Origin: Candidatus Poseidoniaceae archaeon | GTDB taxonomy: Archaea > Thermoplasmatota > Poseidoniia > Poseidoniales > Poseidoniaceae | Direction of reading: 5' to 3' | Length of the DNA stretch: 64,000 nt | Assembly (NCBI GenBank): GCA_949373095.1 | Contig: CASIBY010000005.1 | Span: forward strand, 174,955 to 238,954 | Part shown: positions 1-64,000 of the stretch, one piece after another | Layout: each line of letters starts with the position of its first letter | Numbering within the stretch: position 1 is the stretch's first letter | The notes under the pieces: generated by a model | Told to the model about the DNA's origin: nothing | What the model saw: only the letters and a program-made list of their open reading frames with translations | Database searches by the model: none | Program-made: the position numbers and the translations under genes

Positions 1-128
1 CCTTCACGGATTGCCAGAGTGTTGCGGGTTTCATCAACCACGCATCCTTGTCGGTTGACAAGGGATGAATCTGTTGAGGCGAGTACGGTCAATTCACGAC
101 CGATCCATGTTTGATTGTAAATATCCAT
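1..128 (-). CDS. rnp1: RNase P protein subunit p29 (Rnp1), partial
   Basis: N-terminal 42 codons of the archaeal RNase P protein homologous to eukaryotic Pop4/Rpp29, which binds the catalytic RNA that trims tRNA 5' leaders. The visible protein starts MDIYNQTWIGRELTV and continues through VDETRNTLAIRE; the VxDETRNTL segment is characteristic of this Sm-like fold. It starts one base after the aIF1 stop codon, so it is translationally linked to the ribosomal operon, its usual place in euryarchaea between aIF1 and S17. The gene runs off the left end of the window. Confidence 0.85.
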   Translation of the reverse strand, partial: MDIYNQTWIGRELTVLASTDSSLVNRQGCVVDETRNTLAIRE

Positions 129-129
129 C

Positions 130-429
130 TCATCTCACCTCCACATTAAATCCATTGTTCTTGAGTACTTCAGCAGCTTTCTTTTTGTGGTCTCCTTGAA
201 GTTCAATTAATCGCCCCTTAACTGTCCCACCTGCTGCACATTTATTTTTGAGTAGTTTTGCTAGTTGATTGATGTCAATTGCCGAATCTTCAATTCCCTC
301 AACTTTTGTTACGATTTTCCCATAGCGTCTTCGATCGGTGGATAGGATAGCTTTTTGTTGCTCTTTTGCAATTTCTTGACAGATGCACAACTCATCAGGG
401 AGTCCACATACGTTACAAATAGCAGCCAT
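130..429 (-). CDS. Translation initiation factor aIF1 (SUI1 family)
   Basis: A 99-residue SUI1-fold protein that helps select the start codon on the small ribosomal subunit. The N-terminus carries a small cysteine cluster (CNVCGLPDELCIC, residues 6-18), the usual zinc-knuckle-like extension of archaeal aIF1. The SUI1 core follows, with the basic, Gly-containing stretch CAAGGTVKGRLIELQGDHK near residues 64-82. Length is normal for the family. It lies 24 bp downstream of L29 and abuts rnp1, the conserved euryarchaeal arrangement. Confidence 0.93.
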   Translation of the reverse strand: MAAICNVCGLPDELCICQEIAKEQQKAILSTDRRRYGKIVTKVEGIEDSAIDINQLAKLLKNKCAAGGTVKGRLIELQGDHKKKAAEVLKNNGFNVEVR

Positions 430-453
430 CGTTATTATTCACCTCTCCTCGAT

Positions 454-651
454 TCAGTTTTGACTACTCATGTGTGTCTTTAGACGGGCGATGCTTCGGC
501 GGGTAGCCTTGTATGCGCCCATGTTGGATGGTGTTCCACCAAGCGCTTTCTCAGCCCGCAATTGCAACAACTCCTCTTGGAGTTCCAGCAGGCGGGCCTC
601 ACGGACTTCTGCACTCATCGAAGCGATTTCACGGTTGGAGACGAAACTCAT
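454..651 (-). CDS. rpl29: Ribosomal protein uL29
   Basis: A 65-residue helical-hairpin protein of the large subunit near the exit tunnel. It has the family core ELREL..ELLQLRAEKALGG followed by a basic C-terminal helix (ATRRSIARLKT). The start codon overlaps the last four bases of rps3 (ATGA overlap), which indicates coupled translation within the operon. Length and position are normal for archaea. Confidence 0.93.
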   Translation of the reverse strand: MSFVSNREIASMSAEVREARLLELQEELLQLRAEKALGGTPSNMGAYKATRRSIARLKTHMSSQN

Positions 652-1307
652 TGTGCGTCCGCTCCTTCGATCTCTTCTTGAGCTGCTTGCACCTTCAATT
701 CCTCATCGGAAAAGATGGTGATTTCGTGAGGTAGTTTGGTACCTGGTCGCATGATTTGCACGGTAACCCCGATGGTTCCGAGTTTCTTTACTGCAACGGA
801 GTAACCTTTGTCCATGTGTTGGAGTGCGGTTTCACCACAGTACTTGACGTGTCCACGGATGTACTTTTCAGTTCGGTTTCGAGAACCAGTGAGTTTTCCA
901 GCAACGGTTACGATGACTCCACGAGCTCCTGCATCCATGATATTCTGGGCTGCACTGTGACAGGCTCGGCGGTGGTACCATCCACGTTCAAGGGATGCTG
1001 CAATTTTCTCAGCCATGACTTGAGCGTTAAGAACGGGTTTCTTGACTTCTTCAACCTTTAGTTTGGGGTTGTAAAGTTCAAATTCTTGACTTAGACGACT
1101 TTGAAGGTCGTTGATGATCTTTCCTTTACGGCCGATGACCATACCTGGGCGTTCTGCGTGAACAGTAACGTCAGTACCTGCAGGAGTTCGGCGAATCTCC
1201 AATCCTCCGAATCCGGATTTCTTGGTGTTCTTCATCAGGAACTCACGTACGAGCTGTCGCTCAACGTTTCGGTTGATGATGGTTTGTACAATACTTTTCT
1301 TACTCAT
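648..1307 (-). CDS. rps3: Ribosomal protein uS3
   Basis: Small-subunit protein of the mRNA entry channel, with an N-terminal KH domain (the GMVIGRKGKIINDL loop near residues 57-70) and a C-terminal uS3 domain. I start it at the ATG at 1307 (MSKKSIVQTII). An in-frame GTG nine bases upstream would add three residues, but it lies inside the GAGGTGA ribosome binding site and overlaps the L22 stop region. The resulting 219 residues are normal. Its end overlaps rpl29 by four bases. Confidence 0.95.
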   Translation of the reverse strand: MSKKSIVQTIINRNVERQLVREFLMKNTKKSGFGGLEIRRTPAGTDVTVHAERPGMVIGRKGKIINDLQSRLSQEFELYNPKLKVEEVKKPVLNAQVMAEKIAASLERGWYHRRACHSAAQNIMDAGARGVIVTVAGKLTGSRNRTEKYIRGHVKYCGETALQHMDKGYSVAVKKLGTIGVTVQIMRPGTKLPHEITIFSDEELKVQAAQEEIEGADAQ

Positions 1308-1317
1308 GATAATCACC

Positions 1318-1914
1318 TCAGAATTCGTCCTCCAACTCGTCGACAGTGGTGTTCATGTCTTCGAGGAAGACCTCCAAGTTCACTTGGTAGTGGTTACTTG
1401 GAGTAGCACGGCCACGGGCTCGTGGAATCCATCCTTTGCGGATTCTTCCACGGTGAGCAGCAATGTGTGTAATGAGCATTTCTTCAGCGTCAATGTCTTC
1501 GTATTGATAACGTGCGTTTTCCATTGCGCTCTCGATGACCTTGATGATTTCACGAGATGCCTTCACTGGGAAACGACCTGGTCCGATTCCACCTTTTCGG
1601 TGTCCGACCATTGAAGGTCCTGTTCGACGCTTGCGCTTGTTTCCACTTCCAAGTCGGAAGGGAACCGCTGCTGCCTTGCGGCGGACGTCTGCACGGTTTG
1701 AATCAATCTTGAGCACTTGGTTGAGGAAGGCAATTGCTTCGCCAGCAGTCTTGTTCTTGATAGCGCGGCATACTTCGAAGCAGTGCTTCACGTGCATGTC
1801 AACTTGTACTGAACGAGCAGTGGCAAGACGGCTGCCTTGCAACAACTGAGTGTATCCTGATTGAGGAAGTTGTTTGCGTCGGGTTCGACGGTCCATTTGG
1901 TTTCGCTTTGACAT
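1318..1914 (-). CDS. rpl22: Ribosomal protein uL22
   Basis: Large-subunit protein lining the exit tunnel. The archaeal/eukaryotic uL22 core is clear: AIAFLNQVLK, the basic loop KAAAVPFRLGSGNKRKRRTG, and ITHIAAHRGRIRKGWIPRAR. At 198 residues it is longer than many archaeal uL22 proteins (about 150), through a basic N-terminal extension and an acidic tail (TTVDELEDEF). It has an 11-bp gap to rps19 and a ribosome binding site before the start. Confidence 0.95.
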   Translation of the reverse strand: MSKRNQMDRRTRRKQLPQSGYTQLLQGSRLATARSVQVDMHVKHCFEVCRAIKNKTAGEAIAFLNQVLKIDSNRADVRRKAAAVPFRLGSGNKRKRRTGPSMVGHRKGGIGPGRFPVKASREIIKVIESAMENARYQYEDIDAEEMLITHIAAHRGRIRKGWIPRARGRATPSNHYQVNLEVFLEDMNTTVDELEDEF

Positions 1915-1925
1915 ATCTTTTCACC

Positions 1926-2414
1926 TCACTTCAATGGAACGTGCTTTGACGATTTGGTAGCACCTACACCGGGTCCACTGTGCGCAACGCCACGGCGCGT
2001 CACAGCAAACTCACCGAGATAATGTCCGATCATCTCTGGTTTGATTTCGACCTCAACGAAATGTTGTCCGTTGTATATTGCAATACGTCGGCCAACAAAT
2101 TGTGGGAGAATGGGCATGTCTCGGCGGTGCGTACGCATGGTACGGCTGCTTGATCGGTTCATGCGAGCAAGGAAATGCTCGTTTTCGACAGACATTCCAC
2201 GACCCATGCTACGGCGGGCTCGGGAAGGCAGAAGACCAACGATGTAGTCTTCAGAGCTTTCATCGGGCCATAGCGGCATGGCTTCGAGTTGTTCAAGATT
2301 GAATCCACGGTAAGTGAATTCTTTCTTAACACGGGCTGACGTGGTTGAAAGGCGCTTTCGTGCCTTACGTCGGCTTGCTTTGGGGGTCATAAAGGACTTC
2401 TTCTTACGTGCCAT
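1926..2414 (-). CDS. rps19: Ribosomal protein uS19
   Basis: Small-subunit head protein. The conserved core GRRIAIYNGQHFVEVEIKPE and HYLGEFAVTRR near the C-terminus identify it, ending with the usual archaeal HSGPGVGATKSSKHVPLK-type tail. At 162 residues it is longer than many archaeal S19 proteins because of a Lys/Arg-rich N-terminus (MARKKKSFMTPKASRRKARK). It lies in the expected slot between L2 and L22. Confidence 0.95.
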   Translation of the reverse strand: MARKKKSFMTPKASRRKARKRLSTTSARVKKEFTYRGFNLEQLEAMPLWPDESSEDYIVGLLPSRARRSMGRGMSVENEHFLARMNRSSSRTMRTHRRDMPILPQFVGRRIAIYNGQHFVEVEIKPEMIGHYLGEFAVTRRGVAHSGPGVGATKSSKHVPLK

Positions 2415-2425
2415 ACATCATCACC

Positions 2426-3142
2426 TCAAATTTTCTTACCTCGGCCTCGGCCAGAACGGCTCGGTGCGATCAAACCAACCTTAGCACCCGGCGGCGTACC
2501 ACGAGCGACGGAGTTTGGTCCGTGAACAGCTTGGTGATTTCCACCACCGTGCGGGTGGTCCACTGGGTTCATTGCGACACCGGAGACATGCGGGTAGAGC
2601 TTACCACGGGCCTTGGCCTTGTAGTATGCAGCACCAGCAGTTCGGAGTGGCATTTCTTCTCGACCGTGGCCAGCGAGCACACCAATGGTGGCTCGGCACT
2701 TGGTTGAAAGTTCCTTGAGGGAACCTGAGGGCATGCGGATACGGACCATTTCGCCGACGCGCGCTTCAACCATACAGGAGTTGCCTGCAGATCGAGCAAC
2801 CTTTCCACCATCGCCAGGGCGAAGTTCAAGATTGTTGATTGCTGTCCCTTCAGGAATGTTACCGATTTCGGTAATGTTTCCTGGGCGAACGGCGACATTG
2901 TCTCCTATTGCGATTTTGGTACCGATGGCGATTCCTTCGGTTGCGGCAACCAGTGTTGTATCGCCGTCTGGTGTCTTGATGCGTGCGAGTGGTGCACTGT
3001 GAACAGGACTGTGTACCAGTTCTGTAACTTCGCAAACCACGTCTTTGTCGCGGGGCATGCGGTTCTTCCCAGGGAATCGGTGGCTCGCCACGCGGTAACG
3101 TGGTGAGGAACCTTTTCGTTGTGCTCGAATTCTCTTACCCAT
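2426..3142 (-). CDS. rpl2: Ribosomal protein uL2
   Basis: Large-subunit protein needed for peptidyl transferase assembly. The diagnostic C-terminal segment GVAMNPVDHPHGGGNHQ is present, including the conserved His. The N-terminus (MGKRIRAQRKG) and the length of 238 residues match archaeal uL2. It starts 11 bp after the L23 stop behind an AGGTGA-type ribosome binding site. Confidence 0.97.
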   Translation of the reverse strand: MGKRIRAQRKGSSPRYRVASHRFPGKNRMPRDKDVVCEVTELVHSPVHSAPLARIKTPDGDTTLVAATEGIAIGTKIAIGDNVAVRPGNITEIGNIPEGTAINNLELRPGDGGKVARSAGNSCMVEARVGEMVRIRMPSGSLKELSTKCRATIGVLAGHGREEMPLRTAGAAYYKAKARGKLYPHVSGVAMNPVDHPHGGGNHQAVHGPNSVARGTPPGAKVGLIAPSRSGRGRGKKI

Positions 3143-3153
3143 GATAAATCACC

Positions 3154-3411
3154 TCAGAATGCCCCTAGACGCATAGCAGCGTCTTCTGCGTCATAGCCTG
3201 CAGCAAGTTTGACTGATGCATGCTTGCCGTGCTTTGAATTACGTACGTTGACCTTAGCGACTTCTACATCGAAGATGGTTTCAACAGCACGTGCGATTTG
3301 GGACTTTGTTGCACTTCGGCGAACAATGAATTCAAGGCGTTGCTCGGTAGTACGAGCTTCCATGGATTTCTCAGTGAGCCATGGTTGAATAATAATGTCG
3401 TATGCGTTCAT
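3154..3411 (-). CDS. rpl23: Ribosomal protein uL23
   Basis: An 85-residue large-subunit protein at the exit-tunnel rim, the docking site for signal recognition particle. The N-terminal IIQPWLTEKSM (family PxxTEK) and VAKVNVRNSKHGKHASVKL in the second half are typical. Length is normal for archaea. It lies between L4 (9-bp gap) and L2. Confidence 0.95.
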   Translation of the reverse strand: MNAYDIIIQPWLTEKSMEARTTEQRLEFIVRRSATKSQIARAVETIFDVEVAKVNVRNSKHGKHASVKLAAGYDAEDAAMRLGAF

Positions 3412-3420
3412 GATATCACC

Positions 3421-4302
3421 TCAGTTTATTGCCTCCAAAGCAGATTTGGTAAAGACGGTAAGTCGACCAAGTGCGCCACCAGGGGCGAGGTCTTCAGCGC
3501 AGAGATCCTTTGCTGCGACCACATCAACACCAGGTAGGTTACGGACAGCTTTTGCAAGTCCAGCCTTTTCCTTGACAACCAAGAGAATTGACTTTGGAGT
3601 CTTGTGAACTCGCCCTCGCATAGTTGCCTTACCAGCACGAATCTTGCGGCCGTTTCGAGCACGGTCGAGATCTGGGCCTAGACCGAGTTGGTCAAAGATA
3701 GCAGCAGCCTTTCGAGTTGCTGAGCCATGGTTGAACGATTCAATGTCGTATTCAATTGTCTTTCCATCAACGATTTCAGAGTAGTTGCCCAAAACAATTG
3801 GTAGGTGTTCTACTTCTTCGTCAAATCGGTGGCCTCGGGCGGAAACGGTTTCCATGGACACCGTTGCTGCAAGAGCAGAGTTCCGAGCAGCTTGGCGCTC
3901 TTTTTGATTGAGTTTACGAGACCAGTCCTTTTCGACCTTAGGTCCGTGAGCTCGGCGACCACCCAGTGTGTGAGGGTTTTGAGCACCACGACGTTGTCCT
4001 GTGCGTCGCATGATACGAGAGACACCACGGCCCTTACCCCACCATTCGACGGAGTGTTTCATACCGGCCATCGGCTTTCGCTTTCCGATGTGAGGGCGGG
4101 AACCGTATGGTTGTCGGCGGTTCGCTCGGCTAGATGCTACTGCAAGTTTAACCAAGTCTTCTCGGACCTCAGTACTGAACACTTCAGGGAGCGTCATGTT
4201 GGAACCTTCTGAAACTTCAACGGAGAAGCGTACGGTTAGTTTTCCTGCATCCAACTCATCTTGAGTGATGGTGTTTACGATATCCTTTACAGCGACCTTC
4301 AT
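3421..4302 (-). CDS. rpl4: Ribosomal protein uL4 (L4e/L1e family)
   Basis: A 293-residue large-subunit protein with the archaeal/eukaryotic L4 loop that reaches into the exit tunnel (SRANRRQPYGSRPHIGKRKP and GRGVSRIMRRTGQRRGAQNP, about residues 57-100). The C-terminal domain ends in the VVAAKDLCAEDLAPGG region. Somewhat longer than many archaeal homologues (about 250-260). Its ATG lies two bases after the rpl3 stop. In bacteria L4 represses its own operon through the leader; whether this one does is unknown, but this operon also has a folded leader. Confidence 0.94.
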   Translation of the reverse strand: MKVAVKDIVNTITQDELDAGKLTVRFSVEVSEGSNMTLPEVFSTEVREDLVKLAVASSRANRRQPYGSRPHIGKRKPMAGMKHSVEWWGKGRGVSRIMRRTGQRRGAQNPHTLGGRRAHGPKVEKDWSRKLNQKERQAARNSALAATVSMETVSARGHRFDEEVEHLPIVLGNYSEIVDGKTIEYDIESFNHGSATRKAAAIFDQLGLGPDLDRARNGRKIRAGKATMRGRVHKTPKSILLVVKEKAGLAKAVRNLPGVDVVAAKDLCAEDLAPGGALGRLTVFTKSALEAIN

Positions 4303-4304
4303 GT

Positions 4305-5324
4305 TCAGACCCCCTGCTTTGATGCCGTACTGACATAGGTAATTTCGTAATCATGAAGTGTTCGGTCAGAGCCACGTGTTGCGTCTCGGAATCGAATAAG
4401 GCGCTTTGCAGGCCCAGGTACACTCCCCTTAACGAGAATGTAATCCGACTTGACTTCGCCGTAGTGGAGGAAACCACCTGACGGAGTGATGGAATGATCT
4501 TCTGGGTTCGCAACTCGCAAGATACGCTTGTTGTACTCAGTTCGTTGATGGTATCCTGTTTGACCACCTTGACGGATGGTCTTTCGGACGTATCCGTCAC
4601 CGAAAGCACCCATGTTTCCGTGCTGTCGGCGCTTCTTTGAGTTCTTGTGAGATTGAAGTTTTCCGCCGAATCGCTTGATGACACCTTGCCATCCGTATCC
4701 TTTGGTAACTGCGACAATGTCAGTTAGAGTGCCTTCTTCAAATGCATCAGCAAAGGAGTATTCTTCGCCCATGTGCTCGCTAGCCCAGTTAAGTTGGTCT
4801 TCGAAAGAGCCTCCGTCCAATCCCATTTCCATAACGTCAGGAACCTTAGTAGAGACGCTAACGAGGGACCCAGGTTGGGTTGATACGATAAGGCGGATTT
4901 CACAAAGGTCAGCATTGACTAAGTTTTCCATGTGCTTGGTTGCGTCATGCACCTTTCGTGTTGGAACTCTCTTGAAGAGTTCGGGGAATGCTTCAGTAAT
5001 CTTCTCTGCGTCAGCCCAAACTTCGCCCGCAGCTTGCTTGCCGTAGGGAGTCATCTGGTAGCCACGAACGCCGAGAATGCGCATCTTTGGGCATTCAACG
5101 ACAGTTACAGGCACACGGACTTCTTGTCCTGCAGAGGTACTGTGGGGGTTTAAATCACGAGCCAAAATGTGGGTCATGCCGGCTTTCCAGCCAGCAAATC
5201 CTTGCACTCGGACTTCGCTTGCATCGGTTGTGGGCCACGACTTCACGTGTCCGAATGTGCGGCTCGCTCGCTTGCGCGGGCTGAACGCCATCGATCCACG
5301 GCGTGGGTGGTTTCGTTTTGCCAT
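4305..5324 (-). CDS. rpl3: Ribosomal protein uL3, first gene of the operon
   Basis: A 339-residue archaeal uL3. It begins MAKRNHPRRGSMAFSPRKRA, typical of the archaeal/eukaryotic form, and contains FAGWKAGMTHI and the tryptophan-loop motif KGYGWQGVIKRFGGKLQSHK. An AGGAGG-like element (CGGAGGAATCC) precedes the ATG. Being first, it is read behind the structured 5' leader described separately. Confidence 0.96.
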   Translation of the reverse strand: MAKRNHPRRGSMAFSPRKRASRTFGHVKSWPTTDASEVRVQGFAGWKAGMTHILARDLNPHSTSAGQEVRVPVTVVECPKMRILGVRGYQMTPYGKQAAGEVWADAEKITEAFPELFKRVPTRKVHDATKHMENLVNADLCEIRLIVSTQPGSLVSVSTKVPDVMEMGLDGGSFEDQLNWASEHMGEEYSFADAFEEGTLTDIVAVTKGYGWQGVIKRFGGKLQSHKNSKKRRQHGNMGAFGDGYVRKTIRQGGQTGYHQRTEYNKRILRVANPEDHSITPSGGFLHYGEVKSDYILVKGSVPGPAKRLIRFRDATRGSDRTLHDYEITYVSTASKQGV

Positions 5325-5358
5325 CTTGGATTCCTCCGTTATTTTCTACAACGAATTG

Positions 5359-5466
5359 GCCCCACCGAAGGGGCGTACGAGGGCACATACAGTGTCGAAG
5401 CCGTGACACGGAGTCCCTTTCCCACGAGTGGGGGAAGGGCCAGTTGGGATCCTCGGGGGATGGCCC
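5359..5466 (-). promoter_or_regulatory. Structured 5' leader of the ribosomal operon
   Basis: Between the divergent TATA-like element at 5515-5521 and the rpl3 start, four inverted repeats can be read: GCCCC/GGGGC at 5359-5363 and 5370-5374; GTGTC/GACAC at 5392-5396 and 5405-5409; a long one with arms 5415-5425 and 5428-5439; and GGGCCA/TGGCCC at 5437-5442 and 5461-5466. The last two share bases 5437-5439, so both cannot form fully at once. This stretch is visibly more GC-rich than its surroundings and has no convincing reading frame. A regulatory role is inferred. Confidence 0.55.
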
Positions 5467-5514
5467 AGTGTGTCTGGCTACTCACCTTTGAGCAACCCTC
5501 CGACTTACCTCCCG

Positions 5515-5521
5515 TATATAT
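5515..5521 (-). promoter_or_regulatory. TATA-box candidate, ribosomal operon promoter
   Basis: TATATAT lies in the 350-bp divergent gap between rpl3 and the Hef gene. On the minus strand a start site about 25 nt downstream would fall near 5490, giving a leader of about 165 nt that contains all the hairpins. The element is nearly palindromic and could also serve the plus strand. I see no obvious TATA box close to the Hef start; the rest of 5522-5675 shows nothing I can name. Confidence 0.5.
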
Positions 5522-5675
5522 GCGGTTCGGTCAAGCCGAAGTGAGGAATGCGTGTGACGCCATTGGAATTGAGGGTCTTCAAACCTTTTGCTTTACAAAA
5601 TCTGTTAGCCGACACTTTCAGTTACCATCTTCTCTCCACATCATCCTTTTGAACCCTTGACGGGAAGTAAGGGCA

Positions 5676-8297
5676 ATGCCTACCGTCCAGCATCCGTTTC
5701 TTCATGACGGTGTTGAAGCGAGAGCATACCAAATTCGCTCACTTGAACGGTGCCTTTCAGCTTCGACATTGATGGTTATGCCGACAGGATTTGGCAAAAC
5801 CGCCGTAGAGTGGATGGTGATGGCCGAATACCTTCGCAGAGGGGTTGAGAAGATCATCCTCATAGCACCAACAACCGGTTTGGTTGACCAGCAACGAAGT
5901 ATGGCACAGCAACACCTCAATTTGCCTAATGATGAAATTGTGGCGTACACCGGCGAGACTGTCCCTGGAAAAAGGAAAACATTGTGGGAGCAAGCAAGAG
6001 TCCTGATGGCAACGCCTCAAGTTATTCGCAATGACGCTCAAAGCGGTACTATCAACCTCAACGAGGTTGGACTGCTTATCGTTGATGAAGCACATCATGC
6101 TACGGGGAATCACGCCTATGCGCAGGTGGGGAAACTGTATCGCAGAGCACGTCCCGATGGTCGCATCTTAGCAGCAACTGCAAGTCCAGGCTCGAATGCA
6201 CGGCACATTGATGACGTCCAAAGAAATCTTGGCATTCAACTGGTTGATGTCTCAAAACGGGATGAGCCTCTCGTCAAACCCTTCGATGTTGACATGAAGA
6301 TTCATGAGGAAATCATCGACCTCCCCCCCTCGCTAAGATTATTGATTACTCCCTTGGAAGAGCATTTTTTATCCGAAGTCAAGCACTTGCAACAACTCGG
6401 ATTCCTTGCTCCAAAAGAACATGTGTCTTCTGGCGATATTGAAAAAGCCCAATTACGGGCAAGTCGAGCAATCCAACAGCGTGATGTTCGAGGCTATGAT
6501 GCTGCTCGTAGAGTTGCGGACCTTCGTCGGATGCACATGCTTGTAAATCTTCTCAAAACACAAGGTACGGATGTTGCTCATTCATTTCTAGAGCGAGCGG
6601 AGATTGAAGGACGAGAAGGAAGAAAAACCAATCGTCTGCTCTCCCTACCTGTCATTCATGAATTGCGTAAATCCTTGGCTGATATTGAAGAATTACATCC
6701 CAAGACATCTGTTGTAGAACGGCTCGTGATACAAGAAATTGGACAAAAACCAGATGGAAAAATTCTCGTATTTACAGAATTCAGAGACACTGTAAGTAAT
6801 CTCGTCGCAAGATTAAGTTCGATTGATGGACTCAAACCTGACAGATTCATTGGGCAATCCTCCCGTGGAGCACAAAAAGGAATGACTCAGAAACAACAGT
6901 TAGCCCAACTAAACCGGTTCCGGGAAGGGGAAATCAATGTTCTCGTTGCCACTTCAGTTGGGGAAGAAGGACTGGATGTTCCTGCTGCTGACCTTGTAAT
7001 TCTTTACGAACCGGTACCAAGTGCGATTCGTGCAATTCAGCGAAGAGGAAGAACTGCGCGTCAACGAGCCGGTTCGGTTCATGTGTTGATCACCAAAGAA
7101 ACCCGTGATGTCTACATTCATTCAGCCTCCAAGCATCAAGAAAGGAACATGCACCGTTTAGTCGATAAAATGGTACGTCAGAAAAAACTCATGGATGAAT
7201 ATGGAGATTTAGACGGGCTCTTAGACCCGTTTCAAGTGAGTGATGAAGGTGAAAACCTACCAGCGCTTGTGTTTCTCGAACGAGAGAAGGAACTCCACAA
7301 GTCAGAAGAAACTGAACCATTCCCACTACCAGGAGTAGCCATCAAGGAAGGGCAAAAACACGTCCCGAGGACAGCCCTGCCTCTGACACCAGAACAACGG
7401 CGGCCAAGGGAACAAAGTGGATTGTATTCCTTTACTGGAGAACATGATACGGATCCTAAGGAGCAACAAATTTCTGAACAATCTATCTCTGTGATATTAA
7501 ATGCGGCAGATGAAGAGATATCCTCATTAAATTCCGTCAGCGGAGAAGAACGTGAAATTCTCATTGACCATCGAGAAATGAATTCAACTTTACCGTCCTA
7601 TTTGGCGAGCCTTGGATTCAAAACGCGGATTACACACCTCCCTCACGGTGATCTTCGACTCTCTGAGCGCATACTTATAGAACGGAAGACTGCAAGAGAT
7701 TTATTGGCTTCAATAAAGGATGGTAGGCTTCTCAACCAATGTCGAAGCCTACGAGCAAGCGCTGCACGTCCGATGTTGTTGATTGAAACGGGAGGAGACG
7801 CAAGCTACGGCCTTCATCCAAATGCTGTACTTGGAGCGTTAGCCCACATCACACTTGATATGGGAATCCCTGTAATGATGACAAAGGATGCTATGGAGAC
7901 TGCACATTTTGTATCGATTGCAGCCCAAAGGGAGCAGGACTTGCTCGAAGCATTTCATGAAATGGTCAATTCCGGAACCACGACAGGGACGGCGTTGAAA
8001 TCTGTCATGGAACAAGCAGCACGTGAAATTGACGAACTCTTAGTTGAACCTGAAGCCTCTCACCCATGGCTGGAAAGTGCACAGCAACAACTTGAACGAT
8101 GTTACGAGCACGCTCTCTCCCAACTCACCGATGTAGGAGATGAGGAACGTGAGGTGATGAATGCCTTCTCACCCCACCTCGGAGCATTGTTTACCGCAAC
8201 GGAAGGGACTCTCATCAAGGAAACAGGATGTGGATTAGATATCGCCAATCGAGTCCTTCAAATCTTGAAGGAAAACAGTAACATCAAGATCCAATGA
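5676..8297 (+). CDS. hef: Hef-type helicase/XPF nuclease
   Basis: An 873-residue archaeal Hef protein, the FANCM/XPF-like enzyme that processes stalled and branched replication forks. The superfamily 2 helicase half shows Walker A MPTGFGKT (35-42), motif II DEAH (about 137-140), motif III ATAS, and motif VI QRRGRTARQR (about 454-463). A charged linker leads to the XPF nuclease: VDHRE-like DHREMNST, then GDLRLSERILIERKT near residue 670, preserving the GDxxxxxxxxxERK active-site pattern. The last 50 residues resemble a degraded helix-hairpin-helix region. It overlaps the convergent HdrB-like gene by 14 bp. Full length, no frame problem seen. Confidence 0.93.
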   Translation: MPTVQHPFLHDGVEARAYQIRSLERCLSASTLMVMPTGFGKTAVEWMVMAEYLRRGVEKIILIAPTTGLVDQQRSMAQQHLNLPNDEIVAYTGETVPGKRKTLWEQARVLMATPQVIRNDAQSGTINLNEVGLLIVDEAHHATGNHAYAQVGKLYRRARPDGRILAATASPGSNARHIDDVQRNLGIQLVDVSKRDEPLVKPFDVDMKIHEEIIDLPPSLRLLITPLEEHFLSEVKHLQQLGFLAPKEHVSSGDIEKAQLRASRAIQQRDVRGYDAARRVADLRRMHMLVNLLKTQGTDVAHSFLERAEIEGREGRKTNRLLSLPVIHELRKSLADIEELHPKTSVVERLVIQEIGQKPDGKILVFTEFRDTVSNLVARLSSIDGLKPDRFIGQSSRGAQKGMTQKQQLAQLNRFREGEINVLVATSVGEEGLDVPAADLVILYEPVPSAIRAIQRRGRTARQRAGSVHVLITKETRDVYIHSASKHQERNMHRLVDKMVRQKKLMDEYGDLDGLLDPFQVSDEGENLPALVFLEREKELHKSEETEPFPLPGVAIKEGQKHVPRTALPLTPEQRRPREQSGLYSFTGEHDTDPKEQQISEQSISVILNAADEEISSLNSVSGEEREILIDHREMNSTLPSYLASLGFKTRITHLPHGDLRLSERILIERKTARDLLASIKDGRLLNQCRSLRASAARPMLLIETGGDASYGLHPNAVLGALAHITLDMGIPVMMTKDAMETAHFVSIAAQREQDLLEAFHEMVNSGTTTGTALKSVMEQAAREIDELLVEPEASHPWLESAQQQLERCYEHALSQLTDVGDEEREVMNAFSPHLGALFTATEGTLIKETGCGLDIANRVLQILKENSNIKIQ

Positions 8298-9144
8298 GCC
8301 GGACACGTGTTCGCAATTGAGCAAAACGGTCAGGATAAAATCCTAGAGCGAATGCAACAATTTCGGAAAGATGACACACGGGTACAATGGTATTCTTGCC
8401 TGTAACTCGACCTGCTTTGGATTGATACGAGTCCAAGTTGACATGCGAGATGGTGCAAGCACTAACTATGAGTTCAGCACCAGAATCAATCGCGTCCGAG
8501 AGCACTGCTGCTGTCATTGAAAGAGATGTATCTTCTAGGGATAGAACTGATGTTGAGCCGACACTCAGGCATTTGGATTCATAGTCCACAGCATGACCGC
8601 CGAGGGCCTCGAAGAGTTGTTCCATGTAAGTGGGCATGAAAGGGTCGTCGTTTCCACAAGCCCCTTCTCGTTGCATATCTGGGCCGTAGTAAGCCGCAAC
8701 ATTCATCTTGAGAGGGTTCTTCACTGCATCTCGGATTTTATCGAGTCCAATCTCTTCTACGAGATAGTGAAGCAGATGCCATGATTTGGATTCTCCTGTA
8801 TACTCAATGTTTGAAGTCCGAACAACAAGGTTGTTGATTTGGCTGGCGTAAACCGGGTCACGAGCCATGTCTTGTGCAGTATTGCACATGATTGCATGAC
8901 TGCTTGCACAGGTAGTCAATACGTCAAGTCCTTTGTCTTCGGCAAGGGCAAGGTTACGGGCAACCAGTGCGTCTTGTAGTTTAGGAGTGGCCTGCTTGAT
9001 GATGTTTCCACCGTCACTACTTGAGCGAGGAAGTTCAACCAGTTGAATGTTCAAGGCTCTGCAAAGAGGTTGAATCATATCTTCAACTTCAGAAGCGCCT
9101 GCTCTGGCAACATTTCCGGGATAGTATGTGATTTTCACCATCAT
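8284..9144 (-). CDS. HdrB/SdhE-like CCG-domain protein lacking most cluster cysteines
   Basis: A 286-residue protein with the two-repeat CCG fold of heterodisulfide reductase subunit B and of SdhE in some archaeal succinate dehydrogenases. Family landmarks remain: YPG near residue 9, TTCASSHAIMCNTA, AAYYGPDMQRE, VSACTISHVNLDSYQ. Most cysteines expected to hold the non-cubane [4Fe-4S] clusters are replaced: YPGC is YPGN, the first CCG is SSSDGG, YGC is YGPD, and the second CCG is KCLSVG. The start is one of two adjacent ATGs behind GAGGTGAA. It follows the ferredoxin-flavodoxin fusion by six bases, so the two are surely co-transcribed. A catalytic Hdr role is unlikely; a structural or flavin-linked role is a guess. 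Confidence 0.75.
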   Translation of the reverse strand: MMVKITYYPGNVARAGASEVEDMIQPLCRALNIQLVELPRSSSDGGNIIKQATPKLQDALVARNLALAEDKGLDVLTTCASSHAIMCNTAQDMARDPVYASQINNLVVRTSNIEYTGESKSWHLLHYLVEEIGLDKIRDAVKNPLKMNVAAYYGPDMQREGACGNDDPFMPTYMEQLFEALGGHAVDYESKCLSVGSTSVLSLEDTSLSMTAAVLSDAIDSGAELIVSACTISHVNLDSYQSKAGRVTGKNTIVPVCHLSEIVAFALGFYPDRFAQLRTRVRLIGS

Positions 9145-9150
9145 TTCACC

Positions 9151-11115
9151 TCAAAATCGTTGGTCTATCTCATTGAAGAGAGAGACTACCTCATGGTAAT
9201 CGTGAACCTTAGAATTGATCATCTTAGGTATACGTCCAAGTCCGGCCGGTGGAAGCAGAAGGGATTGGAGGCTGCGGATTGGGGGAGAACCGTTTCGTGT
9301 AAATGCGAGGGCCATACGGGCAGAGACTCCGCTGAAGACGTTGCCTACGAGTCCAAGAGGGCCGAGAACTTGACGGTAAAGTGTCGTTTCGTTGACCTTA
9401 CCGGTCCACTTGACACTCCGTCCGTACCACTTGACCAGCCGCCCATGCTTACCGGCGTACTTGGTTTGATTGAGTAATTGCATTCGTGCTTCGTTAAGAC
9501 TGTGCGCTGCAAGACGGCCGTCTTCTCCAAAGCGCATTAAACTGGCATGGTCTGCTTCAGACCACACACCGTCTCGTTGCAAGAGCGAGTTCATGATACT
9601 ACGGCGTTGTTCTTGGCTGGTTCGTGGATCCTTAGCACGCAACCATTGCTGGAAGTGAACGCCAGGACCTTCGTAATGTGAATCATGGGCTAATGTATCC
9701 GACATTGCTTGGATTAACTGGAAGGATTGGACATCGCCAGCAAGGTGGAGAGTAGTTGCAAGGGTCGGCTCCATGGTCCCAAGTGCTGCTCCAGATGGAA
9801 GACGTTCACCTTCACGAGGATCTGTTCGCATCCATGGTTCGGCTCGGCTTCGATGGTTTTCGTAGCGTGAGGTATCGACGATGAGGTCCCGAACGACTGG
9901 GTGGCCGGGAAGAGGTTCTACCCGGACCCGCCCTCCGTCAGAGGTAAGGTCAGCGATCATTGTTGAATCTGAAAGTGTGACACGACCGTTTACACGAATA
10001 CCGGTGGTTGGTGTCCCAGCACCGTTTCCTCTTCTAAACGCAAGACTTCCGTCAACATCCTGTTGCATGGATATGAGAAGGTCTTGGACTGTTGCGTGGC
10101 CGGGGACGCTACAAGTGAGCGTATCCCATCCGGATTCTGCTGCATCTGGACAGTATCGGAACAATTCAAGCGTAATGGTCAATTCTTCACGAGCAATCTT
10201 ACCAGGTGTGAAATCACCCTCCGCTACATCGTCGTCATCACCGGACCCGTAGGCCTTCATTTCTTCAAGAAGTTCTACCTGAAGGGTACCTGATGAATCA
10301 ACACACGCCAGAAGCGGAAGTGCTTCATTCACCCAAAGTTGCCAGGGAGCGTCAAAGTCCACGTCACATTCTTGCAGAGGGTGGGCTTCATGTCCACCCA
10401 ATGATGCGAGTTTACCATTCCAATCGTGACCTGCCTTACAGAATTCATCGTAGGAGGAATCACCGATTGCACAGATGGAAAAGTGAGTACTTGCAAGACC
10501 TGGACCGTTAGCATTGATCGCATTCCAAGCTGATTCTGCGTTGTCCGGCATTTCACCTTCGCCCCAAGTAGAGGTGATGATCATAACACGCTTCATTGAA
10601 GCCAGTGAGGCTGGGTCAAGCCCATCCATATCAACCACTTTTGCTTCAAGGCCGTAGTTGCCCGCCATCTTAGCGGTTTTTTCAGCAAGACCCGCTGCGT
10701 TTCCAGTTTGTGACCCAAATAAGATGTTGATTGTGCGGTCGCCTGCGAAGACTGCGTTAAGTTCGTCCGATGCACCTGCGGCGGGCGCAACTGCGGCCAC
10801 CGCTGCTGGAGCAACTTCTGCTACTGCTTCTGCTGCGACTTCAGTAACTGCAGCACCATCACCAACAAGTTCGAACTTGATCACTTCTACGGGGCAAGCT
10901 TCTGCGGCCTCAAGAATAATGTCTCCAAGTTCTGCACCAAGCGTACCAGTAAGTAGTGACCCGCCTTCGTTTCTATCGAATAAGCCGTCCGTGCGAACTG
11001 CCGCCAAAATCATGGACGAACCGTCGGTGACCTCGAATACTTCGGGACAAATGTCCTGGCATGCATCACACGTGATACAATCTTCGTCAATCCATACTTT
11101 TGCGACAACTGCCAT
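9151..11115 (-). CDS. Ferredoxin-flavodoxin-SdhB/HdrC-like triple fusion
   Basis: A 654-residue redox fusion. Residues about 5-80: ferredoxin with DEDCITCDACQDICP and a later EACPVEVI, enough for one [4Fe-4S] cluster. An Ala/Glu/Val-rich linker follows (about 85-120). Residues about 128-270: flavodoxin domain of the CysJ/P450-reductase type, with FMN phosphate loop ILFGSQTGNAAGLAEK and TSTWGEGEMPDNA. Residues about 315-654 resemble the iron-sulfur subunit of succinate dehydrogenase/fumarate reductase: RYCPDAAESGW, FRRGNG, RVNGR, PLPGHPVVRDLIVD, and a C-terminal GKVNETTLYRQVLG-like segment. The cysteines that should bind the 2Fe-2S and later clusters are missing; no Cys occurs in the last 300 or so residues. 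Upstream of the HdrB-like gene. Confidence 0.8.
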   Translation of the reverse strand: MAVVAKVWIDEDCITCDACQDICPEVFEVTDGSSMILAAVRTDGLFDRNEGGSLLTGTLGAELGDIILEAAEACPVEVIKFELVGDGAAVTEVAAEAVAEVAPAAVAAVAPAAGASDELNAVFAGDRTINILFGSQTGNAAGLAEKTAKMAGNYGLEAKVVDMDGLDPASLASMKRVMIITSTWGEGEMPDNAESAWNAINANGPGLASTHFSICAIGDSSYDEFCKAGHDWNGKLASLGGHEAHPLQECDVDFDAPWQLWVNEALPLLACVDSSGTLQVELLEEMKAYGSGDDDDVAEGDFTPGKIAREELTITLELFRYCPDAAESGWDTLTCSVPGHATVQDLLISMQQDVDGSLAFRRGNGAGTPTTGIRVNGRVTLSDSTMIADLTSDGGRVRVEPLPGHPVVRDLIVDTSRYENHRSRAEPWMRTDPREGERLPSGAALGTMEPTLATTLHLAGDVQSFQLIQAMSDTLAHDSHYEGPGVHFQQWLRAKDPRTSQEQRRSIMNSLLQRDGVWSEADHASLMRFGEDGRLAAHSLNEARMQLLNQTKYAGKHGRLVKWYGRSVKWTGKVNETTLYRQVLGPLGLVGNVFSGVSARMALAFTRNGSPPIRSLQSLLLPPAGLGRIPKMINSKVHDYHEVVSLFNEIDQRF

Positions 11116-11253
11116 CGGAAGACCCCTTGCTCACACTCTGTGAACAATCTTCCCACCCTAGAGTGGCCTTTGAAGGTTATTATCTGCCCGTGACAAAATA
11201 AGGCTTCTGTGGTTCATTTTTCTAAGCAAAAAATTGCAGTTCCTGAGGCCCCA

Positions 11254-12876
11254 TCACATGTTGAAGTCGCCCATGCCACCCATGCCGCCTTCCATAGGAA
11301 CGCCCTTGGATGAAATCACGTCATCAATACGCAGAATCATGATTGCTGTTTCGGTTGCTGACTGAATCGCTTGTTCAACGACACGTAGAGGTTCAACGAC
11401 ATTGGCTTTGTTCATATCGGCCACACCGCCGTCATAGACGTTGATTCCTGCAAAGGATTGCCCGTCTGCGTGAGCTTTGCGTAATTCAATGAGCGTAGTG
11501 ACTGGGTCAAGGCCAGCGTTTTCCGCCAGGGTACGAGGAATGATTTCTAGAGCAGAGGCAAAGGCTTCAATGGCCATTTGCTCACGACCGCCTACAGTTT
11601 CGGCAAAGGTTCGCAAGTCTCTTGAGAGTGCTGCGAGGACACTGCCGCCTCCTGTTAGTACCGCCCCATCTTCCCATGCGACGGAGACAACTCCAACCGC
11701 ATCGTCAAATGCACGTCGGATTTCATCAACAACGTGTTCGGTTCCACCACGAAGGAGAACGGAAACGGATTTCGCTTCAGGGCATCCGGTCACGAAGGTC
11801 ATGTTTGATTCGCCAATTTTCTTTTCTTCAACACGAGCAGCAAGCCCCAAGTCGGATTCGCCCATATCTTCTAGGTTGGTGATGATGGTCCCGCCAGTTG
11901 CTTTTGATAGAGCTTCCATATCGGATTTCTTAGCCCGACGAATGGCGAAAATTCCTTTCTTGGAAAGGTAGTGTTGTGCCAGTTCATCGATTCCTTTCTG
12001 GCAGACCAATACATTTGCACCAGCGGATTCAATCGTATTGACCAAGTTGCGAATGTAATTCTCTTCTTCTTCAAGAAACAGTGCTAGTTGGTTTGGGTCA
12101 GTGATCTGAATCTTTGCATCAACTTCCGTTTTCTTAACTTCAATAGCCGAGTTCACAAGTGCTATCTTTGCATCACTCATGACCCGCGGCATTCCTGCGT
12201 GGACGCGCTCCTTATCCAAAAGAATACCATCAATCAATGATGAATCTTTGATGGAACCGCCTTGGCGCTTCTCGACCTTAATATCAGACAAATCCACGAG
12301 ACGCTCGCCCTCTTCCGTGATACCGACTGCGTTAACTGCACGGACGCATATATCGGCCATAAACGACTTCACTGCACCTGCTGATTTTCCGGTCAGGGCT
12401 GTCTTTGCCACTTCCAAAAGTACTTTGTCGTCGTTTTCAGTGGAGATGCCATGGTTTTCAAGAAGACCAATAGCCCGCTCTGCAGCAAGGCGAAATCCCT
12501 CACAGATGACTGTGGGATGGACGTTTTGCTCAATCAAATCCTCACTTCGCTTGAGAAGTTCTCCTGAAAGAATCACTGCAGAGGTTGTACCATCGTAGCA
12601 GTGTTGTTCCTGAGTTTTTGCAACCTCAATGATCATCTTAGCTGCAGGATGTTCGATGTCCATTTCCTTGAGAATGGTTGCTCCGTCGTTCGTAATGACA
12701 ACATCGCCCATAGAATCAACAAGCATCTTGTCCATACCTTTGGGACCGAGCGTAGACCGAACCGCATCAGCTACTGCTTTTGCAGCAGCAATGTTGTTCG
12801 ATTGTGCAGTTCGTCCACGAGTTCGTTGTGTTCCATCCTTAAGGATGAATATAGGAGCTTGTCCATTTCCGTACAT
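11254..12876 (-). CDS. thsA: Thermosome subunit (group II chaperonin)
   Basis: A 540-residue cytosolic chaperonin subunit that folds proteins inside a double ring in an ATP cycle. It has the N-terminal [21 protein letters not shown]-binding [24 protein letters not shown], a GDGTT-equivalent written CYDGTTSAV, and the Gly/Met-rich C-terminus [11 protein letters not shown] that projects into the cavity. In the ATPase motif Tyr replaces the first Gly, but the catalytic Asp is kept. Single gene with its own upstream gap of 77 bp; other subunits, if any, lie elsewhere. Confidence 0.96.
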
Positions 12877-12953
12877 GTTGATGCCTCCGGCAAACTCTGC
12901 GAGGTTGACTGTGCCTTGAACCCTACGCTTGGCTCATCGTGGGAGTTTCGCGT

Positions 12954-15900
12954 TCAAGCCTGGCCGTTCTGCTCAAGCCATTGCTGCCCGTAATGCATCC
13001 ACTGTTCCGTGGTCCAACCGTTTGGAAGACCACCCGCAGGTAGCGGAGGCATGCCATCATCGACAGGTGCCGAGGCAGGTGGAGAAGCCGGGGCTGCCGC
13101 TGTTGGAGGAGCCCCCGCAGGAATTGGTTCGGGCGAAGGTGCGCCCGCTACCGGAACGGTAGGAGCAGAAGCAACTGCGCCATAATTTGCTGACAAGCTG
13201 TCTTCGTATCCATCTTCGCCCCAGTTTTTGTATTCGTCATCATCATCTTCCTCGCTACGCATGACGGTCAAAAGCACAATGACACCACCGACGAGAATCA
13301 ACAAGAAGACACCCCAAAGGGCAATCTCTTCAATTGGGAAGCCTGAGCCAGCGTCGTCAGCAGCATCTGCTGAATCCGAATCTTGCTTAATGAGCGTGAC
13401 CTCAAGACGACCGTTGGCCGCATCACTTACCGTTTCGGAACGGGCCCATATGGTCAAGTTAGAAATAAAGACATCAGAATTAAGGTTCTTCAATGTAGTT
13501 TCCGTAACTTCAATGGTAAGCGTCACTTCTCGCTCTTCGTTAAGTCCCAAAGAGAAGTCTCGGTCCAGTCGGCCTACTTTGGTTTGGAACCAAGACTTGG
13601 TGTTTGAGTCGTCCAATTCCATGACAACAACCTGCGCCGTAGTATACTGATTTTTCACTCGGACAGTGACTTCATATTCACCCTCTTCGTTAATGGAGAG
13701 AGGTTGAATGGTGTAAATCTTCAACCAGTTTTGTGACCCCACGAGGTAGGTTGCCTGGCCGGTTGCACTGATGGTGTTATCTGATGCACTTGTGGCGATG
13801 ACTCCGAGCATTAAATCGCCTTCAGCTCCAGCAAGGAATGAAAACTCAACGGTGACGTTAAAACTCGCACCGACATCAATTTCGGTAGTTTGCCCGTTAA
13901 CAAGATTGGTAAATTCAGCCTGCATACCCATAGGAATGTTGAGTGTCATATTAAAGCGGTCAGCACTATTACCATCGTTTCGCACTTCAAAGGCCATAGT
14001 TTGAGCGGGATCCCCAGGAATGTATGATTGACCTGTTTCTTCATCAGATACGAAGACTGCGGCTGTATCCAGAATGTCGACTGTAATGTCAATCGAGGTT
14101 GACACACTAGGGTCTGCAACGTTGGTTGCAATGACCTTGACAGTGTAGAGCGCTGGAGTAAGACCAATCGGCATAGCAAGTCGTAGAACAAAGGCCCCTT
14201 CACCATCCCACGCATCGAGAACTGGAGATTGAGTTGCTGGAAGTGATGCTTGGAGTCTCCAGTTGCTTTGTAAAATACTCAAATCATATTGTTCGTCGTC
14301 GTTTCCAAGATTGAGGATATTCACGATGATGGAACGACCGTTTCCGTTAGCAGAGCCGGTCAACGAGTATTCTTCTGTTTCCAATTGAACGTCACGCAAG
14401 ACTGGAACTTCGATGTTGCGAACGAGTTGGACCGTACCAAAGAGAGGGGTTGAGCATGAAGGACAGGTTGCCCGTAGGTTGAAGGAGACAGGTCCCGGTG
14501 GGGCGAGGTCAGGTGCGGTAAGGTTGAGCGTCAAATCAATGCGTTCTCCCCTTGTAAGTATAATCGGGTTCGGAAGGATGACACCTGTTTCATTGAGTAC
14601 AGTAGCAGACCATCCGCCGGGAGTAGAGGTATCTGAGAAAGAGGTGACGAGATTGAAAGCAGCGTCTTTGTTTCCAGTGTTTTGTAGACGGAAGTCAACT
14701 GTATCGTACTGGCCTGGTCCAATGGTTGCTGCAAGCAAACCTACGGTAGAGGTAAGAGCAACACCAAACTGTTCGCTTACTGCAAGGTCCATCTCAAGAC
14801 GGGCTTTTTCACCGAGTTGAGCACTGCTCGCATCGCTAAGCCAAAGATTCCATGTTTGCTGTTGAACATCTGCTCCGGCTGGAACGGTGAGGTTGGCCCA
14901 GAATTCAAGGGAATCACCAGCACCAAGTACCGGCATGATGACATTAGTACCGTGATTGCTACTTCCTTCAATGTCCATGCGAATGATCGGGAACGGAACC
15001 ATCCATGAAGCGTTGGTCACGTTGGTCTCAACTCGGATGGTAGCAGGAGAATATCCGTTGTTAGTTAGCGAGCATTGGAGTATAGCCATTTGGTTTGGAG
15101 CGATGGTGTAGCCACCACTGCTTGGATTGTCACATTGCAAGTCGACTGTGTAGTCGCTGACCTTGCTTACTCCGAATTGAATCATGTCGTCTACGTGGAA
15201 CCCTTCACTCGCTGCACTTGAGTCTGAGTTGAACAGCAGTCCGAATGAGTAAGAGTTGCCTCCGAGGAAAATATCGGGGTTGGCCAAGTTTGGAATTTGG
15301 ACCCATGACTCTTGCGGGTCCCAGGAAATGTTTGTCCATTGCCCTGGCGCTGCACTTGGGTTGCCTTGAGAAATATCCCAAGAAACGGATTCGTAATCAT
15401 CGTTAATGTTACCGGACCCTCTCCATAATTCAAGAGAAACCGAGTCACCAGTGCTCATGCTACCCCATGCTTGGATGTGATACTGACTGGAGACGTATTC
15501 GTTTGAATAGAACAATGACCTGCAGAGGTATTGTTGGTATATGTTGCTGATTTCTCCATCAAGAACTGAATCCACTCCACATGTCTGACCTGTCATTAGA
15601 TGGCCGTTGATTAAACGGGTTGCTTCTGCGCTGGATGGATAGTTGCTCCCTTGAGCAGAATGTCGCCAATGCTTTGTTCCTACGGCACTTGCTCCGCTGT
15701 CAGTCTCCCATGAGCCAGCAGCAACTGCTCCGCCACCACTAGCTGGGTATTTTCCGGAGAAGAAGGTCGAAGCACCTGTCGTTGTACCATCAAAAATATC
15801 CGAGGTAACTGCGATCGGCACAGTTTCGTCTTTAGCGTCGTTCTCGTTTCGTGAATCGTCACTAAAGGCCACTGTAGCCCGAAGAATGAGACCTCCTGTC

Positions 15901-16340
15901 AAATCGTTGGTCGAGGTGTTAAGGATTGAATGGGCTGCGGTAGGCGTCCACGACATTGAATAGACATCTTGTTGGCCTCCCGTGAGAGGCGCTGTATTCC
16001 AAGTGTAGGTCTCCATAACAAATCCAATAGGATGGACCACTTCGAGCATAACTGGAGCGGATTCACCGATAGCACCGGTCCCAAACCGTTGAACTGTAAT
16101 CTTGACTTCAATAGCAGTATCGATGAAAATGTAATCCAAGACCGTACCATCGGATTGAATCCATTGAGAAGCCATTGTAGTAGAATTTCCAAGAGAAATG
16201 GTCTTGACGGTGTAGTCGTCATTTGTTCCGCCACGGCCTGATGCCGCTTCCACTGGAGGTGCAACCATCAAAGCAAAGGACTGGAGGAGCATCAAGATGA
16301 CAAGAGTAAAGGGAGTCATTCGGCGCATATTCATCAACAT
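12954..16340 (-). CDS. Large membrane-anchored surface protein with Ig-like/CARDB-type repeats
   Basis: About 1128 residues. A signal peptide (MRRMTPFTLVILMLLQSFAL) leads into an ectodomain of roughly 1000 residues made of beta-rich segments with repeated phrases such as NxGNxDxxFNL, LRNDGNSADRFNMTL and VTVRVKNQYTTAQ, like the CARDB/NEW3 domains of archaeal surface proteins. One transmembrane helix near the C-terminus (IALWGVFLLILVGGVIVLL) is followed by an acidic stretch (SEEDDDDEY), an Ala/Pro-rich linker and a terminal motif LPNGWTTEQWMHYGQQW. I chose an ATG just before the signal peptide; the frame is open 25 codons further to a GTG overlapping the upstream stop. Probable S-layer, adhesion or sensing role; specific function unknown. 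Confidence 0.75.
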   Translation of the reverse strand: MLMNMRRMTPFTLVILMLLQSFALMVAPPVEAASGRGGTNDDYTVKTISLGNSTTMASQWIQSDGTVLDYIFIDTAIEVKITVQRFGTGAIGESAPVMLEVVHPIGFVMETYTWNTAPLTGGQQDVYSMSWTPTAAHSILNTSTNDLTGGLILRATVAFSDDSRNENDAKDETVPIAVTSDIFDGTTTGASTFFSGKYPASGGGAVAAGSWETDSGASAVGTKHWRHSAQGSNYPSSAEATRLINGHLMTGQTCGVDSVLDGEISNIYQQYLCRSLFYSNEYVSSQYHIQAWGSMSTGDSVSLELWRGSGNINDDYESVSWDISQGNPSAAPGQWTNISWDPQESWVQIPNLANPDIFLGGNSYSFGLLFNSDSSAASEGFHVDDMIQFGVSKVSDYTVDLQCDNPSSGGYTIAPNQMAILQCSLTNNGYSPATIRVETNVTNASWMVPFPIIRMDIEGSSNHGTNVIMPVLGAGDSLEFWANLTVPAGADVQQQTWNLWLSDASSAQLGEKARLEMDLAVSEQFGVALTSTVGLLAATIGPGQYDTVDFRLQNTGNKDAAFNLVTSFSDTSTPGGWSATVLNETGVILPNPIILTRGERIDLTLNLTAPDLAPPGPVSFNLRATCPSCSTPLFGTVQLVRNIEVPVLRDVQLETEEYSLTGSANGNGRSIIVNILNLGNDDEQYDLSILQSNWRLQASLPATQSPVLDAWDGEGAFVLRLAMPIGLTPALYTVKVIATNVADPSVSTSIDITVDILDTAAVFVSDEETGQSYIPGDPAQTMAFEVRNDGNSADRFNMTLNIPMGMQAEFTNLVNGQTTEIDVGASFNVTVEFSFLAGAEGDLMLGVIATSASDNTISATGQATYLVGSQNWLKIYTIQPLSINEEGEYEVTVRVKNQYTTAQVVVMELDDSNTKSWFQTKVGRLDRDFSLGLNEEREVTLTIEVTETTLKNLNSDVFISNLTIWARSETVSDAANGRLEVTLIKQDSDSADAADDAGSGFPIEEIALWGVFLLILVGGVIVLLTVMRSEEDDDDEYKNWGEDGYEDSLSANYGAVASAPTVPVAGAPSPEPIPAGAPPTAAAPASPPASAPVDDGMPPLPAGGLPNGWTTEQWMHYGQQWLEQNGQA

Positions 16341-16411
16341 AGTGAGCCAACAGGATTGAGCATAAGAAGGTGGCCTTCTCTTGGCCCGGGTACCTAGATG
16401 AGATTTCAAGG

Positions 16412-17659
16412 TCACTTTGATTCATTACGTGCATCAAATCCATGGATGACCGCATCATTGTGGGAAGGACTAGTTTGAGATTCCATCTCATCAGCAGACA
16501 AATCCATTTCAGGTTCAAATAGACTGAGATCGAGGCCGTCTAAAGGTGACAAAGGTTCCTGAAACATACTTGGCGATTGGACCTTAGGAGCGTCACCCTG
16601 CTCTTGTGGAACTGTTACGGGTACACTTACTTGCTGTATTACTGAAGGAGTGTGAGTTGCCGCATCGGTTGCCACAGCAAGACGGTTGACCAACGAGCCA
16701 GTACCTGCAGTTTGCTCCTGCACTTCATCTTCATCCAATTCAGGGCTTCTCATCCATCCAGGCGGAGAACCGGCCCCCCCGCCAAGCACTGCGAGCGTGG
16801 TAAAGGCAGCCATGGGCATCACCGCCAAAGCAGTGAGTAAATTGAGGAACGATGTTTCAGGAATCGGCCCCGCTGAAATCAACGATTCAAACACTTCCTT
16901 TTCGAATTGTATGTTCAACGAGAGGTCCTTGCCCATCCATCGGTGTACAATCCAAGTAGAGAACTGACCCATAGACCAAAGAAGGAATACTGGGAATATC
17001 CATGTGATTTTCATGGTTGCACCGAGGAATTTACGAGCAAGTGAAGCGATTGAAATGTACTTGCGAGCGAAAAAAGGAAACGTGCGGATGGCACAGAATA
17101 AGCATATTGCATATAGTAGAAGAGCGAGTTCCAATTGACGGTTTTGATGAATTAAATCCCGAGGGAAGAGCAATACTAAGGCTAGCGGAATGGTTGCAAG
17201 CAAGACCTGAAACGGTACAGCAAGTAGAACTAATGAGCCTCGGATGGCCCACAGAGTATGGCCCTCTTGATATCGGTCATGAACCAAAAGGGACAGTTTG
17301 CCGTGAGAGGATGACATGTACTTTTTCCGAGTCAAGTAACGATTGGTTGAATTACGAGCATTTCGAGAGAGGCCCATTGCATGCCTCCAACCACCGTGCT
17401 CAATGACGGTATTTGGTAGAAAACCGCCCATCCCAAGTGCAAGGATGAGGGCTAGCATACCATAGAATAGAGAAGCAATACCGATCCAAGGAATCATGTT
17501 GACATCAACCTTAATCGCCAATTGGCCGCCACCGATATTGAACACCAGAAGATAGGTTAATGCAAACGCAACCAAAGGTGTAAGAAAAATTTGAGCCACC
17601 AATTGCAGGGTGAGAACGAGGCGAGCCGCAAGAGGACCTGTGGTGGTTTGCCTCGCCAT
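16412..17659 (-). CDS. Polytopic membrane protein, unknown function
   Basis: A 415-residue protein I do not recognise. It has about six hydrophobic segments: two near residues 12-45 and 55-80, two near 135-165 and 175-195, one near 220-240 and one near 275-300. A hydrophilic tail of about 110 residues follows, acidic and Pro/Ser/Gln-rich (SPELDEDEVQEQ). A basic loop (YLTRKKYMSSSHGK) sits between the second and third segments. Its stop region overlaps the open frame of the large surface protein downstream, so the two may be expressed together. It could be a membrane partner of that protein, but nothing in the sequence proves it. Confidence 0.65.
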   Translation of the reverse strand: MARQTTTGPLAARLVLTLQLVAQIFLTPLVAFALTYLLVFNIGGGQLAIKVDVNMIPWIGIASLFYGMLALILALGMGGFLPNTVIEHGGWRHAMGLSRNARNSTNRYLTRKKYMSSSHGKLSLLVHDRYQEGHTLWAIRGSLVLLAVPFQVLLATIPLALVLLFPRDLIHQNRQLELALLLYAICLFCAIRTFPFFARKYISIASLARKFLGATMKITWIFPVFLLWSMGQFSTWIVHRWMGKDLSLNIQFEKEVFESLISAGPIPETSFLNLLTALAVMPMAAFTTLAVLGGGAGSPPGWMRSPELDEDEVQEQTAGTGSLVNRLAVATDAATHTPSVIQQVSVPVTVPQEQGDAPKVQSPSMFQEPLSPLDGLDLSLFEPEMDLSADEMESQTSPSHNDAVIHGFDARNESK

Positions 17660-17717
17660 AAGTTAGAACCCTTACCTCTTCATCTCAAAGGTTCCCCTTA
17701 ATCAATGAAAAAAATGT

Positions 17718-18335
17718 CTATTCTTCGGAAGATGTATCAATTGCAGGAGGTGCAGCCAAAGGATAGCCATCAGAGATCAACATACGAAGTGAACCCATCA
17801 CTTTCCCATCCTTTCGAGGCCGGCCTAAATCAGGGCGTGGACGAGGGTCAAGCATTATGCCGCATTCGGAACATGTGATTTCACTTGGCGACCAAACAGG
17901 TTCAGCATCATCGCAGCATGCGTCACTTGAAGCAGCTTGGTCCATAATTTTTTGAAGTCCATAGGCCATTTCTCGCGTCCACGGAGCACCACTACCACCA
18001 ACTGCATTTTGAAGTCGAGAAAGGACCATCCAACTGGTAGCCACCCACAATCCAAAACCAAACGGCGCAGAACCCCATTTCAAACTCACAGCACCAAAAA
18101 TAAGTGTAATAATGGCCAAGACCATACTGGACCAGTAAAAGGAGCGCATGTGAAGGACGCGCTGGGTAAGGTAGGGCGAAAGGGGAATCGGATGTGGGTG
18201 GGGCGGGAAGCGTACGTTGAACCCCTTTGCACGAGTCATGTAAAGCGTTGGAAGGCGAGGGCCAATGTGTCCAATGACACCCCCAATGGAGAACATCACG
18301 ATGGAACCAATCATCGACACAGTAACCACCATCAC
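17718..18335 (-). CDS. Membrane protein with zinc-ribbon-like cysteines, unknown
   Basis: A 205-residue protein with an N-terminal hydrophobic segment (MVVTVSMIGSIVMFSIGGVI), a second pair near residues 70-105, and a soluble tail. The tail holds DACCDDAEPVW and SEITCSECGIMLDPRPRP, a CxxC arrangement that may bind a metal. The ATG overlaps the end of the aminotransferase gene by four bases, so it is translationally coupled to it. No family recognised. Confidence 0.6.
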   Translation of the reverse strand: MMVVTVSMIGSIVMFSIGGVIGHIGPRLPTLYMTRAKGFNVRFPPHPHPIPLSPYLTQRVLHMRSFYWSSMVLAIITLIFGAVSLKWGSAPFGFGLWVATSWMVLSRLQNAVGGSGAPWTREMAYGLQKIMDQAASSDACCDDAEPVWSPSEITCSECGIMLDPRPRPDLGRPRKDGKVMGSLRMLISDGYPLAAPPAIDTSSEE

Positions 18336-19480
18336 GCATTTCGAAGGCGAAGAAGGGTCTTCTCAACCTTGTCCATTCCCCTTGAAATATCAGACTGACT
18401 GATGGTGTAAGCGAAACGAAGATGCCCTTCACCCGAAGGCCCGAAGGCACTTCCAGGAGAGCAAAGAACACCATCTTTCAGCAGCTCCATTGCGACTTCT
18501 TTGGAGGTCATTCCATCAACGGAAACCTTAGGGAAGACGTAAATGGCTCCTTTGGGTTTTTGACATTCAACACCAGGCATGGCATTGAGTCGGTCAACAA
18601 TGAGGTCGCAACGTTGTTTGAATTCTTCAGCCATCATTGTAGGGTAATCATTGGCTTGTTCCATAGCTTCCAAAACCGCATATTGCATGGCATCGTTTGA
18701 GCAAGCAGAGATGTAATATTGAATCTTAATGACCTGCTTCATCGCTTCCACATTAGGCGAGATGATGTAGCCTATTCTCCATCCAGTCATTGCAAAGGTC
18801 TTGGAAAATGAATTGACTATCATCAGCTTGTCGTAGTTAGTCCCCATAAAGGAAACATGTGGTCCTTCGAAAACGATTCGGTCATACACTTCATCAGAAA
18901 TAATCCATAAATCATGTTTTTTGGCGAAGGCAAGCAAATCATCACGTTGACCTTCGTTAAGCGTACCACCCGTTGGGTTGCTCGGGAAATTGTATAGGAT
19001 GGCGACCGTGTTTTCGTCAACAAGAGTTTCAAGGTCGGACACTTTAGGAACGAATTCATTCTCAAAGATGCATGGGTAGTATTTGCTTTCCCCTCCCACT
19101 AGGGTTGCGTCAGGACCATAGAGTGGGAAATAAGGTTCGGGAAGAAGTATGTTTTCACCCGGATTAATGATGGTCATGAACAAATTGAGAAGAGCGTTTG
19201 TTCCCGACATGGTCATGCAAACGTTCTCATCCGTCATCCCTGCTTGATAGGAGTCCCATGATTCTGCGATTTTTTGACGAAGAGCAGGCATACCAGCAGT
19301 AGTAGTGTATTTGTTATGGCCGTCCAGCATTGCTTGGTAAAAAGCGTCAATAGCCACCCGGGGAGGCTGGAAATCTGGCTCTCCCAAACCAAAAGATATC
19401 ACGTCTTCTCCGGCAAGGTCAAACATTTTGCGAACGCCAGTCGGTTGGATGGCCAAAGCCCTGTCGCTGTATGTCCGCAT
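18332..19480 (-). CDS. PLP-dependent aminotransferase, class I/II (aspartate aminotransferase-like)
   Basis: A fold-type I aminotransferase of about 382 residues that moves an amino group between an amino acid and a 2-oxo acid. Visible landmarks: SFGLGEPDFQPP, the substrate loop NKYTTTAGMPALR, NFPSNPTGGTL, SDEVYDRIVFEG, the Schiff-base lysine in NSFSKTFAMTGWRIGY, and the carboxylate-binding Arg in HLRFAYT. I start at the ATG at 19480, with GGGAG upstream, rather than at 19531, which would overlap the end of the subtilisin gene. The exact substrate (Asp, Ala or aromatic) cannot be read from sequence. Confidence 0.88.
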   Translation of the reverse strand: MRTYSDRALAIQPTGVRKMFDLAGEDVISFGLGEPDFQPPRVAIDAFYQAMLDGHNKYTTTAGMPALRQKIAESWDSYQAGMTDENVCMTMSGTNALLNLFMTIINPGENILLPEPYFPLYGPDATLVGGESKYYPCIFENEFVPKVSDLETLVDENTVAILYNFPSNPTGGTLNEGQRDDLLAFAKKHDLWIISDEVYDRIVFEGPHVSFMGTNYDKLMIVNSFSKTFAMTGWRIGYIISPNVEAMKQVIKIQYYISACSNDAMQYAVLEAMEQANDYPTMMAEEFKQRCDLIVDRLNAMPGVECQKPKGAIYVFPKVSVDGMTSKEVAMELLKDGVLCSPGSAFGPSGEGHLRFAYTISQSDISRGMDKVEKTLLRLRNA

Positions 19481-19517
19481 GGTAATCCGACTCCCGTATC
19501 GCATTTGAATGCAATCG

Positions 19518-21680
19518 CTATGATGATGCATTATCCTCTAAAGAAGAGGGTTCGTCAAGTACCAGTTCGGCATCAAGAACTTGTGGATGTTCATTGGTTG
19601 ATTCAAGCCCATTGAGAAGAAGAGGTTCTTCTGCTCGGGCCTTGAACAGCAATCCTACGAGAATAAGCAGGCATAGAATCCCTGTAATACTCATGAAGGC
19701 AGTGAACGAGAATCCGCTCAATCCATCTGTACTGTCACCGGTCCCCGTTACTCTGGTAAACACTGGTAGTGAAGAGACTCCTTCACTGTTCAGGCCACGC
19801 ACCTCAAGGGTTTGTTCACCTTTTTCAACGTCGCTTGGGTTAAAGGCCATCACCCATTCAAATCGTTGCAAAGCAGTAAGCCCACCTTCAACCACTTCGT
19901 AGGTCGCTTGCATCCATTCACCCTGGCCAAAGCGACCTTCAACGGCTGAAATAGAACCTTCTTGACCCCAAGCAATTCCCCGAACTTCATACAACCCTGA
20001 GGTTGTATTGAGAGATGAATTTAGGATATGGACTTGAGAGGATACGTCAACTTGTCCTGTGAGGTTGTTATCCTTCATGAAAAAGGAAAGTTCGACTGCT
20101 GCGAGTGCATCAACCATTCCCCAGCCAAAATCTCGGTTCCAAAATGGATCTACCTCTGGGACGGTGGGTTCGCCACGTCGCTCTGAGGTTAGTTTCAGAA
20201 TTTCTTTCATCTCCGCAGGGGAGAGGTCCGGGTTCGCTTCGATCATTAGCGCAAGAATTCCGGATACTGATGGCGTAGCATAAGATGTACCGGACCCACG
20301 TCCCGTGTAGCCGTTGTCTTCTGCAGAGCCGCCAAGAAGATTGATGCATGCTCCAGAGGTAACGCACCCTTCAGCCTGCACGATGTTTGTCCCTGGGGCT
20401 GAAACTTCTGGCTTCAACTCGTTGAGAGGGTTGCTGTCTCCATTGTCACGACGAGGTCCACGAGATGAGTATGACGCCACCGTATCATCTGACCGCTCAA
20501 TCGTATTGATATCATCTGTGGCGCCAACGGTAATAGCGAGGTTTGACGAACCCATTCCAGACAAACCATCGTTGTCTGGTCCGTCGTTACCAGCAGCTAC
20601 GCTAACAACAATTCCGGCCTCCATGGCCCGATTCAATATACGACTGTGCATATCTTCGCCATCCGAACCACCGCCTTCATGGGACGTAATACCCCAAGAT
20701 AGCGAAAGAACGTCGATTCCGTAATTCATCTCATCAGCACCCTGCCATGCAGTGTCTTTGTTGTCGATGATCCATTGAATACCGTTCATGGCCGATTCGT
20801 AAAACTCCTGCTCGAGAACATAGTTCTCGAACGGTCCAGCTCCGGCATCGGTCCCGATACGGACATCGATAAGGTCTGCATCTGGAGCAGCCCCATAGAA
20901 GTCGGTTTGGGCACCACTCGCATCAATTCCAGATGCTGCAGCCATACCCATACAAGCGGTTCCATGCTGGTTTCCGTCGTCCGGGTCGTAAGTTCCATCG
21001 GTGCGCCGAGTAATGTCACCATAGCATGTAGGATCGGTTGTAAGATAGCAAACAGCATCATAGCCTGCAATGAATTTCTCACTCAAACCAGGATGTTCAT
21101 TGTCCACGCCAGTGTCAACCATGGCGATGTTAACTCCAACACCGGATACGCCAAGGTCCCAAGCCCCAACTGGATACGCAGTAGAATTTCGAGCTTTGAC
21201 GGCTGGAGTCTGGATATCACCGTACAAAACTACGTTTCCATATCGCTCGACCATAACTACATCATCCAATCCAGCAAGTTGACTTGCAAGGGTTGAGTCG
21301 ACTTGACCCAACAGGACTGCATTAACGGATTCAATGACATCGATAACCGTTAGGTTGAGACTGGTCAGTGCAAAAAGATGGGATGTAGTCACTTCTACGC
21401 CGTACGAGAGGCCGATTCCAGTGGTCCCGTTGTAGGTTTCCAAGGAATCGTGAATGGCGTTACGATTGAGGTCAAGTGTGGTTCGTTCCCACCATGGTGT
21501 TTCATCGCCAACCCAGTCAGGAAGTTCCTGCAGGGGCACAAATTCAGCGTAACCATCGGGCATCCACATGATCCCGTTTTCTGTGACGGGTGTCCATTTG
21601 TTTGGATTAATAGTAACCAATGAGCCCGTAACCGGACCCATCAATACGGCAAGCATAACCATGGCGATTATTCGACGCAT
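19518..21680 (-). CDS. Subtilisin-like serine protease (S8), secreted and membrane-anchored
   Basis: A 720-residue extracellular protease. It has a signal peptide (MRRIIAMVMLAVLMGPVTGS), a prodomain-like region of about 140 residues, then the S8 catalytic domain with Asp in MVDTGVDNEHPGL, His in HGTACMGMAAASG, the oxyanion Asn in VAAGNDGPDN, and Ser in GTSYATPSVSG. A beta-rich C-terminal domain follows, and a single transmembrane helix (FTAFMSITGILCLLILVGLL) leads to a short acidic cytoplasmic tail. It probably digests proteins at the cell surface, in line with a protein-degrading marine heterotroph. All catalytic residues are intact. Confidence 0.92.
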   Translation of the reverse strand: MRRIIAMVMLAVLMGPVTGSLVTINPNKWTPVTENGIMWMPDGYAEFVPLQELPDWVGDETPWWERTTLDLNRNAIHDSLETYNGTTGIGLSYGVEVTTSHLFALTSLNLTVIDVIESVNAVLLGQVDSTLASQLAGLDDVVMVERYGNVVLYGDIQTPAVKARNSTAYPVGAWDLGVSGVGVNIAMVDTGVDNEHPGLSEKFIAGYDAVCYLTTDPTCYGDITRRTDGTYDPDDGNQHGTACMGMAAASGIDASGAQTDFYGAAPDADLIDVRIGTDAGAGPFENYVLEQEFYESAMNGIQWIIDNKDTAWQGADEMNYGIDVLSLSWGITSHEGGGSDGEDMHSRILNRAMEAGIVVSVAAGNDGPDNDGLSGMGSSNLAITVGATDDINTIERSDDTVASYSSRGPRRDNGDSNPLNELKPEVSAPGTNIVQAEGCVTSGACINLLGGSAEDNGYTGRGSGTSYATPSVSGILALMIEANPDLSPAEMKEILKLTSERRGEPTVPEVDPFWNRDFGWGMVDALAAVELSFFMKDNNLTGQVDVSSQVHILNSSLNTTSGLYEVRGIAWGQEGSISAVEGRFGQGEWMQATYEVVEGGLTALQRFEWVMAFNPSDVEKGEQTLEVRGLNSEGVSSLPVFTRVTGTGDSTDGLSGFSFTAFMSITGILCLLILVGLLFKARAEEPLLLNGLESTNEHPQVLDAELVLDEPSSLEDNASS

Positions 21681-21743
21681 GTAGTTTCCTCAGTTGTCGC
21701 AAGTGTCGGTCTTCAAAAAAGGTAACTATTGATTGTGAAAAGG

Positions 21744-21924
21744 TGGGAGCAGAGGGATTTGAACCCCCCCCAGCGGATTTCTTCTGAAACTGCGCATCAG
21801 ATGGGCAGTTTTCAGGATTGCAACGGGTCGGCGCTCCAGTTGGTCATCAACCTTCAGCAAACCCACTCGTCGTCATTCCCGTGCAACTGGAGCCCGCGAT
21901 ACTACCAAGCTATACTATACTCCC
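21744..21924 (-). tRNA. tRNA-Trp (CCA anticodon), intron-containing, with a second insertion
   Basis: Acceptor arms GGGAGTA (21918-21924) and TGCTCCC plus A73 (21744-21751) pair fully. The anticodon stem GCGGG is followed by CTCCAG, so the anticodon is CCA (21889-21891 on the plus strand). The T arm GGGGG-TTCAAAT-CCCTC is at 21752-21768. An intron of 58 nt follows G37 (21829-21886); the 3' exon resumes ACCCGT. Between position 43 (21823) and the T stem there are 54 nt rather than about 5, including a hairpin with arms CTGAAA..CTGC and GCAGTTTCAG. This is either a second, non-canonical intron or an odd long variable arm. CCA is not encoded. Confidence 0.88.
21829..21886 (-). ncRNA. Intron-encoded box C/D guide RNA in tRNA-Trp
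   Basis: The intron has the C/D layout in order: box C ATGACGA (21870-21876), D' CTGA (21854-21857), C' TGATGA (21844-21849), and D CCGA (21828-21831, using A38 of the exon). The D guide CAACTGGAGC (21833-21842) is perfectly complementary to the anticodon region of the same transcript and by the N+5 rule points to C34. The D' guide (core TGGGT) pairs with ACCCG around position 39 and points to C39. The tRNA-Trp intron of haloarchaea is known to guide 2'-O-methylation at 34 and 39. Boxes C and D both deviate at the U-U pair position (U to C in each). Confidence 0.78.
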
Positions 21925-21946
21925 ATGTATTCATTCATCACGAGCA

Positions 21947-22054
21947 TCAGGCCTTAGCTTGTCGGCGTGCACGCTTTCGGCGACGCAGTTTCTTCTTGCG
22001 CCACTTCCAACGTTGATTGCCGGTTTTTTTCCAAGCACGTGAACCTCGCTTCAT
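21947..22054 (-). CDS. rpl41e: Ribosomal protein eL41
   Basis: A 35-residue, extremely basic peptide (MKRGSRAWKKTGNQRWKWRK and on to RRQAKA). The core WRKKKLRRRKRARR matches the single basic helix of eL41, which bridges the two ribosomal subunits. Most archaeal eL41 proteins are about 25-37 residues, so the length fits. A TATA-like CATATAG lies about 25-30 bp upstream (near 22080), suggesting a leaderless or nearly leaderless mRNA. It sits just upstream of tRNA-Trp on the same strand. It is easily missed because of its size. Confidence 0.8.
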   Translation of the reverse strand: MKRGSRAWKKTGNQRWKWRKKKLRRRKRARRQAKA

Positions 22055-22109
22055 GGTGAACAGGCTTCCGACTTGCCTTCCCTATATGAGAGCATCGTCT
22101 CAACAGAGA

Positions 22110-22139
22110 TTGAATCTTTTTCGGAAAAGGAGGATTCAA
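22110..22139 (-). terminator. Inverted repeat at the end of the TPR gene
   Basis: TTGAATC (22110-22116) and GATTCAA (22133-22139) form a 7-bp stem starting two bases after the TPR stop codon. On the minus strand the stem is not followed by a long T run, so it may be an mRNA 3'-end structure rather than a true terminator. Confidence 0.35.
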
Positions 22140-22141
22140 TG

Positions 22142-23506
22142 TCAATATCCCTGCTCAATAAACCAAGGATGAATGGGTAAACCAAGAGTTCGGCGAATAG
22201 AAATTGCTTCTGTATTAAGTCGTCGTTGCTCGGTAGCATCGTCTCGCAGTGAGGCGACGGCTGCAAGATTAATCAGTGAAGTTGCCTCACCTGCCTTGTG
22301 TCCACACTCGACAAAGATTTGATGGGCGTGGCGAATCAAACGCTCGCCTTCAACCACATATCCTTTGCGAACTGCAATCACGCCAAGACTGCCCATCGTG
22401 GCAGCCGTACTGTCTTTATCCTCAATATCCTGAAGAAGAGCAAGACTTTTCCTGAACCATTCTTCGGCCTTATCGTAGTCGTTTAGGCTCAAAGCGACTA
22501 ACCCGAGGTTGTGCTCACTGCGGGCTTGTCCGGAAGGGTCATTGAGAGAAATGTGGATGGCCAAACATTCAGTGTGCATTCGCTCGGCTTCTTCTGCATG
22601 GCCTCGCTTGCTTGCGACATGGGCACGGTTTGCAAGGGCCTTAGCCTCACCATAACGGTCGCCTGTCTGCCGGTGTAAGTTCCAACTATCCTCGAACAAT
22701 CGGTCTGCTTTGTCTACATCGCCACGTACCAGAGGAATATGGCCCAAGTGATTCAGAGCATTGGCCTGTCCAACACGGTCACCGACTTGCCGGTAGAGTG
22801 ACAAACTTTCCTTGTACATTGAATCGGCTTCTGCAAATTCCCCTTGCTGACTGAGGAGATGACCGAGTCCGGTCAAGGCGTCTGCCTGAGTTTCAGGGTC
22901 ATCTGCAATACGAGCAAGTGAGAGACTTTCTCTCTCATATCGTTCTGCTCTTTTGTAATCCCCGCGACGTTCCTCCAATTTACCGAGCCCATGGTAGGAA
23001 CGTGCTTCTCCTTTTTTGTCACCTGAGAATTTGAAATGCTTCATAGCTCGTTCGTAATGTCCCTTAGCCGCATCGTTCCAACCCGCAAGTTCCGCAGCAT
23101 CACCAAGTCGTAGGTCAATGTAAGGGTCCATTTCGATATGTTGTTCAGTTAGCGATTCCGATAAGTCCAGAACCTGCCGAACTTGACCGCACTGGTTCCG
23201 AGTCAAACGACCGGGGGCGAAACGATTTGACAACCCAAACGAATCCAATGCGTCCATTACACCCGATACAATGTCGTCTGCGTTGGATTGATGGATCGTA
23301 ATGTTGCCTGTCATTGCTGAATCTTTTAGCAGTACTTGAGGGACTGCAGAATCCTTACCAGAAGGGATCACTGCATCCGAGGTGCGTGTTTGGTCGGTAA
23401 TCTCGATACCATCAAGGCCACCTTGGTCCAGCAAAGGAGGGGCAGCCAGCCATGCAGAACCAGACCATACCCATTCGCCGTCAGGGCTGCGAATCGGTTC
23501 GGTCAT
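22142..23506 (-). CDS. TPR protein with Trp-box and DSVxMG-type module
   Basis: 454 residues, starting at MTEPIRSPDG (ATG at 23506; an open frame upstream would overlap nei). Residues 7-19 SPDGEWVWSGSAW form a short Trp-rich box resembling DUF2510-like motifs. Residues 62-68 DSAMTGN, followed by an acidic helix (ADDIVSGVMDALDSFG), are shared with three other proteins of the window. Residues about 130-440 are some seven or eight tetratricopeptide repeats (GKLEERRGDYKRAERYERES, GLGHLLSQQGEFAEADSMY). The end LPIHPWFIEQGY parallels LPVTGWLQENGY of the protein at 43160. Cytosolic; probably a protein-interaction scaffold. Partner unknown. Confidence 0.8.
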   Translation of the reverse strand: MTEPIRSPDGEWVWSGSAWLAAPPLLDQGGLDGIEITDQTRTSDAVIPSGKDSAVPQVLLKDSAMTGNITIHQSNADDIVSGVMDALDSFGLSNRFAPGRLTRNQCGQVRQVLDLSESLTEQHIEMDPYIDLRLGDAAELAGWNDAAKGHYERAMKHFKFSGDKKGEARSYHGLGKLEERRGDYKRAERYERESLSLARIADDPETQADALTGLGHLLSQQGEFAEADSMYKESLSLYRQVGDRVGQANALNHLGHIPLVRGDVDKADRLFEDSWNLHRQTGDRYGEAKALANRAHVASKRGHAEEAERMHTECLAIHISLNDPSGQARSEHNLGLVALSLNDYDKAEEWFRKSLALLQDIEDKDSTAATMGSLGVIAVRKGYVVEGERLIRHAHQIFVECGHKAGEATSLINLAAVASLRDDATEQRRLNTEAISIRRTLGLPIHPWFIEQGY

Positions 23507-23556
23507 GAATTCCTGTTGGGCTTCGTGCTTACAGTACTTCGCCTCATTACCCGCCT

Positions 23557-24384
23557 CTATCGCTGTGACGGTTGACATTGCGGACAATGGTCCAATCGGC
23601 GACCAGCGTAGCGTAAACGCAGTACTAATTCGCCACATACAAGGCACGGGCGTTCATTCCTACAAAACGCATAATGCCTCCACATGCGCCTTGGCTCTCC
23701 TCGTTCTTTACTGGCCTTAGCCACAGTTTTTGGAACAGTTACCCCGCCATCTCGGTAGGCCCTCATCGTGATTGTTTTGATGCACTGAGCCCATCGGCTG
23801 AGGGCGTCATCTCCCAAATCACAAGGTCGGTCATCAGGGTGAACACTTGCTGCAAAAAGAATCTCTGAGCGCAGGTAATTGCCCAAACCTGCAAACGACC
23901 TTTGGTCAAGCATCAGCGTTGCAGCCTTCTTTCTATAGCATGATTTTGAGCGCAGTTTTTCTTCTAGCACCTCAACGGTGGTGCCGTCATCGAGGACGTC
24001 AGGACCAAGTCGTTCAAGGAAGGAATGGCCGCGCTCCTCAACGGTTAACATCAATTCAATATCAGTAGCAGACCACAATCGCACTGCGTGTTTTTCGGTA
24101 ATGAACTCAGCCCGAAGACTGCGTCTTGAATCGTAGTTAGTGGTGTTAAGATGAACCGTCCAGCGACCGTACAATTGATTGTGGCTGTACATCGTCCAGC
24201 CGTTTTCAAAACGGATCAACATCGCTTTACCCCTGCTGGTCACGTCGATGACATGCTGGCCTTTGATGAGATGAGAACGGTCAACAAGGGCCGCGTAGGG
24301 CCAATTGCCCGAAAGAATTTCTTTTCCGATGAGGGCCTTCCCAATTCGGTCGGCAGCGCGACGAATCTCTGGACCTTCAGGCAT
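23557..24384 (-). CDS. nei: Endonuclease VIII-like DNA glycosylase (Fpg/Nei family)
   Basis: 275 residues. It removes oxidised pyrimidines from DNA and cuts the backbone by beta/delta elimination. The N-terminus PEGPEIRRAADRI gives the catalytic Pro and Glu. SRGKAMLIRF holds the conserved Lys. MYSHNQLYGRW matches the Nei rather than the Fpg form. LDQRSFAGLGNYLRSEILF is the helix-two-turn-helix, and CLVCGELVL...CPQCQ is the C-terminal zinc finger. All key residues are present. The family is mainly bacterial, so acquisition by transfer is likely; it faces the gene at 24491 across a shared 106-bp promoter region. Confidence 0.92.
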   Translation of the reverse strand: MPEGPEIRRAADRIGKALIGKEILSGNWPYAALVDRSHLIKGQHVIDVTSRGKAMLIRFENGWTMYSHNQLYGRWTVHLNTTNYDSRRSLRAEFITEKHAVRLWSATDIELMLTVEERGHSFLERLGPDVLDDGTTVEVLEEKLRSKSCYRKKAATLMLDQRSFAGLGNYLRSEILFAASVHPDDRPCDLGDDALSRWAQCIKTITMRAYRDGGVTVPKTVAKASKERGEPRRMWRHYAFCRNERPCLVCGELVLRLRYAGRRLDHCPQCQPSQR

Positions 24385-24446
24385 GTTAGCAAGTTGGGAA
24401 ACTTTGTTTTGAACTTGTGTCTCAAATCAGAGATAATCCAGAGAAG

Positions 24447-24455
24447 CATATAAAT
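24447..24455 (+). promoter_or_regulatory. TATA-box candidate between nei and the 24491 gene
   Basis: CATATAAAT in an otherwise undistinguished divergent gap. For the plus strand the expected start near 24478-24482 leaves a leader of about 10 nt before the ATG at 24491. Read on the other strand it is TTTATATG and could serve nei with a leader of about 35 nt. Confidence 0.5.
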
Positions 24456-24490
24456 GGGAATTAACATCTAATTGGAGTGAGGGCCGATGT

Positions 24491-25567
24491 ATGGATTACT
24501 CACCGTTTGAACTTCTAGTTGATTTTTTCCTTGGCCCACAAGCCGCTGCTGGCTTGATTGGACTCATTGGGCTCGTTGCCTATTTCCTGACAGAAAAGAA
24601 ACTGAAAAGCTTATTGGAAGAAGATGATTTTATTTTGGCTTCTTCAGGCAGTATCGGGGACGGCGTATTTGCGGCGTTTCTCATCATTCAGGCCGGTTAT
24701 GGCCTTATCACAACAATTTTTGTTGCCTTCTTCGCTTTGGATAATGGTTTCTCGGGAGAAATGCTCTTCTTTTACACGTGGATTAGCTTTGATGATACCG
24801 CCACTTGGAATGCTAAAGTATCACTCGTGGGCTTATTTTTCGGAGGGCTGCTTTACTCCTTTGGCTTCGTGCTCAGTGCTATGAACTATCTGAATATAAC
24901 GAAACTCAAAAATGAGTCGCGTTTGAAATTAATCACTGGTGAGTTGACCGCTCAGCATGAACCCTCACCATCCCAAACCGATGAAGACCTGCCTCTTCTG
25001 CGAATTCTTCAGGCTTTTCTTGCTGCCGGGCTCCTCTTAGGCGGGGGGGACTTTTTTGTACGAGTGATTCTCTTTGCCGGTTTCCTCAAGGTCTCTTTGC
25101 GAATTTGGCGTTTTGAATCTCCACAAGTTACAGACGATGATATTCCAGAAGCAAGCGATGACACAGACCAAACAGAACCCGATGAAGAGCGAACTGAACC
25201 TGTCACATTTGCTGAAATCCTTGAGGCTCTTGATTCTCACCTCAAAGAAGCGATTGAAGAGGCTCATGATTTGAGAGAAGAACTTGAGGAAACAAAAACG
25301 AAGGTCATCATCTTGGAAGAAGAAGTCAAAGAGAAAGATGTCTTAATTGGTGAAATTGAAGCCAGTAAAACCACGTTGACCAAAGAAATTGACCGAGAAG
25401 AAAAAGAGGAACGGGAAGGCAAGAAACTCTCGTTAACCGATTCGGTTATGGTGGGGGATTCAATTATGGGAGGCATGAAAGTCGGTAGTCAAGTCAACAA
25501 TGACCCCGATGCCATCGCTCGAGCCGTTATTGCTGCGTACAGAGCTGGGCGTGAAGACAAGGAATGA
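24491..25567 (+). CDS. Membrane coiled-coil protein ending in the DSVxMGD module
   Basis: 358 residues, family not recognised. Four or five hydrophobic segments: about 12-32, 58-82, 106-130, 178-190 and 193-203. An acidic linker (DDDIPEASDDTDQTEPDEER) and a charged coiled coil (about 245-310, EELEETKTKVIILEEEVKEK) follow. The C-terminus carries DSVMVGDSIMGGMKVGSQ (317-334) and an Asp/Ala helix DPDAIARAVIAAYRAG. That tail has the same pattern as segments in the TPR proteins at 22142 and 43160 and the tail-anchored protein at 46599, so it may be a common docking or oligomerisation element displayed on the cytosolic side. Confidence 0.72.
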   Translation: MDYSPFELLVDFFLGPQAAAGLIGLIGLVAYFLTEKKLKSLLEEDDFILASSGSIGDGVFAAFLIIQAGYGLITTIFVAFFALDNGFSGEMLFFYTWISFDDTATWNAKVSLVGLFFGGLLYSFGFVLSAMNYLNITKLKNESRLKLITGELTAQHEPSPSQTDEDLPLLRILQAFLAAGLLLGGGDFFVRVILFAGFLKVSLRIWRFESPQVTDDDIPEASDDTDQTEPDEERTEPVTFAEILEALDSHLKEAIEEAHDLREELEETKTKVIILEEEVKEKDVLIGEIEASKTTLTKEIDREEKEEREGKKLSLTDSVMVGDSIMGGMKVGSQVNNDPDAIARAVIAAYRAGREDKE

Positions 25568-25570
25568 TGT

Positions 25571-25903
25571 TCAGGCAGTGAGGACCTTCTCAATCTTGAA
25601 GGTCTTTCCATCGTGGCCCCAAAGGCAGATTCCTGGTTCTTTGAACATGAAGTACTTGGTTTGGAACTCCTTTCCAAAGTCGGGATGTTCTTCCTCCAAC
25701 AAGATCCGAAGACGGGTGCTGTAGCCTCCCAAACTGCCCACAGCAGCAGTACCCTTAATCCCGTCAACAAGGACTACGTGAGGTTCAGAGAGTGAATGCT
25801 GCGATTCATCAAATGGATGAACGTCTTGGTCCAAATAAAGGTCTTTTTCAGTAACGAGGACGGTTTTTGATGGTTCTTCCATGTCCGGATAAAGCCGTGA
25901 CAT
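25571..25903 (-). CDS. Small hypothetical protein
   Basis: 110 residues, not recognised. Mixed composition with a hydrophobic strand (HVVLVDGIKGTAAVGSLGG) and an aromatic C-terminal half (KYFMFKEPGICLWGHDGKTF); no signal peptide, membrane segment or metal motif. It ends three bases after the convergent 24491 gene and follows the next small gene by 12 bp, as part of a compact minus-strand run. Confidence 0.55.
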   Translation of the reverse strand: MSRLYPDMEEPSKTVLVTEKDLYLDQDVHPFDESQHSLSEPHVVLVDGIKGTAAVGSLGGYSTRLRILLEEEHPDFGKEFQTKYFMFKEPGICLWGHDGKTFKIEKVLTA

Positions 25904-25915
25904 GGTATAAAGAAT

Positions 25916-26401
25916 TCAAGGCAATTCGTTTTGGAACGGGGTCGTCCTCGGTTCAGTCCCAGCGGCTTCTGCCTTAGCGGCAATACGTCGTAAGGAACGC
26001 ATTGCATCACCAATGGTCTCAACCTGTTCGCTGAATTGGGTAGGAGGCCATCCACAATCAATGACGTCAGGCTCAATCGAGCTTTCCTCAATCCATGCCC
26101 CGCAGGCCGAACCGTAACAATTGGCTTTGAAACGCTGAGCATCCAACCAAAATGTTGTTCGGTGGCAGACAGGGCAGACTCTACACTCAAACTCCGACAA
26201 TACGGAGACTGCATCATCACCTACAACATCCACCTCCCAAACTGCTATACTGGCTCGCTCAAGAGGGACTTGATGCGATTTTTTCAAAAATGAACGGAGG
26301 ACATTCATGGCTGTTTCTTGGGTGCTAAAGCACCCCATGGCAACCACTTCACCTCCATCTTCTACCGCACTGGGGACATAGACGCGCCCTGTCGTGACCA
26401 T
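25916..26401 (-). CDS. Hypothetical protein with putative zinc-binding cysteines
   Basis: 161 residues, no family recognised. The middle holds CRVCPVCHRTTFW and, 18 residues on, CYGSACGAWI, a CxxC...CxxxxC arrangement that could bind zinc. The first 75 residues look like a compact alpha/beta domain, and the end is a helix (EQVETIGDAMRSLRRIAAKAE). It lies between FolB (35-bp gap) and another small gene. Confidence 0.55.
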   Translation of the reverse strand: MVTTGRVYVPSAVEDGGEVVAMGCFSTQETAMNVLRSFLKKSHQVPLERASIAVWEVDVVGDDAVSVLSEFECRVCPVCHRTTFWLDAQRFKANCYGSACGAWIEESSIEPDVIDCGWPPTQFSEQVETIGDAMRSLRRIAAKAEAAGTEPRTTPFQNELP

Positions 26402-26436
26402 GAAACTCCGTTGGCAGGGCGGCGTTTAAGCATCGC

Positions 26437-26799
26437 TCAAGTTCGTTGCCACAAAACCTCAATCACCGGCAGTCCGCCAGGATGGGGGAGAGGTGCTTTG
26501 GGTTTCTCAATTCGCACTGAGAGTGATTTGACGGCAGAATGCTCGCTTAAAATTGCGATGATTTGCTGGGCCATTTCTTCCATAAGCCGTATGGGTTGAT
26601 CGGTTTCATGGATTACTTTGTCGATGGTAATTTGGATGTCTGCATAATTCAATGTTTCATCCAATTCTGAAACATCGTCTCTATCGTCTAAGGTAGCCCA
26701 AACGGTAAAGCAGAATGGTTGAGGTGCATGATGTTCAAATTCATAAAAACCATGTGCAGCACGAACTTCGTACCCTTCAAGTCCTACACGCCATTGCAT
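26437..26799 (-). CDS. folB: Dihydroneopterin aldolase-like protein (FolB family)
   Basis: 120 residues with the FolB tunnelling fold: AAHGFYEFEHHAPQPFCFTV (HGxxxxE..PQ.F), DDVSELDETLNYADIQITID, a helix with LMEEMAQQIIAIL, and VRIEKPKAPL near the end. In folate synthesis FolB converts dihydroneopterin to the hydroxymethyl pterin. In this copy the usual Tyr and Lys positions (NYAD, EKPKAP) are present. Archaea generally use the unrelated MptD, so a FolB here suggests a bacterial-type pterin step or a relative with a new substrate. Confidence 0.8.
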   Translation of the reverse strand: MQWRVGLEGYEVRAAHGFYEFEHHAPQPFCFTVWATLDDRDDVSELDETLNYADIQITIDKVIHETDQPIRLMEEMAQQIIAILSEHSAVKSLSVRIEKPKAPLPHPGGLPVIEVLWQRT

Positions 26800-26808
26800 G
26801 ATATCGCC

Positions 26809-27099
26809 TCATTCTTCGTCCCGTTCATGGACCCAAATCAGATGGTATCCAAATTGAGTTTTTACAGGAGGTGAAACCGTATTAACTGGAGTCGACCAAA
26901 CGGCTTCCTCAAACTCTGCAACCATGCGACCTCTACGAAACCATCCGAGGTCACCGCCCTTCTGACTTGATGGGCACGTACTCTTTTTTCGGGCCAACTT
27001 TTGAAAATCCTTGAGTTTCCCGACCTTGTCTTTGATCTGAACTGCCTCGCTCTTGGATGGAACCAAAATGTGAGAAGCCCAAGCACTGGGTGCGACCAT
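26809..27099 (-). CDS. Parvulin-type peptidyl-prolyl isomerase
   Basis: A single-domain parvulin of about 96 residues that isomerises Xaa-Pro bonds. Landmarks: [12 protein letters not shown] at the start, [20 protein letters not shown] in the middle, and [16 protein letters not shown] at the end (parvulin consensus SHILV, GGDLG, FGYHII). I start at the ATG at 27099; the open frame to 27156 would overlap the peptidase upstream and add a non-conserved Cys-rich stretch. No signal peptide, so cytosolic, as in small archaeal parvulins. Confidence 0.87.
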
Positions 27100-27136
27100 A
27101 CAACAGCGAGAGGTCGCCTTGCTTTGAATCCCTCGC

Positions 27137-28898
27137 TCAGTAATCAGAGTAGGCAAGGAAGCGCATGTAGGTCCCGTAAATGGTCACGGATACTCCTAGA
27201 GACTCTTCGTTGAACCGATCCATAGTGTCCAGATAGGTATGGTATTCCCAGCTGCCACTACCGTAGCAAACGACGGCACGGCCTCGAATGTCATCTCCCA
27301 AATCATAGACAAACGGCCCGTGGTCGGAATTGTATGGCATTCCGTCAGGTTCGCCTTGAGCACCCTGGTAGAGCGCAAGTTGAATGTCGTAGCGGTCGGC
27401 AACATCGCTTCGCTTATCCTTGTAGAGGTCAGTAATGCGTTCGATGTGCTCCATATCCTCCGGTGTATTTCCAAAGAGTCGGAGGCTGTTGCCTCGGGCC
27501 GAGAAATCTGCGTCAACGTGATTCATATCGAGGTTGATGTACAATCGGAGATTATCCTTCAAACTGTTCTGGAATGCAGACACGTAAGCCCGGCTTCCGT
27601 AGAGGCCCTCTTCTTCCCCACCCCAAGTGCAAAACCTTAGAGTGCGTTCAGGAGTACCGGATTCATTGACCACATCGCTCAGTTGTCGCGCCATTTCAAG
27701 GACGCTCGCCGTTCCAGAAGTATCGTCAATAGCACCCTCTCCATGGTAAACGGTATCGTGGTGCCCACCTACAATGACCAATTCAGAGGATTTGCCTTTG
27801 ATTTCACCGCATGGGACGTAAATGGTTCGCTCTTGGTCATTGGTGACATCCATGACCATTTCAAGCACTCCTGGTGTCCCGGTGGCGTTGAAAATTGCCG
27901 CTTCTAGGATTTCACCTGCATCTTTGGACATGGCGATGAATGGAATATCACTTGGAATACTACCACCGTTGGCTTCCTTAACGGCGTCAATACCTGTACC
28001 TTTGAAGATAGGAACGCAGTCATTGCCCTCAATTTTACCACAGTTGTAGTCCTTGTTAACACGAATCAATCCTGCGAGGTTGTTTTCTGCTGCAGTTGAG
28101 AAGAATTCAGTGTTACCGGTTTTTGTTCCGCTGTTGATAACGTATCCAATGGTTCCACTCGCAGACTGCCAGAGGCCTTCATCGCTTCCGTTACCCAGAT
28201 AGGTCAACTGTACATCTTGCTCGAAGGTGTATTCTGATTGGCCTGAGAAGCCTTGAATCACATAATCAACACGGTGCTGAAATGAAGTGATTCGTGAACC
28301 ATTCGCAGGTCCGCCTTCGCATGGGCTGGTTCCACAAAAAGCCTTGCACACAAATTCGGAGACTTGGCTCCGAATTCACATGATGCATTGGGACCTGATA
28401 CGAGTGCAGGGTTGTCTTCATGCCCATAGAGTCAAATTGAGAAATAATGTACTCGGACGTATTGGCTTCTTGAACCGTACCGCTCATTCTCCCATCCCAT
28501 TCAGGATGGCCGTAGGAAACGAGTGTTTCTGCGTAATTCTTCGCCTGTGCTGCATCATAAGAAATCAATTCATATTCGTAATCCGGCTCAAATCCAAGCC
28601 ATGTTGGTTGAATGACAAATATGGCGGTGACCATCAGGACCGCGACGCCGATTGCGATGAGTGCAGGAGGAGTAAGGACTTCAGTACCCCTGTACCAAGG
28701 CACAGACTCTTCACCCGCCAGAATGGCGTCATCAACGAGGGTCTTCTCCGAATCCAAACTGATAGTATTGGTCTGGGGATGGTTTGCCTGGAGACGCTCG
28801 ATAAGTTGAGCTTTGGTCCCGCTTATGGGCAATTCAGCCTCACGCAGCATCTCTTTGAGTTCGTTAACGGTCAATCCTTCGAAACTTAGGACGTTCAT
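27137..28898 (-). CDS. SAP-TM-M28 zinc aminopeptidase, reading frame broken
   Basis: One gene in two frames. The first part (28266-28898) has a SAP motif ([21 protein letters not shown], residues about 9-38), a transmembrane helix ([17 protein letters not shown]) and the start of the extracellular domain. The second (27137-28351) continues without an ATG and holds a PA-like insert and an M28 di-zinc site: [39 protein letters not shown] and YNSDHGPFV. The two frames overlap at 28266-28351, and the change seems to fall near 28345-28356 in a TG-repeat-like stretch (TTGTGTGC). All metal ligands survive, so a sequencing or assembly error or very recent mutation is more likely than an old pseudogene. 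Confidence 0.8.
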
Positions 28899-28958
28899 GG
28901 TTCAGCCTCAACCATGCCTCGCATTCCTTGTTCAAGAAGGCGGCGGTAGGGTTTGGAT

Positions 28959-29528
28959 TCAAATCTCATCGCCAGTCCAACGCTTACCGACATCGTGTTC
29001 AATGCCGATTTGGTCAAGGATTCTTGCGATGATGAAGTCAACCAAATCGTCGATACTTTTTGGATGATTATAGAATCCAGGGGAGGCTGGAATGATGACT
29101 GTATCCCATGCTGAGAGTTTAGCCATGTTTTCCAGGTGTACTGTAGCATAGGGTGCTTCTCGTGGAACAATGATGAGTTTACGACGCTCTTTCATGGCCA
29201 CGATTGCGGAACGAGTCACCAAGTTGTCTGAAATTCCAGCGGCGAGTTTACCAATGGTAGTTCCCGAACACGGGCAGATGACAACGGCGTCAATTTTAGC
29301 AGAGCCAGAAGCAGATTTTGCGCCGACATTTCTTGCGTCTTCCAGTAGGGAACCCGTTGCTTCTGCGAGAGCTTCTGGCGTTGTATCGCATTCATGCTTA
29401 AGGGTCAAGCGGCCTGAATCGGTCACAACGAGTCGGACAGATTTGCCCATCTCGGTCAAGATTTCAACGAGACGCTTTCCGTAAACGGCACCGGAGGCGC
29501 CAGATATACCGACAACAACTTCTCCCAT
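28959..29528 (-). CDS. ubiX: UbiX-like flavin prenyltransferase
   Basis: About 189 residues. UbiX joins dimethylallyl phosphate to FMN to make the prenylated flavin used by UbiD-type decarboxylases. Landmarks: VVVGISGASGAVYGKRLVE, VICPCSGTTIGKLAAGISDN, RSAIVAMKERRKLIIVPREA and MAKLSAWDTVIIPASPGFYN. I use the internal ATG directly before the Rossmann strand; an ATG eight codons upstream (29552) is possible. No ubiD is visible in this window. Confidence 0.92.
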   Translation of the reverse strand: MGEVVVGISGASGAVYGKRLVEILTEMGKSVRLVVTDSGRLTLKHECDTTPEALAEATGSLLEDARNVGAKSASGSAKIDAVVICPCSGTTIGKLAAGISDNLVTRSAIVAMKERRKLIIVPREAPYATVHLENMAKLSAWDTVIIPASPGFYNHPKSIDDLVDFIIARILDQIGIEHDVGKRWTGDEI

Positions 29529-29610
29529 GTTCTGGACAATGCGACTTCCCATTTAGCCTCTTGTTCTCTGCCGAACCTCAAGTTTGGACGAACTGCAGCC
29601 GTTGACACGT

Positions 29611-30258
29611 CTAGTCTTGTTCAGTGGACCATGATTTTCGTAATACCAGACCTGTCGCTTCCCCTGCCTCGACGGGATCGTAGTCATGTTCGGTAATGAA
29701 ATGCACAACCAATTGATGCTGAACAATCGAAGCGTTGCATTCAGGGCATTCGTGATAGTTAGGTTCTCTGAACCCCTGAAACGCTGCCCTCCCCCTAGGC
29801 GTGGCCAGACCTGCAACGGTCTTTAGCAAGGTTGACACAAACACCAAAGCAAACAGAAGCAGACAACATCCTGCACCCCCACCAAATCCGGGCATAGGGG
29901 GGTCTTGCGATAATTGCAGATCTTGAATCATACGATTATCCATAGTTGTACGGAATGTATCAAGGTCAATGACATGGAGAAATTGTTCGCCTCTCAGTGT
30001 GAGAAGAATCTCAGTACCGTTATCGTCGTCATCAGCGTTGATGATGAGAGTGTACACTCCATCATTGTCCGTCATTGCTTCTGAACCTTGGTACTGATAA
30101 CAATTTGAATCACCTCTTTGACATGCAACTGTGACGTCTTGGAACGATGCTGGCGTGCCATCACCAAACGTACTCGTACCCGATATGCGATAGGTTTCGG
30201 CCGTCACAGGGACGGCTAAAGCGACAAGGGCCAATACGATGAGAAGACCCTTGTTCAT
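29611..30258 (-). CDS. Secreted/membrane protein with carboxypeptidase-regulatory-like domain
   Basis: 215 residues. A signal peptide (MNKGLLIVLALVALAVPVTA) is followed by an extracellular beta-sandwich of about 100 residues: GTPASFQDVTVACQRG, TDNDGVYTLIINADD, typical of CarboxypepD_reg/SpaA-like folds. A Gly/Cys-rich hydrophobic helix (GGAGCCLLLFALVFVSTLL) comes next. The cytoplasmic end has ECPECNASIVQHQLVVHFIT, a CxxC...HxxxxH pattern like a C2H2-type zinc finger, so the protein may link an outside domain to an inside zinc module. Role unknown. Confidence 0.65.
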   Translation of the reverse strand: MNKGLLIVLALVALAVPVTAETYRISGTSTFGDGTPASFQDVTVACQRGDSNCYQYQGSEAMTDNDGVYTLIINADDDDNGTEILLTLRGEQFLHVIDLDTFRTTMDNRMIQDLQLSQDPPMPGFGGGAGCCLLLFALVFVSTLLKTVAGLATPRGRAAFQGFREPNYHECPECNASIVQHQLVVHFITEHDYDPVEAGEATGLVLRKSWSTEQD

Positions 30259-30326
30259 GACAAGACCAAGAATTCGGAGTTTATCAACACTTGATTTTAC
30301 TCATGCGTTTGTTGACGGAGTGCCGG

Positions 30327-32525
30327 ATGAAACTTTATGTCCCAAAAGGGTTCATGGAGGGTATGGGTTTTCTACAGAGACTGACATCTCAGCGCACCCG
30401 AGTAGCGTACTGGAGTCCATTAGCTGTCCTTCTTTTGATTGGCCTCCTCAATGTTGTCCCTTTCGCAGGAATGGATTTCACCGTAGAGCAACTGGGTGAA
30501 GTGGAAGATGAATATTCTATGACTGCGGAATTCTATCCGGACAATTTCGTAATGACACGTCCTTTCACCGAGGATTACGATGAGTCGGGCGTGTTTGATG
30601 GTGAGGAAAATGAAAAACTCCCCTACAAGAACCAAGGGTCGTATTATGAAGACATCGGATACATCGGAAACGAACTTTCAATGCGACTGGCGACTATGAC
30701 AACCATCACACTGCTGATGGTGATTATAGGGTTAAGTTGCCGTAACGATCGGCTCAATGCAAATTCATTCCTCAACGGGCGGACCCTGACTGGAATTGGA
30801 TTGACTGTCATTGCAGTGTATTCCATCCTCATGGCGAGCACCATCGTTCAAGATTTTGCCGACCTACAAAACGAGGAATATGAAAAGGCTTTCGAAGAAG
30901 CCGAAAGTGAGCAAAATGAGGGAGCGTGGGGTGAAATCGTATCTGAATCAGAGGAGGAAAATCGGGTATCAACACTATCATGGTCACCCAGGGGAATGTT
31001 TTGGATTAGCCTCTCGCTTGTCATTGTTTCCGGAGTAGGTGCATTCTCAAATCTATCGTACCTAAAAAAGGCAGAAGAAGCAGAAGACCAGCCTTCTTGG
31101 CCGAAGGGAGAACATCCGAGTTGGTTCAACAAGGATTGGACAAACGCAGCCTTTGGAGCACTCGCCCTAGCGGCGATGGTAGCCTTATTCGCGCCGTGGT
31201 ATCAGGTTGATCAAGAATGGTTCGTCAGCGAGAATAATGATGAGGTGATTTTCAGTAATTCAACTCATGAGTTGGGATGGAGTATGAATCCATTTTATGT
31301 GACCTTCACAAATGACACTGGATTATTTGAGGAAGGCGACGGGGAGAAAACCACAGAAACATCAGGATATTCTGAGCGTTATGAACTCAGTAAAACGGCT
31401 TCTATTTTTACAGGATTACGGGTCCCACTCATATGTATGGTATTGCTTACTATTGGATTTTTAGCCTTCCAATCCTCAAAAAAGACAGCAGACCGCTTTG
31501 GGGGAAACAAAGAACATTGGTCCCTTATCCTCATATCAATGGTCATGGCGATTGTCCTTCTTAGCAATCTTTCGTCTTTTGAGAAGAACATGAAACGTAC
31601 CTTAGATGACGATCTTGAACAATTCTCACCGGTGCTCAATTTCACATTTGTTCACGATGATGTGGATGATGCATTTTCGGGCAAGAGTTTCTCCCAATCC
31701 GTAGATTCTAATTGGTTTGAGGAGGAATATACAATCTCACGCGCTTCGATGGAATGGGGTCCTTCATGGGGATACTATGCCCTTCAGATCATCCCTTGGT
31801 TGTTTATCTCAGGAATATGTATCCGATTTGGCCCCGATATTGTTCAAACCCTTAATCGCAAGGAATCCTTCACAGCACCCTCATTTGACCGAGAAGTATG
31901 GACTGCACGACCCGTTGTAGCATTACTTGTAACTTCGTTACTTGTGACCGTCGTGGGTATTGGACCGGGACAATTGGTTGAAAATCTAACATCCAGTTCC
32001 CCTAAAGAACTCTATCAATGGGAACTCGAATTAGATTATGAAAGTCACACCGATGAAGGCAGTAAAGTACTATCGAACCAAGAAACTCTAATCCTCTCAT
32101 ATGACACCGCAGATTTAGGTCTTAGCAGCGCGTATTCTGTATTCTTTATTCTCGGTTGTGATGAAGGTGACCAGGGAGCATCTACCGACGCAGCGGATGA
32201 AATAACTTGGGACATCTCAGCACCAAATGGAGTTGACACTGAGGAGATGCTATTGACTGGAAGTATATCTTGCGCCAGTGGTAACGCTCAACAGAGTTTA
32301 TCCTCACAATTGGTTTATCCAGATGATGAGGCATATGCTGCCAGCGAGCAAGAATATATTTCTTTGTTCGAAATAATCAATCCGCTTGACGGAGTGTGGA
32401 GCATTACCCTCACTGCAACGATTAACGAAGGCTTTGACCCATTTTCAAGCGATAGTGACCTCTTGGCTGTTTACGGAATTAATATTGACAGTATTGATGA
32501 TATCCGAGCAGAAAAGGTTGAATGA
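30327..32525 (+). CDS. Large multi-span membrane protein, unknown
   Basis: About 732 residues, not recognised. Hydrophobic segments near the start (WSPLAVLLLIGLLNVVPFAG), then MTTITLLMVIIGL, LTGIGLTVIAVYSILM, MFWISLSLVIVSGVGAF, AFGALALAAMVALFAPW, and later pairs, separated by acidic extracellular stretches. The last 180 residues are an extracellular beta-rich domain (LSLSYDTADLGLS-like, acidic). The open frame begins at a TTG (30291); I use the ATG at 30327, but 30303 or 30354 are equally possible. Stand-alone gene on the plus strand. Confidence 0.6.
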   Translation: MKLYVPKGFMEGMGFLQRLTSQRTRVAYWSPLAVLLLIGLLNVVPFAGMDFTVEQLGEVEDEYSMTAEFYPDNFVMTRPFTEDYDESGVFDGEENEKLPYKNQGSYYEDIGYIGNELSMRLATMTTITLLMVIIGLSCRNDRLNANSFLNGRTLTGIGLTVIAVYSILMASTIVQDFADLQNEEYEKAFEEAESEQNEGAWGEIVSESEEENRVSTLSWSPRGMFWISLSLVIVSGVGAFSNLSYLKKAEEAEDQPSWPKGEHPSWFNKDWTNAAFGALALAAMVALFAPWYQVDQEWFVSENNDEVIFSNSTHELGWSMNPFYVTFTNDTGLFEEGDGEKTTETSGYSERYELSKTASIFTGLRVPLICMVLLTIGFLAFQSSKKTADRFGGNKEHWSLILISMVMAIVLLSNLSSFEKNMKRTLDDDLEQFSPVLNFTFVHDDVDDAFSGKSFSQSVDSNWFEEEYTISRASMEWGPSWGYYALQIIPWLFISGICIRFGPDIVQTLNRKESFTAPSFDREVWTARPVVALLVTSLLVTVVGIGPGQLVENLTSSSPKELYQWELELDYESHTDEGSKVLSNQETLILSYDTADLGLSSAYSVFFILGCDEGDQGASTDAADEITWDISAPNGVDTEEMLLTGSISCASGNAQQSLSSQLVYPDDEAYAASEQEYISLFEIINPLDGVWSITLTATINEGFDPFSSDSDLLAVYGINIDSIDDIRAEKVE

Positions 32526-32571
32526 ATATATTCCGTGGGCATTCATAAACTTCCCCCATGGACATCATTCC

Positions 32572-33033
32572 ATGGGCCAACTCATTACCGGACAAGCTGC
32601 AACCTACGTAGAAGAAATGCACGTTAACACCAAGAAACGGTATGAGATCATGTGCATCACCCGTGACGTTGAACGGATTGTTGCGGAAAGTGGGATTAAA
32701 GACGGACTTGTCCTTGTCAACCCAATGCATATCACTGCCTCGTGTTATGTGAACGATCTGGAGTATGGCTTGCATCATGACATCATGAAGTGGCTGGAAA
32801 AGATCGCACCGTTCCATGGAATTGAGGGCCGGTCAGGAGAAGAATACCAGCATCATCAAACCGGTGAGGATAACGGAGACGCACATCTCAAGCGCCAACT
32901 ATTGGGCCAGCAGGTCACTATGCCTGTCCGAGATGGAAGGTTGCATTTGGGTACGTGGGAGCAAATCCACTATGCTGAATTTGACGGGCAGCGCGACAAA
33001 CGCATTCTTGTCAAAGTCGTCGGTGTAATGTGA
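32572..33033 (+). CDS. YjbQ/UPF0047 family protein
   Basis: 153 residues of the UPF0047 family, some members of which are annotated with weak thiamine-phosphate synthase activity; the cellular role is uncertain. Landmarks: ESGIKDGLVLVNPMHITASC, YQHHQTGEDNGDAHLKRQLL (the conserved H..GE.N..AH.K core) and MPVRDGRLHLGTWEQIHYAE with the C-terminal FDGQRDKRILVKVVG. A TATA-like AATATATT at about 32525-32533 lies some 40 bp before the ATG, so I keep this start; an internal ATG at 32617 is possible. Confidence 0.88.
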   Translation: MGQLITGQAATYVEEMHVNTKKRYEIMCITRDVERIVAESGIKDGLVLVNPMHITASCYVNDLEYGLHHDIMKWLEKIAPFHGIEGRSGEEYQHHQTGEDNGDAHLKRQLLGQQVTMPVRDGRLHLGTWEQIHYAEFDGQRDKRILVKVVGVM

Positions 33034-33142
33034 TGAAGACAGTGGCCACGGTGTGTCCTCAATTTGCACCTTGAAAAATTGGTCCTCTTACAGCAGATTC
33101 ACCCGTCGACGGGTTTAAAAAACGGAGAGTTAAGGTGAAATC

Positions 33143-33493
33143 ATGTCTATTATAGCAGCATACAATGAAGCCTGGGATACCGCAAATGTCGAAGCACTCG
33201 GAAAAATCATCCACGATGATTGTGTCTTCAATCCTCACGTGGGTGGATACACCATGAGTAAATCTGACATTCTCGGATTCGTCAGCGGCGGCAGCACTCC
33301 AACCTCGGAACACAACAGAATCTTGTTCGAAAACGATGAAGTTGGCGTTGCTCACTCCATTGTTCACTTTGCAAACGATTCTGACTCTGAAGCCGTCATG
33401 TCTTTTATGCGGTTCAAAGACGGCCAAATCATCCTCATGGAAACCGGTGCTACACCACTTTCTGATGATTACAAGCTCGTCGGAAGCGAGTGA
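33143..33493 (+). CDS. NTF2/SnoaL-like small protein
   Basis: 116 residues. The pattern AAYNEAWDTANVEALGKIIHDDCVFNPHVGG followed by alternating strands fits the NTF2-like cone fold (SnoaL-like), used by small isomerases, hydrolases and ligand-binding proteins. No catalytic assignment is possible. A TATA-like TTTAAAAAA near 33112 and an AAGGTGA ribosome binding site precede the ATG. It converges on aceE. Confidence 0.7.
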   Translation: MSIIAAYNEAWDTANVEALGKIIHDDCVFNPHVGGYTMSKSDILGFVSGGSTPTSEHNRILFENDEVGVAHSIVHFANDSDSEAVMSFMRFKDGQIILMETGATPLSDDYKLVGSE

Positions 33494-33518
33494 AGAAGGT
33501 ATATTCCCTTCCTTTACA

Positions 33519-36191
33519 TCAAAGTTCTGTGATGTCTTTACGCTCGGTTGAAATTCCAAACTCTTTCTCAGCTTTTTCGTAAACGCTGGCATCGATTGAA
33601 CCATCTCTTACAAGTGAGGAAAGTGCTGCAAGTGCAACAGCTTTCCCATCAATTTCAAAGAATCGGCGAAGTGCTTCACGGGTATCGGAGCGACCGAACC
33701 CATCGGTTCCTAAGACGGTAAAGTGGCCACCAACCCATTGGCGAATCATATCTGGGACTGCTGCCATGTTATCGCTGACGGCAATGACTGGAACATCTCC
33801 GGTTCCAAGCATTTGTTCAATCCACGGTTGCTTAGCGGTCTTGCTTGGGTGCAATCGGTTCCATCGGTCGCATTCCAAACCTTCTCGGCGCATTTCGCCA
33901 TAGGATGTTGCTGAATATATTTCTGAACGAACACCATATGCTTCGAGTTTCTCAACTGCATCCAAGACTTGCACCATGATCGGGCCTGAACCTATGAGAC
34001 GAACGATTGGACCGTCGCCCTTTGGTGCACCTCGAAGCAAATACATACCGCGAATGATACCTTGGTCAACACCTTCTGGCTTAGGCGGCATAGGATAATT
34101 CTCATTGTAGACAGCAATGTAGTGAATGACGTCTTTGTCCTGTCCATACATCTCATCAATTCCGTGTCGGATGATGGTGGCCAATTCGTAAGCAAATGCA
34201 GGGTCCCAGGCACGAACTGCAGGATTGGTATGCGCCATCAAAAGTGAGTGCCCGTCTTGGTGTTGCAAACCTTCACCGTTGAGTGTGGTTCGACCGGAGG
34301 TTGCTCCCATGAGGAAACCACGAGCGCGTTGGTCTGCTGCAGACCAAATGAGGTCAGCCACACGTTGGAATCCGAACATCGAATAGAAGGTATAGAATGG
34401 AATTGTTGGATAATGGTGGGTTGCAAAAGAAGTAGCTGCGGCGATGAACGTCGAAGTTGCACCTGCTTCGTTAATGCCTTCTTCCAAGAGTTGACCTTTT
34501 GCGGATTCCTTGTACTTCATCAGAACTTTGTGGTCGACTGGTTTGTAGAGTTGGCCTTCTGGATGGTAGATTCCAAATTCAGCAAATAAGGGATCCATAC
34601 CAAAGGTTCGGGCCTCGTCAGGGATAATTGGAACAATTCTCTTTCCGAATTCTTTGTCCTTCATCAAAGCACGCAAAATACGAACGAACGCCATGGTTGT
34701 TGAGACTTGCATCTTGCCTTTTGTGCCATCATCGAATTCAGCATAGGTTGCTTCTTCGGGGAGCTTAAGGTCAAACTTGGGAACGACTCGAGTTGGCATA
34801 AAACCGTCCATAACAGCTCTGCGTTGCTTAGCATACGCCACCACTTCGGGAACATCTTCTGGCATCACATAGGGGTAGTCTTCTAACTCTTCGTCAGTAA
34901 ATTTGAGTCCCAAATCGTCGCGCATGTACTGTATGCTTTCCATTCCGGCCTTCTTCTTCTGATGGGTCGTGTTTCGTCCTGCAAAAGCAGGTCCAAGTCC
35001 GAATCCTTTGATGGTGCGCATGAGTACAACGGTTGGCTGACCCTTGTGAGCAGTCGCTTGAGCATAGGCTGCATGGAGTTTGATGAAATCGTGCCCACCA
35101 ACATCTGCGCATAAGTCCACCAGATCATCATCACTCAAGTGGGCGACCAAAGCAGCGAGGCCTTCTGAGTTGAACAACTCCTTACGAATGATTGCACCGT
35201 CTGCAGTCATGATACGCTGTTCATCACCATCGACTAATGTATCGAGCCGTGTTGCGATTAAGCCTGCAGAGTCTTGGGCGAATAATTCATCCCAACTGCT
35301 GCCCCAGAGTACTTTGATGACGTTCCAGCCAGCACCACGGAAGCGACCTTCGAGTTCTTGAACAATCTTTGAATTGCCACGGACGGGACCATCGAGGCGT
35401 TGAAGGTTACAGTTCATGGTCATGACAATGTTGTCAAGCCCTTCACGACCTGCAAGAGAAAGTTGGGACAGAGACTCGGGTTCATCAGATTCACCATCGC
35501 CCATTGTATACCATACACGGGAGTTTGCGGTTGAAACCAATCCACGGTCTTCGAGGTAGCGGTTGAAACGCGCTTGGTGGATGGCAGTCATTGCTCCAAG
35601 GCCCATGCTGACGGTTGGGAATTCCCAGAAATCAGGCATAAGGCGGGGATGCGGATATGAAGACAACCCCTTGCCCCCGGTCTCTTGACGGAATGCTTCC
35701 ATTTGCTCATGGGTTAATCTTCCTTCAAGCCAAGCACGGGCATAGATTCCTGGGGAGGCGTGTCCTTGCCAATAGAGGTGGTCGCCTTGCCCTTCCCCAT
35801 CTTTGCCTCGGAAGAAGTGGTTGAATCCAATCTCCCATGCGTGAGATGTTGATGCATAGGTGGAGATGTGACCTCCAATGCCTTCGAAATATTTGTTGCC
35901 TCGAGTGACGATCATCATTGCATTCCATCGATTAATGCCATGGAGGCGCTGTTCCATCTCCAGATCACCAGGATAACTACCTTGGCTCTCGGGGTGGATG
36001 GAGTTGAGGTAAGGTGTATTGACGACGTCAATCTCAACGCCAGCATGACGAGCAGCATCAACAGTTGAAAGTAAGATGCGACGGGCTTCTTCGTCTCCAA
36101 GATGGTCACGAACAGCAAGAATAGAATCAATCCATTCCTGTGTTGCAACAGGGTCTGGGTCAGGTAAAGTTCCTCGAACACCAAAGCGCAT
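33519..36191 (-). CDS. aceE: Pyruvate dehydrogenase E1, homodimeric type
   Basis: 890 residues, the usual length of bacterial AceE, which decarboxylates pyruvate with thiamine diphosphate and passes the acetyl group to lipoyl E2. Landmarks: NTPYLNSIHPESQGSYPGD near the start, GGHISTYASTSHAWEIGFNH, the ThDP motif MGDGESDEPES with NCNLQRLDGPVRGN, GFGLGPAFAGRNTTHQKK, and the transketolase C-domain. It appears intact. No E2, E3 or lipoylation genes are nearby. Archaea normally use ferredoxin-dependent pyruvate oxidoreductase or alpha2beta2 E1, so this type points to bacterial transfer. Confidence 0.94.
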   Translation of the reverse strand: MRFGVRGTLPDPDPVATQEWIDSILAVRDHLGDEEARRILLSTVDAARHAGVEIDVVNTPYLNSIHPESQGSYPGDLEMEQRLHGINRWNAMMIVTRGNKYFEGIGGHISTYASTSHAWEIGFNHFFRGKDGEGQGDHLYWQGHASPGIYARAWLEGRLTHEQMEAFRQETGGKGLSSYPHPRLMPDFWEFPTVSMGLGAMTAIHQARFNRYLEDRGLVSTANSRVWYTMGDGESDEPESLSQLSLAGREGLDNIVMTMNCNLQRLDGPVRGNSKIVQELEGRFRGAGWNVIKVLWGSSWDELFAQDSAGLIATRLDTLVDGDEQRIMTADGAIIRKELFNSEGLAALVAHLSDDDLVDLCADVGGHDFIKLHAAYAQATAHKGQPTVVLMRTIKGFGLGPAFAGRNTTHQKKKAGMESIQYMRDDLGLKFTDEELEDYPYVMPEDVPEVVAYAKQRRAVMDGFMPTRVVPKFDLKLPEEATYAEFDDGTKGKMQVSTTMAFVRILRALMKDKEFGKRIVPIIPDEARTFGMDPLFAEFGIYHPEGQLYKPVDHKVLMKYKESAKGQLLEEGINEAGATSTFIAAATSFATHHYPTIPFYTFYSMFGFQRVADLIWSAADQRARGFLMGATSGRTTLNGEGLQHQDGHSLLMAHTNPAVRAWDPAFAYELATIIRHGIDEMYGQDKDVIHYIAVYNENYPMPPKPEGVDQGIIRGMYLLRGAPKGDGPIVRLIGSGPIMVQVLDAVEKLEAYGVRSEIYSATSYGEMRREGLECDRWNRLHPSKTAKQPWIEQMLGTGDVPVIAVSDNMAAVPDMIRQWVGGHFTVLGTDGFGRSDTREALRRFFEIDGKAVALAALSSLVRDGSIDASVYEKAEKEFGISTERKDITEL

Positions 36192-36385
36192 GTCTTACTC
36201 CTCCTTGACACCCCCTCTAACCTAGGGGTTTTCAACCTCTCGCTTGAAATTCGGTCTGAGTTTCGGTGGGATGTGGCTTTTGGAGGCTTTTTTTTCAAGT
36301 CGGCGCTCAATACCTCGTTTTTTGTGACCCGCTTTCATGTATTTCCGGAGGAACCAATAAAAGCCGATTACTCTGCGGGCAGGTT

Positions 36386-36565
36386 ATGTCCGTCGAGGCT
36401 ATGGTTCAAACGATGATTGATGATTTAACTGCCGCTCTTGGTGATGCTGTCAAGCATGACAAGGGTAACGCTGCTGCTGGCACCCGTGTGCGCAAGGCTA
36501 TGCAAGATGCAAAGTCTGCTGCACAAGCTGTCCGTGCACAAGTCCAAGCTGACAAGAACGCTTGA
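36386..36565 (+). CDS. Hc1/histone H1-like small basic protein
   Basis: 59 residues: a helical N-terminal half (MVQTMIDDLTAALGDAVK) and then KGNAAAGTRVRKAMQDAKSA, closely matching the KGNKAAGTRxRK motif of the chlamydial/bacteroidete Hc1-like DNA-associated proteins. It ends at 36565, three bases before the convergent membrane gene. A TATA-like AATAAAAG (36356-36363) lies about 26 bp before the ATG, which predicts a leaderless, probably strong, transcript. Nucleoid compaction is inferred from family only. Confidence 0.75.
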   Translation: MSVEAMVQTMIDDLTAALGDAVKHDKGNAAAGTRVRKAMQDAKSAAQAVRAQVQADKNA

Positions 36566-36567
36566 GG

Positions 36568-38037
36568 TTAGGAGCGCGTTAACACGCGCCATTCGCCTCC
36601 CCCGTTGAGAAGGTTTACTTCTCCACTTGATTCAACAATCCATCCTTTGGGTGCTAATGTTACATCAGGTGAAACAACGAGTGTTGTCACTTGCGATAAG
36701 CTGGAGTCTAAATCCAACTCCCAGGTCGAGTCTATTGATCTCCAATGACCTGTGATTTCCTTTTCCTCCGCATCAAGTGGAGCATAGAACGTATAGAGCC
36801 AGTGCATGCCAAGCGTGTCTTCTGACACAAACAGAAACTCCTCCCCCTTCTCGAGTTTCATTTCACTCGCCGCTTCATCAGTCCACATGGTTTGCCCATG
36901 AATGGATGCAAGCATCGAAAGTGGCAGTAGCAAAAGAAGCGTCATTCCCATGACCTTTGCTTTTGAGAGGGGTGCGTCATAGGTCGGCACTTCGACATGA
37001 AGCCTGAGTTGTTGGAGTAACAACCCCAAAGGGATGAACAGCATAGTCGCATATCGTCCATTATTCCCCATTGTCCACATGATGCCGGGCCAATCAGCAT
37101 TCCAAATACTCGCTTCATAGGTCCAAAGGGCTGCGACATAGAACACGAGTGCAGTGAGTATTCCTGAAATGAAACCTGTCATTTGAGCAGTTTTTGAATC
37201 GGTGATTGATTTGAACCCCTCCAACATTGACCCTACAAACGGCCATGAAACCATTCCAATTAAAGTAAAAATAACCACGACGTCCAATATCGAAAATACC
37301 AACGCAGTACCGTATCGGACAGGACTTTCAATCATGATGGAAAGCGTACTGCTGTATTCGAGCATCCCGAGAATGATCATACAAAGAGAAACGGAAACGA
37401 AAACAACGATTCCAACGGTATTGGGTTTTTCCATCCATTTGGTTTTCTCCCCACCACGCTGTTCAATTTCGTTCCAAAGAGTGACTACAACTGTCAACAC
37501 GGCCGCTCCAATCAGTATTCCAGTTCCATCGGTGAAACCCTTTGCATAAGGCATCATCATGAACGCGAGTGCGCCTCCAAATGACTGGAGCATTCTGTTT
37601 TTTTCTGAAAATACACCTGTGAACAGCATGAATGCTGCAGCACAAAAAACAGCCAAGTAGACTTCTTCATACCCCCGGCCAATTGAGAATATGAATGCTG
37701 GTGAGAGTGAAAGAACAGCAGCAGAACGAACGCCGCCCCACCGGTATAAGCAAGCAATCATGCCAGCAAAAGTAAGGAAGGCCATCGCTTTGATGCCGAC
37801 TTCTGACAGATTATACAGCGGTAATACGACTCGCTGACCTCCATCATTTGGGTCGCTTTCGCCTGCAGTTTCAGGACGTAAATCGCCCCAAGGAAGAGCA
37901 CCATCTTCATTGACGGCCATTTTCACCTGTGTATCGAGTCCTAAATCGCTGGTGAAACAAACGATGAGGTTGAGCAAGATGCCCAACATCAACAAACGTA
38001 TCCAGAGCCGGTCGTCTTCGAAATTTAACCGCTCCAT
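36568..38037 (-). CDS. Polytopic membrane protein, possibly GT-C-like
   Basis: About 489 residues from the ATG at 38037 (MERLNFEDDRLW; a TTG two codons upstream is less likely). Roughly ten hydrophobic segments, beginning LLMLGILLNLIVCF, and a last 110 residues that are soluble and beta-rich. The first outer loop is long and acidic (DLGLDTQVKMAVNEDGALPW), as in GT-C type glycosyltransferases where such a loop carries the catalytic acid. The similarity is topological only, so the GT-C idea is a weak inference. Confidence 0.6.
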   Translation of the reverse strand: MERLNFEDDRLWIRLLMLGILLNLIVCFTSDLGLDTQVKMAVNEDGALPWGDLRPETAGESDPNDGGQRVVLPLYNLSEVGIKAMAFLTFAGMIACLYRWGGVRSAAVLSLSPAFIFSIGRGYEEVYLAVFCAAAFMLFTGVFSEKNRMLQSFGGALAFMMMPYAKGFTDGTGILIGAAVLTVVVTLWNEIEQRGGEKTKWMEKPNTVGIVVFVSVSLCMIILGMLEYSSTLSIMIESPVRYGTALVFSILDVVVIFTLIGMVSWPFVGSMLEGFKSITDSKTAQMTGFISGILTALVFYVAALWTYEASIWNADWPGIMWTMGNNGRYATMLFIPLGLLLQQLRLHVEVPTYDAPLSKAKVMGMTLLLLLPLSMLASIHGQTMWTDEAASEMKLEKGEEFLFVSEDTLGMHWLYTFYAPLDAEEKEITGHWRSIDSTWELDLDSSLSQVTTLVVSPDVTLAPKGWIVESSGEVNLLNGGGEWRVLTRS

Positions 38038-38089
38038 AGCCAACGGTTCGGGGCGTGAGGTTCAACCCTTTCGGACACTTCGGGGGTAC

Positions 38090-39136
38090 ATGAGCGGAAT
38101 TCTAGAGGGTATTCGAATCGTTGATGTCTCGCGTATCTTGGCTGGACCTTATGCAACGCAGATGTTGGCTGACCTCGGTGCTGAAGTCATCAAAATCGAA
38201 GCACCATGGGGTGATGATACCCGTCATTGGGGTCCACCATTCGCCACCGGCTTTGACGGAAAGAAAGTCGCAGCGTATTTCTTATCGTGTAATCGGGGCA
38301 AAGAAATAGTCACCTTTGACCTCAAACGAGAAGCGGAAGAGGTTCGAGCACTGATCGAAACAGCAGATGTCGTTGTTGAGAACTTCCGCCCAGGAACGCT
38401 TGAGCGTCTGCTTGGGCCTTTGCCAAGCGATGTCATTCTCTGTTCAATTTCAGCCTATGGCGCTACAGGCCCACGTCGCGATGAGCCAGGCTATGATGTC
38501 GCCTTGCAAGCAAGGAGTGGTATCATGGGCATTACTGGAGAAGCCGGCGCGGCGCCGGTCAAAGTTGGAGTGGCATGGATAGATGTCATCACCGGCCTCA
38601 ATGCAGGAAATGCAATTCTTGCTGCATTGTTCCATAAGGAAAAAACAGGTGAAGCCATGCGCATCGATCTCTCACTTTGGGACAGTGCCATTGCAGCATT
38701 AGTCAATCAAGCACACAACGCAATGGCAAGTGGAGTAAATCCAACTCCTATGGGCTCAGCTCATCCAAACCTCGTACCGTATCGGGCTTTTGAAGCAAAA
38801 GACGGATGGTTTGTCATTGGAGTTGGTTCTGACAATCAGTGGCTCACTTTGGTTGAAGCACTGGCACTTGAAAACCGTGAAGAGTGGGCGACCAATGAAG
38901 GGCGCATTCATGATCGAGAAGCAGTGGAGTCAAGGGTTTCAAACGCAGTTTCCAATTTCAACCGCAGTGTCCTTGAAGAAAAACTGACAGGTGTTCCATG
39001 TGCCCCTGTCAATACCGTTCTCGAAGCTCTGAACGATCCTCAAAGCGTAGCACGTCAAGCAGTTACACAATACCAGGGCGTGGATGTGCTTGCAAGCCCT
39101 TTGCGTTTTATGCAGCCTTCAAAAAGAGAACAATGA
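38090..39136 (+). CDS. CoA-transferase family III (CaiB/BaiF) protein
   Basis: About 348 residues. Class III CoA-transferases move CoA between carboxylic acids through an aspartyl-CoA intermediate. Landmarks: LEGIRIVDVSRILAGPYAT, LADLGAEVIKIEAPWGDDTR, LSCNRGKEIVTFDLK, VVENFRPGTLERL, EPGYDVALQARSG (with the Asp) and GSAHPNLVPYRAF. It is shorter than typical members (about 380-440) because the C-terminal segment is trimmed. I start at the ATG at 38090 before the conserved N-terminus. Its last 18 bp overlap the convergent FEN1 gene. Substrate unknown. Confidence 0.9.
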   Translation: MSGILEGIRIVDVSRILAGPYATQMLADLGAEVIKIEAPWGDDTRHWGPPFATGFDGKKVAAYFLSCNRGKEIVTFDLKREAEEVRALIETADVVVENFRPGTLERLLGPLPSDVILCSISAYGATGPRRDEPGYDVALQARSGIMGITGEAGAAPVKVGVAWIDVITGLNAGNAILAALFHKEKTGEAMRIDLSLWDSAIAALVNQAHNAMASGVNPTPMGSAHPNLVPYRAFEAKDGWFVIGVGSDNQWLTLVEALALENREEWATNEGRIHDREAVESRVSNAVSNFNRSVLEEKLTGVPCAPVNTVLEALNDPQSVARQAVTQYQGVDVLASPLRFMQPSKREQ

Positions 39137-40147
39137 CGTTTGTCCACCTTCACGAATAAGGCCGACATCTCGTAATTTGTCCAACTCGTTATCCATCCGG
39201 CGCTGGCTAAATTGGCGCTCAACCTGTAAGAACTGAGTAAGGCCTTTGATATCGATTGGACCTGGGAGAAGGTCTTCATCTGCTACTTCAACCGCTGGAT
39301 GGTTATGGAATATTTCTCGGATTTCATCGAGACGCTGTGGGACTTCTTTGTCCTTTACTTGACAAATCGTTTCGATGGAACCGTGTTCTTTGATGAGTTT
39401 AATTCCCGTCTTTGGTCCAATTCCCTTGATGCCAGGATGGAAATCGGTTCCAATCATAATGGCAAGATCGATCAATTGTTCTCGGCTCAACTCGTGACTG
39501 CCAAGCATTGCATCGAGATTGATGAGTTGGGCTCGAACGGTTCGGCCATGTTGTTTGGTACCATCACTCATCAGGTTACGAACGAGGCGAGGTGTGCCAT
39601 ACAGCAACGCATCCCAGTCTTGGGTAGCGACGATGTCGAGTTGTCCTTTGGCAGCCATAACTGCTGCTTGCCCTTCACCTTCAGCTTTGGCAACAACCCA
39701 AGGTACGCCGAGGAAGTCGAGCATTTGCTTGGTTTCATCGACCATCTCTTGAGAATAATACATGATGCGAGGTGCCATTTTTTGAGCTAATGCAAAGTCA
39801 CCTGCAGCTAATGCTTCTTCATGGACACGTTTAGCTTCCTCTCGACGAACTCGCCGAGATGCTAATTCATCGGCTTTCAATTCCGGTGATTCACCATCAA
39901 AAATGTAAACTGGCTTGATTCCAAGTTTTAACAAGGTTGTTGTTCGATTAAGAAAACCCATCAGATGAGAGACAATTTTCCCGTTGTCAGCGCGAAGTGG
40001 ACCCCCGTCGCCTTGCGGTGAACGGTCTCGCATGGTGGTAAGAAACTGGAAAGCGGTCAGAAAAGCATCGATGCCCACACGCTGCCCAGAAAGACTGGCT
40101 AAATCGATGTCCTCAGGCGTCACGAGGTCACGAAGATTACAGCCCAT
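39119..40147 (-). CDS. fen1: Flap endonuclease 1
   Basis: 342 residues. FEN1 removes 5' flaps during Okazaki fragment maturation and repair. The N-terminal MGCNLRDLVTPEDIDLASL is archaeal FEN1-like, with VGIDAFLTAFQF, YIFDGESPELK, VAKAEGEGQAAVMA and ATQDWDALLYG supplying the metal-binding acids. IGTDFHPGIKGIGPKTGIKL is the helix-hairpin-helix. The C-terminus QTSLFSF is a PIP box for PCNA. I use the ATG at 40147; the frame is open further upstream but unconserved. Confidence 0.95.
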   Translation of the reverse strand: MGCNLRDLVTPEDIDLASLSGQRVGIDAFLTAFQFLTTMRDRSPQGDGGPLRADNGKIVSHLMGFLNRTTTLLKLGIKPVYIFDGESPELKADELASRRVRREEAKRVHEEALAAGDFALAQKMAPRIMYYSQEMVDETKQMLDFLGVPWVVAKAEGEGQAAVMAAKGQLDIVATQDWDALLYGTPRLVRNLMSDGTKQHGRTVRAQLINLDAMLGSHELSREQLIDLAIMIGTDFHPGIKGIGPKTGIKLIKEHGSIETICQVKDKEVPQRLDEIREIFHNHPAVEVADEDLLPGPIDIKGLTQFLQVERQFSQRRMDNELDKLRDVGLIREGGQTSLFSF

Positions 40148-40222
40148 GAAAGGGATATGGGGTGACAGTATGTGTATATTCGCATCCGAATCGGTCAAGA
40201 AGGCGAGGCGCAAGCGCTCACC

Positions 40223-41362
40223 ATGGCGAGTCATGTAGCGAGTTTACGTGGCTGGCATCCAGCATTGGCTCGAGCCGAAGTCTCTGCCTTGCTTCCCAAT
40301 GCTCAAGTCATTCGGTTGGCATCTCGCAGATTAGTACGACTTGAAGGCGACCTTTCACTTTCACAAATGCAGGAAGCGGTCGATTGTGCAAGTGGGTGTC
40401 AAGCATTACTTTTTGATGCCATTGTTTGGAACAATGAAGAAGACACCTCGAATTTTATTGAACAGATGAGGACCTATTTGGAAACCTATCCACGTTCAGG
40501 TTCAGTCGCTGTGCGCCCAATGAAACATGAAGGTAAAATGGCAGGTGTGAGCAGCCGTGATTTGGCAAGAAAAATTGGCGGAATTCTCTCTTTACAGGGT
40601 TATTCAATCGATCTCGAAGCCCCCACTCATCGCCTTGGAATGGTACTTGATGCTAGTGCGGGAGTTATCGCATGCGGTTGGATGGTAGGTTCCGGGGATG
40701 ATTCAGACGGTATTACCTCTCGACGTGCAACAGACCGACCGTTCTTCAAACCCGTGAGTCTCGACCCACGTCTTGCCCGTTTGGCCGTTAATGTGGCATC
40801 AGGTCCACGGGAGAAGGGAGCGACCCTTGACCTCATGACTGGTACCGGCGGTTTTGTCCTTGAAGCGGCGCTTTCAGGACGTGAAACATACGGTGTTGAT
40901 CTTGACCCTTTGATGATTGAAGGAGCTCAACAGAACCTCGATTGGGCAATGCCGGCTTCTAAAGCCCAACTGCTCTTAGGCGATGCGACACGATTGCCTG
41001 AGATTATACCTTCAAGTGCACATAACCGGATTTCTGGTTTTGTTCTCGACCCTCCATATGGGAGGAATTCTCAAGGGTCACTTGACCATTCAGAATTGAT
41101 TCAATCAGTTCTTCAAAGTGCTCGGGAAGTGGCAGCATCAGCTGCTGATTTGGTGTTAATTTTACCAATTCATCCTTTTGGTGAACTTCCAGATGAAGCA
41201 CTCGAGTCAAATGCTTCTGTCGAATTGCTCCATGGAGAGTGGGATGATATCCAATCCACTTTTACTGCCACAGGTTGGCGTATCAATCAACGATGGGTCG
41301 AACATGTTCACGCAAGTTTAGGCCGACTTATCCTTCACGCAACAATTGCTCCTCAAGATTGA
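40223..41362 (+). CDS. tRNA (guanine-N2)-methyltransferase, Trm-G10/Trm11 family
   Basis: About 379 residues. This family methylates G10 of tRNA using S-adenosylmethionine. The N-terminal 150 residues (WHPALARAEVSALL and SSRDLARKIGG) fit the ferredoxin-like plus THUMP region. The methylase domain has LDLMTGTGGFVLEAAL, an acidic strand GVDLDPLMIEGAQQN, and the catalytic DPPYGR. The start at 40223 (MASHVASLRG) follows a TATA-like GTATATTC by some 45 bp; a GTG at 40172 would add 17 residues. Its end overlaps the convergent YkgJ gene by 35 bp. Confidence 0.9.
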   Translation: MASHVASLRGWHPALARAEVSALLPNAQVIRLASRRLVRLEGDLSLSQMQEAVDCASGCQALLFDAIVWNNEEDTSNFIEQMRTYLETYPRSGSVAVRPMKHEGKMAGVSSRDLARKIGGILSLQGYSIDLEAPTHRLGMVLDASAGVIACGWMVGSGDDSDGITSRRATDRPFFKPVSLDPRLARLAVNVASGPREKGATLDLMTGTGGFVLEAALSGRETYGVDLDPLMIEGAQQNLDWAMPASKAQLLLGDATRLPEIIPSSAHNRISGFVLDPPYGRNSQGSLDHSELIQSVLQSAREVAASAADLVLILPIHPFGELPDEALESNASVELLHGEWDDIQSTFTATGWRINQRWVEHVHASLGRLILHATIAPQD

Positions 41363-41732
41363 GGAGAACAATTGCATCTTCTTCCGTAGGTTCGGGAAAT
41401 TGTGATTTGTGAGGACATCCTTCATCGAGAATGGCTTTATCCTTATCATTCAATACATTTGGATAGGTGCGACAGCCCTGGGGGCGAACTTCGTAAACTG
41501 AACACATTCCTTCAGCATTGATATCGGCTGATGCTGTCAATAAAAAGACACAAGCACGGGTTTTTTCATCATTGAGGAGAGTAAGGATTCCATTGTTACG
41601 CCAGGTAAAATCGTCCACTGCCATTCCAGTTCTACGCGCAAGAAGCGATGCTTCAGCCTTCGTGAGAGGCATAGTTGTCTCTCGACAACAGGCAGAACAC
41701 CCCGTCGGAATACACGGTAAAGAGCGCGCCAT
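41328..41732 (-). CDS. YkgJ-type cysteine cluster protein
   Basis: 134 residues with the YkgJ family pattern: CIPTGCSACCRETTMPLT near the start and GMCSVYEVRPQGCRTYPNV in the middle. The spaced cysteines are thought to bind zinc or an Fe-S cluster; the function of the family is not established. It converges on and overlaps the tRNA methylase gene. Confidence 0.88.
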   Translation of the reverse strand: MARSLPCIPTGCSACCRETTMPLTKAEASLLARRTGMAVDDFTWRNNGILTLLNDEKTRACVFLLTASADINAEGMCSVYEVRPQGCRTYPNVLNDKDKAILDEGCPHKSQFPEPTEEDAIVLLNLEEQLLREG

Positions 41733-41787
41733 AGTCGAGCCAATCCTTCCGCCTTCTTCAAGAAGGGGGGGTGACTCGGAAGGCTAA

Positions 41788-41861
41788 GGGCGATTAGGGT
41801 AGCCTGGATATCCTGACGGGCTTCGAACCCGTCGACGCGGGTTCGAATCCTGCATCGCCCA
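41788..41861 (+). tRNA. tRNA-Arg (TCG anticodon)
   Basis: Acceptor GGGCGAT pairs with ATCGCCC and A73. The D arm starts GGGT with AGCCTGGATA. The anticodon stem ACGGG/CCCGT encloses CTTCGAA, giving anticodon UCG (Arg, CGA codons). The T arm is GCGGG-TTCGAAT-CCTGC. No intron and no encoded CCA. It lies between convergent/divergent coding genes with 55 bp on the left. Confidence 0.92.
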
Positions 41862-41969
41862 CTGATAAGGAGGCCCCGTGGGTATGAACTCCATGTCGAT
41901 TTAACCAATCTTCTTCAAAGAGGAACTGCTAAGAACAAATTGACTCCACCGCCAAATGAGGCAATCGAG

Positions 41970-42731
41970 ATGAAACTCCGACTCCATCAATTTCTCTCAA
42001 AATGCGGTGAGTTTTCTTCGAAAGAACAAGTCAAGCAAGCCATCTGGAGTGGCGATGTTACAGTGAATGAATCAATAGTCAAGCACATTGCCTATGAATT
42101 CAATCCTGCCAAGCGTGCAGTAAAATACCGAGGGAAGGAATTATTCCTCCCTTCAAACGATGTTTATTTCATTCTTAACAAACCGTCTGGATGCATTTGC
42201 TCTCGTCTGAATTCCCAAGAACTTGAATTGAACAAAACCTCTGTCTATGAACTCTTTCGAGATGCAGTAGAGCCTTCAATCTACGAATCTTTAGTCACCG
42301 TTGGACGACTCGATGAAGACACGACCGGTTTGTTATTGGTGACTACTGATGGAAAATTGGTTCATTCGGTTACCGATCCACAGAAGAATATTCAGAAAAC
42401 GTATCGAGTGAAGACCCAAGAAGCAATTACCGAAGATCAACTTGAGTCAATACGCCAAGGCGTTGATGTCTCAGTCACTGAATACGGTTCCTTAGAAGAG
42501 TTTCAAACCCGACCAGCAACCATCGAATTGGAAAGTGCCATATGTGCAGTTTTGACCATCGATGAAGGGAAGAAAAGACAAATTCGTAGAATGTTCACAA
42601 CTCTTGGAAACCATGTCAATCATTTACACAGACTGTCCACTGAAGGAATTGTGTTGAAGGAATACGGTCTTGAACCAGGTCAATTTTGCACCATCACGCG
42701 AGAAGAAATTAACAGCGCCTTGTTCTCTTGA
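41970..42731 (+). CDS. RsuA/RluB-type pseudouridine synthase
   Basis: About 253 residues. An N-terminal S4 RNA-binding domain (LRLHQFLSKCGEFSSKEQVK) is followed by the catalytic domain: FILNKPSGCICS, the catalytic Asp motif VGRLDEDTTGLLLVTTDG, KTYRVKT, and the C-terminal EGKKRQIRRMFTTLGNHV. It makes pseudouridine in rRNA; the exact site cannot be told. The ATG at 41970 lies directly before the S4 domain; a TTG at 41940 opens the frame earlier. The family is mostly bacterial, rarer in archaea. Confidence 0.92.
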   Translation: MKLRLHQFLSKCGEFSSKEQVKQAIWSGDVTVNESIVKHIAYEFNPAKRAVKYRGKELFLPSNDVYFILNKPSGCICSRLNSQELELNKTSVYELFRDAVEPSIYESLVTVGRLDEDTTGLLLVTTDGKLVHSVTDPQKNIQKTYRVKTQEAITEDQLESIRQGVDVSVTEYGSLEEFQTRPATIELESAICAVLTIDEGKKRQIRRMFTTLGNHVNHLHRLSTEGIVLKEYGLEPGQFCTITREEINSALFS

Positions 42732-42756
42732 ACTTTTTCCGAGGGTGTCGAGAGCA

Positions 42757-43077
42757 TCAAGCTCTGATTTTCTTTACAAGGGCAAATCCAAGAGGAATAC
42801 TCAAGCCATAGGCGCCAAGTTCGAGCGTTGATTCCAGAATCGTAAGCGCCTCTTGTGTCAGTGCAGTACTATTTTCAATGAGCCCCAGTGTTAATCGCTC
42901 CCAATCCACAGTCACAATATCGCGTGATTCAAGCCATTTGAGGAGAATAAATTGACCGATTAAGAACCATTGTAGAACTTTTGTTGCCATGGACCATACC
43001 AGAGCAAGAAGAGCTCCAAGTATAACTCCCTCAATGACAGCAGTACCGAATAATTCAACCCACGCACTTGTTTCCAT
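42757..43077 (-). CDS. FUN14-like membrane protein
   Basis: 106 residues with two or three hydrophobic helices. The central part (ALVWSMATKVLQWFLIGQFI, then LLKWLESRDIVTVDWERL) matches the FUN14 pattern of a basic residue in the first helix and a G/D-x-I-x-V-D/N-W segment after the second. FUN14 proteins are mitochondrial in eukaryotes and of unknown role in prokaryotes. Identification rests on pattern only. Confidence 0.65.
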   Translation of the reverse strand: METSAWVELFGTAVIEGVILGALLALVWSMATKVLQWFLIGQFILLKWLESRDIVTVDWERLTLGLIENSTALTQEALTILESTLELGAYGLSIPLGFALVKKIRA

Positions 43078-43159
43078 AAACCGCTGTGGCTTTATTCTCT
43101 GTATTACATTTTACGATACTTTCGATGAACCCTTTGAGTTCAATAATGAAGGTGAGAAT

Positions 43160-44593
43160 TTAGTAACCGTTCTCTTGAAGCCAACCAGTAACTGGAAGAT
43201 TGTTTTGACGTAAAACTACAGCAGCTTCAGTCAGGAGTGATTGACGACGTTGCATATTTTGTTGCTGCTCAGCAATAGCGGCTAATTGGATAAGTGCATC
43301 CGTATGGCCCTCATGGTCATTCGCCGTTTTAGCAAGCCGTAAACTCAATTCAAATCGTTCTCCTGCTTTTTCTAATTGATTCCGATACAGAAGAGTATTT
43401 CCAATGTTAAACTGGGCAATAGCTTCACCTTGCCGGTCTCCAAGTTGCTTCATAATGGTGAGAGATTCATTGAAGTACCGCTCCGCTTCAACGAATTGAT
43501 CTTGTTCTTCGAAAAAGACACCTAAGAGATTGAGTGTGTCAGATTGACCACGTAAGTCAGAAAGTTTCTTTTTCATCTTTAATGCCATTTTGTACAAGCG
43601 CTCGGCTTCAACCAAGTCCCCTCTTTGTTTGGCTTGCGATGCAAGTTGAATGTGGGAGAAAGCTTCTCCTCTTCGGTCTCCTATTTGCCGCTTGATGGCG
43701 ACACTTTCGTTGGTTAAGCGTTGGGCATCACTGGTATTGCCCAGATGCTCGGCAACAGTCGAAAGGTTCGCCAAAATAATAGCTTCACCTTCCAAATCTT
43801 TTTGCTTTCGCTTGATGATTAAACCTTGACGGTAATGGAGTTGAGCTGCTTGATAATCTTTCTTTGATTCTAATATATTTCCAAGTCCGATGAGGGCAAC
43901 TGCCACACCGTTTTCATCGCTGTGCGTTTCCTTAATCTCTAATGCTTGTGAAAACAGATGTTGAGCTTGGTCGTACTCATTGCCAATTAAGGCGAGGTTG
44001 GCCATGGCCAGAATTACGTCCGCTTCTCCGTTTTTATCTCCGAGTTCCAGCTTCATTGCCTGAGCATCTCGAAAGACAGAGTATGCTTTTGGGGCGTCCC
44101 CTTGATTGAGGGCGACATACCCGATATTGATCATTGCGTCAGCTTCTCCACTCCGATTTGCTTCTGCTCGAAACGTATCGAGGGCTCGCAGGTAGTAGTC
44201 CATAGCCGCTTGGTATCGTCCAGTCAATCGTGCAGCATTACCTAGTTTCAAATCAGTCGAGCCTTGAATTTTCACGCCCCGTGATGTGAGTTCATCGCCT
44301 GCCTTCAAGAGGTTTTTAACATTCGACATCTGTTGATTTGACGGGTTTGATGTCTGGATATTACCAACGAAACCAATTTGTTCAAGCGCTAATACCATGG
44401 CCTTCGCCATATCTTCAGGACTGTTTTGAACAATGGTTTGGGATGTTAAATTACCCATGATTACGCTGTCCACAATTTTTTGTTGAGTGTAGACATTTGC
44501 TCCGGATACATGTTGAGTTTCGGTGCCTACAGGCACCCACTCAGAACCAGTCCATTCCGAGCCCCCATCTTGGCTAAGTATCCGTTCCACCAT
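43160..44593 (-). CDS. TPR protein with Trp-box and DSVIMGN module
   Basis: 477 residues with the same architecture as the protein at 22142. Trp-box GSEWTGSEWVP (residues 11-21), DSVIMGN (42-48) followed by an acidic helix SPEDMAKAMVLALEQIGF, and then about eight tetratricopeptide repeats (NIGYVALNQGDAPKAYSVFR, GLGNILESKKDYQAAQLHY). The end is LPVTGWLQENGY. It is divergent from the VWA gene across 127 bp, so the two may share control. Cytosolic, probably a scaffold. No enzymatic domain is visible. Confidence 0.82.
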   Translation of the reverse strand: MVERILSQDGGSEWTGSEWVPVGTETQHVSGANVYTQQKIVDSVIMGNLTSQTIVQNSPEDMAKAMVLALEQIGFVGNIQTSNPSNQQMSNVKNLLKAGDELTSRGVKIQGSTDLKLGNAARLTGRYQAAMDYYLRALDTFRAEANRSGEADAMINIGYVALNQGDAPKAYSVFRDAQAMKLELGDKNGEADVILAMANLALIGNEYDQAQHLFSQALEIKETHSDENGVAVALIGLGNILESKKDYQAAQLHYRQGLIIKRKQKDLEGEAIILANLSTVAEHLGNTSDAQRLTNESVAIKRQIGDRRGEAFSHIQLASQAKQRGDLVEAERLYKMALKMKKKLSDLRGQSDTLNLLGVFFEEQDQFVEAERYFNESLTIMKQLGDRQGEAIAQFNIGNTLLYRNQLEKAGERFELSLRLAKTANDHEGHTDALIQLAAIAEQQQNMQRRQSLLTEAAVVLRQNNLPVTGWLQENGY

Positions 44594-44720
44594 GGTCGAT
44601 ACAAGAGGTGTTCAACTATCTAACTATTGTTTCAGTACGATTCTTGAAGGTAAGGGTAGAATTGCATTACTGTTAAATGATACATCAAGGCCTATAGCCT
44701 ACATACGGGGGGTCTTCAAC

Positions 44721-46442
44721 ATGGTCAAAATTGCAATTTATGTCGACACCTCAGGGTCCATGAATGAACGAATTTATGGTGAAATGGATGCGGACTTTAG
44801 TGGCGATTCCACTTCTCTTTTCCGTAAAATCACACGGAGCATAGGGATGAAAGGGCGGGTAAAGAAACACTTGGTTGCCAAAGCGATGTGGGAGAATCTT
44901 ATCCCGACGTTCAAAGATCGTCAAACCAAAATTTCAACCATTAACAGCCGAGGCCGATCACGACTGCTTGCACCGCTCGAATTCAGAAGTGCAGAGGATT
45001 TGTACAGGATTCAGTTTCCAAGACCAGGTGGCGGTACCTACCTTTGGAGATTTTTAGTCGAAGAAGCCCAAGAACTTGCCAAAGACAGCGTTGATTGGTT
45101 ATTTTTCTTAATCAGTGATGGAATGGACATGAGTTCTCCACCACCATTCAATGGTATCCATGGCTTCCAGCCCTGTATCCAGGCAATCAAACAAATCGGC
45201 ATTGATGTCGAGTTTCATATCATTGGACTTGGATTGCCCGATGACTCCGTCAATGTATTCCGCCAAGTAAGTGGTGCAAGTGGCGGTTCGTTTGTCAATA
45301 TTGTTGAAGCTGGTGACGATGTTGAACAAGCAGTTGAGGAAGTTGGAGGTGCTCTCGAAGAATCGTTGAACCCCATTGCGCGCATGGCCAGCCGTCAAAG
45401 AAGGCAACAAGAATACCTCGAGTCTCGGCAAGATGGCGATCTTGAGGTCACCACTGAAGTGGCTCCACCTACAACGTCATACACAGGCTATACCTATGGG
45501 GACATCACCATTGAAGACACCAATCCTGAACAACTCTCCCAATGGCAAAATGATTTGCTCCGTATCCGAGGAGATGAGAAAATTGAAAACATTCAAGCCT
45601 ACGAAAATTGGGTTTCAATGCGTTCAACGCCCTTATTTTCAGAGACTCCAGGGATTCCAATCGATTCATGGGCACTTTCTGCGGAAGATGTTACACAGAT
45701 TGCCAGTCTGAAAATTGACAACCTCTTCACTTTCCTCTCTCAAATCCGTAGATCAGATGTCCCAATAGAGAATCGGCGTATCATTGTTCGAGGCGACAAG
45801 ATCTCGGATACATTATTGGATACTCTCTCGAACTCTGGCGCCCGTGTCGTGCTTTATCCCGAAGAACTTCCACCACCTCCACCACCTGAATTAGATGATG
45901 AGAAGTGGGAGCGGAATGAATATGATTTCAATGATAATCCAACCCAGGAATGGGAGATATATCCACACCTAGGGACGAGTAAGGCGCGGTTTTCAGTTGT
46001 TGTTGACCCACCAACTTATCCCGATTATGTTGAGAAACTTTCTGAAGCTTTTGCCCGAAAGAACCTTGTCGCAGAGTTAGAAAGTAAATTACGTCCAATC
46101 CAAAGGTCTTACGCTGAAGCAGTCTTCAAGCCTTCATGGAATCATTTCAATTCGAATTGGGTTTCTGATGATTGGCCCTCTTTGCTTCCTCTTGAATCTC
46201 AAGCGGTTGGTGAAGCCTTTTGCGAATCGCTTCGAATTGCCTATATTCAAGTGGTACATGAATGGCTCATGTCACATGGTAGTCGGCCCAAATTCGTGCT
46301 CGTTCGCCTTTCAAATGAATCAAAGACCCTCGGACTGCATAAGCATCCATGTTATCTCGAATTCCAGACCCTTTTGGCAGATATGTTCCACTACCAAAGT
46401 ACGAATCTAAGAATCAACAAGCCACGTGTTGAGTATTGGTGA
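44721..46442 (+). CDS. von Willebrand factor A domain protein
   Basis: About 573 residues. The N-terminal VWA domain begins IYVDTSGSMNERI (MIDAS DxSxS, residues 7-11) with a Thr-containing loop GGGTYLWRF and LFFLISDGMDMSS. From about 220 on there is an Arg/Gln helix, then a domain with YTYGDITIEDTNPEQLSQW and a Pro run (ELPPPPPPELDDE), and a C-terminal alpha/beta region ending RINKPRVEYW that I do not recognise. No signal peptide or membrane segment, so likely an intracellular metal-dependent interaction protein. An open frame upstream of 44721 overlaps the TPR gene and is ignored. Confidence 0.85.
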   Translation: MVKIAIYVDTSGSMNERIYGEMDADFSGDSTSLFRKITRSIGMKGRVKKHLVAKAMWENLIPTFKDRQTKISTINSRGRSRLLAPLEFRSAEDLYRIQFPRPGGGTYLWRFLVEEAQELAKDSVDWLFFLISDGMDMSSPPPFNGIHGFQPCIQAIKQIGIDVEFHIIGLGLPDDSVNVFRQVSGASGGSFVNIVEAGDDVEQAVEEVGGALEESLNPIARMASRQRRQQEYLESRQDGDLEVTTEVAPPTTSYTGYTYGDITIEDTNPEQLSQWQNDLLRIRGDEKIENIQAYENWVSMRSTPLFSETPGIPIDSWALSAEDVTQIASLKIDNLFTFLSQIRRSDVPIENRRIIVRGDKISDTLLDTLSNSGARVVLYPEELPPPPPPELDDEKWERNEYDFNDNPTQEWEIYPHLGTSKARFSVVVDPPTYPDYVEKLSEAFARKNLVAELESKLRPIQRSYAEAVFKPSWNHFNSNWVSDDWPSLLPLESQAVGEAFCESLRIAYIQVVHEWLMSHGSRPKFVLVRLSNESKTLGLHKHPCYLEFQTLLADMFHYQSTNLRINKPRVEYW

Positions 46443-46598
46443 GTCTCTTCGCCTTTCGTTGACAATACTGGCTTTAGAAAATATTGTGTAAGTAACAGCG
46501 TAAATATCGATTTTAAAGTTTCTGAAATTGCGAATTTCAATACGATTTGAGTGGAGAGTTGAACAAGGTGAATGGAATCTTTTTTGCAATGAGGCAGA

Positions 46599-47315
46599 TT
46601 AGATGACTATAAAGAGGATTAATAAAGCTGAAAAAAGGAAAGCTACTGATAAATACAGTCTTTTATTTGCCTCTTTTTTCTTTAATGTAACAGCTCGAGA
46701 TATATTTGAGGCGGCAGCAGTATCGCCAATAGATTGGAAATAATCACTCGCCACCAAAGCATAGGAGTGGCCATTGGAGTAAGCAAGTTTAAAATTATAA
46801 AATTCAAGTGCTCCTTCAGCGAGTAGAATCCAAGCCTCTCTATTATTCAGATCATAATCGAGTAAGGCGACAAGTCGGCTGAAAAAGAGTTCAAGCGGAA
46901 ATATAAGTGGGGCAGTAGTGATGTCATCCATGTTGAACGATGATGGTGCCATACCCTTGAGATTAGCGTTATAGTAACGTCGAATCCCCTTTAAGCGAGA
47001 GTTACTAATGCGCGTAAGCCAACTGTTTGAAAACATTTCACTCGCTCTTCTGTGATCTATTTTCTTTGCTTTTTCGAGAATTTCAAATGCTTGGTCGTCT
47101 CTTGCTTCTTCGAAAGCATCAAGCATGGTAAGAAAATAGTTCTCAATATCCGATTGAGTCATTTGATTCGTAATTTGAGTAACATCTCCCATGATCACAG
47201 AATCATGAATCGTATTGGCCAAAGGCATAGTTGCAGTGGCGGGGGGGGCAGGAATCCATTTCGTCCCAGTCCACAAAAAGTCACCATCAGGACTTAGCAT
47301 AGGTCCTTCAGTCAT
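46599..47315 (-). CDS. Tail-anchored protein with Trp-box and DSVIMGD module
   Basis: 238 residues. MTEGPMLSPDGDFLWTG closely parallels the start of the 22142 protein. TKWIPAPP completes the Trp-box, and HDSVIMGDVTQ (residues 37-47) with a following acidic helix repeats the shared module. The middle is helical (possible single TPR-like pairs), ending in KKKEANKR and one C-terminal hydrophobic segment (LSVAFLFSALLILFIVI), so it is probably tail-anchored with the module in the cytosol. The upstream 155-bp gap (46443-46598) is AT-rich and otherwise empty. Confidence 0.72.
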   Translation of the reverse strand: MTEGPMLSPDGDFLWTGTKWIPAPPATATMPLANTIHDSVIMGDVTQITNQMTQSDIENYFLTMLDAFEEARDDQAFEILEKAKKIDHRRASEMFSNSWLTRISNSRLKGIRRYYNANLKGMAPSSFNMDDITTAPLIFPLELFFSRLVALLDYDLNNREAWILLAEGALEFYNFKLAYSNGHSYALVASDYFQSIGDTAAASNISRAVTLKKKEANKRLYLSVAFLFSALLILFIVI

Positions 47316-47363
47316 GATTTTACGAAGAGATTCAAAGGTTAAAGATTTCTTATTGAACTCTCA

Positions 47364-48200
47364 TCATACATTCGATGGTATCTTTTCCGTTTGAAATTTC
47401 ATCGGTGGCATCCATTTTGCATTGTTGCGGGCGTGGTCTAAGAGGTGCCAATAGAGAGTAGTAAGGTTTGTATCTGGAGAGATTAAAGCTGAATCTAAGG
47501 TGGCTTCAGTCAACGGCAGTGGTAGATTTCTCCAACCTCTTTTAGCAATCAGTGAGAGAGGGAATAAAGAGAGTGCTGGACCATTGATAGGTAGCCCCCA
47601 ATGGGTCTTCCAAGGGCGAGAAACAATGCTACTTTGGCTCAGTGCTGTGGCGACATCTTGCCACGAATTTCCTTTCCCAGCTTTCCGTTTGACAAGCCAA
47701 GAAGGATTAATCGAGGTATCTAAGACATAGCCTTGTTTAGCCAATACTTCTGCCATCCAAGGAGCAATATAGCCACCAGGTGCCCGGAACCAAGGCCTGA
47801 ATGAGTCCTTAGCAGAGGAGGTAATCATTTCAGTAGCCTTAGCCAATTCAGTTGCGAACGCCTCTTTATCCTCTGGCCAGGCAGACCACGATTTATGACT
47901 CCAGCCGTGGCAACCTACAGTAATTCGCGACCCGAATTTTTCTAAAAGTTCTAAAAACCACAACTCGAATTTGTTACTCAAAAACAAGTCCCCAATGACA
48001 AACAAAGTTACAGGATGAGTATGGGTTTCAAGCCACGAGGTAAACCCGCTCATCCCTCGAATAAATTGTTCCGAGAGTGCGTCTTGCATTCTCGATTCTC
48101 TGATGTATTCGTAGGTATGTTTGCTGCGCGTTGGATGGCCATAGAAGCTCGGGATGTGACGTAAATCGTCGAAATCAACGGTTAGCCACGTGGCGTTCAA
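47364..48200 (-). CDS. NodB-type polysaccharide deacetylase family protein
   Basis: 278 residues. WLTVDFDDLRHI supplies the first Asp motif, VGCHGWSHKSW the metal-binding His pair, and RPWFRAPGGYIAPWM the RxPxG/Y motif of the NodB fold. Such enzymes remove acetyl groups from amino sugars in surface glycans. No signal peptide is seen, so it may act on precursors inside the cell, in keeping with the glycosyltransferase cluster 9 kb away. Its start overlaps the end of the GNAT gene (4 bp). Confidence 0.85.
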   Translation of the reverse strand: MNATWLTVDFDDLRHIPSFYGHPTRSKHTYEYIRESRMQDALSEQFIRGMSGFTSWLETHTHPVTLFVIGDLFLSNKFELWFLELLEKFGSRITVGCHGWSHKSWSAWPEDKEAFATELAKATEMITSSAKDSFRPWFRAPGGYIAPWMAEVLAKQGYVLDTSINPSWLVKRKAGKGNSWQDVATALSQSSIVSRPWKTHWGLPINGPALSLFPLSLIAKRGWRNLPLPLTEATLDSALISPDTNLTTLYWHLLDHARNNAKWMPPMKFQTEKIPSNV

Positions 48201-48778
48201 GCCACTTCACCTCGAGGTAAATCGAGGATATGCAATCGATGAGGCACCGTACGTTGTCCGATTTCGATTCCAATGAATTGTTCTATTATCTCCCCATTCC
48301 ATTCTTCGCAAATACGTTTTGCAGTTGCTAGGCCAGCTTCGTTATGGGGGTGGACGGTAATCTCTATTCGAATGAAATCTTCACTTGTAATCGTTTTTTC
48401 TTCTAACCATTGAAGTACCGTTCGAGTCGCATCAAGGGCAATGCCTTGACGTTGGTAAGAAGAGCGAACCCAGTACCCTAAATTGTAGGATGATTGCAAT
48501 AATTGTAATTCATCACCAAAGCCGATTAATCCAACGAACGCACCCTTTTGTTCAGAACGAATCCACCAAAAATGCAGGCGGTCGACTTCTGATTGATTTT
48601 CGACATCGAACAACATGTCGCTCAATTGGCCTTGAACATTGTAGGTTGTATCAAGCCAAGGTAAAGCGGTTTGCGCCGCTTCAGGGTCTTCATTATACGC
48701 TTCTAAAAGCAACGGAAGAATCGCCTTACTCACTGGGATAAGCCGCATATCAGGGCGGAAATCAAGTTCGGGAGTCAT
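48197..48778 (-). CDS. GNAT acetyltransferase (RimJ/RimL-like)
   Basis: 193 residues. The acetyl-CoA fold is visible in GAFVGLIGFGDELQ, NLGYWVRSSYQRQGIALDAT (the R/QxxGxG/A pyrophosphate loop, here RQGIA) and IRIEITVHPHNEAGLATAKR. This subgroup acetylates protein N-termini, antibiotics or sugars. The coupling to a NodB-like deacetylase could mean a sugar nucleotide substrate, but that is a guess. Starts at the ATG at 48778. Confidence 0.85.
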   Translation of the reverse strand: MTPELDFRPDMRLIPVSKAILPLLLEAYNEDPEAAQTALPWLDTTYNVQGQLSDMLFDVENQSEVDRLHFWWIRSEQKGAFVGLIGFGDELQLLQSSYNLGYWVRSSYQRQGIALDATRTVLQWLEEKTITSEDFIRIEITVHPHNEAGLATAKRICEEWNGEIIEQFIGIEIGQRTVPHRLHILDLPRGEVA

Positions 48779-48788
48779 GATCAATCCT

Positions 48789-49958
48789 CTATGACAATTG
48801 AGCTACAGCAGTCACCACATGTTCATTGTTGGGATGGACATGCTCAGCCATAGAAAGCGTCCATTGTAAGTGCTCTTCACGATTCAAGGCACGCATTGCA
48901 GAACCGACGTGAAGTAGCATATCGAGATTATCTTCAAGGTGTGGGCCCAAGGAATCCAATGTTTCCGAGGCCTTCGGTAATTGACCTACTTTGATGAATT
49001 CAAGCAGCGCAACAACTTCGCGGTAGACTTGATGAGCATCCCACGCCTCTTGTGCAGGCCATGGCCATATCCTCGGACTCAATTCTGGGTTTGGAGTGGA
49101 TAATACAACAGTTTCTGCGACCTGTTGCTCAATTACGCTTTCAGGCACCTTTGGAGTATTAACCATTGGCGCGGATTGAACACTTGGAAGTTCAGGGGTA
49201 GGGATAGGGGCGCTTTCAAGGACTCTTGGGATCTCTGGAGTATGTGGAGCATCTGATTGGTTTAACTCAGGAATCTCGGGAGTAATAGGGACTGGAGAGG
49301 GGGCTACTGTTTCTGGCAAGGCGACCTGGGGAAGTCCTTGCGCACCATTCGGGAGTGGCTGTTGTTTAGGTTGAGTGAGATTCGCGAAATCCGGAATTTC
49401 AGGCGTGGCCTTTTTCAGTCCCGCTACAGGGCCGACAGTCCCCATTAAATCATCATCATTTTCGGTTTTAACCGAAGGGGAATACAGTTTCCCTAGCCCG
49501 ATGGGCACCGGTTCGATGGGTTTTCCAAGAGGATCTTCATCACCCATATCGAACATTACGGGGTTTGAGGGCGCATCGGACACATCCAACTCTACCTCGG
49601 CCGGAGCTTCGAAATCGACCGTTTTCGATAGTGTTGGAGTACTGCCTGTGATAAATTGGAAAGAATCTTTCTCTTCTTGTTTTGTTTCTTCATACTGATC
49701 TATTTCGACAGAAACATCTTCGATGGAAAGAACAGCTTCGACAGCGATTTCTTCTTCTTCAAGTTCGACATCAGCCATCAAGGTGTTCAATAAGTCCGAA
49801 CCAGTTGTTGAAGGGGTTGCCATCGGCTGATCTCGAGGGGCTAGATTCATCGAATAGTAACACTGAGCGCAACTTTCGACAGCGTCAGCGTTGACAAATT
49901 CACAGTAAGGACACACATTGCCCTCCTCCGAATTTCCATCTTTGCGACGCCGAAACAT
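48789..49958 (-). CDS. Zinc-ribbon protein with long disordered linker
   Basis: 389 residues from the ATG at 49958 (MFRRRKDGNSEEGNV). An N-terminal zinc ribbon (CPYCEFVNADAVESCAQC, residues 16-33) is followed by about 250 residues rich in Pro/Glu/Val/Thr with repeated TPEIPxx and LPxV phrases, surely disordered. A C-terminal helical domain of about 90 residues (WDAHQVYREVVALLEFIKVG) resembles a TPR-like repeat pair. No family name can be given; a tether or adaptor fits the layout. Divergent from the helicase gene. Confidence 0.68.
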   Translation of the reverse strand: MFRRRKDGNSEEGNVCPYCEFVNADAVESCAQCYYSMNLAPRDQPMATPSTTGSDLLNTLMADVELEEEEIAVEAVLSIEDVSVEIDQYEETKQEEKDSFQFITGSTPTLSKTVDFEAPAEVELDVSDAPSNPVMFDMGDEDPLGKPIEPVPIGLGKLYSPSVKTENDDDLMGTVGPVAGLKKATPEIPDFANLTQPKQQPLPNGAQGLPQVALPETVAPSPVPITPEIPELNQSDAPHTPEIPRVLESAPIPTPELPSVQSAPMVNTPKVPESVIEQQVAETVVLSTPNPELSPRIWPWPAQEAWDAHQVYREVVALLEFIKVGQLPKASETLDSLGPHLEDNLDMLLHVGSAMRALNREEHLQWTLSMAEHVHPNNEHVVTAVAQLS

Positions 49959-50113
49959 ACTGCCCACCACTCCGTCGTCCAATATTTTGGGTTTAATACA
50001 TGGGGTTTCTCGCCTCGTGAATGCTTCATTGTTGAGGGCATACGCTGATGATGTGCGCCGTTTTGCATTGGCTATGGAGGAGCGAGGAACAGTCCGTCGA
50101 ATGAACAGCAGTA

Positions 50114-52090
50114 GTGCTGAAAAGAAAATCGACCGAGAACTCGCTGAAGAAATGCCTCTCAAGTGGCAACGAGGCCAAGACCACTTTCTCCCGTTTCACG
50201 AAACTCATTCGTCGAGAACTCGATGATGAAACTGCAATGGTCGAAGAACGTTGGAAGAAATGGAGTAAGCAACGCTTGTTAGCAGCGGGGTTGACTTTGT
50301 TTGACTTGACAGGCCGAACCCAAGGCCGCTTTTTCGGGGAGCCTATTCTCGTGTTTGAAAATAAAGCAGGGTCGCGATTACCCATTCACCGATTTGGCCA
50401 CGGAGATATTGTTCTGATTTCACGTGCGCGCCCTTGGGGTGAAAAAGTCATTGAAGGCATTGTACTTGACAGAGGTCCTACACGAGTTCGTATCGTTGTA
50501 GCAGAGAAACCGAACGATTTGAAAAAAGGCACTTGGCGACTTGACCGAGGCGCAAATAGAGTCGCACATGACCGAATGCACGAGGCGTTGTCAACATTCC
50601 ATTCGACTGAAAGTGACAGTGGCACCGTGTTACGCGACGTCTTATTGGGTGCTCTACATGATATTTCTGCTTCCGCTCAGCGCCCGCCTGAAATCCGGGG
50701 ACAGAAACGCCATGGCCCTCTCGGTATTGGTAAAATGGAATTGAATCCATCACAACAAGTAGCCATTGAGGCAGCTATTACCCAACGTCTAACTTTGATT
50801 CAAGGCCCACCAGGTACTGGTAAAACGCATACGGCTATTCGCCTCCTTACTGCCTTTGTTCGCATGGGCCGTGGCCCAATACTCGCTACAGCAGAATCCA
50901 ATGTGGCCGTTGATAATTTACTCGAGGGGTTGCTTGAAATGAATATCAAAGCAGTTCGAATTGGCCGCCCAGTCAAAGTGCGAGAACATCTTCGAGAAGC
51001 AACGCTCGATGCACAAATTGAAAAACACCCACTGCAGGAAGAATTGCGCTTCATTCGAGAGCAGAACGATGAACTACGCCGTAATCTCTCTGGATTAAAG
51101 GGCAAGGAGAAAGGTTTGGCACATCGAGACGTTAATCAAAATTTCAAAGAAATGCGACAAATAGAAGGCAATATGATTTCTGCAGTCTTGGATGAGGCTG
51201 AAGTGATCTGTGCTACAACCATTGGAGTCGGGCACAATCTGCTGCGAGATCGACAATTCCCGGTTGTTTTGATGGACGAGGCAACTCAAGCAAGCGAGCC
51301 AAGTGCGTTAGTACCAATTACCCGTGGTTGCCGCCAGTTGGTTTTGGTAGGCGATCACAAACAACTCCCTCCAACTGTGATTAGTAAAGTTGCCGAAGAT
51401 GGAGGCCTTGGACGTTCATTGTTTGAACGGTTAATCGAATGTGGAATTGATGCACATATGTTAACCACGCAATATCGAATGCACCCCACGATACGTGAAT
51501 ATCCAAGCGCCCGATTTTACGAGGGACGATTGGAAGATGGCTGCAGTTCGGAGGACCGGCCTCCTGCTGCAGGATTCTTATGGCCAGATTGGGACCACCC
51601 TGTCGCGTTTGTACCGGTTGATGGTTCTGAAATCGTCGATGATGAAAGCAGTAGTAAATCCAATCTTGACGAGGCTGCAAAAGTGCTCTCAATTGTCAAC
51701 GACTTACTCAGTGCGGGAGACCTTACGCCGTCAGACATTGGGGTAATCACTCCATACAGTGGCCAAGTACGTCTGTTGATTGATTTATTCGACCAAGCAG
51801 GCGGGCGCGAAGAAAATGGCCCCTATGCAGGTCTTGAAATCAAGAGTGTCGATGGTTACCAAGGTCGTGAAAAAGAAATCATTGTTTTCTCAGCAGTCCG
51901 AGCAAACGATGCTGGCGAAATCGGATTCTTGAAAGACAGGCGGCGCCTTAACGTCGCCCTTACCCGTGCCAAACGTGGACTGATTGTTCTTGGTAATCTC
52001 AAAACCCTTCGTCATGATGGCACATGGCGTGCTTGGTTGGATTGGGCTGAAGAGCGAAACCTCTTCGCTTGGCATATTACTCACGGCTAA
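50114..52090 (+). CDS. Superfamily 1 helicase, UPF1/IGHMBP2-like
   Basis: About 658 residues. Motif I GPPGTGKTHTA (residues about 230), Ia ATAESNVAVDNLL, motif II VLMDEATQASEP, III VLVGDHKQLPPTV, IV TTQYRMHPTI, V SVDGYQGREKEIIVFSAVRA and VI RLNVALTRAKRGLI are all present, as in RNA/DNA helicases UPF1, SMUBP2 and Dna2-like proteins. A beta-barrel-like insert (GDIVLISRARPWGEKVIEG) precedes motif I, as in UPF1. The start is uncertain: the GTG here gives a Ser/Lys-rich unusual first 25 residues, while another frame from the ATG at 50101 reads MNSSSAEKKIDRELAEEMPL; a one-base frameshift near 50185 would join them. Confidence 0.9.
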   Translation: MLKRKSTENSLKKCLSSGNEAKTTFSRFTKLIRRELDDETAMVEERWKKWSKQRLLAAGLTLFDLTGRTQGRFFGEPILVFENKAGSRLPIHRFGHGDIVLISRARPWGEKVIEGIVLDRGPTRVRIVVAEKPNDLKKGTWRLDRGANRVAHDRMHEALSTFHSTESDSGTVLRDVLLGALHDISASAQRPPEIRGQKRHGPLGIGKMELNPSQQVAIEAAITQRLTLIQGPPGTGKTHTAIRLLTAFVRMGRGPILATAESNVAVDNLLEGLLEMNIKAVRIGRPVKVREHLREATLDAQIEKHPLQEELRFIREQNDELRRNLSGLKGKEKGLAHRDVNQNFKEMRQIEGNMISAVLDEAEVICATTIGVGHNLLRDRQFPVVLMDEATQASEPSALVPITRGCRQLVLVGDHKQLPPTVISKVAEDGGLGRSLFERLIECGIDAHMLTTQYRMHPTIREYPSARFYEGRLEDGCSSEDRPPAAGFLWPDWDHPVAFVPVDGSEIVDDESSSKSNLDEAAKVLSIVNDLLSAGDLTPSDIGVITPYSGQVRLLIDLFDQAGGREENGPYAGLEIKSVDGYQGREKEIIVFSAVRANDAGEIGFLKDRRRLNVALTRAKRGLIVLGNLKTLRHDGTWRAWLDWAEERNLFAWHITHG

Positions 52091-52135
52091 AGAGTTCAGC
52101 CAACACTTGACAAAGGGCAGACTCCACCGAGCACT

Positions 52136-52702
52136 ATGGCAGACGATGCAGTCAGCATCCACCAGGGAAGTGGAACACTTGCACAGGCTGTGCTTTCATC
52201 TGCACCTGAAGGGATGCTCATCGCCCCTGTATGGAAACGCGTTGCAGCATACATGCTTGATGTCGTTCTGTTAACTTTGGTTTTACACATCATGACCGGA
52301 CAAAGGTTGCTGATTACTCTGCCCAATTTTGGATTGCTTACTGAAGGATTGCAATACAGTGCGGGGTTTATCGTCTCTTGGATTGTATTTTTCATTGCCC
52401 ATTATCTTTACTTCAAATATACAGGACGAAACTTTGGCCGTTCGTTTGCTCAACGGGGATTTAGAATCGCCATTGTCCATGATAACGGCACTCTACTTGA
52501 ACACCACCACTGGGGTCCAAGAGCATTTGGAAAACTCTTCTATCTGCTTCCAATCGTTGGAGTTTTGTGGTTTGGTCTTCGTGACGTCATCCGGGGCCGC
52601 TCCAAAGAATCAGAGTACCGAACATCATTAGATGCCAAGAACCATACCGTTGCGGCCGTCGATTGGTCGTTGCCTTCTGAGACTCGCCTTCGACTGCGCT
52701 GA
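52136..52702 (+). CDS. RDD family membrane protein
   Basis: 188 residues with three hydrophobic segments. APVWKRVAAYMLDVVLLTLV carries the RDD-type R...D pair at the start of the first helix. FIVSWIVFFIAHYLYFKYTGRNFGRSFAQRGFRI and the last helix (FGKLFYLLPIVGVLWFGLRD) complete the pattern. RDD proteins are thought to act as exchangers or transport accessories; the substrate is unknown. It begins a plus-strand run through 55812. Confidence 0.8.
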   Translation: MADDAVSIHQGSGTLAQAVLSSAPEGMLIAPVWKRVAAYMLDVVLLTLVLHIMTGQRLLITLPNFGLLTEGLQYSAGFIVSWIVFFIAHYLYFKYTGRNFGRSFAQRGFRIAIVHDNGTLLEHHHWGPRAFGKLFYLLPIVGVLWFGLRDVIRGRSKESEYRTSLDAKNHTVAAVDWSLPSETRLRLR

Positions 52703-52766
52703 ACCCGATAGAGTGCATCATTGAAGTGAAGTAGGGTTTTGTAGAGAAACCTCTACGGTGGACAAC

Positions 52767-53915
52767 ATGAGTGACGACCATACAGTACGAGCGGCATCTC
52801 TTGAAGCCAAATTATCGACTGTTCTGATGGACATTGATGATGATGATGAAGACGTGATTTTGGTCTCTATTGACATGACCAACGAGGCCGCAATTCCACT
52901 CGGTGGACTCAAAGTTCACGTTGTGACCAGTGACGGAAAGAAAATCGAATCGAATTCGGGAATCTCTTCGCTTGGACCTGGGCTGACTCGAAACTTTTCG
53001 TTTGAGTTCCCTCTCGAAAAGGGTACATGGTCGTTTACGGTATCAGGTGCAGGACAATCACTTTCATTGGGGCCCTTTGAAGCGGACTTCACATACGAAG
53101 CAGAACAAGGTCGAGCCTTTGGCAACGCCATTGGCTCAAGTCTCTTCAGTGGAGCTTTTGACTCCAACCTCGACTCCTTTGGAAAGGTTTCAGAACGTGA
53201 AATTATTGATCCCTCATCTGTTGTTTTGACTTCATACAGTGGAGAAAATGCATCCGGTGGTTCGACCAAAATTTCTCTCGGCGCCTCCCCAACAGAGGTT
53301 GCGGAGAGTAAAGACGGCCCTCGAGTCCCGCCTTGGCAACAAAAGAAATCGACTGAACCAACTTCTGTTGAAAGCCCTGCACCCTCGGGCGACCTCCTTC
53401 TTCAAGCTGCAAAAGCAAATTCCGCAGCAGAGATACTACTTACAGCCACTCCTGAAGCTACAGTCACCCCTGAGGCCATTGAGCCAACTCATGTTGAGCC
53501 AGTCACTGCTGCAGCTCCACCTCCGTTGCCATCAAGTCCACCTCCTTTACCTGTCGAATCTCCAAATCCTCCACCCTCCGGCCCTCCGTCCGGCCCACCC
53601 GCCAGTCCGTCTTCCAACCCATCATCAGGTCCCCCCACAGACCCACCATCTAGCCCTCCATCAGGTCCGCCCGCTGGTCCTCCTTCCGGCCCACCATCAG
53701 GTCCACCTGCCGGTCCTCCTTCCGGCCCACCATCAGGTCCACCTGCCGGTCCTCCTTCCGGCCCACCATCAGGTCCACCTGCCGGTCCTCCTTCCGGCCC
53801 ACCATCAGGACCACCTGCCGGTCCTCCTTCCGGCCCACCATCAGGACCACCTGCCGGTCCTCCGTCCGGTCCACCCTCAGATGTAGCGCGACCATCCCGG
53901 CCAGGCGACTTGTGA
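52767..53915 (+). CDS. Protein with beta-sandwich domain and Pro-Gly repeat tail
   Basis: About 382 residues. Residues about 15-115 read as an Ig-like or CARDB-like beta domain (DVILVSIDMTNEAAIPLGG, GPGLTRNFSFEFPLEKGTW). A low-complexity Ser/Glu linker follows, then a tail of about 130 residues dominated by GPPSGPPAGPPS repeats. No signal peptide or transmembrane segment is seen. Pro-Gly tails often act as rigid or phase-separating spacers. Start at the ATG at 52767; a GTG three codons before is possible. Function unknown. Confidence 0.7.
   Translation: MSDDHTVRAASLEAKLSTVLMDIDDDDEDVILVSIDMTNEAAIPLGGLKVHVVTSDGKKIESNSGISSLGPGLTRNFSFEFPLEKGTWSFTVSGAGQSLSLGPFEADFTYEAEQGRAFGNAIGSSLFSGAFDSNLDSFGKVSEREIIDPSSVVLTSYSGENASGGSTKISLGASPTEVAESKDGPRVPPWQQKKSTEPTSVESPAPSGDLLLQAAKANSAAEILLTATPEATVTPEAIEPTHVEPVTAAAPPPLPSSPPPLPVESPNPPPSGPPSGPPASPSSNPSSGPPTDPPSSPPSGPPAGPPSGPPSGPPAGPPSGPPSGPPAGPPSGPPSGPPAGPPSGPPSGPPAGPPSGPPSGPPAGPPSGPPSDVARPSRPGDL
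53664..53879 (+). repeat. Six tandem 36-bp repeats coding GPPAGPPSGPPS
   Basis: Six head-to-tail units of 36 bp (starts 53664, 53700, 53736, 53772, 53808, 53844). The middle units are nearly identical at the DNA level; the last ones differ by a few bases (GGTCCA to GGACCA, CCTTCC to CCGTCC). Each encodes 12 residues in frame with the gene, so copy-number change would not break it. Degenerate versions extend upstream to about 53570. No spacers, so not a CRISPR array. Confidence 0.9.
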
Positions 53916-53924
53916 AGTGAGAGC

Positions 53925-54197
53925 ATGAGCGAAGGATTCGTAATGGAACTGTGCGGCAATAAAGCTGCATGGCAAATTGTTCCGGATGGAATTACTTCTA
54001 TCAATCTTGAAAACGTTGGCCGTCTCATCGAAGAGGCAGGATACGAAGTTGGCCTCCGGAATCGGCTCTGCTGGACTTTTTCAGGCCCTTGTGAATTGAC
54101 TCTTTATCCAAGCGGCAAACTTCTCGTCAAATCAGAAGATAAAAAATTAGCTGCAGCAGTTGCAGAATTACATGTGTCGGCTTGGGCCCATGCGTAA
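53925..54197 (+). CDS. Small hypothetical protein
   Basis: 90 residues, not recognised. Compact alpha/beta composition: WQIVPDGITSINLENVGRLI, GYEVGLRNRLCWTFSGPCEL, TLYPSGKLLVKSEDKKLAAA. The order of strand, strand, helix and the phrase TLYPSGKLLVKS recall small nucleic-acid or TATA-binding-like folds, but this is only an impression. It lies in the same plus-strand run as yrdC (14-bp gap) and MetAP, so probably co-expressed. Confidence 0.6.
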   Translation: MSEGFVMELCGNKAAWQIVPDGITSINLENVGRLIEEAGYEVGLRNRLCWTFSGPCELTLYPSGKLLVKSEDKKLAAAVAELHVSAWAHA

Positions 54198-54211
54198 CTG
54201 AGGTGGAGTAC

Positions 54212-54820
54212 ATGGAAGTAATTCCTGATGAAACGCAGGCTATTCTTCATTCAAACGGCGTAGTTGTTTATCCAACTTCTACCTTGCCGGGTTTAGCGAC
54301 ACTTCCTACCTCTGAAGGATTGGACGCCCTGTTTGCTTTGAAACGACGACAAGCAGATCAACCGGTGAGTTTGGGCGTTGCTTCGCTCCAACAAGCCGAA
54401 CTCTATGTGAAGGTCCCAGAATTTGCGCACCGTTTACTGGCAGGGTTTAATCCAGGTAGCTTGACGCTCATTCTTGATGCCCGTACTCCATTGGACTCAC
54501 GCTTGGGAGGCCAACGGGTTGCAGTTCGAGTATTTGCTCACCCCATTGCACTTGCATTAGCACGCTCAGTCGGGCCGGTTACGGCAACTAGTGCTAATAT
54601 TACGGGGACTCCGCCATTGTCTGAGGCCGAAAGTGCAGGCGTTGAACTCAATCTCCATCAGCATGCAATTCTCCCTGGAAACTGCCCTGGTGGCCAAGGT
54701 AGCACTCTTCTCTCGGTTGTAAAATCACTGGGTTCACCCACGGGTTATTCGGTAAGCATTATGAGAGAGGGCGTCATACCTTATACTGACGTGACCTCAT
54801 GGATGTTGAAGAATCACTGA
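54212..54820 (+). CDS. YrdC/Sua5-type threonylcarbamoyl-AMP synthase
   Basis: About 202 residues. YrdC makes threonylcarbamoyl-AMP from threonine, bicarbonate and ATP for the t6A modification of tRNAs reading ANN codons. Landmarks: VVYPTSTLPGLATLP (usual PTDTxYGL), the KxR-type LFALKRRQADQPVSL, GSLTLILDA, VAVRVFAHPIA and VTATSANITGTPPL. Only the YrdC domain is present; the C-terminal Sua5 domain is absent. The ATG at 54212 has GAGGTGG upstream. Its end overlaps map by 22 bp. Confidence 0.88.
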   Translation: MEVIPDETQAILHSNGVVVYPTSTLPGLATLPTSEGLDALFALKRRQADQPVSLGVASLQQAELYVKVPEFAHRLLAGFNPGSLTLILDARTPLDSRLGGQRVAVRVFAHPIALALARSVGPVTATSANITGTPPLSEAESAGVELNLHQHAILPGNCPGGQGSTLLSVVKSLGSPTGYSVSIMREGVIPYTDVTSWMLKNH

Positions 54821-55812
54821 AGTATTGGCGAGATGCAGGGCATGTGGCTCGCCGTACATTGGAGGCAATGAAGCTGGAATTACAGCCAGGAAAGACCTAT
54901 CATGAAGTGATTGAATCAGCAGAACGTTTCATCCATCGGCATGGTGGAAAACCTGCATTCCCAGCAACAATTCATTCAAATGACCTTGCAGCACATTTCA
55001 CAACCAATCATTTGGTCGAAGGCCCTGAGGGTTGGGAAGGGGATATGGTTTTACAAAAAGGAGATTGCGTGAAAATTGATTATGGCGTACACATCAAAGG
55101 CCATATCGGTGATAACGCCCTTACCTATGAAGTTGGAAACACCAATAATCATACCGAGCAAATCAAGGCGGCAAAAGAAGCCAGAGATGCTGCAATAGAA
55201 ATAATGCATCCTGGTACGCCTTGGTACAAGGTGGGTGCAGCAGCAGCCCAACCATCGATTGATGCAGGTTTCCAACCCATTCGGAATCTATGCGGCCATC
55301 AGTTGAAACCCTGGGAATTACATGCAGGCGTGTCGATTCCTTCCTACGCATGCGGCTCAGATAACCGTGGTTTCAAAGGGGTTGTCGAAGAAGGCAGCGT
55401 CTATGCAGTTGAACCGTTTAATACAACTGGGAAATCAGGCCTCATTGAAAACATAGGATCACCAAGCTCCTCTAATATTTACCGAGTAACAGGTTTGACC
55501 ACCTCTCGTAAAGCACGGGCTAAAGGGCAATTGAAGCCCTTAGGCGCCCAACTGGCTCGAAACCTTGAGGAACGCTATTCCACTCTTCCTTTCGCTGAAC
55601 GATGGGCATACCCAATGCTTGAGAAGCCATTCCCAGAAGCAGATGAAGCCAGCCGTCAAAGTAAATGGAATGCTTTAGTCAAGAAATTAATCAGCATCCG
55701 TTTCCTTGAAACATATCACGCCCTTCGATGCATAGATGGCGGGAACATTTGCCAATTTGAGCATACCGTTTACATGACAGACGGCGGGGCAGAGATTTTG
55801 ACAGTTGAATGA
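54799..55812 (+). CDS. map: Methionine aminopeptidase type II
   Basis: 337 residues. Removes the initiator methionine. The pita-bread metal ligands are visible: KIDYGVHIKGHIGDNALT (both Asp), LCGHQLKPWELHAGVSIP (His), YAVEPFNTTG (Glu) and CQFEHTVYMTDGG (Glu). An insert of about 60 residues between the last helices (ARNLEERYSTLPFAERWAY) marks the type II (archaeal/eukaryotic) form. Overlap with yrdC implies coupling. Confidence 0.95.
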   Translation: MDVEESLKYWRDAGHVARRTLEAMKLELQPGKTYHEVIESAERFIHRHGGKPAFPATIHSNDLAAHFTTNHLVEGPEGWEGDMVLQKGDCVKIDYGVHIKGHIGDNALTYEVGNTNNHTEQIKAAKEARDAAIEIMHPGTPWYKVGAAAAQPSIDAGFQPIRNLCGHQLKPWELHAGVSIPSYACGSDNRGFKGVVEEGSVYAVEPFNTTGKSGLIENIGSPSSSNIYRVTGLTTSRKARAKGQLKPLGAQLARNLEERYSTLPFAERWAYPMLEKPFPEADEASRQSKWNALVKKLISIRFLETYHALRCIDGGNICQFEHTVYMTDGGAEILTVE

Positions 55813-56210
55813 TTGAAACATTCACGAACCATTTAATCCGTCTTTTTTCCTTGAAAACCAATATAAACCGCGAATGTGTGGACTAAAATGAACGGGGCTG
55901 TTGAAGTTCTTGTTGAGTGCATCCCATCCCCTCCGCATTACTCTCACCCTGTTCACCTTTATTCACTGCAGCCTTGAGGCTGAAAAATAACAAAATACAT
56001 AATGTTGATTTTTCGAACATTGTCGCGCAGTTCGCGCTTACAAATTCTATGCTCCACTCACCCCGGCCCCCATTTCCAAAAAGAGTACATTTCAATAATC
56101 GTTCATTTTAACTCATTCTGGCAGGTTTTACGAAGAATGTGTGGAGTAGGGTTAAATATCACAGAGACGGTAGAGCATCTACCCCCGATTTCGGGATGGA
56201 GGACAAAAAT
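55813..56210 (+). promoter_or_regulatory. Intergenic region with pilin promoter and palindromes
   Basis: About 400 bp without a convincing gene. It is AT-rich, with a first TATA-like AATATAAA near 55860 and a second TTAAATAT at 56152-56159. Downstream of the latter lie two palindromes: GGTAGA/TCTACC (56169-56183) and CCCGA/TCGGG (56184-56195), then the ribosome binding site GGAGGA. The first palindrome is between TATA and the expected start site, an operator-like position. I see no RNA gene here. Confidence 0.5.
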
Positions 56211-56717
56211 ATGAAAAACGATAATAGAAACGAAGAAGCTGTCAGCCCAGTTATCGCTACCATTCTTATGGTAGCAATTACTGTGGTACTTGCTGGTGTC
56301 TTGTATGTGTGGGCTAGTTCCCTCGCAGAAGGCAACACAGATGGAGACCTAACATTGATCAGCATGACTGCTGAAGATGCTCAAGGAAGCCCATCTGAAC
56401 AAACAGATGATGCACTCATCCGTGTAACAATGACACAAGGAAGCGCTATCAATTGGGCTGCAATCTCTGTGCAGATCTCAATCGATAACGGTGCACCTTT
56501 GACTTGTGACAAAGCTGAAAACGGCTCTGGCGACTGCTGGCTAGATCAGTTCGGCCCAAACACCGATGACCAAGACTGGTCTGCTGGTGAAGGAGTCACA
56601 ATCATGGAAAACGGCAAAGCACTTTGCGATGCTACAACTGACTGTGCAATTGAAGTTACCATCACTGACACTCGAGAAGGAAAGATTATTGATACATCTT
56701 CCGCTATCGCTTCTTAA
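56211..56717 (+). CDS. Archaeal type IV pilin-like protein
   Basis: 168 residues. A short polar N-terminus (MKNDNRNEE) leads to AVSPVIATILMVAITVVLAG, the archaeal pilin_N (DUF1628-type) class III signal and assembly helix. An acidic extracellular beta domain follows with two Cys pairs (TCDKAENGSGDCW and LCDATTDCAIE) that could form disulfides. The ATG at 56211 has GGAGGA seven bases upstream. It probably forms a thin pilus or adhesin; no pilus motor genes are in the window. A strong hairpin terminator follows. Confidence 0.88.
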   Translation: MKNDNRNEEAVSPVIATILMVAITVVLAGVLYVWASSLAEGNTDGDLTLISMTAEDAQGSPSEQTDDALIRVTMTQGSAINWAAISVQISIDNGAPLTCDKAENGSGDCWLDQFGPNTDDQDWSAGEGVTIMENGKALCDATTDCAIEVTITDTREGKIIDTSSAIAS

Positions 56718-56778
56718 TTCTTTAGAATTAATTAGATAGATAAGAATTGAGACAATCACGTGTTCACTTTGAACACGA

Positions 56779-56822
56779 GAGCCGCCCCTCCGTAGACTTC
56801 GGTCTGCGGGGGGGCTTTTTTT
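56779..56822 (+). terminator. Hairpin terminator with TTCG loop and T run
   Basis: A G/C-rich stem with left arm from 56779 and right arm to about 56815, closed by the stable TTCG tetraloop (56798-56801 region), followed by seven T residues. It is placed 60 bp after the pilin stop and in front of the convergent GT2 gene. A second inverted repeat GTGTTC/GAACAC lies just upstream (56760-56776). The form is that of a bacterial-type intrinsic terminator. Confidence 0.7.
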
Positions 56823-56832
56823 ATTTCCAAAC

Positions 56833-58056
56833 TCAAAATAACTCTTCTGATTCTGCCAGAGCAATCCGCGTATCGTGGTGCTGCTCCCACATGTGGAGGG
56901 AACGTCCGCGTAAAGAACACCAATGTGCAGCGAGTAAGTGTTCCATTCCAGAAAACAAAGTTCCGAGTGTTGTAAGCAATGGTACCCGTATACCCTGTCG
57001 GTTCAGTAACCATGCAGTCAAACACCCTAATTCGACCATGGCAAGACTTCCATGCATCATGGCAAGACTTCCATTTGGCATACCCGCTATTCCAATGATA
57101 CTCCATCGGAGAACAGCAGTGACTCCAGCAGCTGCGAACAAAACAGGGGCAAAGAGATGGAAATGAGCTTCTCGGCGCAGGATTCCGGCAAAGGCACCGA
57201 GTCGGCGATCGAACCAAGACTTCCGATGGCTCACAAGTAATCGCTGCAAACCTTGCCCTCTGCGTATTTTCTGTCGTTGTTGCCCTTCTGGAGTGGTTGG
57301 TGCAATGTCTTCGAAATGAACACCACTGTCATGGATACTGCGCAGGCCATTCAACCGAACACCCGTTGCAATTTGAGCATCATCTGCATTTGAATGAACA
57401 TTGAGTTGCTGTGAAGAGAATGCTTTCCGCCTCCACATCATGCACGAACCTTCGAGAAACGGCGTCGAGTCTCGTGCAGATTCACCTTCACGTAGCATTT
57501 CGAACATTGAGCGATGTGTACGCTCTCCAGAGAGGGCTTGATGGCGCAGTGCTCTTGCACCAACTGCACCGACAGTGGGGTCAGCAAACCACCCTTGGAG
57601 TCTTGAGATCGCATTTGAGGGTAAGAGTGCATCAGCATCCGTCATGCAGATCAACCCCTGATATTCTTGTTCTTCCAGTGAAGCAAGTGCTTGACGTACC
57701 GCTTCAGTCTTGCCAAGGCGTTCTTCCATTTTGAGAACAGTTGTTGCCTCAAAAGCCTCAGGATGCTTCTTCAACCATGAATTCAAGAGTGGTACGGTCG
57801 AATCAGTTGAAGCAGAATCGATAACAAGAAGTGAAAACCGCATGTTTTGTGCTGCAAGATTGTCGAGTTTCTTTTCGATAATGAGCGCTTCATTCCAAAC
57901 AGGTAAGAGAACGGTGACCTGTGGTAATTCCGAAGATGAGGTTGGATATTCGAGTCCTTGTTTTCTCCATCTCCCTACAGAGATACGGTGAACGAGGAAA
58001 GGAGCAAAAGCAGCAAGCCCCAAACCGACTTCAACCAAGGCTGGAATCCACACCAT
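56833..58056 (-). CDS. Family 2 glycosyltransferase, membrane-bound
   Basis: 407 residues. An N-terminal membrane helix, a GT-A domain with VTVLLPVWNEALIIEKKLDN, LLVIDSASTDSTVPLL, the DxD-type TDADALLP and a QxxRW-like segment QQRQKIRRGQGL, then two or three C-terminal hydrophobic helices. It resembles processive or lipid-linked polysaccharide GT2 enzymes. It opens the surface-polysaccharide region on the right and is convergent with the pilin gene, so pilin glycosylation is one possible role. Confidence 0.88.
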   Translation of the reverse strand: MVWIPALVEVGLGLAAFAPFLVHRISVGRWRKQGLEYPTSSSELPQVTVLLPVWNEALIIEKKLDNLAAQNMRFSLLVIDSASTDSTVPLLNSWLKKHPEAFEATTVLKMEERLGKTEAVRQALASLEEQEYQGLICMTDADALLPSNAISRLQGWFADPTVGAVGARALRHQALSGERTHRSMFEMLREGESARDSTPFLEGSCMMWRRKAFSSQQLNVHSNADDAQIATGVRLNGLRSIHDSGVHFEDIAPTTPEGQQRQKIRRGQGLQRLLVSHRKSWFDRRLGAFAGILRREAHFHLFAPVLFAAAGVTAVLRWSIIGIAGMPNGSLAMMHGSLAMVELGCLTAWLLNRQGIRVPLLTTLGTLFSGMEHLLAAHWCSLRGRSLHMWEQHHDTRIALAESEELF

Positions 58057-58161
58057 GACCGTTTCACCGTCGTTCCCCCCTTGATATCTCCCCTCAAAAC
58101 CGACTTCATCAGGTCACTTTCTGTGCGGAACTTCTTCATCCAATGGCTCAGAGCGTGTAAC

Positions 58162-59166
58162 ATGCCAAAGGTACTCCACATCGGTCCGTGTGAGACGCCA
58201 GGCGGTATGGCCAACGTCATGCGTATTCTTGCAGAGCATCCACCTGAAGGCTGGGAAGCGGATCTTCTCTCGTCTCATGTCGCAGGTTCGCCTTGGGCGA
58301 AATGGCGGGCATACAGGCGTGCTCGGCAAATCCTCATCCAGATGCTGAAAGACCCAGCTCAACGCCCTGATGTTGTTCATCTTCATACAGCGGCGGATTG
58401 GTCATGGTGGCGTAAACGACGGTTTGCTCAAATGGCACACAAAGCCGGTGTTCCAAACATTGTCCATATCCATTCTGGGCAATTTGATACATGGCTTGGG
58501 ATTCCAGATTCCAAACGTAGTAACACAATGAAGTCTTTTTTGAAAGAGCATCAAAGCCAAACTGTTGTTCTTGGTACTAGATGGCAAGAGGTATTGGAGC
58601 CACACATCGGGTCAGTTAAAGTGATGAATAACCCTGTCCCCGAGGAAATAAAATCAAGCCAAAAAGAGAGAGAAAGTCATCATATCCTCCTTCTTGGAAG
58701 AGATGATCCAGTCAAAGGTCACGCTTTTGCGATTCAAGTTTGTGAGAAAGTACGAGAGCTCCATCCACAACTCAAAGTAACGATGACAGGTATTTCTTCA
58801 AGCCCACATCAGTGGATTTCAGCCAGAGGCTGGGTGAGCGATTCTGAGAAACTCAAACTCTTACAATCTACCACTCTCCTTTTGGTCCCGTCTGCTTTTG
58901 AGGGCCAGCCTTTAGTTGTGCTAGAGGCTATGACATGTGGTCTCCAAGCCTTAGTTTCCGACCGAATTCATCAAACTCCAAGTTCGGTTGTCTGTGCACC
59001 GTTTGAAAATATTGAAGTGTGGGTATCTAAGGTAATTGAAATGCTTGACAATCCCATCGAACCATCACTTCTTATATCTCAATCTGAATCCTATTCAATA
59101 GGAAACATATCTCTTCAGTGGGGTAGATTCTATTCGAATGTCGTTAATTTACAAAGGATAGAATAG
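58162..59166 (+). CDS. Family 4 glycosyltransferase
   Basis: 334 residues with a GT-B fold: MPKVLHIGPCETPGGMANVM (GGM loop), DVVHLHTAADWSWWRKRR, HHILLLGRDDPVKGHAF, and the nucleotide-sugar Glu motif SAFEGQPLVVLEAMTCG. An upstream open frame to 57958 overlaps GT2 and is not conserved. Acceptor and donor are unknown. Its end overlaps the next, convergent GT gene by 23 bp. Confidence 0.88.
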   Translation: MPKVLHIGPCETPGGMANVMRILAEHPPEGWEADLLSSHVAGSPWAKWRAYRRARQILIQMLKDPAQRPDVVHLHTAADWSWWRKRRFAQMAHKAGVPNIVHIHSGQFDTWLGIPDSKRSNTMKSFLKEHQSQTVVLGTRWQEVLEPHIGSVKVMNNPVPEEIKSSQKERESHHILLLGRDDPVKGHAFAIQVCEKVRELHPQLKVTMTGISSSPHQWISARGWVSDSEKLKLLQSTTLLLVPSAFEGQPLVVLEAMTCGLQALVSDRIHQTPSSVVCAPFENIEVWVSKVIEMLDNPIEPSLLISQSESYSIGNISLQWGRFYSNVVNLQRIE

Positions 59167-60256
59167 TTTGTTCAAGCGAATCAAGTGTCCGTTCCCAAGA
59201 GAGATTCTCTTCAGCATAAGTTCGGGCTTGAATTGCGAGTTGCTTAATTTGTGGTTCATCGAGATTATTGAACCACTGAACTCCTTCGTTATGAAAGTCA
59301 TGTTGTTGGACAAGTTTCATCCAATCCAACGAATCACTCGTTGAAAAGCGATGACCTGCATGGTCAATTCCATAAATAAGAAGTCCCGATGCAGCATATT
59401 CACTTCGCTTGAGAGGGCTGGCAATTGCCCACATCTTGTTCTCAGGCATTGGTAATAAACCGATATGACAACGCGAAATAATTTCAGCCAATGCATCTTG
59501 TTCAAGAGTGGAATGAATATCGAAACTATCGTTTTCTGCAGCCATAATCTGTAAACCTGGCATTGAATCTCCATCACCAATCATGATCAATCGAGCATCA
59601 AGTCCGGAAGTTCTCACTTTTTGTAACAGCATGGGTAAAGCAAGCACCCCCCTATGTTGGTCGAGCCGACCATGATAGACCATAGTGAGCTTAGAAAATC
59701 GCTTTTTTGACTGGAAGAGGTCAAGGTCTACTCCTGCAGGTAACACAGTGATTGAAGATGTCTTCACACCAGTTTTTTTCTGTACAAATTCCTGATGCTT
59801 TTGCGAAACAACACAGCCCCGCGCTGACGAGTTGGCACGAACGAGTTTCCAACTACGCTTCCATGAAGGCCATTGAAGAAGTGAAAGAATTCCTTTGTCT
59901 GCTGGAGGGCTGCGGTCAATCAGAACCCAAGGGATAGTACGGAGTTGGAAAAGTGGTACTAAAGCATGAGCAATTCTCCAATCAACCAATGCAACACTAT
60001 CAGTTTTTGAGTCGTGCTGTTCGAACCATTTTCTCATTTTTATTCCAAGTGCCCGTGATCGTAATCCTGGTCTTGCTTCGAACTGAATAGATTGATGCGT
60101 CCAAGGCCAATCAATGTGACTTCCACTCTCATCGGGGTTTACAAAAGTAAGTTCATGTCCTCGTTTGATTAAACCTGAAGCCAGAGATGTTTGGGTTGTT
60201 GAGCAAAGGTCCTTGAGTGAACGCCCAGTGAACCAATAAATCTGCATAACCCTCAT
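59144..60256 (-). CDS. Family 4-like glycosyltransferase
   Basis: 370 residues with a GT-B fold: FTGRSLKDLCSTTQTSLASG at the start, VALVDWRIAHALVPLFQL, ITVLPAGVDLDLFQS, TMVYHGRLDQHRGVLAL and ASPLKRSEYAASGLLIYGID, where the usual EA.A.G pattern is SEYAASG. The start overlaps the epimerase stop by four bases, so it is translated with it. Donor sugar unknown. Confidence 0.85.
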   Translation of the reverse strand: MRVMQIYWFTGRSLKDLCSTTQTSLASGLIKRGHELTFVNPDESGSHIDWPWTHQSIQFEARPGLRSRALGIKMRKWFEQHDSKTDSVALVDWRIAHALVPLFQLRTIPWVLIDRSPPADKGILSLLQWPSWKRSWKLVRANSSARGCVVSQKHQEFVQKKTGVKTSSITVLPAGVDLDLFQSKKRFSKLTMVYHGRLDQHRGVLALPMLLQKVRTSGLDARLIMIGDGDSMPGLQIMAAENDSFDIHSTLEQDALAEIISRCHIGLLPMPENKMWAIASPLKRSEYAASGLLIYGIDHAGHRFSTSDSLDWMKLVQQHDFHNEGVQWFNNLDEPQIKQLAIQARTYAEENLSWERTLDSLEQTILSFVN

Positions 60257-61221
60257 CTCAAACTCAGTCGTTCACGTACTAACCCTTCAATTCCATCTTG
60301 AAATGATACGATGGGTTGCCAATTCAATATTGTTTGAATTCGAGTAATATCTGCCATAGAGTGCTGAATATCTCCTACGCGCTCAGGCCCATGGGTTGCT
60401 GTGATTGGTTCAAAGCCCTCCATTGCATTTCCAAGCGCTTGGTTAATTGTAGAAACTAAATCAAGCAGAGTAATTTTGGTTTGAGTTGCGACGTTGTAAA
60501 CATGGAATTGTTCAGCTTTCCATTCTCCTTCAATGAGTGAACATATGGCAGAACATACGTCATGCACGTGGACAAAGTCACGGGTATGTAATCCATCGCC
60601 ATTGAGCCCAGGGGCAATCCCCTGCACCATCATGTCTGCAAATTTGGGGATGACTGCAGCATATGCTCCATCGGGTCTTTGCCCAACCCCATAGACATTG
60701 AAAAACCGTAATGCAGTTGCATGAAGGCCATTTTTCCTGGCCTCCAAAATTTGTGCTTCGTTTGTCCATTTAGATTCAGCATAGGGTGAGAGAACTTGGC
60801 CAGCATCTTCTTCTTTGAGAGGAAGACTTTCCGCTTCACCATAGACAGCAGCACTTGAAGCCATGACCATTCGCTTAATGCCGTGTTTGAGGCAAGAATT
60901 GAGAACGCCATCTGTTCCATCGACGTTGATACTCATTGTTTCTTCAGGGTTTGAAACCGAGAGTGGAACGGATACTTGAGCTGCTAGATGGACAACAGCA
61001 TCGCACCCTTCCATAGCCAAATCGAGTAACGAACCGTCACGAATATCACCAAGGAATACGTTGGCTCCCATTTTTTCCAATTCTTGAGCGGTACTTTCTA
61101 GTCCTGTAGAAAGGTTGTCAAGAATCCGAACATTCCAACCGCGTTCAAGGGCAATTTTAGCAAGTGTACTGCCGATAAAACCAGCCCCGCCAGTAATCAA
61201 TAGATTCCCCATACTCGGCAT
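60253..61221 (-). CDS. NAD-dependent sugar epimerase (GalE/WbpP-like)
   Basis: 322 residues of the extended short-chain dehydrogenase family. The NAD motif GGAGFIGSTLAK, VVHLAAQVSVPLSVSNP, ASSAAVYGEAESLP, catalytic YxxxK in SPYAESKW, and RFFNVYGVGQRPDGAYA all match UDP-sugar 4-epimerases. It would interconvert UDP-glucose/galactose or the N-acetyl forms and feed the adjacent transferase. The start may be at the second Met (61212). Confidence 0.92.
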   Translation of the reverse strand: MPSMGNLLITGGAGFIGSTLAKIALERGWNVRILDNLSTGLESTAQELEKMGANVFLGDIRDGSLLDLAMEGCDAVVHLAAQVSVPLSVSNPEETMSINVDGTDGVLNSCLKHGIKRMVMASSAAVYGEAESLPLKEEDAGQVLSPYAESKWTNEAQILEARKNGLHATALRFFNVYGVGQRPDGAYAAVIPKFADMMVQGIAPGLNGDGLHTRDFVHVHDVCSAICSLIEGEWKAEQFHVYNVATQTKITLLDLVSTINQALGNAMEGFEPITATHGPERVGDIQHSMADITRIQTILNWQPIVSFQDGIEGLVRERLSLR

Positions 61222-61314
61222 TGGCTGCTATTCAATTACATATCCTTCGGTATATAGTGTTCAAAATCCTCTGTCCGGGGACATCTTGATAATCCGCACT
61301 CCTATATCGAAGTG

Positions 61315-62703
61315 ATGATTCGGCGGACTTTGATGCGCCGAGCCTACAACAAAGGTCATTGGGAAAGAGCGAGGTCCCACGCATTCAAAATCATACACCG
61401 TCCCAAAGAGCAAGAACTTGCTCGAAGTGTAATGATTCGTTCATTTTGGAATGAAGAGAATTTTCATGAAGTAATTCGCCTCAATTCACTTTGGGGTAAT
61501 GCGTTCCAAAAGCTCTCTGAACTGGCCGTTTATTCCTTGAATGAGCAAATACCTGGGAATGAAAAAGTCCATCATCCTAAAATTTTGGAGCTTCATGAGT
61601 CTCAACCAATGCCCAAAGGTCTCGACTTGAAATGGAATTCTCATGACACATCGATGAATTTTTTACAGGAAGGTAATCGTCTTTGGATGGTTCATCCACA
61701 CGGTTGGACATATTGGGATATGCCGAATGATTTTCTACTTGCAACAACTCATCATGATCTTTTGAGGCTTACCGCTGAAATATTGCTTTATCCCTGGCAA
61801 AAATCTACTCGTACTTCGCTTGAAGGAACGCGGAAACTGGGCACCCTTCCTTCTCTTGCCTTTTCCGCAGGCACAGATTCAACTGCCGCAGCATTAGTAA
61901 TGCCAGAACATACGATTTTAGGGTACCATCGCCGTAATTTTGAGAGTATTCTTGACCACCGTAATGCTGACCGTCTACTGGCATTTATGACGAATGAAAA
62001 AGCAAAGACCGTCGTCGATATTTCTTCAAATCATGAACTCATCCGCACGTATCATTTCAAGCAGATAGGTTTTTCTTCAGATTTTGCGTGCGCAACCCAT
62101 TTAATTCTCCTCGCCGATCATTTCGACATAGGTGCAATCGCTTTTGGAATGCCATTAGATAATACTTGGTTAGTAAAGGGTAGAAAATTCCGGCAATTCC
62201 AAGAAACACCCTATTTTCAATACTGGAAAGAAAGGTTTTTGAAAGCAGGTTTAGACCTATTGCTCCCCATAGCGGGGATATCTGAAGCTGGTGCGATGGA
62301 AATATGTCAAAAAGAAAAAGTACTCCCATACCTCAATTCCTGCCTTCGAGGTGACGGTACAAATGGCTGTGGAGACTGCTGGAAATGTTTTCTCAAAAAT
62401 GGCCCACTCGGCCGACCGTTTGATATTAATGGCAAAGAAATTCAAATTTTTCTCAAACGCCGCCCACTTCCTACTGCCACTCATGCCTTATGGGCTCTTC
62501 AACATCTTCAACTTGAATCAAAAGTTCCAGAACTTTCTGAATATTTGGAACAAGACCTTTCTTGGTGGACCTGTTATTATCCTCCTGCAAAGAACATTTT
62601 ACAAGAACGATGGCAAGAGGAGACTTGGAACAATATCTCCAACTACCTCAGTCCAATGAAACAACCATACCCAGTCGAATCTGTTCATTATTTTGGAGAT
62701 TGA
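61315..62703 (+). CDS. PP-loop ATPase-like protein in polysaccharide cluster
   Basis: 462 residues. The middle holds PSLAFSAGTDSTAAALV, a variant of the SGGxDS pyrophosphate-loop of N-type ATP pyrophosphatases such as QueC and ExsB. A Cys cluster SCLRGDGTNGCGDCWKCFLK lies toward the C-terminus, like the zinc-binding cysteines of QueC. The first 150 residues are unrelated and helical/aromatic. Such PP-loop proteins are found in glycan clusters where they may activate a carboxyl group, but the substrate here is unknown. Starts at the ATG at 61315 (a GTG precedes it). Confidence 0.72.
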   Translation: MIRRTLMRRAYNKGHWERARSHAFKIIHRPKEQELARSVMIRSFWNEENFHEVIRLNSLWGNAFQKLSELAVYSLNEQIPGNEKVHHPKILELHESQPMPKGLDLKWNSHDTSMNFLQEGNRLWMVHPHGWTYWDMPNDFLLATTHHDLLRLTAEILLYPWQKSTRTSLEGTRKLGTLPSLAFSAGTDSTAAALVMPEHTILGYHRRNFESILDHRNADRLLAFMTNEKAKTVVDISSNHELIRTYHFKQIGFSSDFACATHLILLADHFDIGAIAFGMPLDNTWLVKGRKFRQFQETPYFQYWKERFLKAGLDLLLPIAGISEAGAMEICQKEKVLPYLNSCLRGDGTNGCGDCWKCFLKNGPLGRPFDINGKEIQIFLKRRPLPTATHALWALQHLQLESKVPELSEYLEQDLSWWTCYYPPAKNILQERWQEETWNNISNYLSPMKQPYPVESVHYFGD

Positions 62704-62809
62704 TTCCCTTTCGATAGAGTTCCAAACTGGGTGTATTTCAAAACATTCGCCAACATGACAATAATGTAGAGCCAATGACACACCATCATAGACATTGGAG
62801 GTGATACAT

Positions 62810-64000
62810 ATGGATGAAGATGAAACACGCCTCACGCGCCTCCAACGAGAAGTACATCGTCTTCGAATATCTCCATCACTACGCCTAGGTTCACATCTTA
62901 CAGATGCTATACGTAAGCCATGGAGAGCGCCTTTTCTGATTCTCACCTTACCTTGGATGATGCTGATGATTGGCTTTGAACTCTTAGGATGGAAATCCCA
63001 GCCTGCAGCATTTTCGACCAATACTTCTGGAAGATTGTCTTCAAAGGGAAATTGCGTGGTCATGTTTCCTACAAACGGAGTTGGTTTCGGTCATTTTACT
63101 CGTCTGCTTGCAGTTGCCAAACGCATGAAGAAGTTAGATCCGGAATTAGAAATAATCTTTTTCACAACAATGCCAACTTTACATCTTCTCAAACCGTATG
63201 GGATTCCAGCACACCATATTTCGGGGCCTAAATATTTCAAAGGTATGAGTTCTGAGGAATGGAACGCTCTTCTTGAAGAAGAGTTGAGTGTTTGTTTTGA
63301 AACCCATCGGCCCTCAATGTTTCTGTTCGACGGAGCGTTTCCATATCGGGGAATGCTTCGAGCAATTCAGGGTCGCAATTCCATTCAAAAAATGTGGATG
63401 CGACGAGGAACTTTTCGAAAAGGCTCATCGATACCTGTTGACAGTATCGAACATTTTGATGCAGTCATCCACCCCGAAGACAGCGTCGATACAGTTGTTG
63501 AAGACGTGGAACATAACATCGAAGTAATGACCTGCCCACCAATAGTAATGTTGGATTCTGAAGAGCTCCTCTCAAAAGAAAAAGCCCGTTCACGATTAGG
63601 CTTGCCTCAAGATGCCATTGTCGTCTATGTCCAGCTCGGTGCTGGTGAGATCAATGACATTGAAAGTGAGATACGTCTTACGATCGAATGCTTACTCGAA
63701 AAGCCAGATGTTTATGTTATTCTTGGAGAGTCACTCATAGGTGAGAGAATCGACGTGGATTTACCGCGTGTTCAAATCTTACGTGACTACCCCAATTCAA
63801 TGTACTTCCGTGGATTTGATGCAACAGTTCAGGCAGGTGGCTACAACTCGTTCCATGAAACTCGCACCTTTGGCCTGCCCGCATTGTTTTATCCAAATCT
63901 GAATACTGGAATGGACGATCAACTCGCTCGTTGTAAGGTTGCTGAAGAAGAAGGCTGGGGAATCGTTCTTGAAATAAGAAATAACAAAACTATCAAACAA
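62810..64000 (+). CDS. MurG-like (GT28-type) glycosyltransferase, partial
   Basis: 397 codons, cut by the window end. GGAGGTGA lies six bases before the ATG. The N-terminus (MDEDETRLTRLQREVHRLRI) is charged, followed by a membrane helix (FLILTLPWMMLMIGFELLG). The GT-B part has MFPTNGVGFGHFTRLLAVAK, resembling the GxGGHxxp loop of MurG-type transferases, then MPTLHLLKPYGIPAHH, VYVQLGAGEINDIES and FDATVQAGGYNSFHETRTFG, where MurG has a similar GG..S..E donor site. Likely a membrane-anchored surface-glycan transferase; the stop codon is not in view. Confidence 0.8.
   Translation, partial: MDEDETRLTRLQREVHRLRISPSLRLGSHLTDAIRKPWRAPFLILTLPWMMLMIGFELLGWKSQPAAFSTNTSGRLSSKGNCVVMFPTNGVGFGHFTRLLAVAKRMKKLDPELEIIFFTTMPTLHLLKPYGIPAHHISGPKYFKGMSSEEWNALLEEELSVCFETHRPSMFLFDGAFPYRGMLRAIQGRNSIQKMWMRRGTFRKGSSIPVDSIEHFDAVIHPEDSVDTVVEDVEHNIEVMTCPPIVMLDSEELLSKEKARSRLGLPQDAIVVYVQLGAGEINDIESEIRLTIECLLEKPDVYVILGESLIGERIDVDLPRVQILRDYPNSMYFRGFDATVQAGGYNSFHETRTFGLPALFYPNLNTGMDDQLARCKVAEEEGWGIVLEIRNNKTIKQ

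Follow-up and report, generated by a model that had tools for sequence, protein, structure and literature searches.

Two adjacent minus-strand genes in the window (the whole analysed stretch of 64,000 nucleotides from a Candidatus Poseidoniaceae archaeon) encode homologues of the SdhB/HdrC and HdrB/SdhE subunits in which nearly all of the cluster cysteines are substituted. The pair, here called F and B, is probably a remodelled and nearly iron-free complex II core, which would take part in a chain with a FAD/NAD(P)H reductase (FNR), a ferredoxin or flavodoxin carrier and the flavodoxin of F. All of the evidence on the pair is computational; it shows the homology, the loss of cysteines, the conservation, the exchange of domains and an association between FNR fusion and the place of the carrier. 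The exchangeable carrier on F and its association with the fusion of FNR are new in this analysis.

The host lineage is Marine Group II (MGII, Ca. Poseidoniales), an uncultivated marine lineage that is very abundant and in which little is understood of electron transport, and the relatives that bear the pair include Poseidoniaceae and Thalassarchaeaceae. The pair descends from a known family, and the pair itself was not found described in the literature searched, the coverage of which is partial: the accessible parts of the MGII genome and transcript papers contain no description of it, it has no entry in the accessible part of a survey of archaeal gene fusions, and a targeted literature search returned nothing relevant.

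Architecture of the locus

F lies upstream of B, and 6 bp separate the two open reading frames. The features, in window coordinates, are as follows.

9151..11115, minus: gene F, 654 aa, a fusion of ferredoxin, flavodoxin and a cysteine-less SdhB-like part (open reading frame, family matches, order-wide conservation)
10864..11109, minus: F residues 3-84, a single [4Fe-4S] ferredoxin with ligands C13/C16/C19/C74, the exchangeable carrier (Fer4_13 8e-10, conservation, swap)
10300..10740, minus: F residues 126-272, the core CPR/CysJ-type flavodoxin with FMN loops GSQTGN, STWGEG and GDxSY (Flavodoxin_1 6.5e-26, invariant columns, CysJ fold with a TM-score of 0.91)
9862..10185, minus: F residues 311-418, the SdhB N-terminal [2Fe-2S] beta-grasp domain with 4/4 ligand cysteines substituted (Fer2_3 1e-11, alignment to intact SdhB, hhalign)
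9154..9861, minus: F residues 419-654, the SdhB C-terminal helical domain and HdrC/class-E-type extension with 8/8 ligand cysteines substituted (alignment, hhalign, structure)
8284..9144, minus: gene B, 286 aa, an HdrB/SdhE-like subunit with 8/10 CCG cysteines substituted (TIGR03288 1.2e-36, model pLDDT 91, HdrB TM-score 0.87)
9013..9015, minus: B D44, at the second cysteine of the first CCG motif; 125/125 distinct relatives have C or D here
8908..8910, minus: B C79, the first cysteine of the first CxxC, retained in 124/125 distinct relatives
8455..8457, minus: B C230, the first cysteine of the second CxxC, retained in 125/125, the other motif cysteines of that cluster being lost
11254..12876, minus: thermosome gene, the conserved neighbour upstream of F (genomic context only)

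Homology and predicted folds

In addition to the matches listed above, profile searches relate F to cysJ (6e-34) and to SdhB (PRK05950, 4e-19), with PRK12576 spanning residues 309-518, that is, both SdhB domains, and relate B to the SdhE of MFR (NF042965, 4.6e-33) and to CCG (3.9e-05). The NCBIfam matches fall under the curated equivalog cut-offs and therefore indicate kinship rather than membership. In the profile-profile comparison with hhalign, the SdhB part of F aligns with intact SdhB with a probability of 99.6 and an E value of 1e-23; the 313 aligned columns take in the C-terminal extension. The predicted structure of F, in which the last 100 residues (beyond about 550) are modelled poorly, matches FrdB/SdhB over approximately 244 columns with a target TM-score of approximately 0.72, and the best fold match of its flavodoxin is that of CysJ.

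The top solved matches of the B model are HdrB chains, with TM-scores of 0.86-0.87 that place B within the HdrB fold. The closest solved structure is methanogen HdrB, at 25-26% identity; an HdrB-like fold is also found in Helicobacter pylori 3kwl (TMq 0.74 to B, 14% identity), which is listed as uncharacterised. The homology of F with SdhB/HdrC and of B with HdrB/SdhE is firm. The original prediction of adjacent minus-strand genes of HdrB type and SdhB/HdrC type is thus borne out by the open reading frames, family matches, hhalign and predicted folds, and the relation to the HdrB and SdhB families that it proposed to check is confirmed by profile search and structure prediction alike.

The core flavodoxin, which is of the same type as those of the diflavin reductases CysJ and cytochrome P450 reductase (CPR), is found in every complete member, and its FMN-loop residues are invariant and among the most conserved in the alignment. 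In an alignment that consists almost wholly of ferredoxin-type members, conservation of the ferredoxin cysteines 13, 16, 19 and 74 is 90% or higher. The intact ferredoxin and FMN-type flavodoxin that had been noticed at the N-terminus are accordingly seen in the conservation of both.

Probable descent from class-E complex II

The closest relatives of B outside the class occur in other Thermoplasmatota, in family f6 and then in f27. Their counterparts are SdhB-SdhE pairs, which lie directly behind SdhA in both of the two loci examined. These intact relatives carry 12 (SdhB) and 10 (SdhE) cluster cysteines: all 15 SdhB proteins have exactly 12 cysteines in the matched part, and the CCG motifs of the SdhE proteins examined are complete. 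Their layout is that of class-E complex II (SdhABE; 8-methylmenaquinol:fumarate reductase, MfrABE), in which the ten-cysteine motif of SdhE is akin to heterodisulfide reductase (PMC2680327) and the membrane anchor is probably peripheral (PMC10238741).

Like F-B, class-E complex II has adjacent genes for SdhB and an HdrB-like SdhE, and the folds are the same over the full length, including the C-terminal SdhB extension. In all 80 loci, each fetched independently, F and B stand next to each other; in most they overlap or are separated by a few bases. However, no SdhA is found beside the pair in these 80 loci, no SdhB ligands are present, only two of the ten SdhE cysteines remain in the window, and a flavodoxin and a ferredoxin are fused ahead of SdhB. 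The pair also differs from methanogen HdrB/HdrC in that no member has a complete set of CCG cysteines, HdrA is absent, and the intact relatives in the phylum lie behind SdhA. The proposed HdrB/HdrC-like identity is therefore correct as to homology, whereas the source is best described as the SdhA-SdhB-SdhE type of class-E complex II rather than methanogen HdrBC. In both the SdhB tree and the B tree, the Poseidoniales proteins cluster as one group distinct from the intact ones; the long branches make the placement of the exact sister group uncertain. Three features that define complex II (the SdhB ligands, the SdhE motif and SdhA) are missing from the pair, which should thus be filed neither as complex II nor as Hdr.

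Cysteine loss and retained residues

When the window proteins are aligned to their intact relatives, F retains none of the 12 SdhB cluster cysteines and B retains two of ten, C79 and C230; N11, S43, D44, S82 and four residues of the second CCG set stand at the replaced positions. The cysteines of F are located at residues 13, 16, 19, 23, 74, 215, 226, 250, 271, 322 and 335, and the final 319 residues contain none. Both the near-complete loss of cluster cysteines from the two proteins and the cysteine-free last 300 or so residues of the fusion had been noticed in the sequence.

None of the members sampled has an SdhB cluster or the second CCG cluster. No C..C or C....C pair occurs in the SdhB-like part of F in 77 members, the second CCG set of B is reduced to one cysteine in every member, and no B member retains the second noncubane-cluster CCG motif of HdrB. 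About 20 of the 125 distinct B proteins, spread over both families, have a complete first CCG set, and B in the relatives retains at most the first five cysteines plus one of the ten-cysteine motif. The degeneration idea was to fail if relatives in the clade kept the cysteines; a minority of them do so, and for just one of the five ancestral clusters.

The kept or lost state of the first CCG set requires four changes on the F and thermosome trees and two on the B tree. If regain is excluded, the first CCG cluster was lost late and on two or more occasions, the tree of the adjacent gene pointing to about four. The B tree sorts the kept and lost types by state, at odds with the F and thermosome trees, and the two lost groups cease to join once the motif columns are removed, which indicates that the grouping by state is likely an attraction through parallel change; gene exchange is possible. 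A single coordinated loss of the clusters is ruled out by the later and repeated loss of the first CCG cluster, so that of the coordinated, old and selected change originally proposed, the age and the selection stand but the single event does not.

The residual pattern of B consists of N11, S43, C or D at 44, C79, T, S or A at 82, C230 and S233, with H123 conserved in 125/125 and H258 in 124/125 proteins. This regular pattern looks like a site that has been kept or rebuilt. B may accordingly still be an enzyme, in which the SdhE/HdrB pocket has been rebuilt as a mononuclear metal site or a thiol pair with C/D44, C79 and C230, is reduced by the core flavodoxin and acts on a quinone or a disulfide. 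The near-invariance of these three positions and of the two histidines is consistent with such a site, and the lineages that keep the first CCG cluster without an SdhB wire make direct reduction by flavodoxin plausible. The conserved residues may, however, be structural, and we judge a catalytic B to be unlikely.

Exchange of the carrier domain and the candidate partner reductase

The N-terminal carrier of F is a ferredoxin, a second flavodoxin or none, depending on the lineage. A second flavodoxin stands in place of the ferredoxin in 28 of 80 loci, and several other F proteins have the core flavodoxin only, with F starting approximately 100 bp past the thermosome stop. As these architectures show, the ferredoxin domain of F is not essential. 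One candidate for the flavodoxin-only type (locus L199) was rejected, as its ferredoxin lies in another frame, probably through a frameshift.

The F profile search also matched a protein of 603-643 aa in some genomes, which is composed of flavodoxin, FAD_binding_1 and NAD_binding_1 and is thus a diflavin reductase. Its FNR part is found in 78 of the 80 Poseidoniales genomes (no match in G091 and G111), mostly without flavodoxin. In some genomes the partner FNR is therefore a full diflavin reductase, like CysJ or CPR, whereas in the window the flavodoxin is joined to a scaffold of SdhB type and a protein of its own supplies the FAD/NAD(P)H part.

A flavodoxin is fused to FNR in none of the 52 genomes with ferredoxin-type F, in 7 of 16 with two flavodoxins on F and in all 7 resolved flavodoxin-only genomes. 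The association of carrier type with FNR fusion (Fisher 1.5e-9) treats genomes as independent of kinship, and few of the events are independent (fusion at least twice, and carrier loss in three genera). The counts leave aside an eighth flavodoxin-only genome, G036, in which the apparent flavodoxin-FNR gene is split over two contigs, and the resolved set leaves aside G112 and G121, whose F architecture is of uncertain class. In unfetched genomes, "not fused" is judged by an open-frame length of 416-474 aa; the sole longer FNR frame, in G005, was read and contains no flavodoxin.

Within genus g15, three stages are present: two flavodoxins on F with a free FNR (G058), two flavodoxins on F with a fused FNR (G109), and a flavodoxin-only F with a fused FNR (G053). 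The flavodoxin of FNR and the N-terminal flavodoxin of F are close kin within lineages, for example in G107 and in G014/G090. A carrier that is located on either of two proteins is a classical sign of electron exchange between them. The occurrence of the carrier domain on F or on FNR thus supports the relay between ferredoxin and flavin that was put forward originally. FNR is not encoded next to the pair, and related FNR and flavodoxins are present in MGIII where the pair is absent, which indicates that FNR has other partners too.

Proposed electron-transfer chain

Under the explanation we favour, F and B would derive from two subunits of class-E complex II, SdhB and the HdrB-like SdhE. The ancestor of Ca. 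Poseidoniales would have uncoupled them from SdhA and dispensed with all clusters of SdhB and the second one of SdhE; it would also have acquired, at the N-terminus of SdhB, a CPR/CysJ-type flavodoxin together with an exchangeable carrier, either a ferredoxin or a second flavodoxin. The last SdhE cluster would also have been lost later in several lineages.

The members of the chain may be arranged as NAD(P)H, the FAD of FNR, the ferredoxin or flavodoxin carrier and the core FMN of F, an order that implies no direction of electron flow. FNR would interact physically with the pair, and the core flavodoxin presumably binds FMN. As the old SdhB wire is impassable for electrons, the core flavodoxin must make direct contact with its partner, as the tethered FMN domains of CPR meet theirs. 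The clusterless SdhB/SdhE fold may serve as a scaffold and as a docking surface for this partner, and candidate acceptors are complex I, the quinone pool and a centre in B. If this is true, the pair documents, in natural steps, how a respiratory Fe-S enzyme sheds its clusters while strong selection preserves the fold, and it is a concrete candidate for the passage of electrons among NAD(P)H, ferredoxin and flavodoxin in Poseidoniales.

A bolder and doubtful version is that, perhaps under marine iron scarcity, a complex II core has become an essentially iron-free flavoprotein machine that forms a main route from NAD(P)H or ferredoxin to a membrane acceptor in an archaeal group that is among the most abundant of the ocean. 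SdhA would have been replaced by a flavodoxin, the Fe-S wire deleted and the SdhE pocket rebuilt (C/D44-C79-C230), and the end state (a flavodoxin-only F and a diflavin FNR) would be without a recognisable Fe-S site. Algae and cyanobacteria are known to replace ferredoxin by flavodoxin when iron is limiting (PMC5322553), and the carrier swap on F (ferredoxin, flavodoxin or none) would be a testable genomic trace of iron economy.

If complex I is the acceptor, F-B and FNR might together serve as the input module that feeds electrons from flavodoxin or ferredoxin into a complex I devoid of the NADH module. In Campylobacter jejuni, a complex I without NuoEF is known, and its donor is flavodoxin rather than NADH (PMC4178425); the likeness to F-B lies in this donor, the adaptor subunits there being Cj1574c/Cj1575c. 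All 16 genomes tested encode a 49 kDa subunit of complex I (by PF00346, which matches hydrogenase large subunits too), and a NuoF-type protein is found in just 3 of the 16, in no case in an obvious nuo cluster. Nevertheless, the tested MGIII/f3, f6 and f27 genomes that have no NuoF also have no pair, and the pair is unlinked to nuo genes; such an input module is a rather improbable role.

It is far less probable still that the pair works in a complex II-type quinone reductase with an SdhA encoded elsewhere. The SdhB and SdhE folds are retained and an SdhA exists in the genome, but this SdhA belongs to a separate ordinary SDH, where it sits with its own SdhC and intact SdhB, and F has no Fe-S wire from SdhA to quinone. 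The presence of the ordinary SDH also indicates that the pair is not needed for succinate oxidation.

Conservation, selection and neighbourhood

The pair is detected in 55 of 59 relatives and in 248 of 293 genomes of the class, many of the pair-negative genomes being incomplete MAGs or members of family f3 of the same class. The pair is thus retained in related genomes, and recurrence of the same pair in more than 200 genomes excludes chance. In unsaturated comparisons within the same genus, B has a dN/dS of 0.015-0.056 and F one of 0.016-0.040. That the two are decaying genes or pseudogenes, as the loss of many ligand cysteines might suggest, is refuted to near certainty by these low dN/dS values (about 0.02-0.06), the order-wide retention, the invariant FMN loops and the confident fold of B.

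The pair occupies a fixed position, with the thermosome gene on one side and a helicase/ribosomal block on the other. No operon partner is found in the 80 loci, where the flanks consist of thermosome, helicase and ribosomal genes only. The conserved downstream neighbour throughout the order is a helicase/nuclease-like open reading frame, which in the window lies on the plus strand at 5676-8297 and overlaps gene B tail to tail by 14 bp (8284-8297).

In genome G037 (L037:2841-5831), F and B lie in one 997-aa frame without the end of F, which is either a natural fusion or an assembly error and was left out as a possible assembly artefact. Two loci titled Deltaproteobacteria (L124) and Chloroflexi (L146) carry a Poseidoniales pair and are probably mislabelled; L146 also has Poseidoniales flanking genes.

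Related genes outside the pair

In G063, a genome of family f3 in which the pair was not found, two proteins with flavodoxins of the same type (L231:2449-3441 and L230:1603-2400) lie approximately 20 kb apart, and one of them is fused to a 4Fe-4S dicluster ferredoxin.

The genome of the window also contains, outside the window, a 940-aa open reading frame with two CCG domains and 4Fe-4S motifs (L205:4365-7184) beside a Rieske-like open reading frame (L205:8065-8910). Matching frames of 918-968 aa are found in all genomes tested. As MGII is known to have no canonical bc1 (PMC6336850), the 940-aa frame and its Rieske-like neighbour may belong to an unusual MGII complex III. G058 has extra CCG frames of 412, 437 and 693 aa (L206, C9:73000-90000), which are unique among the genomes tested, and a NuoF-type protein is encoded elsewhere in that genome.
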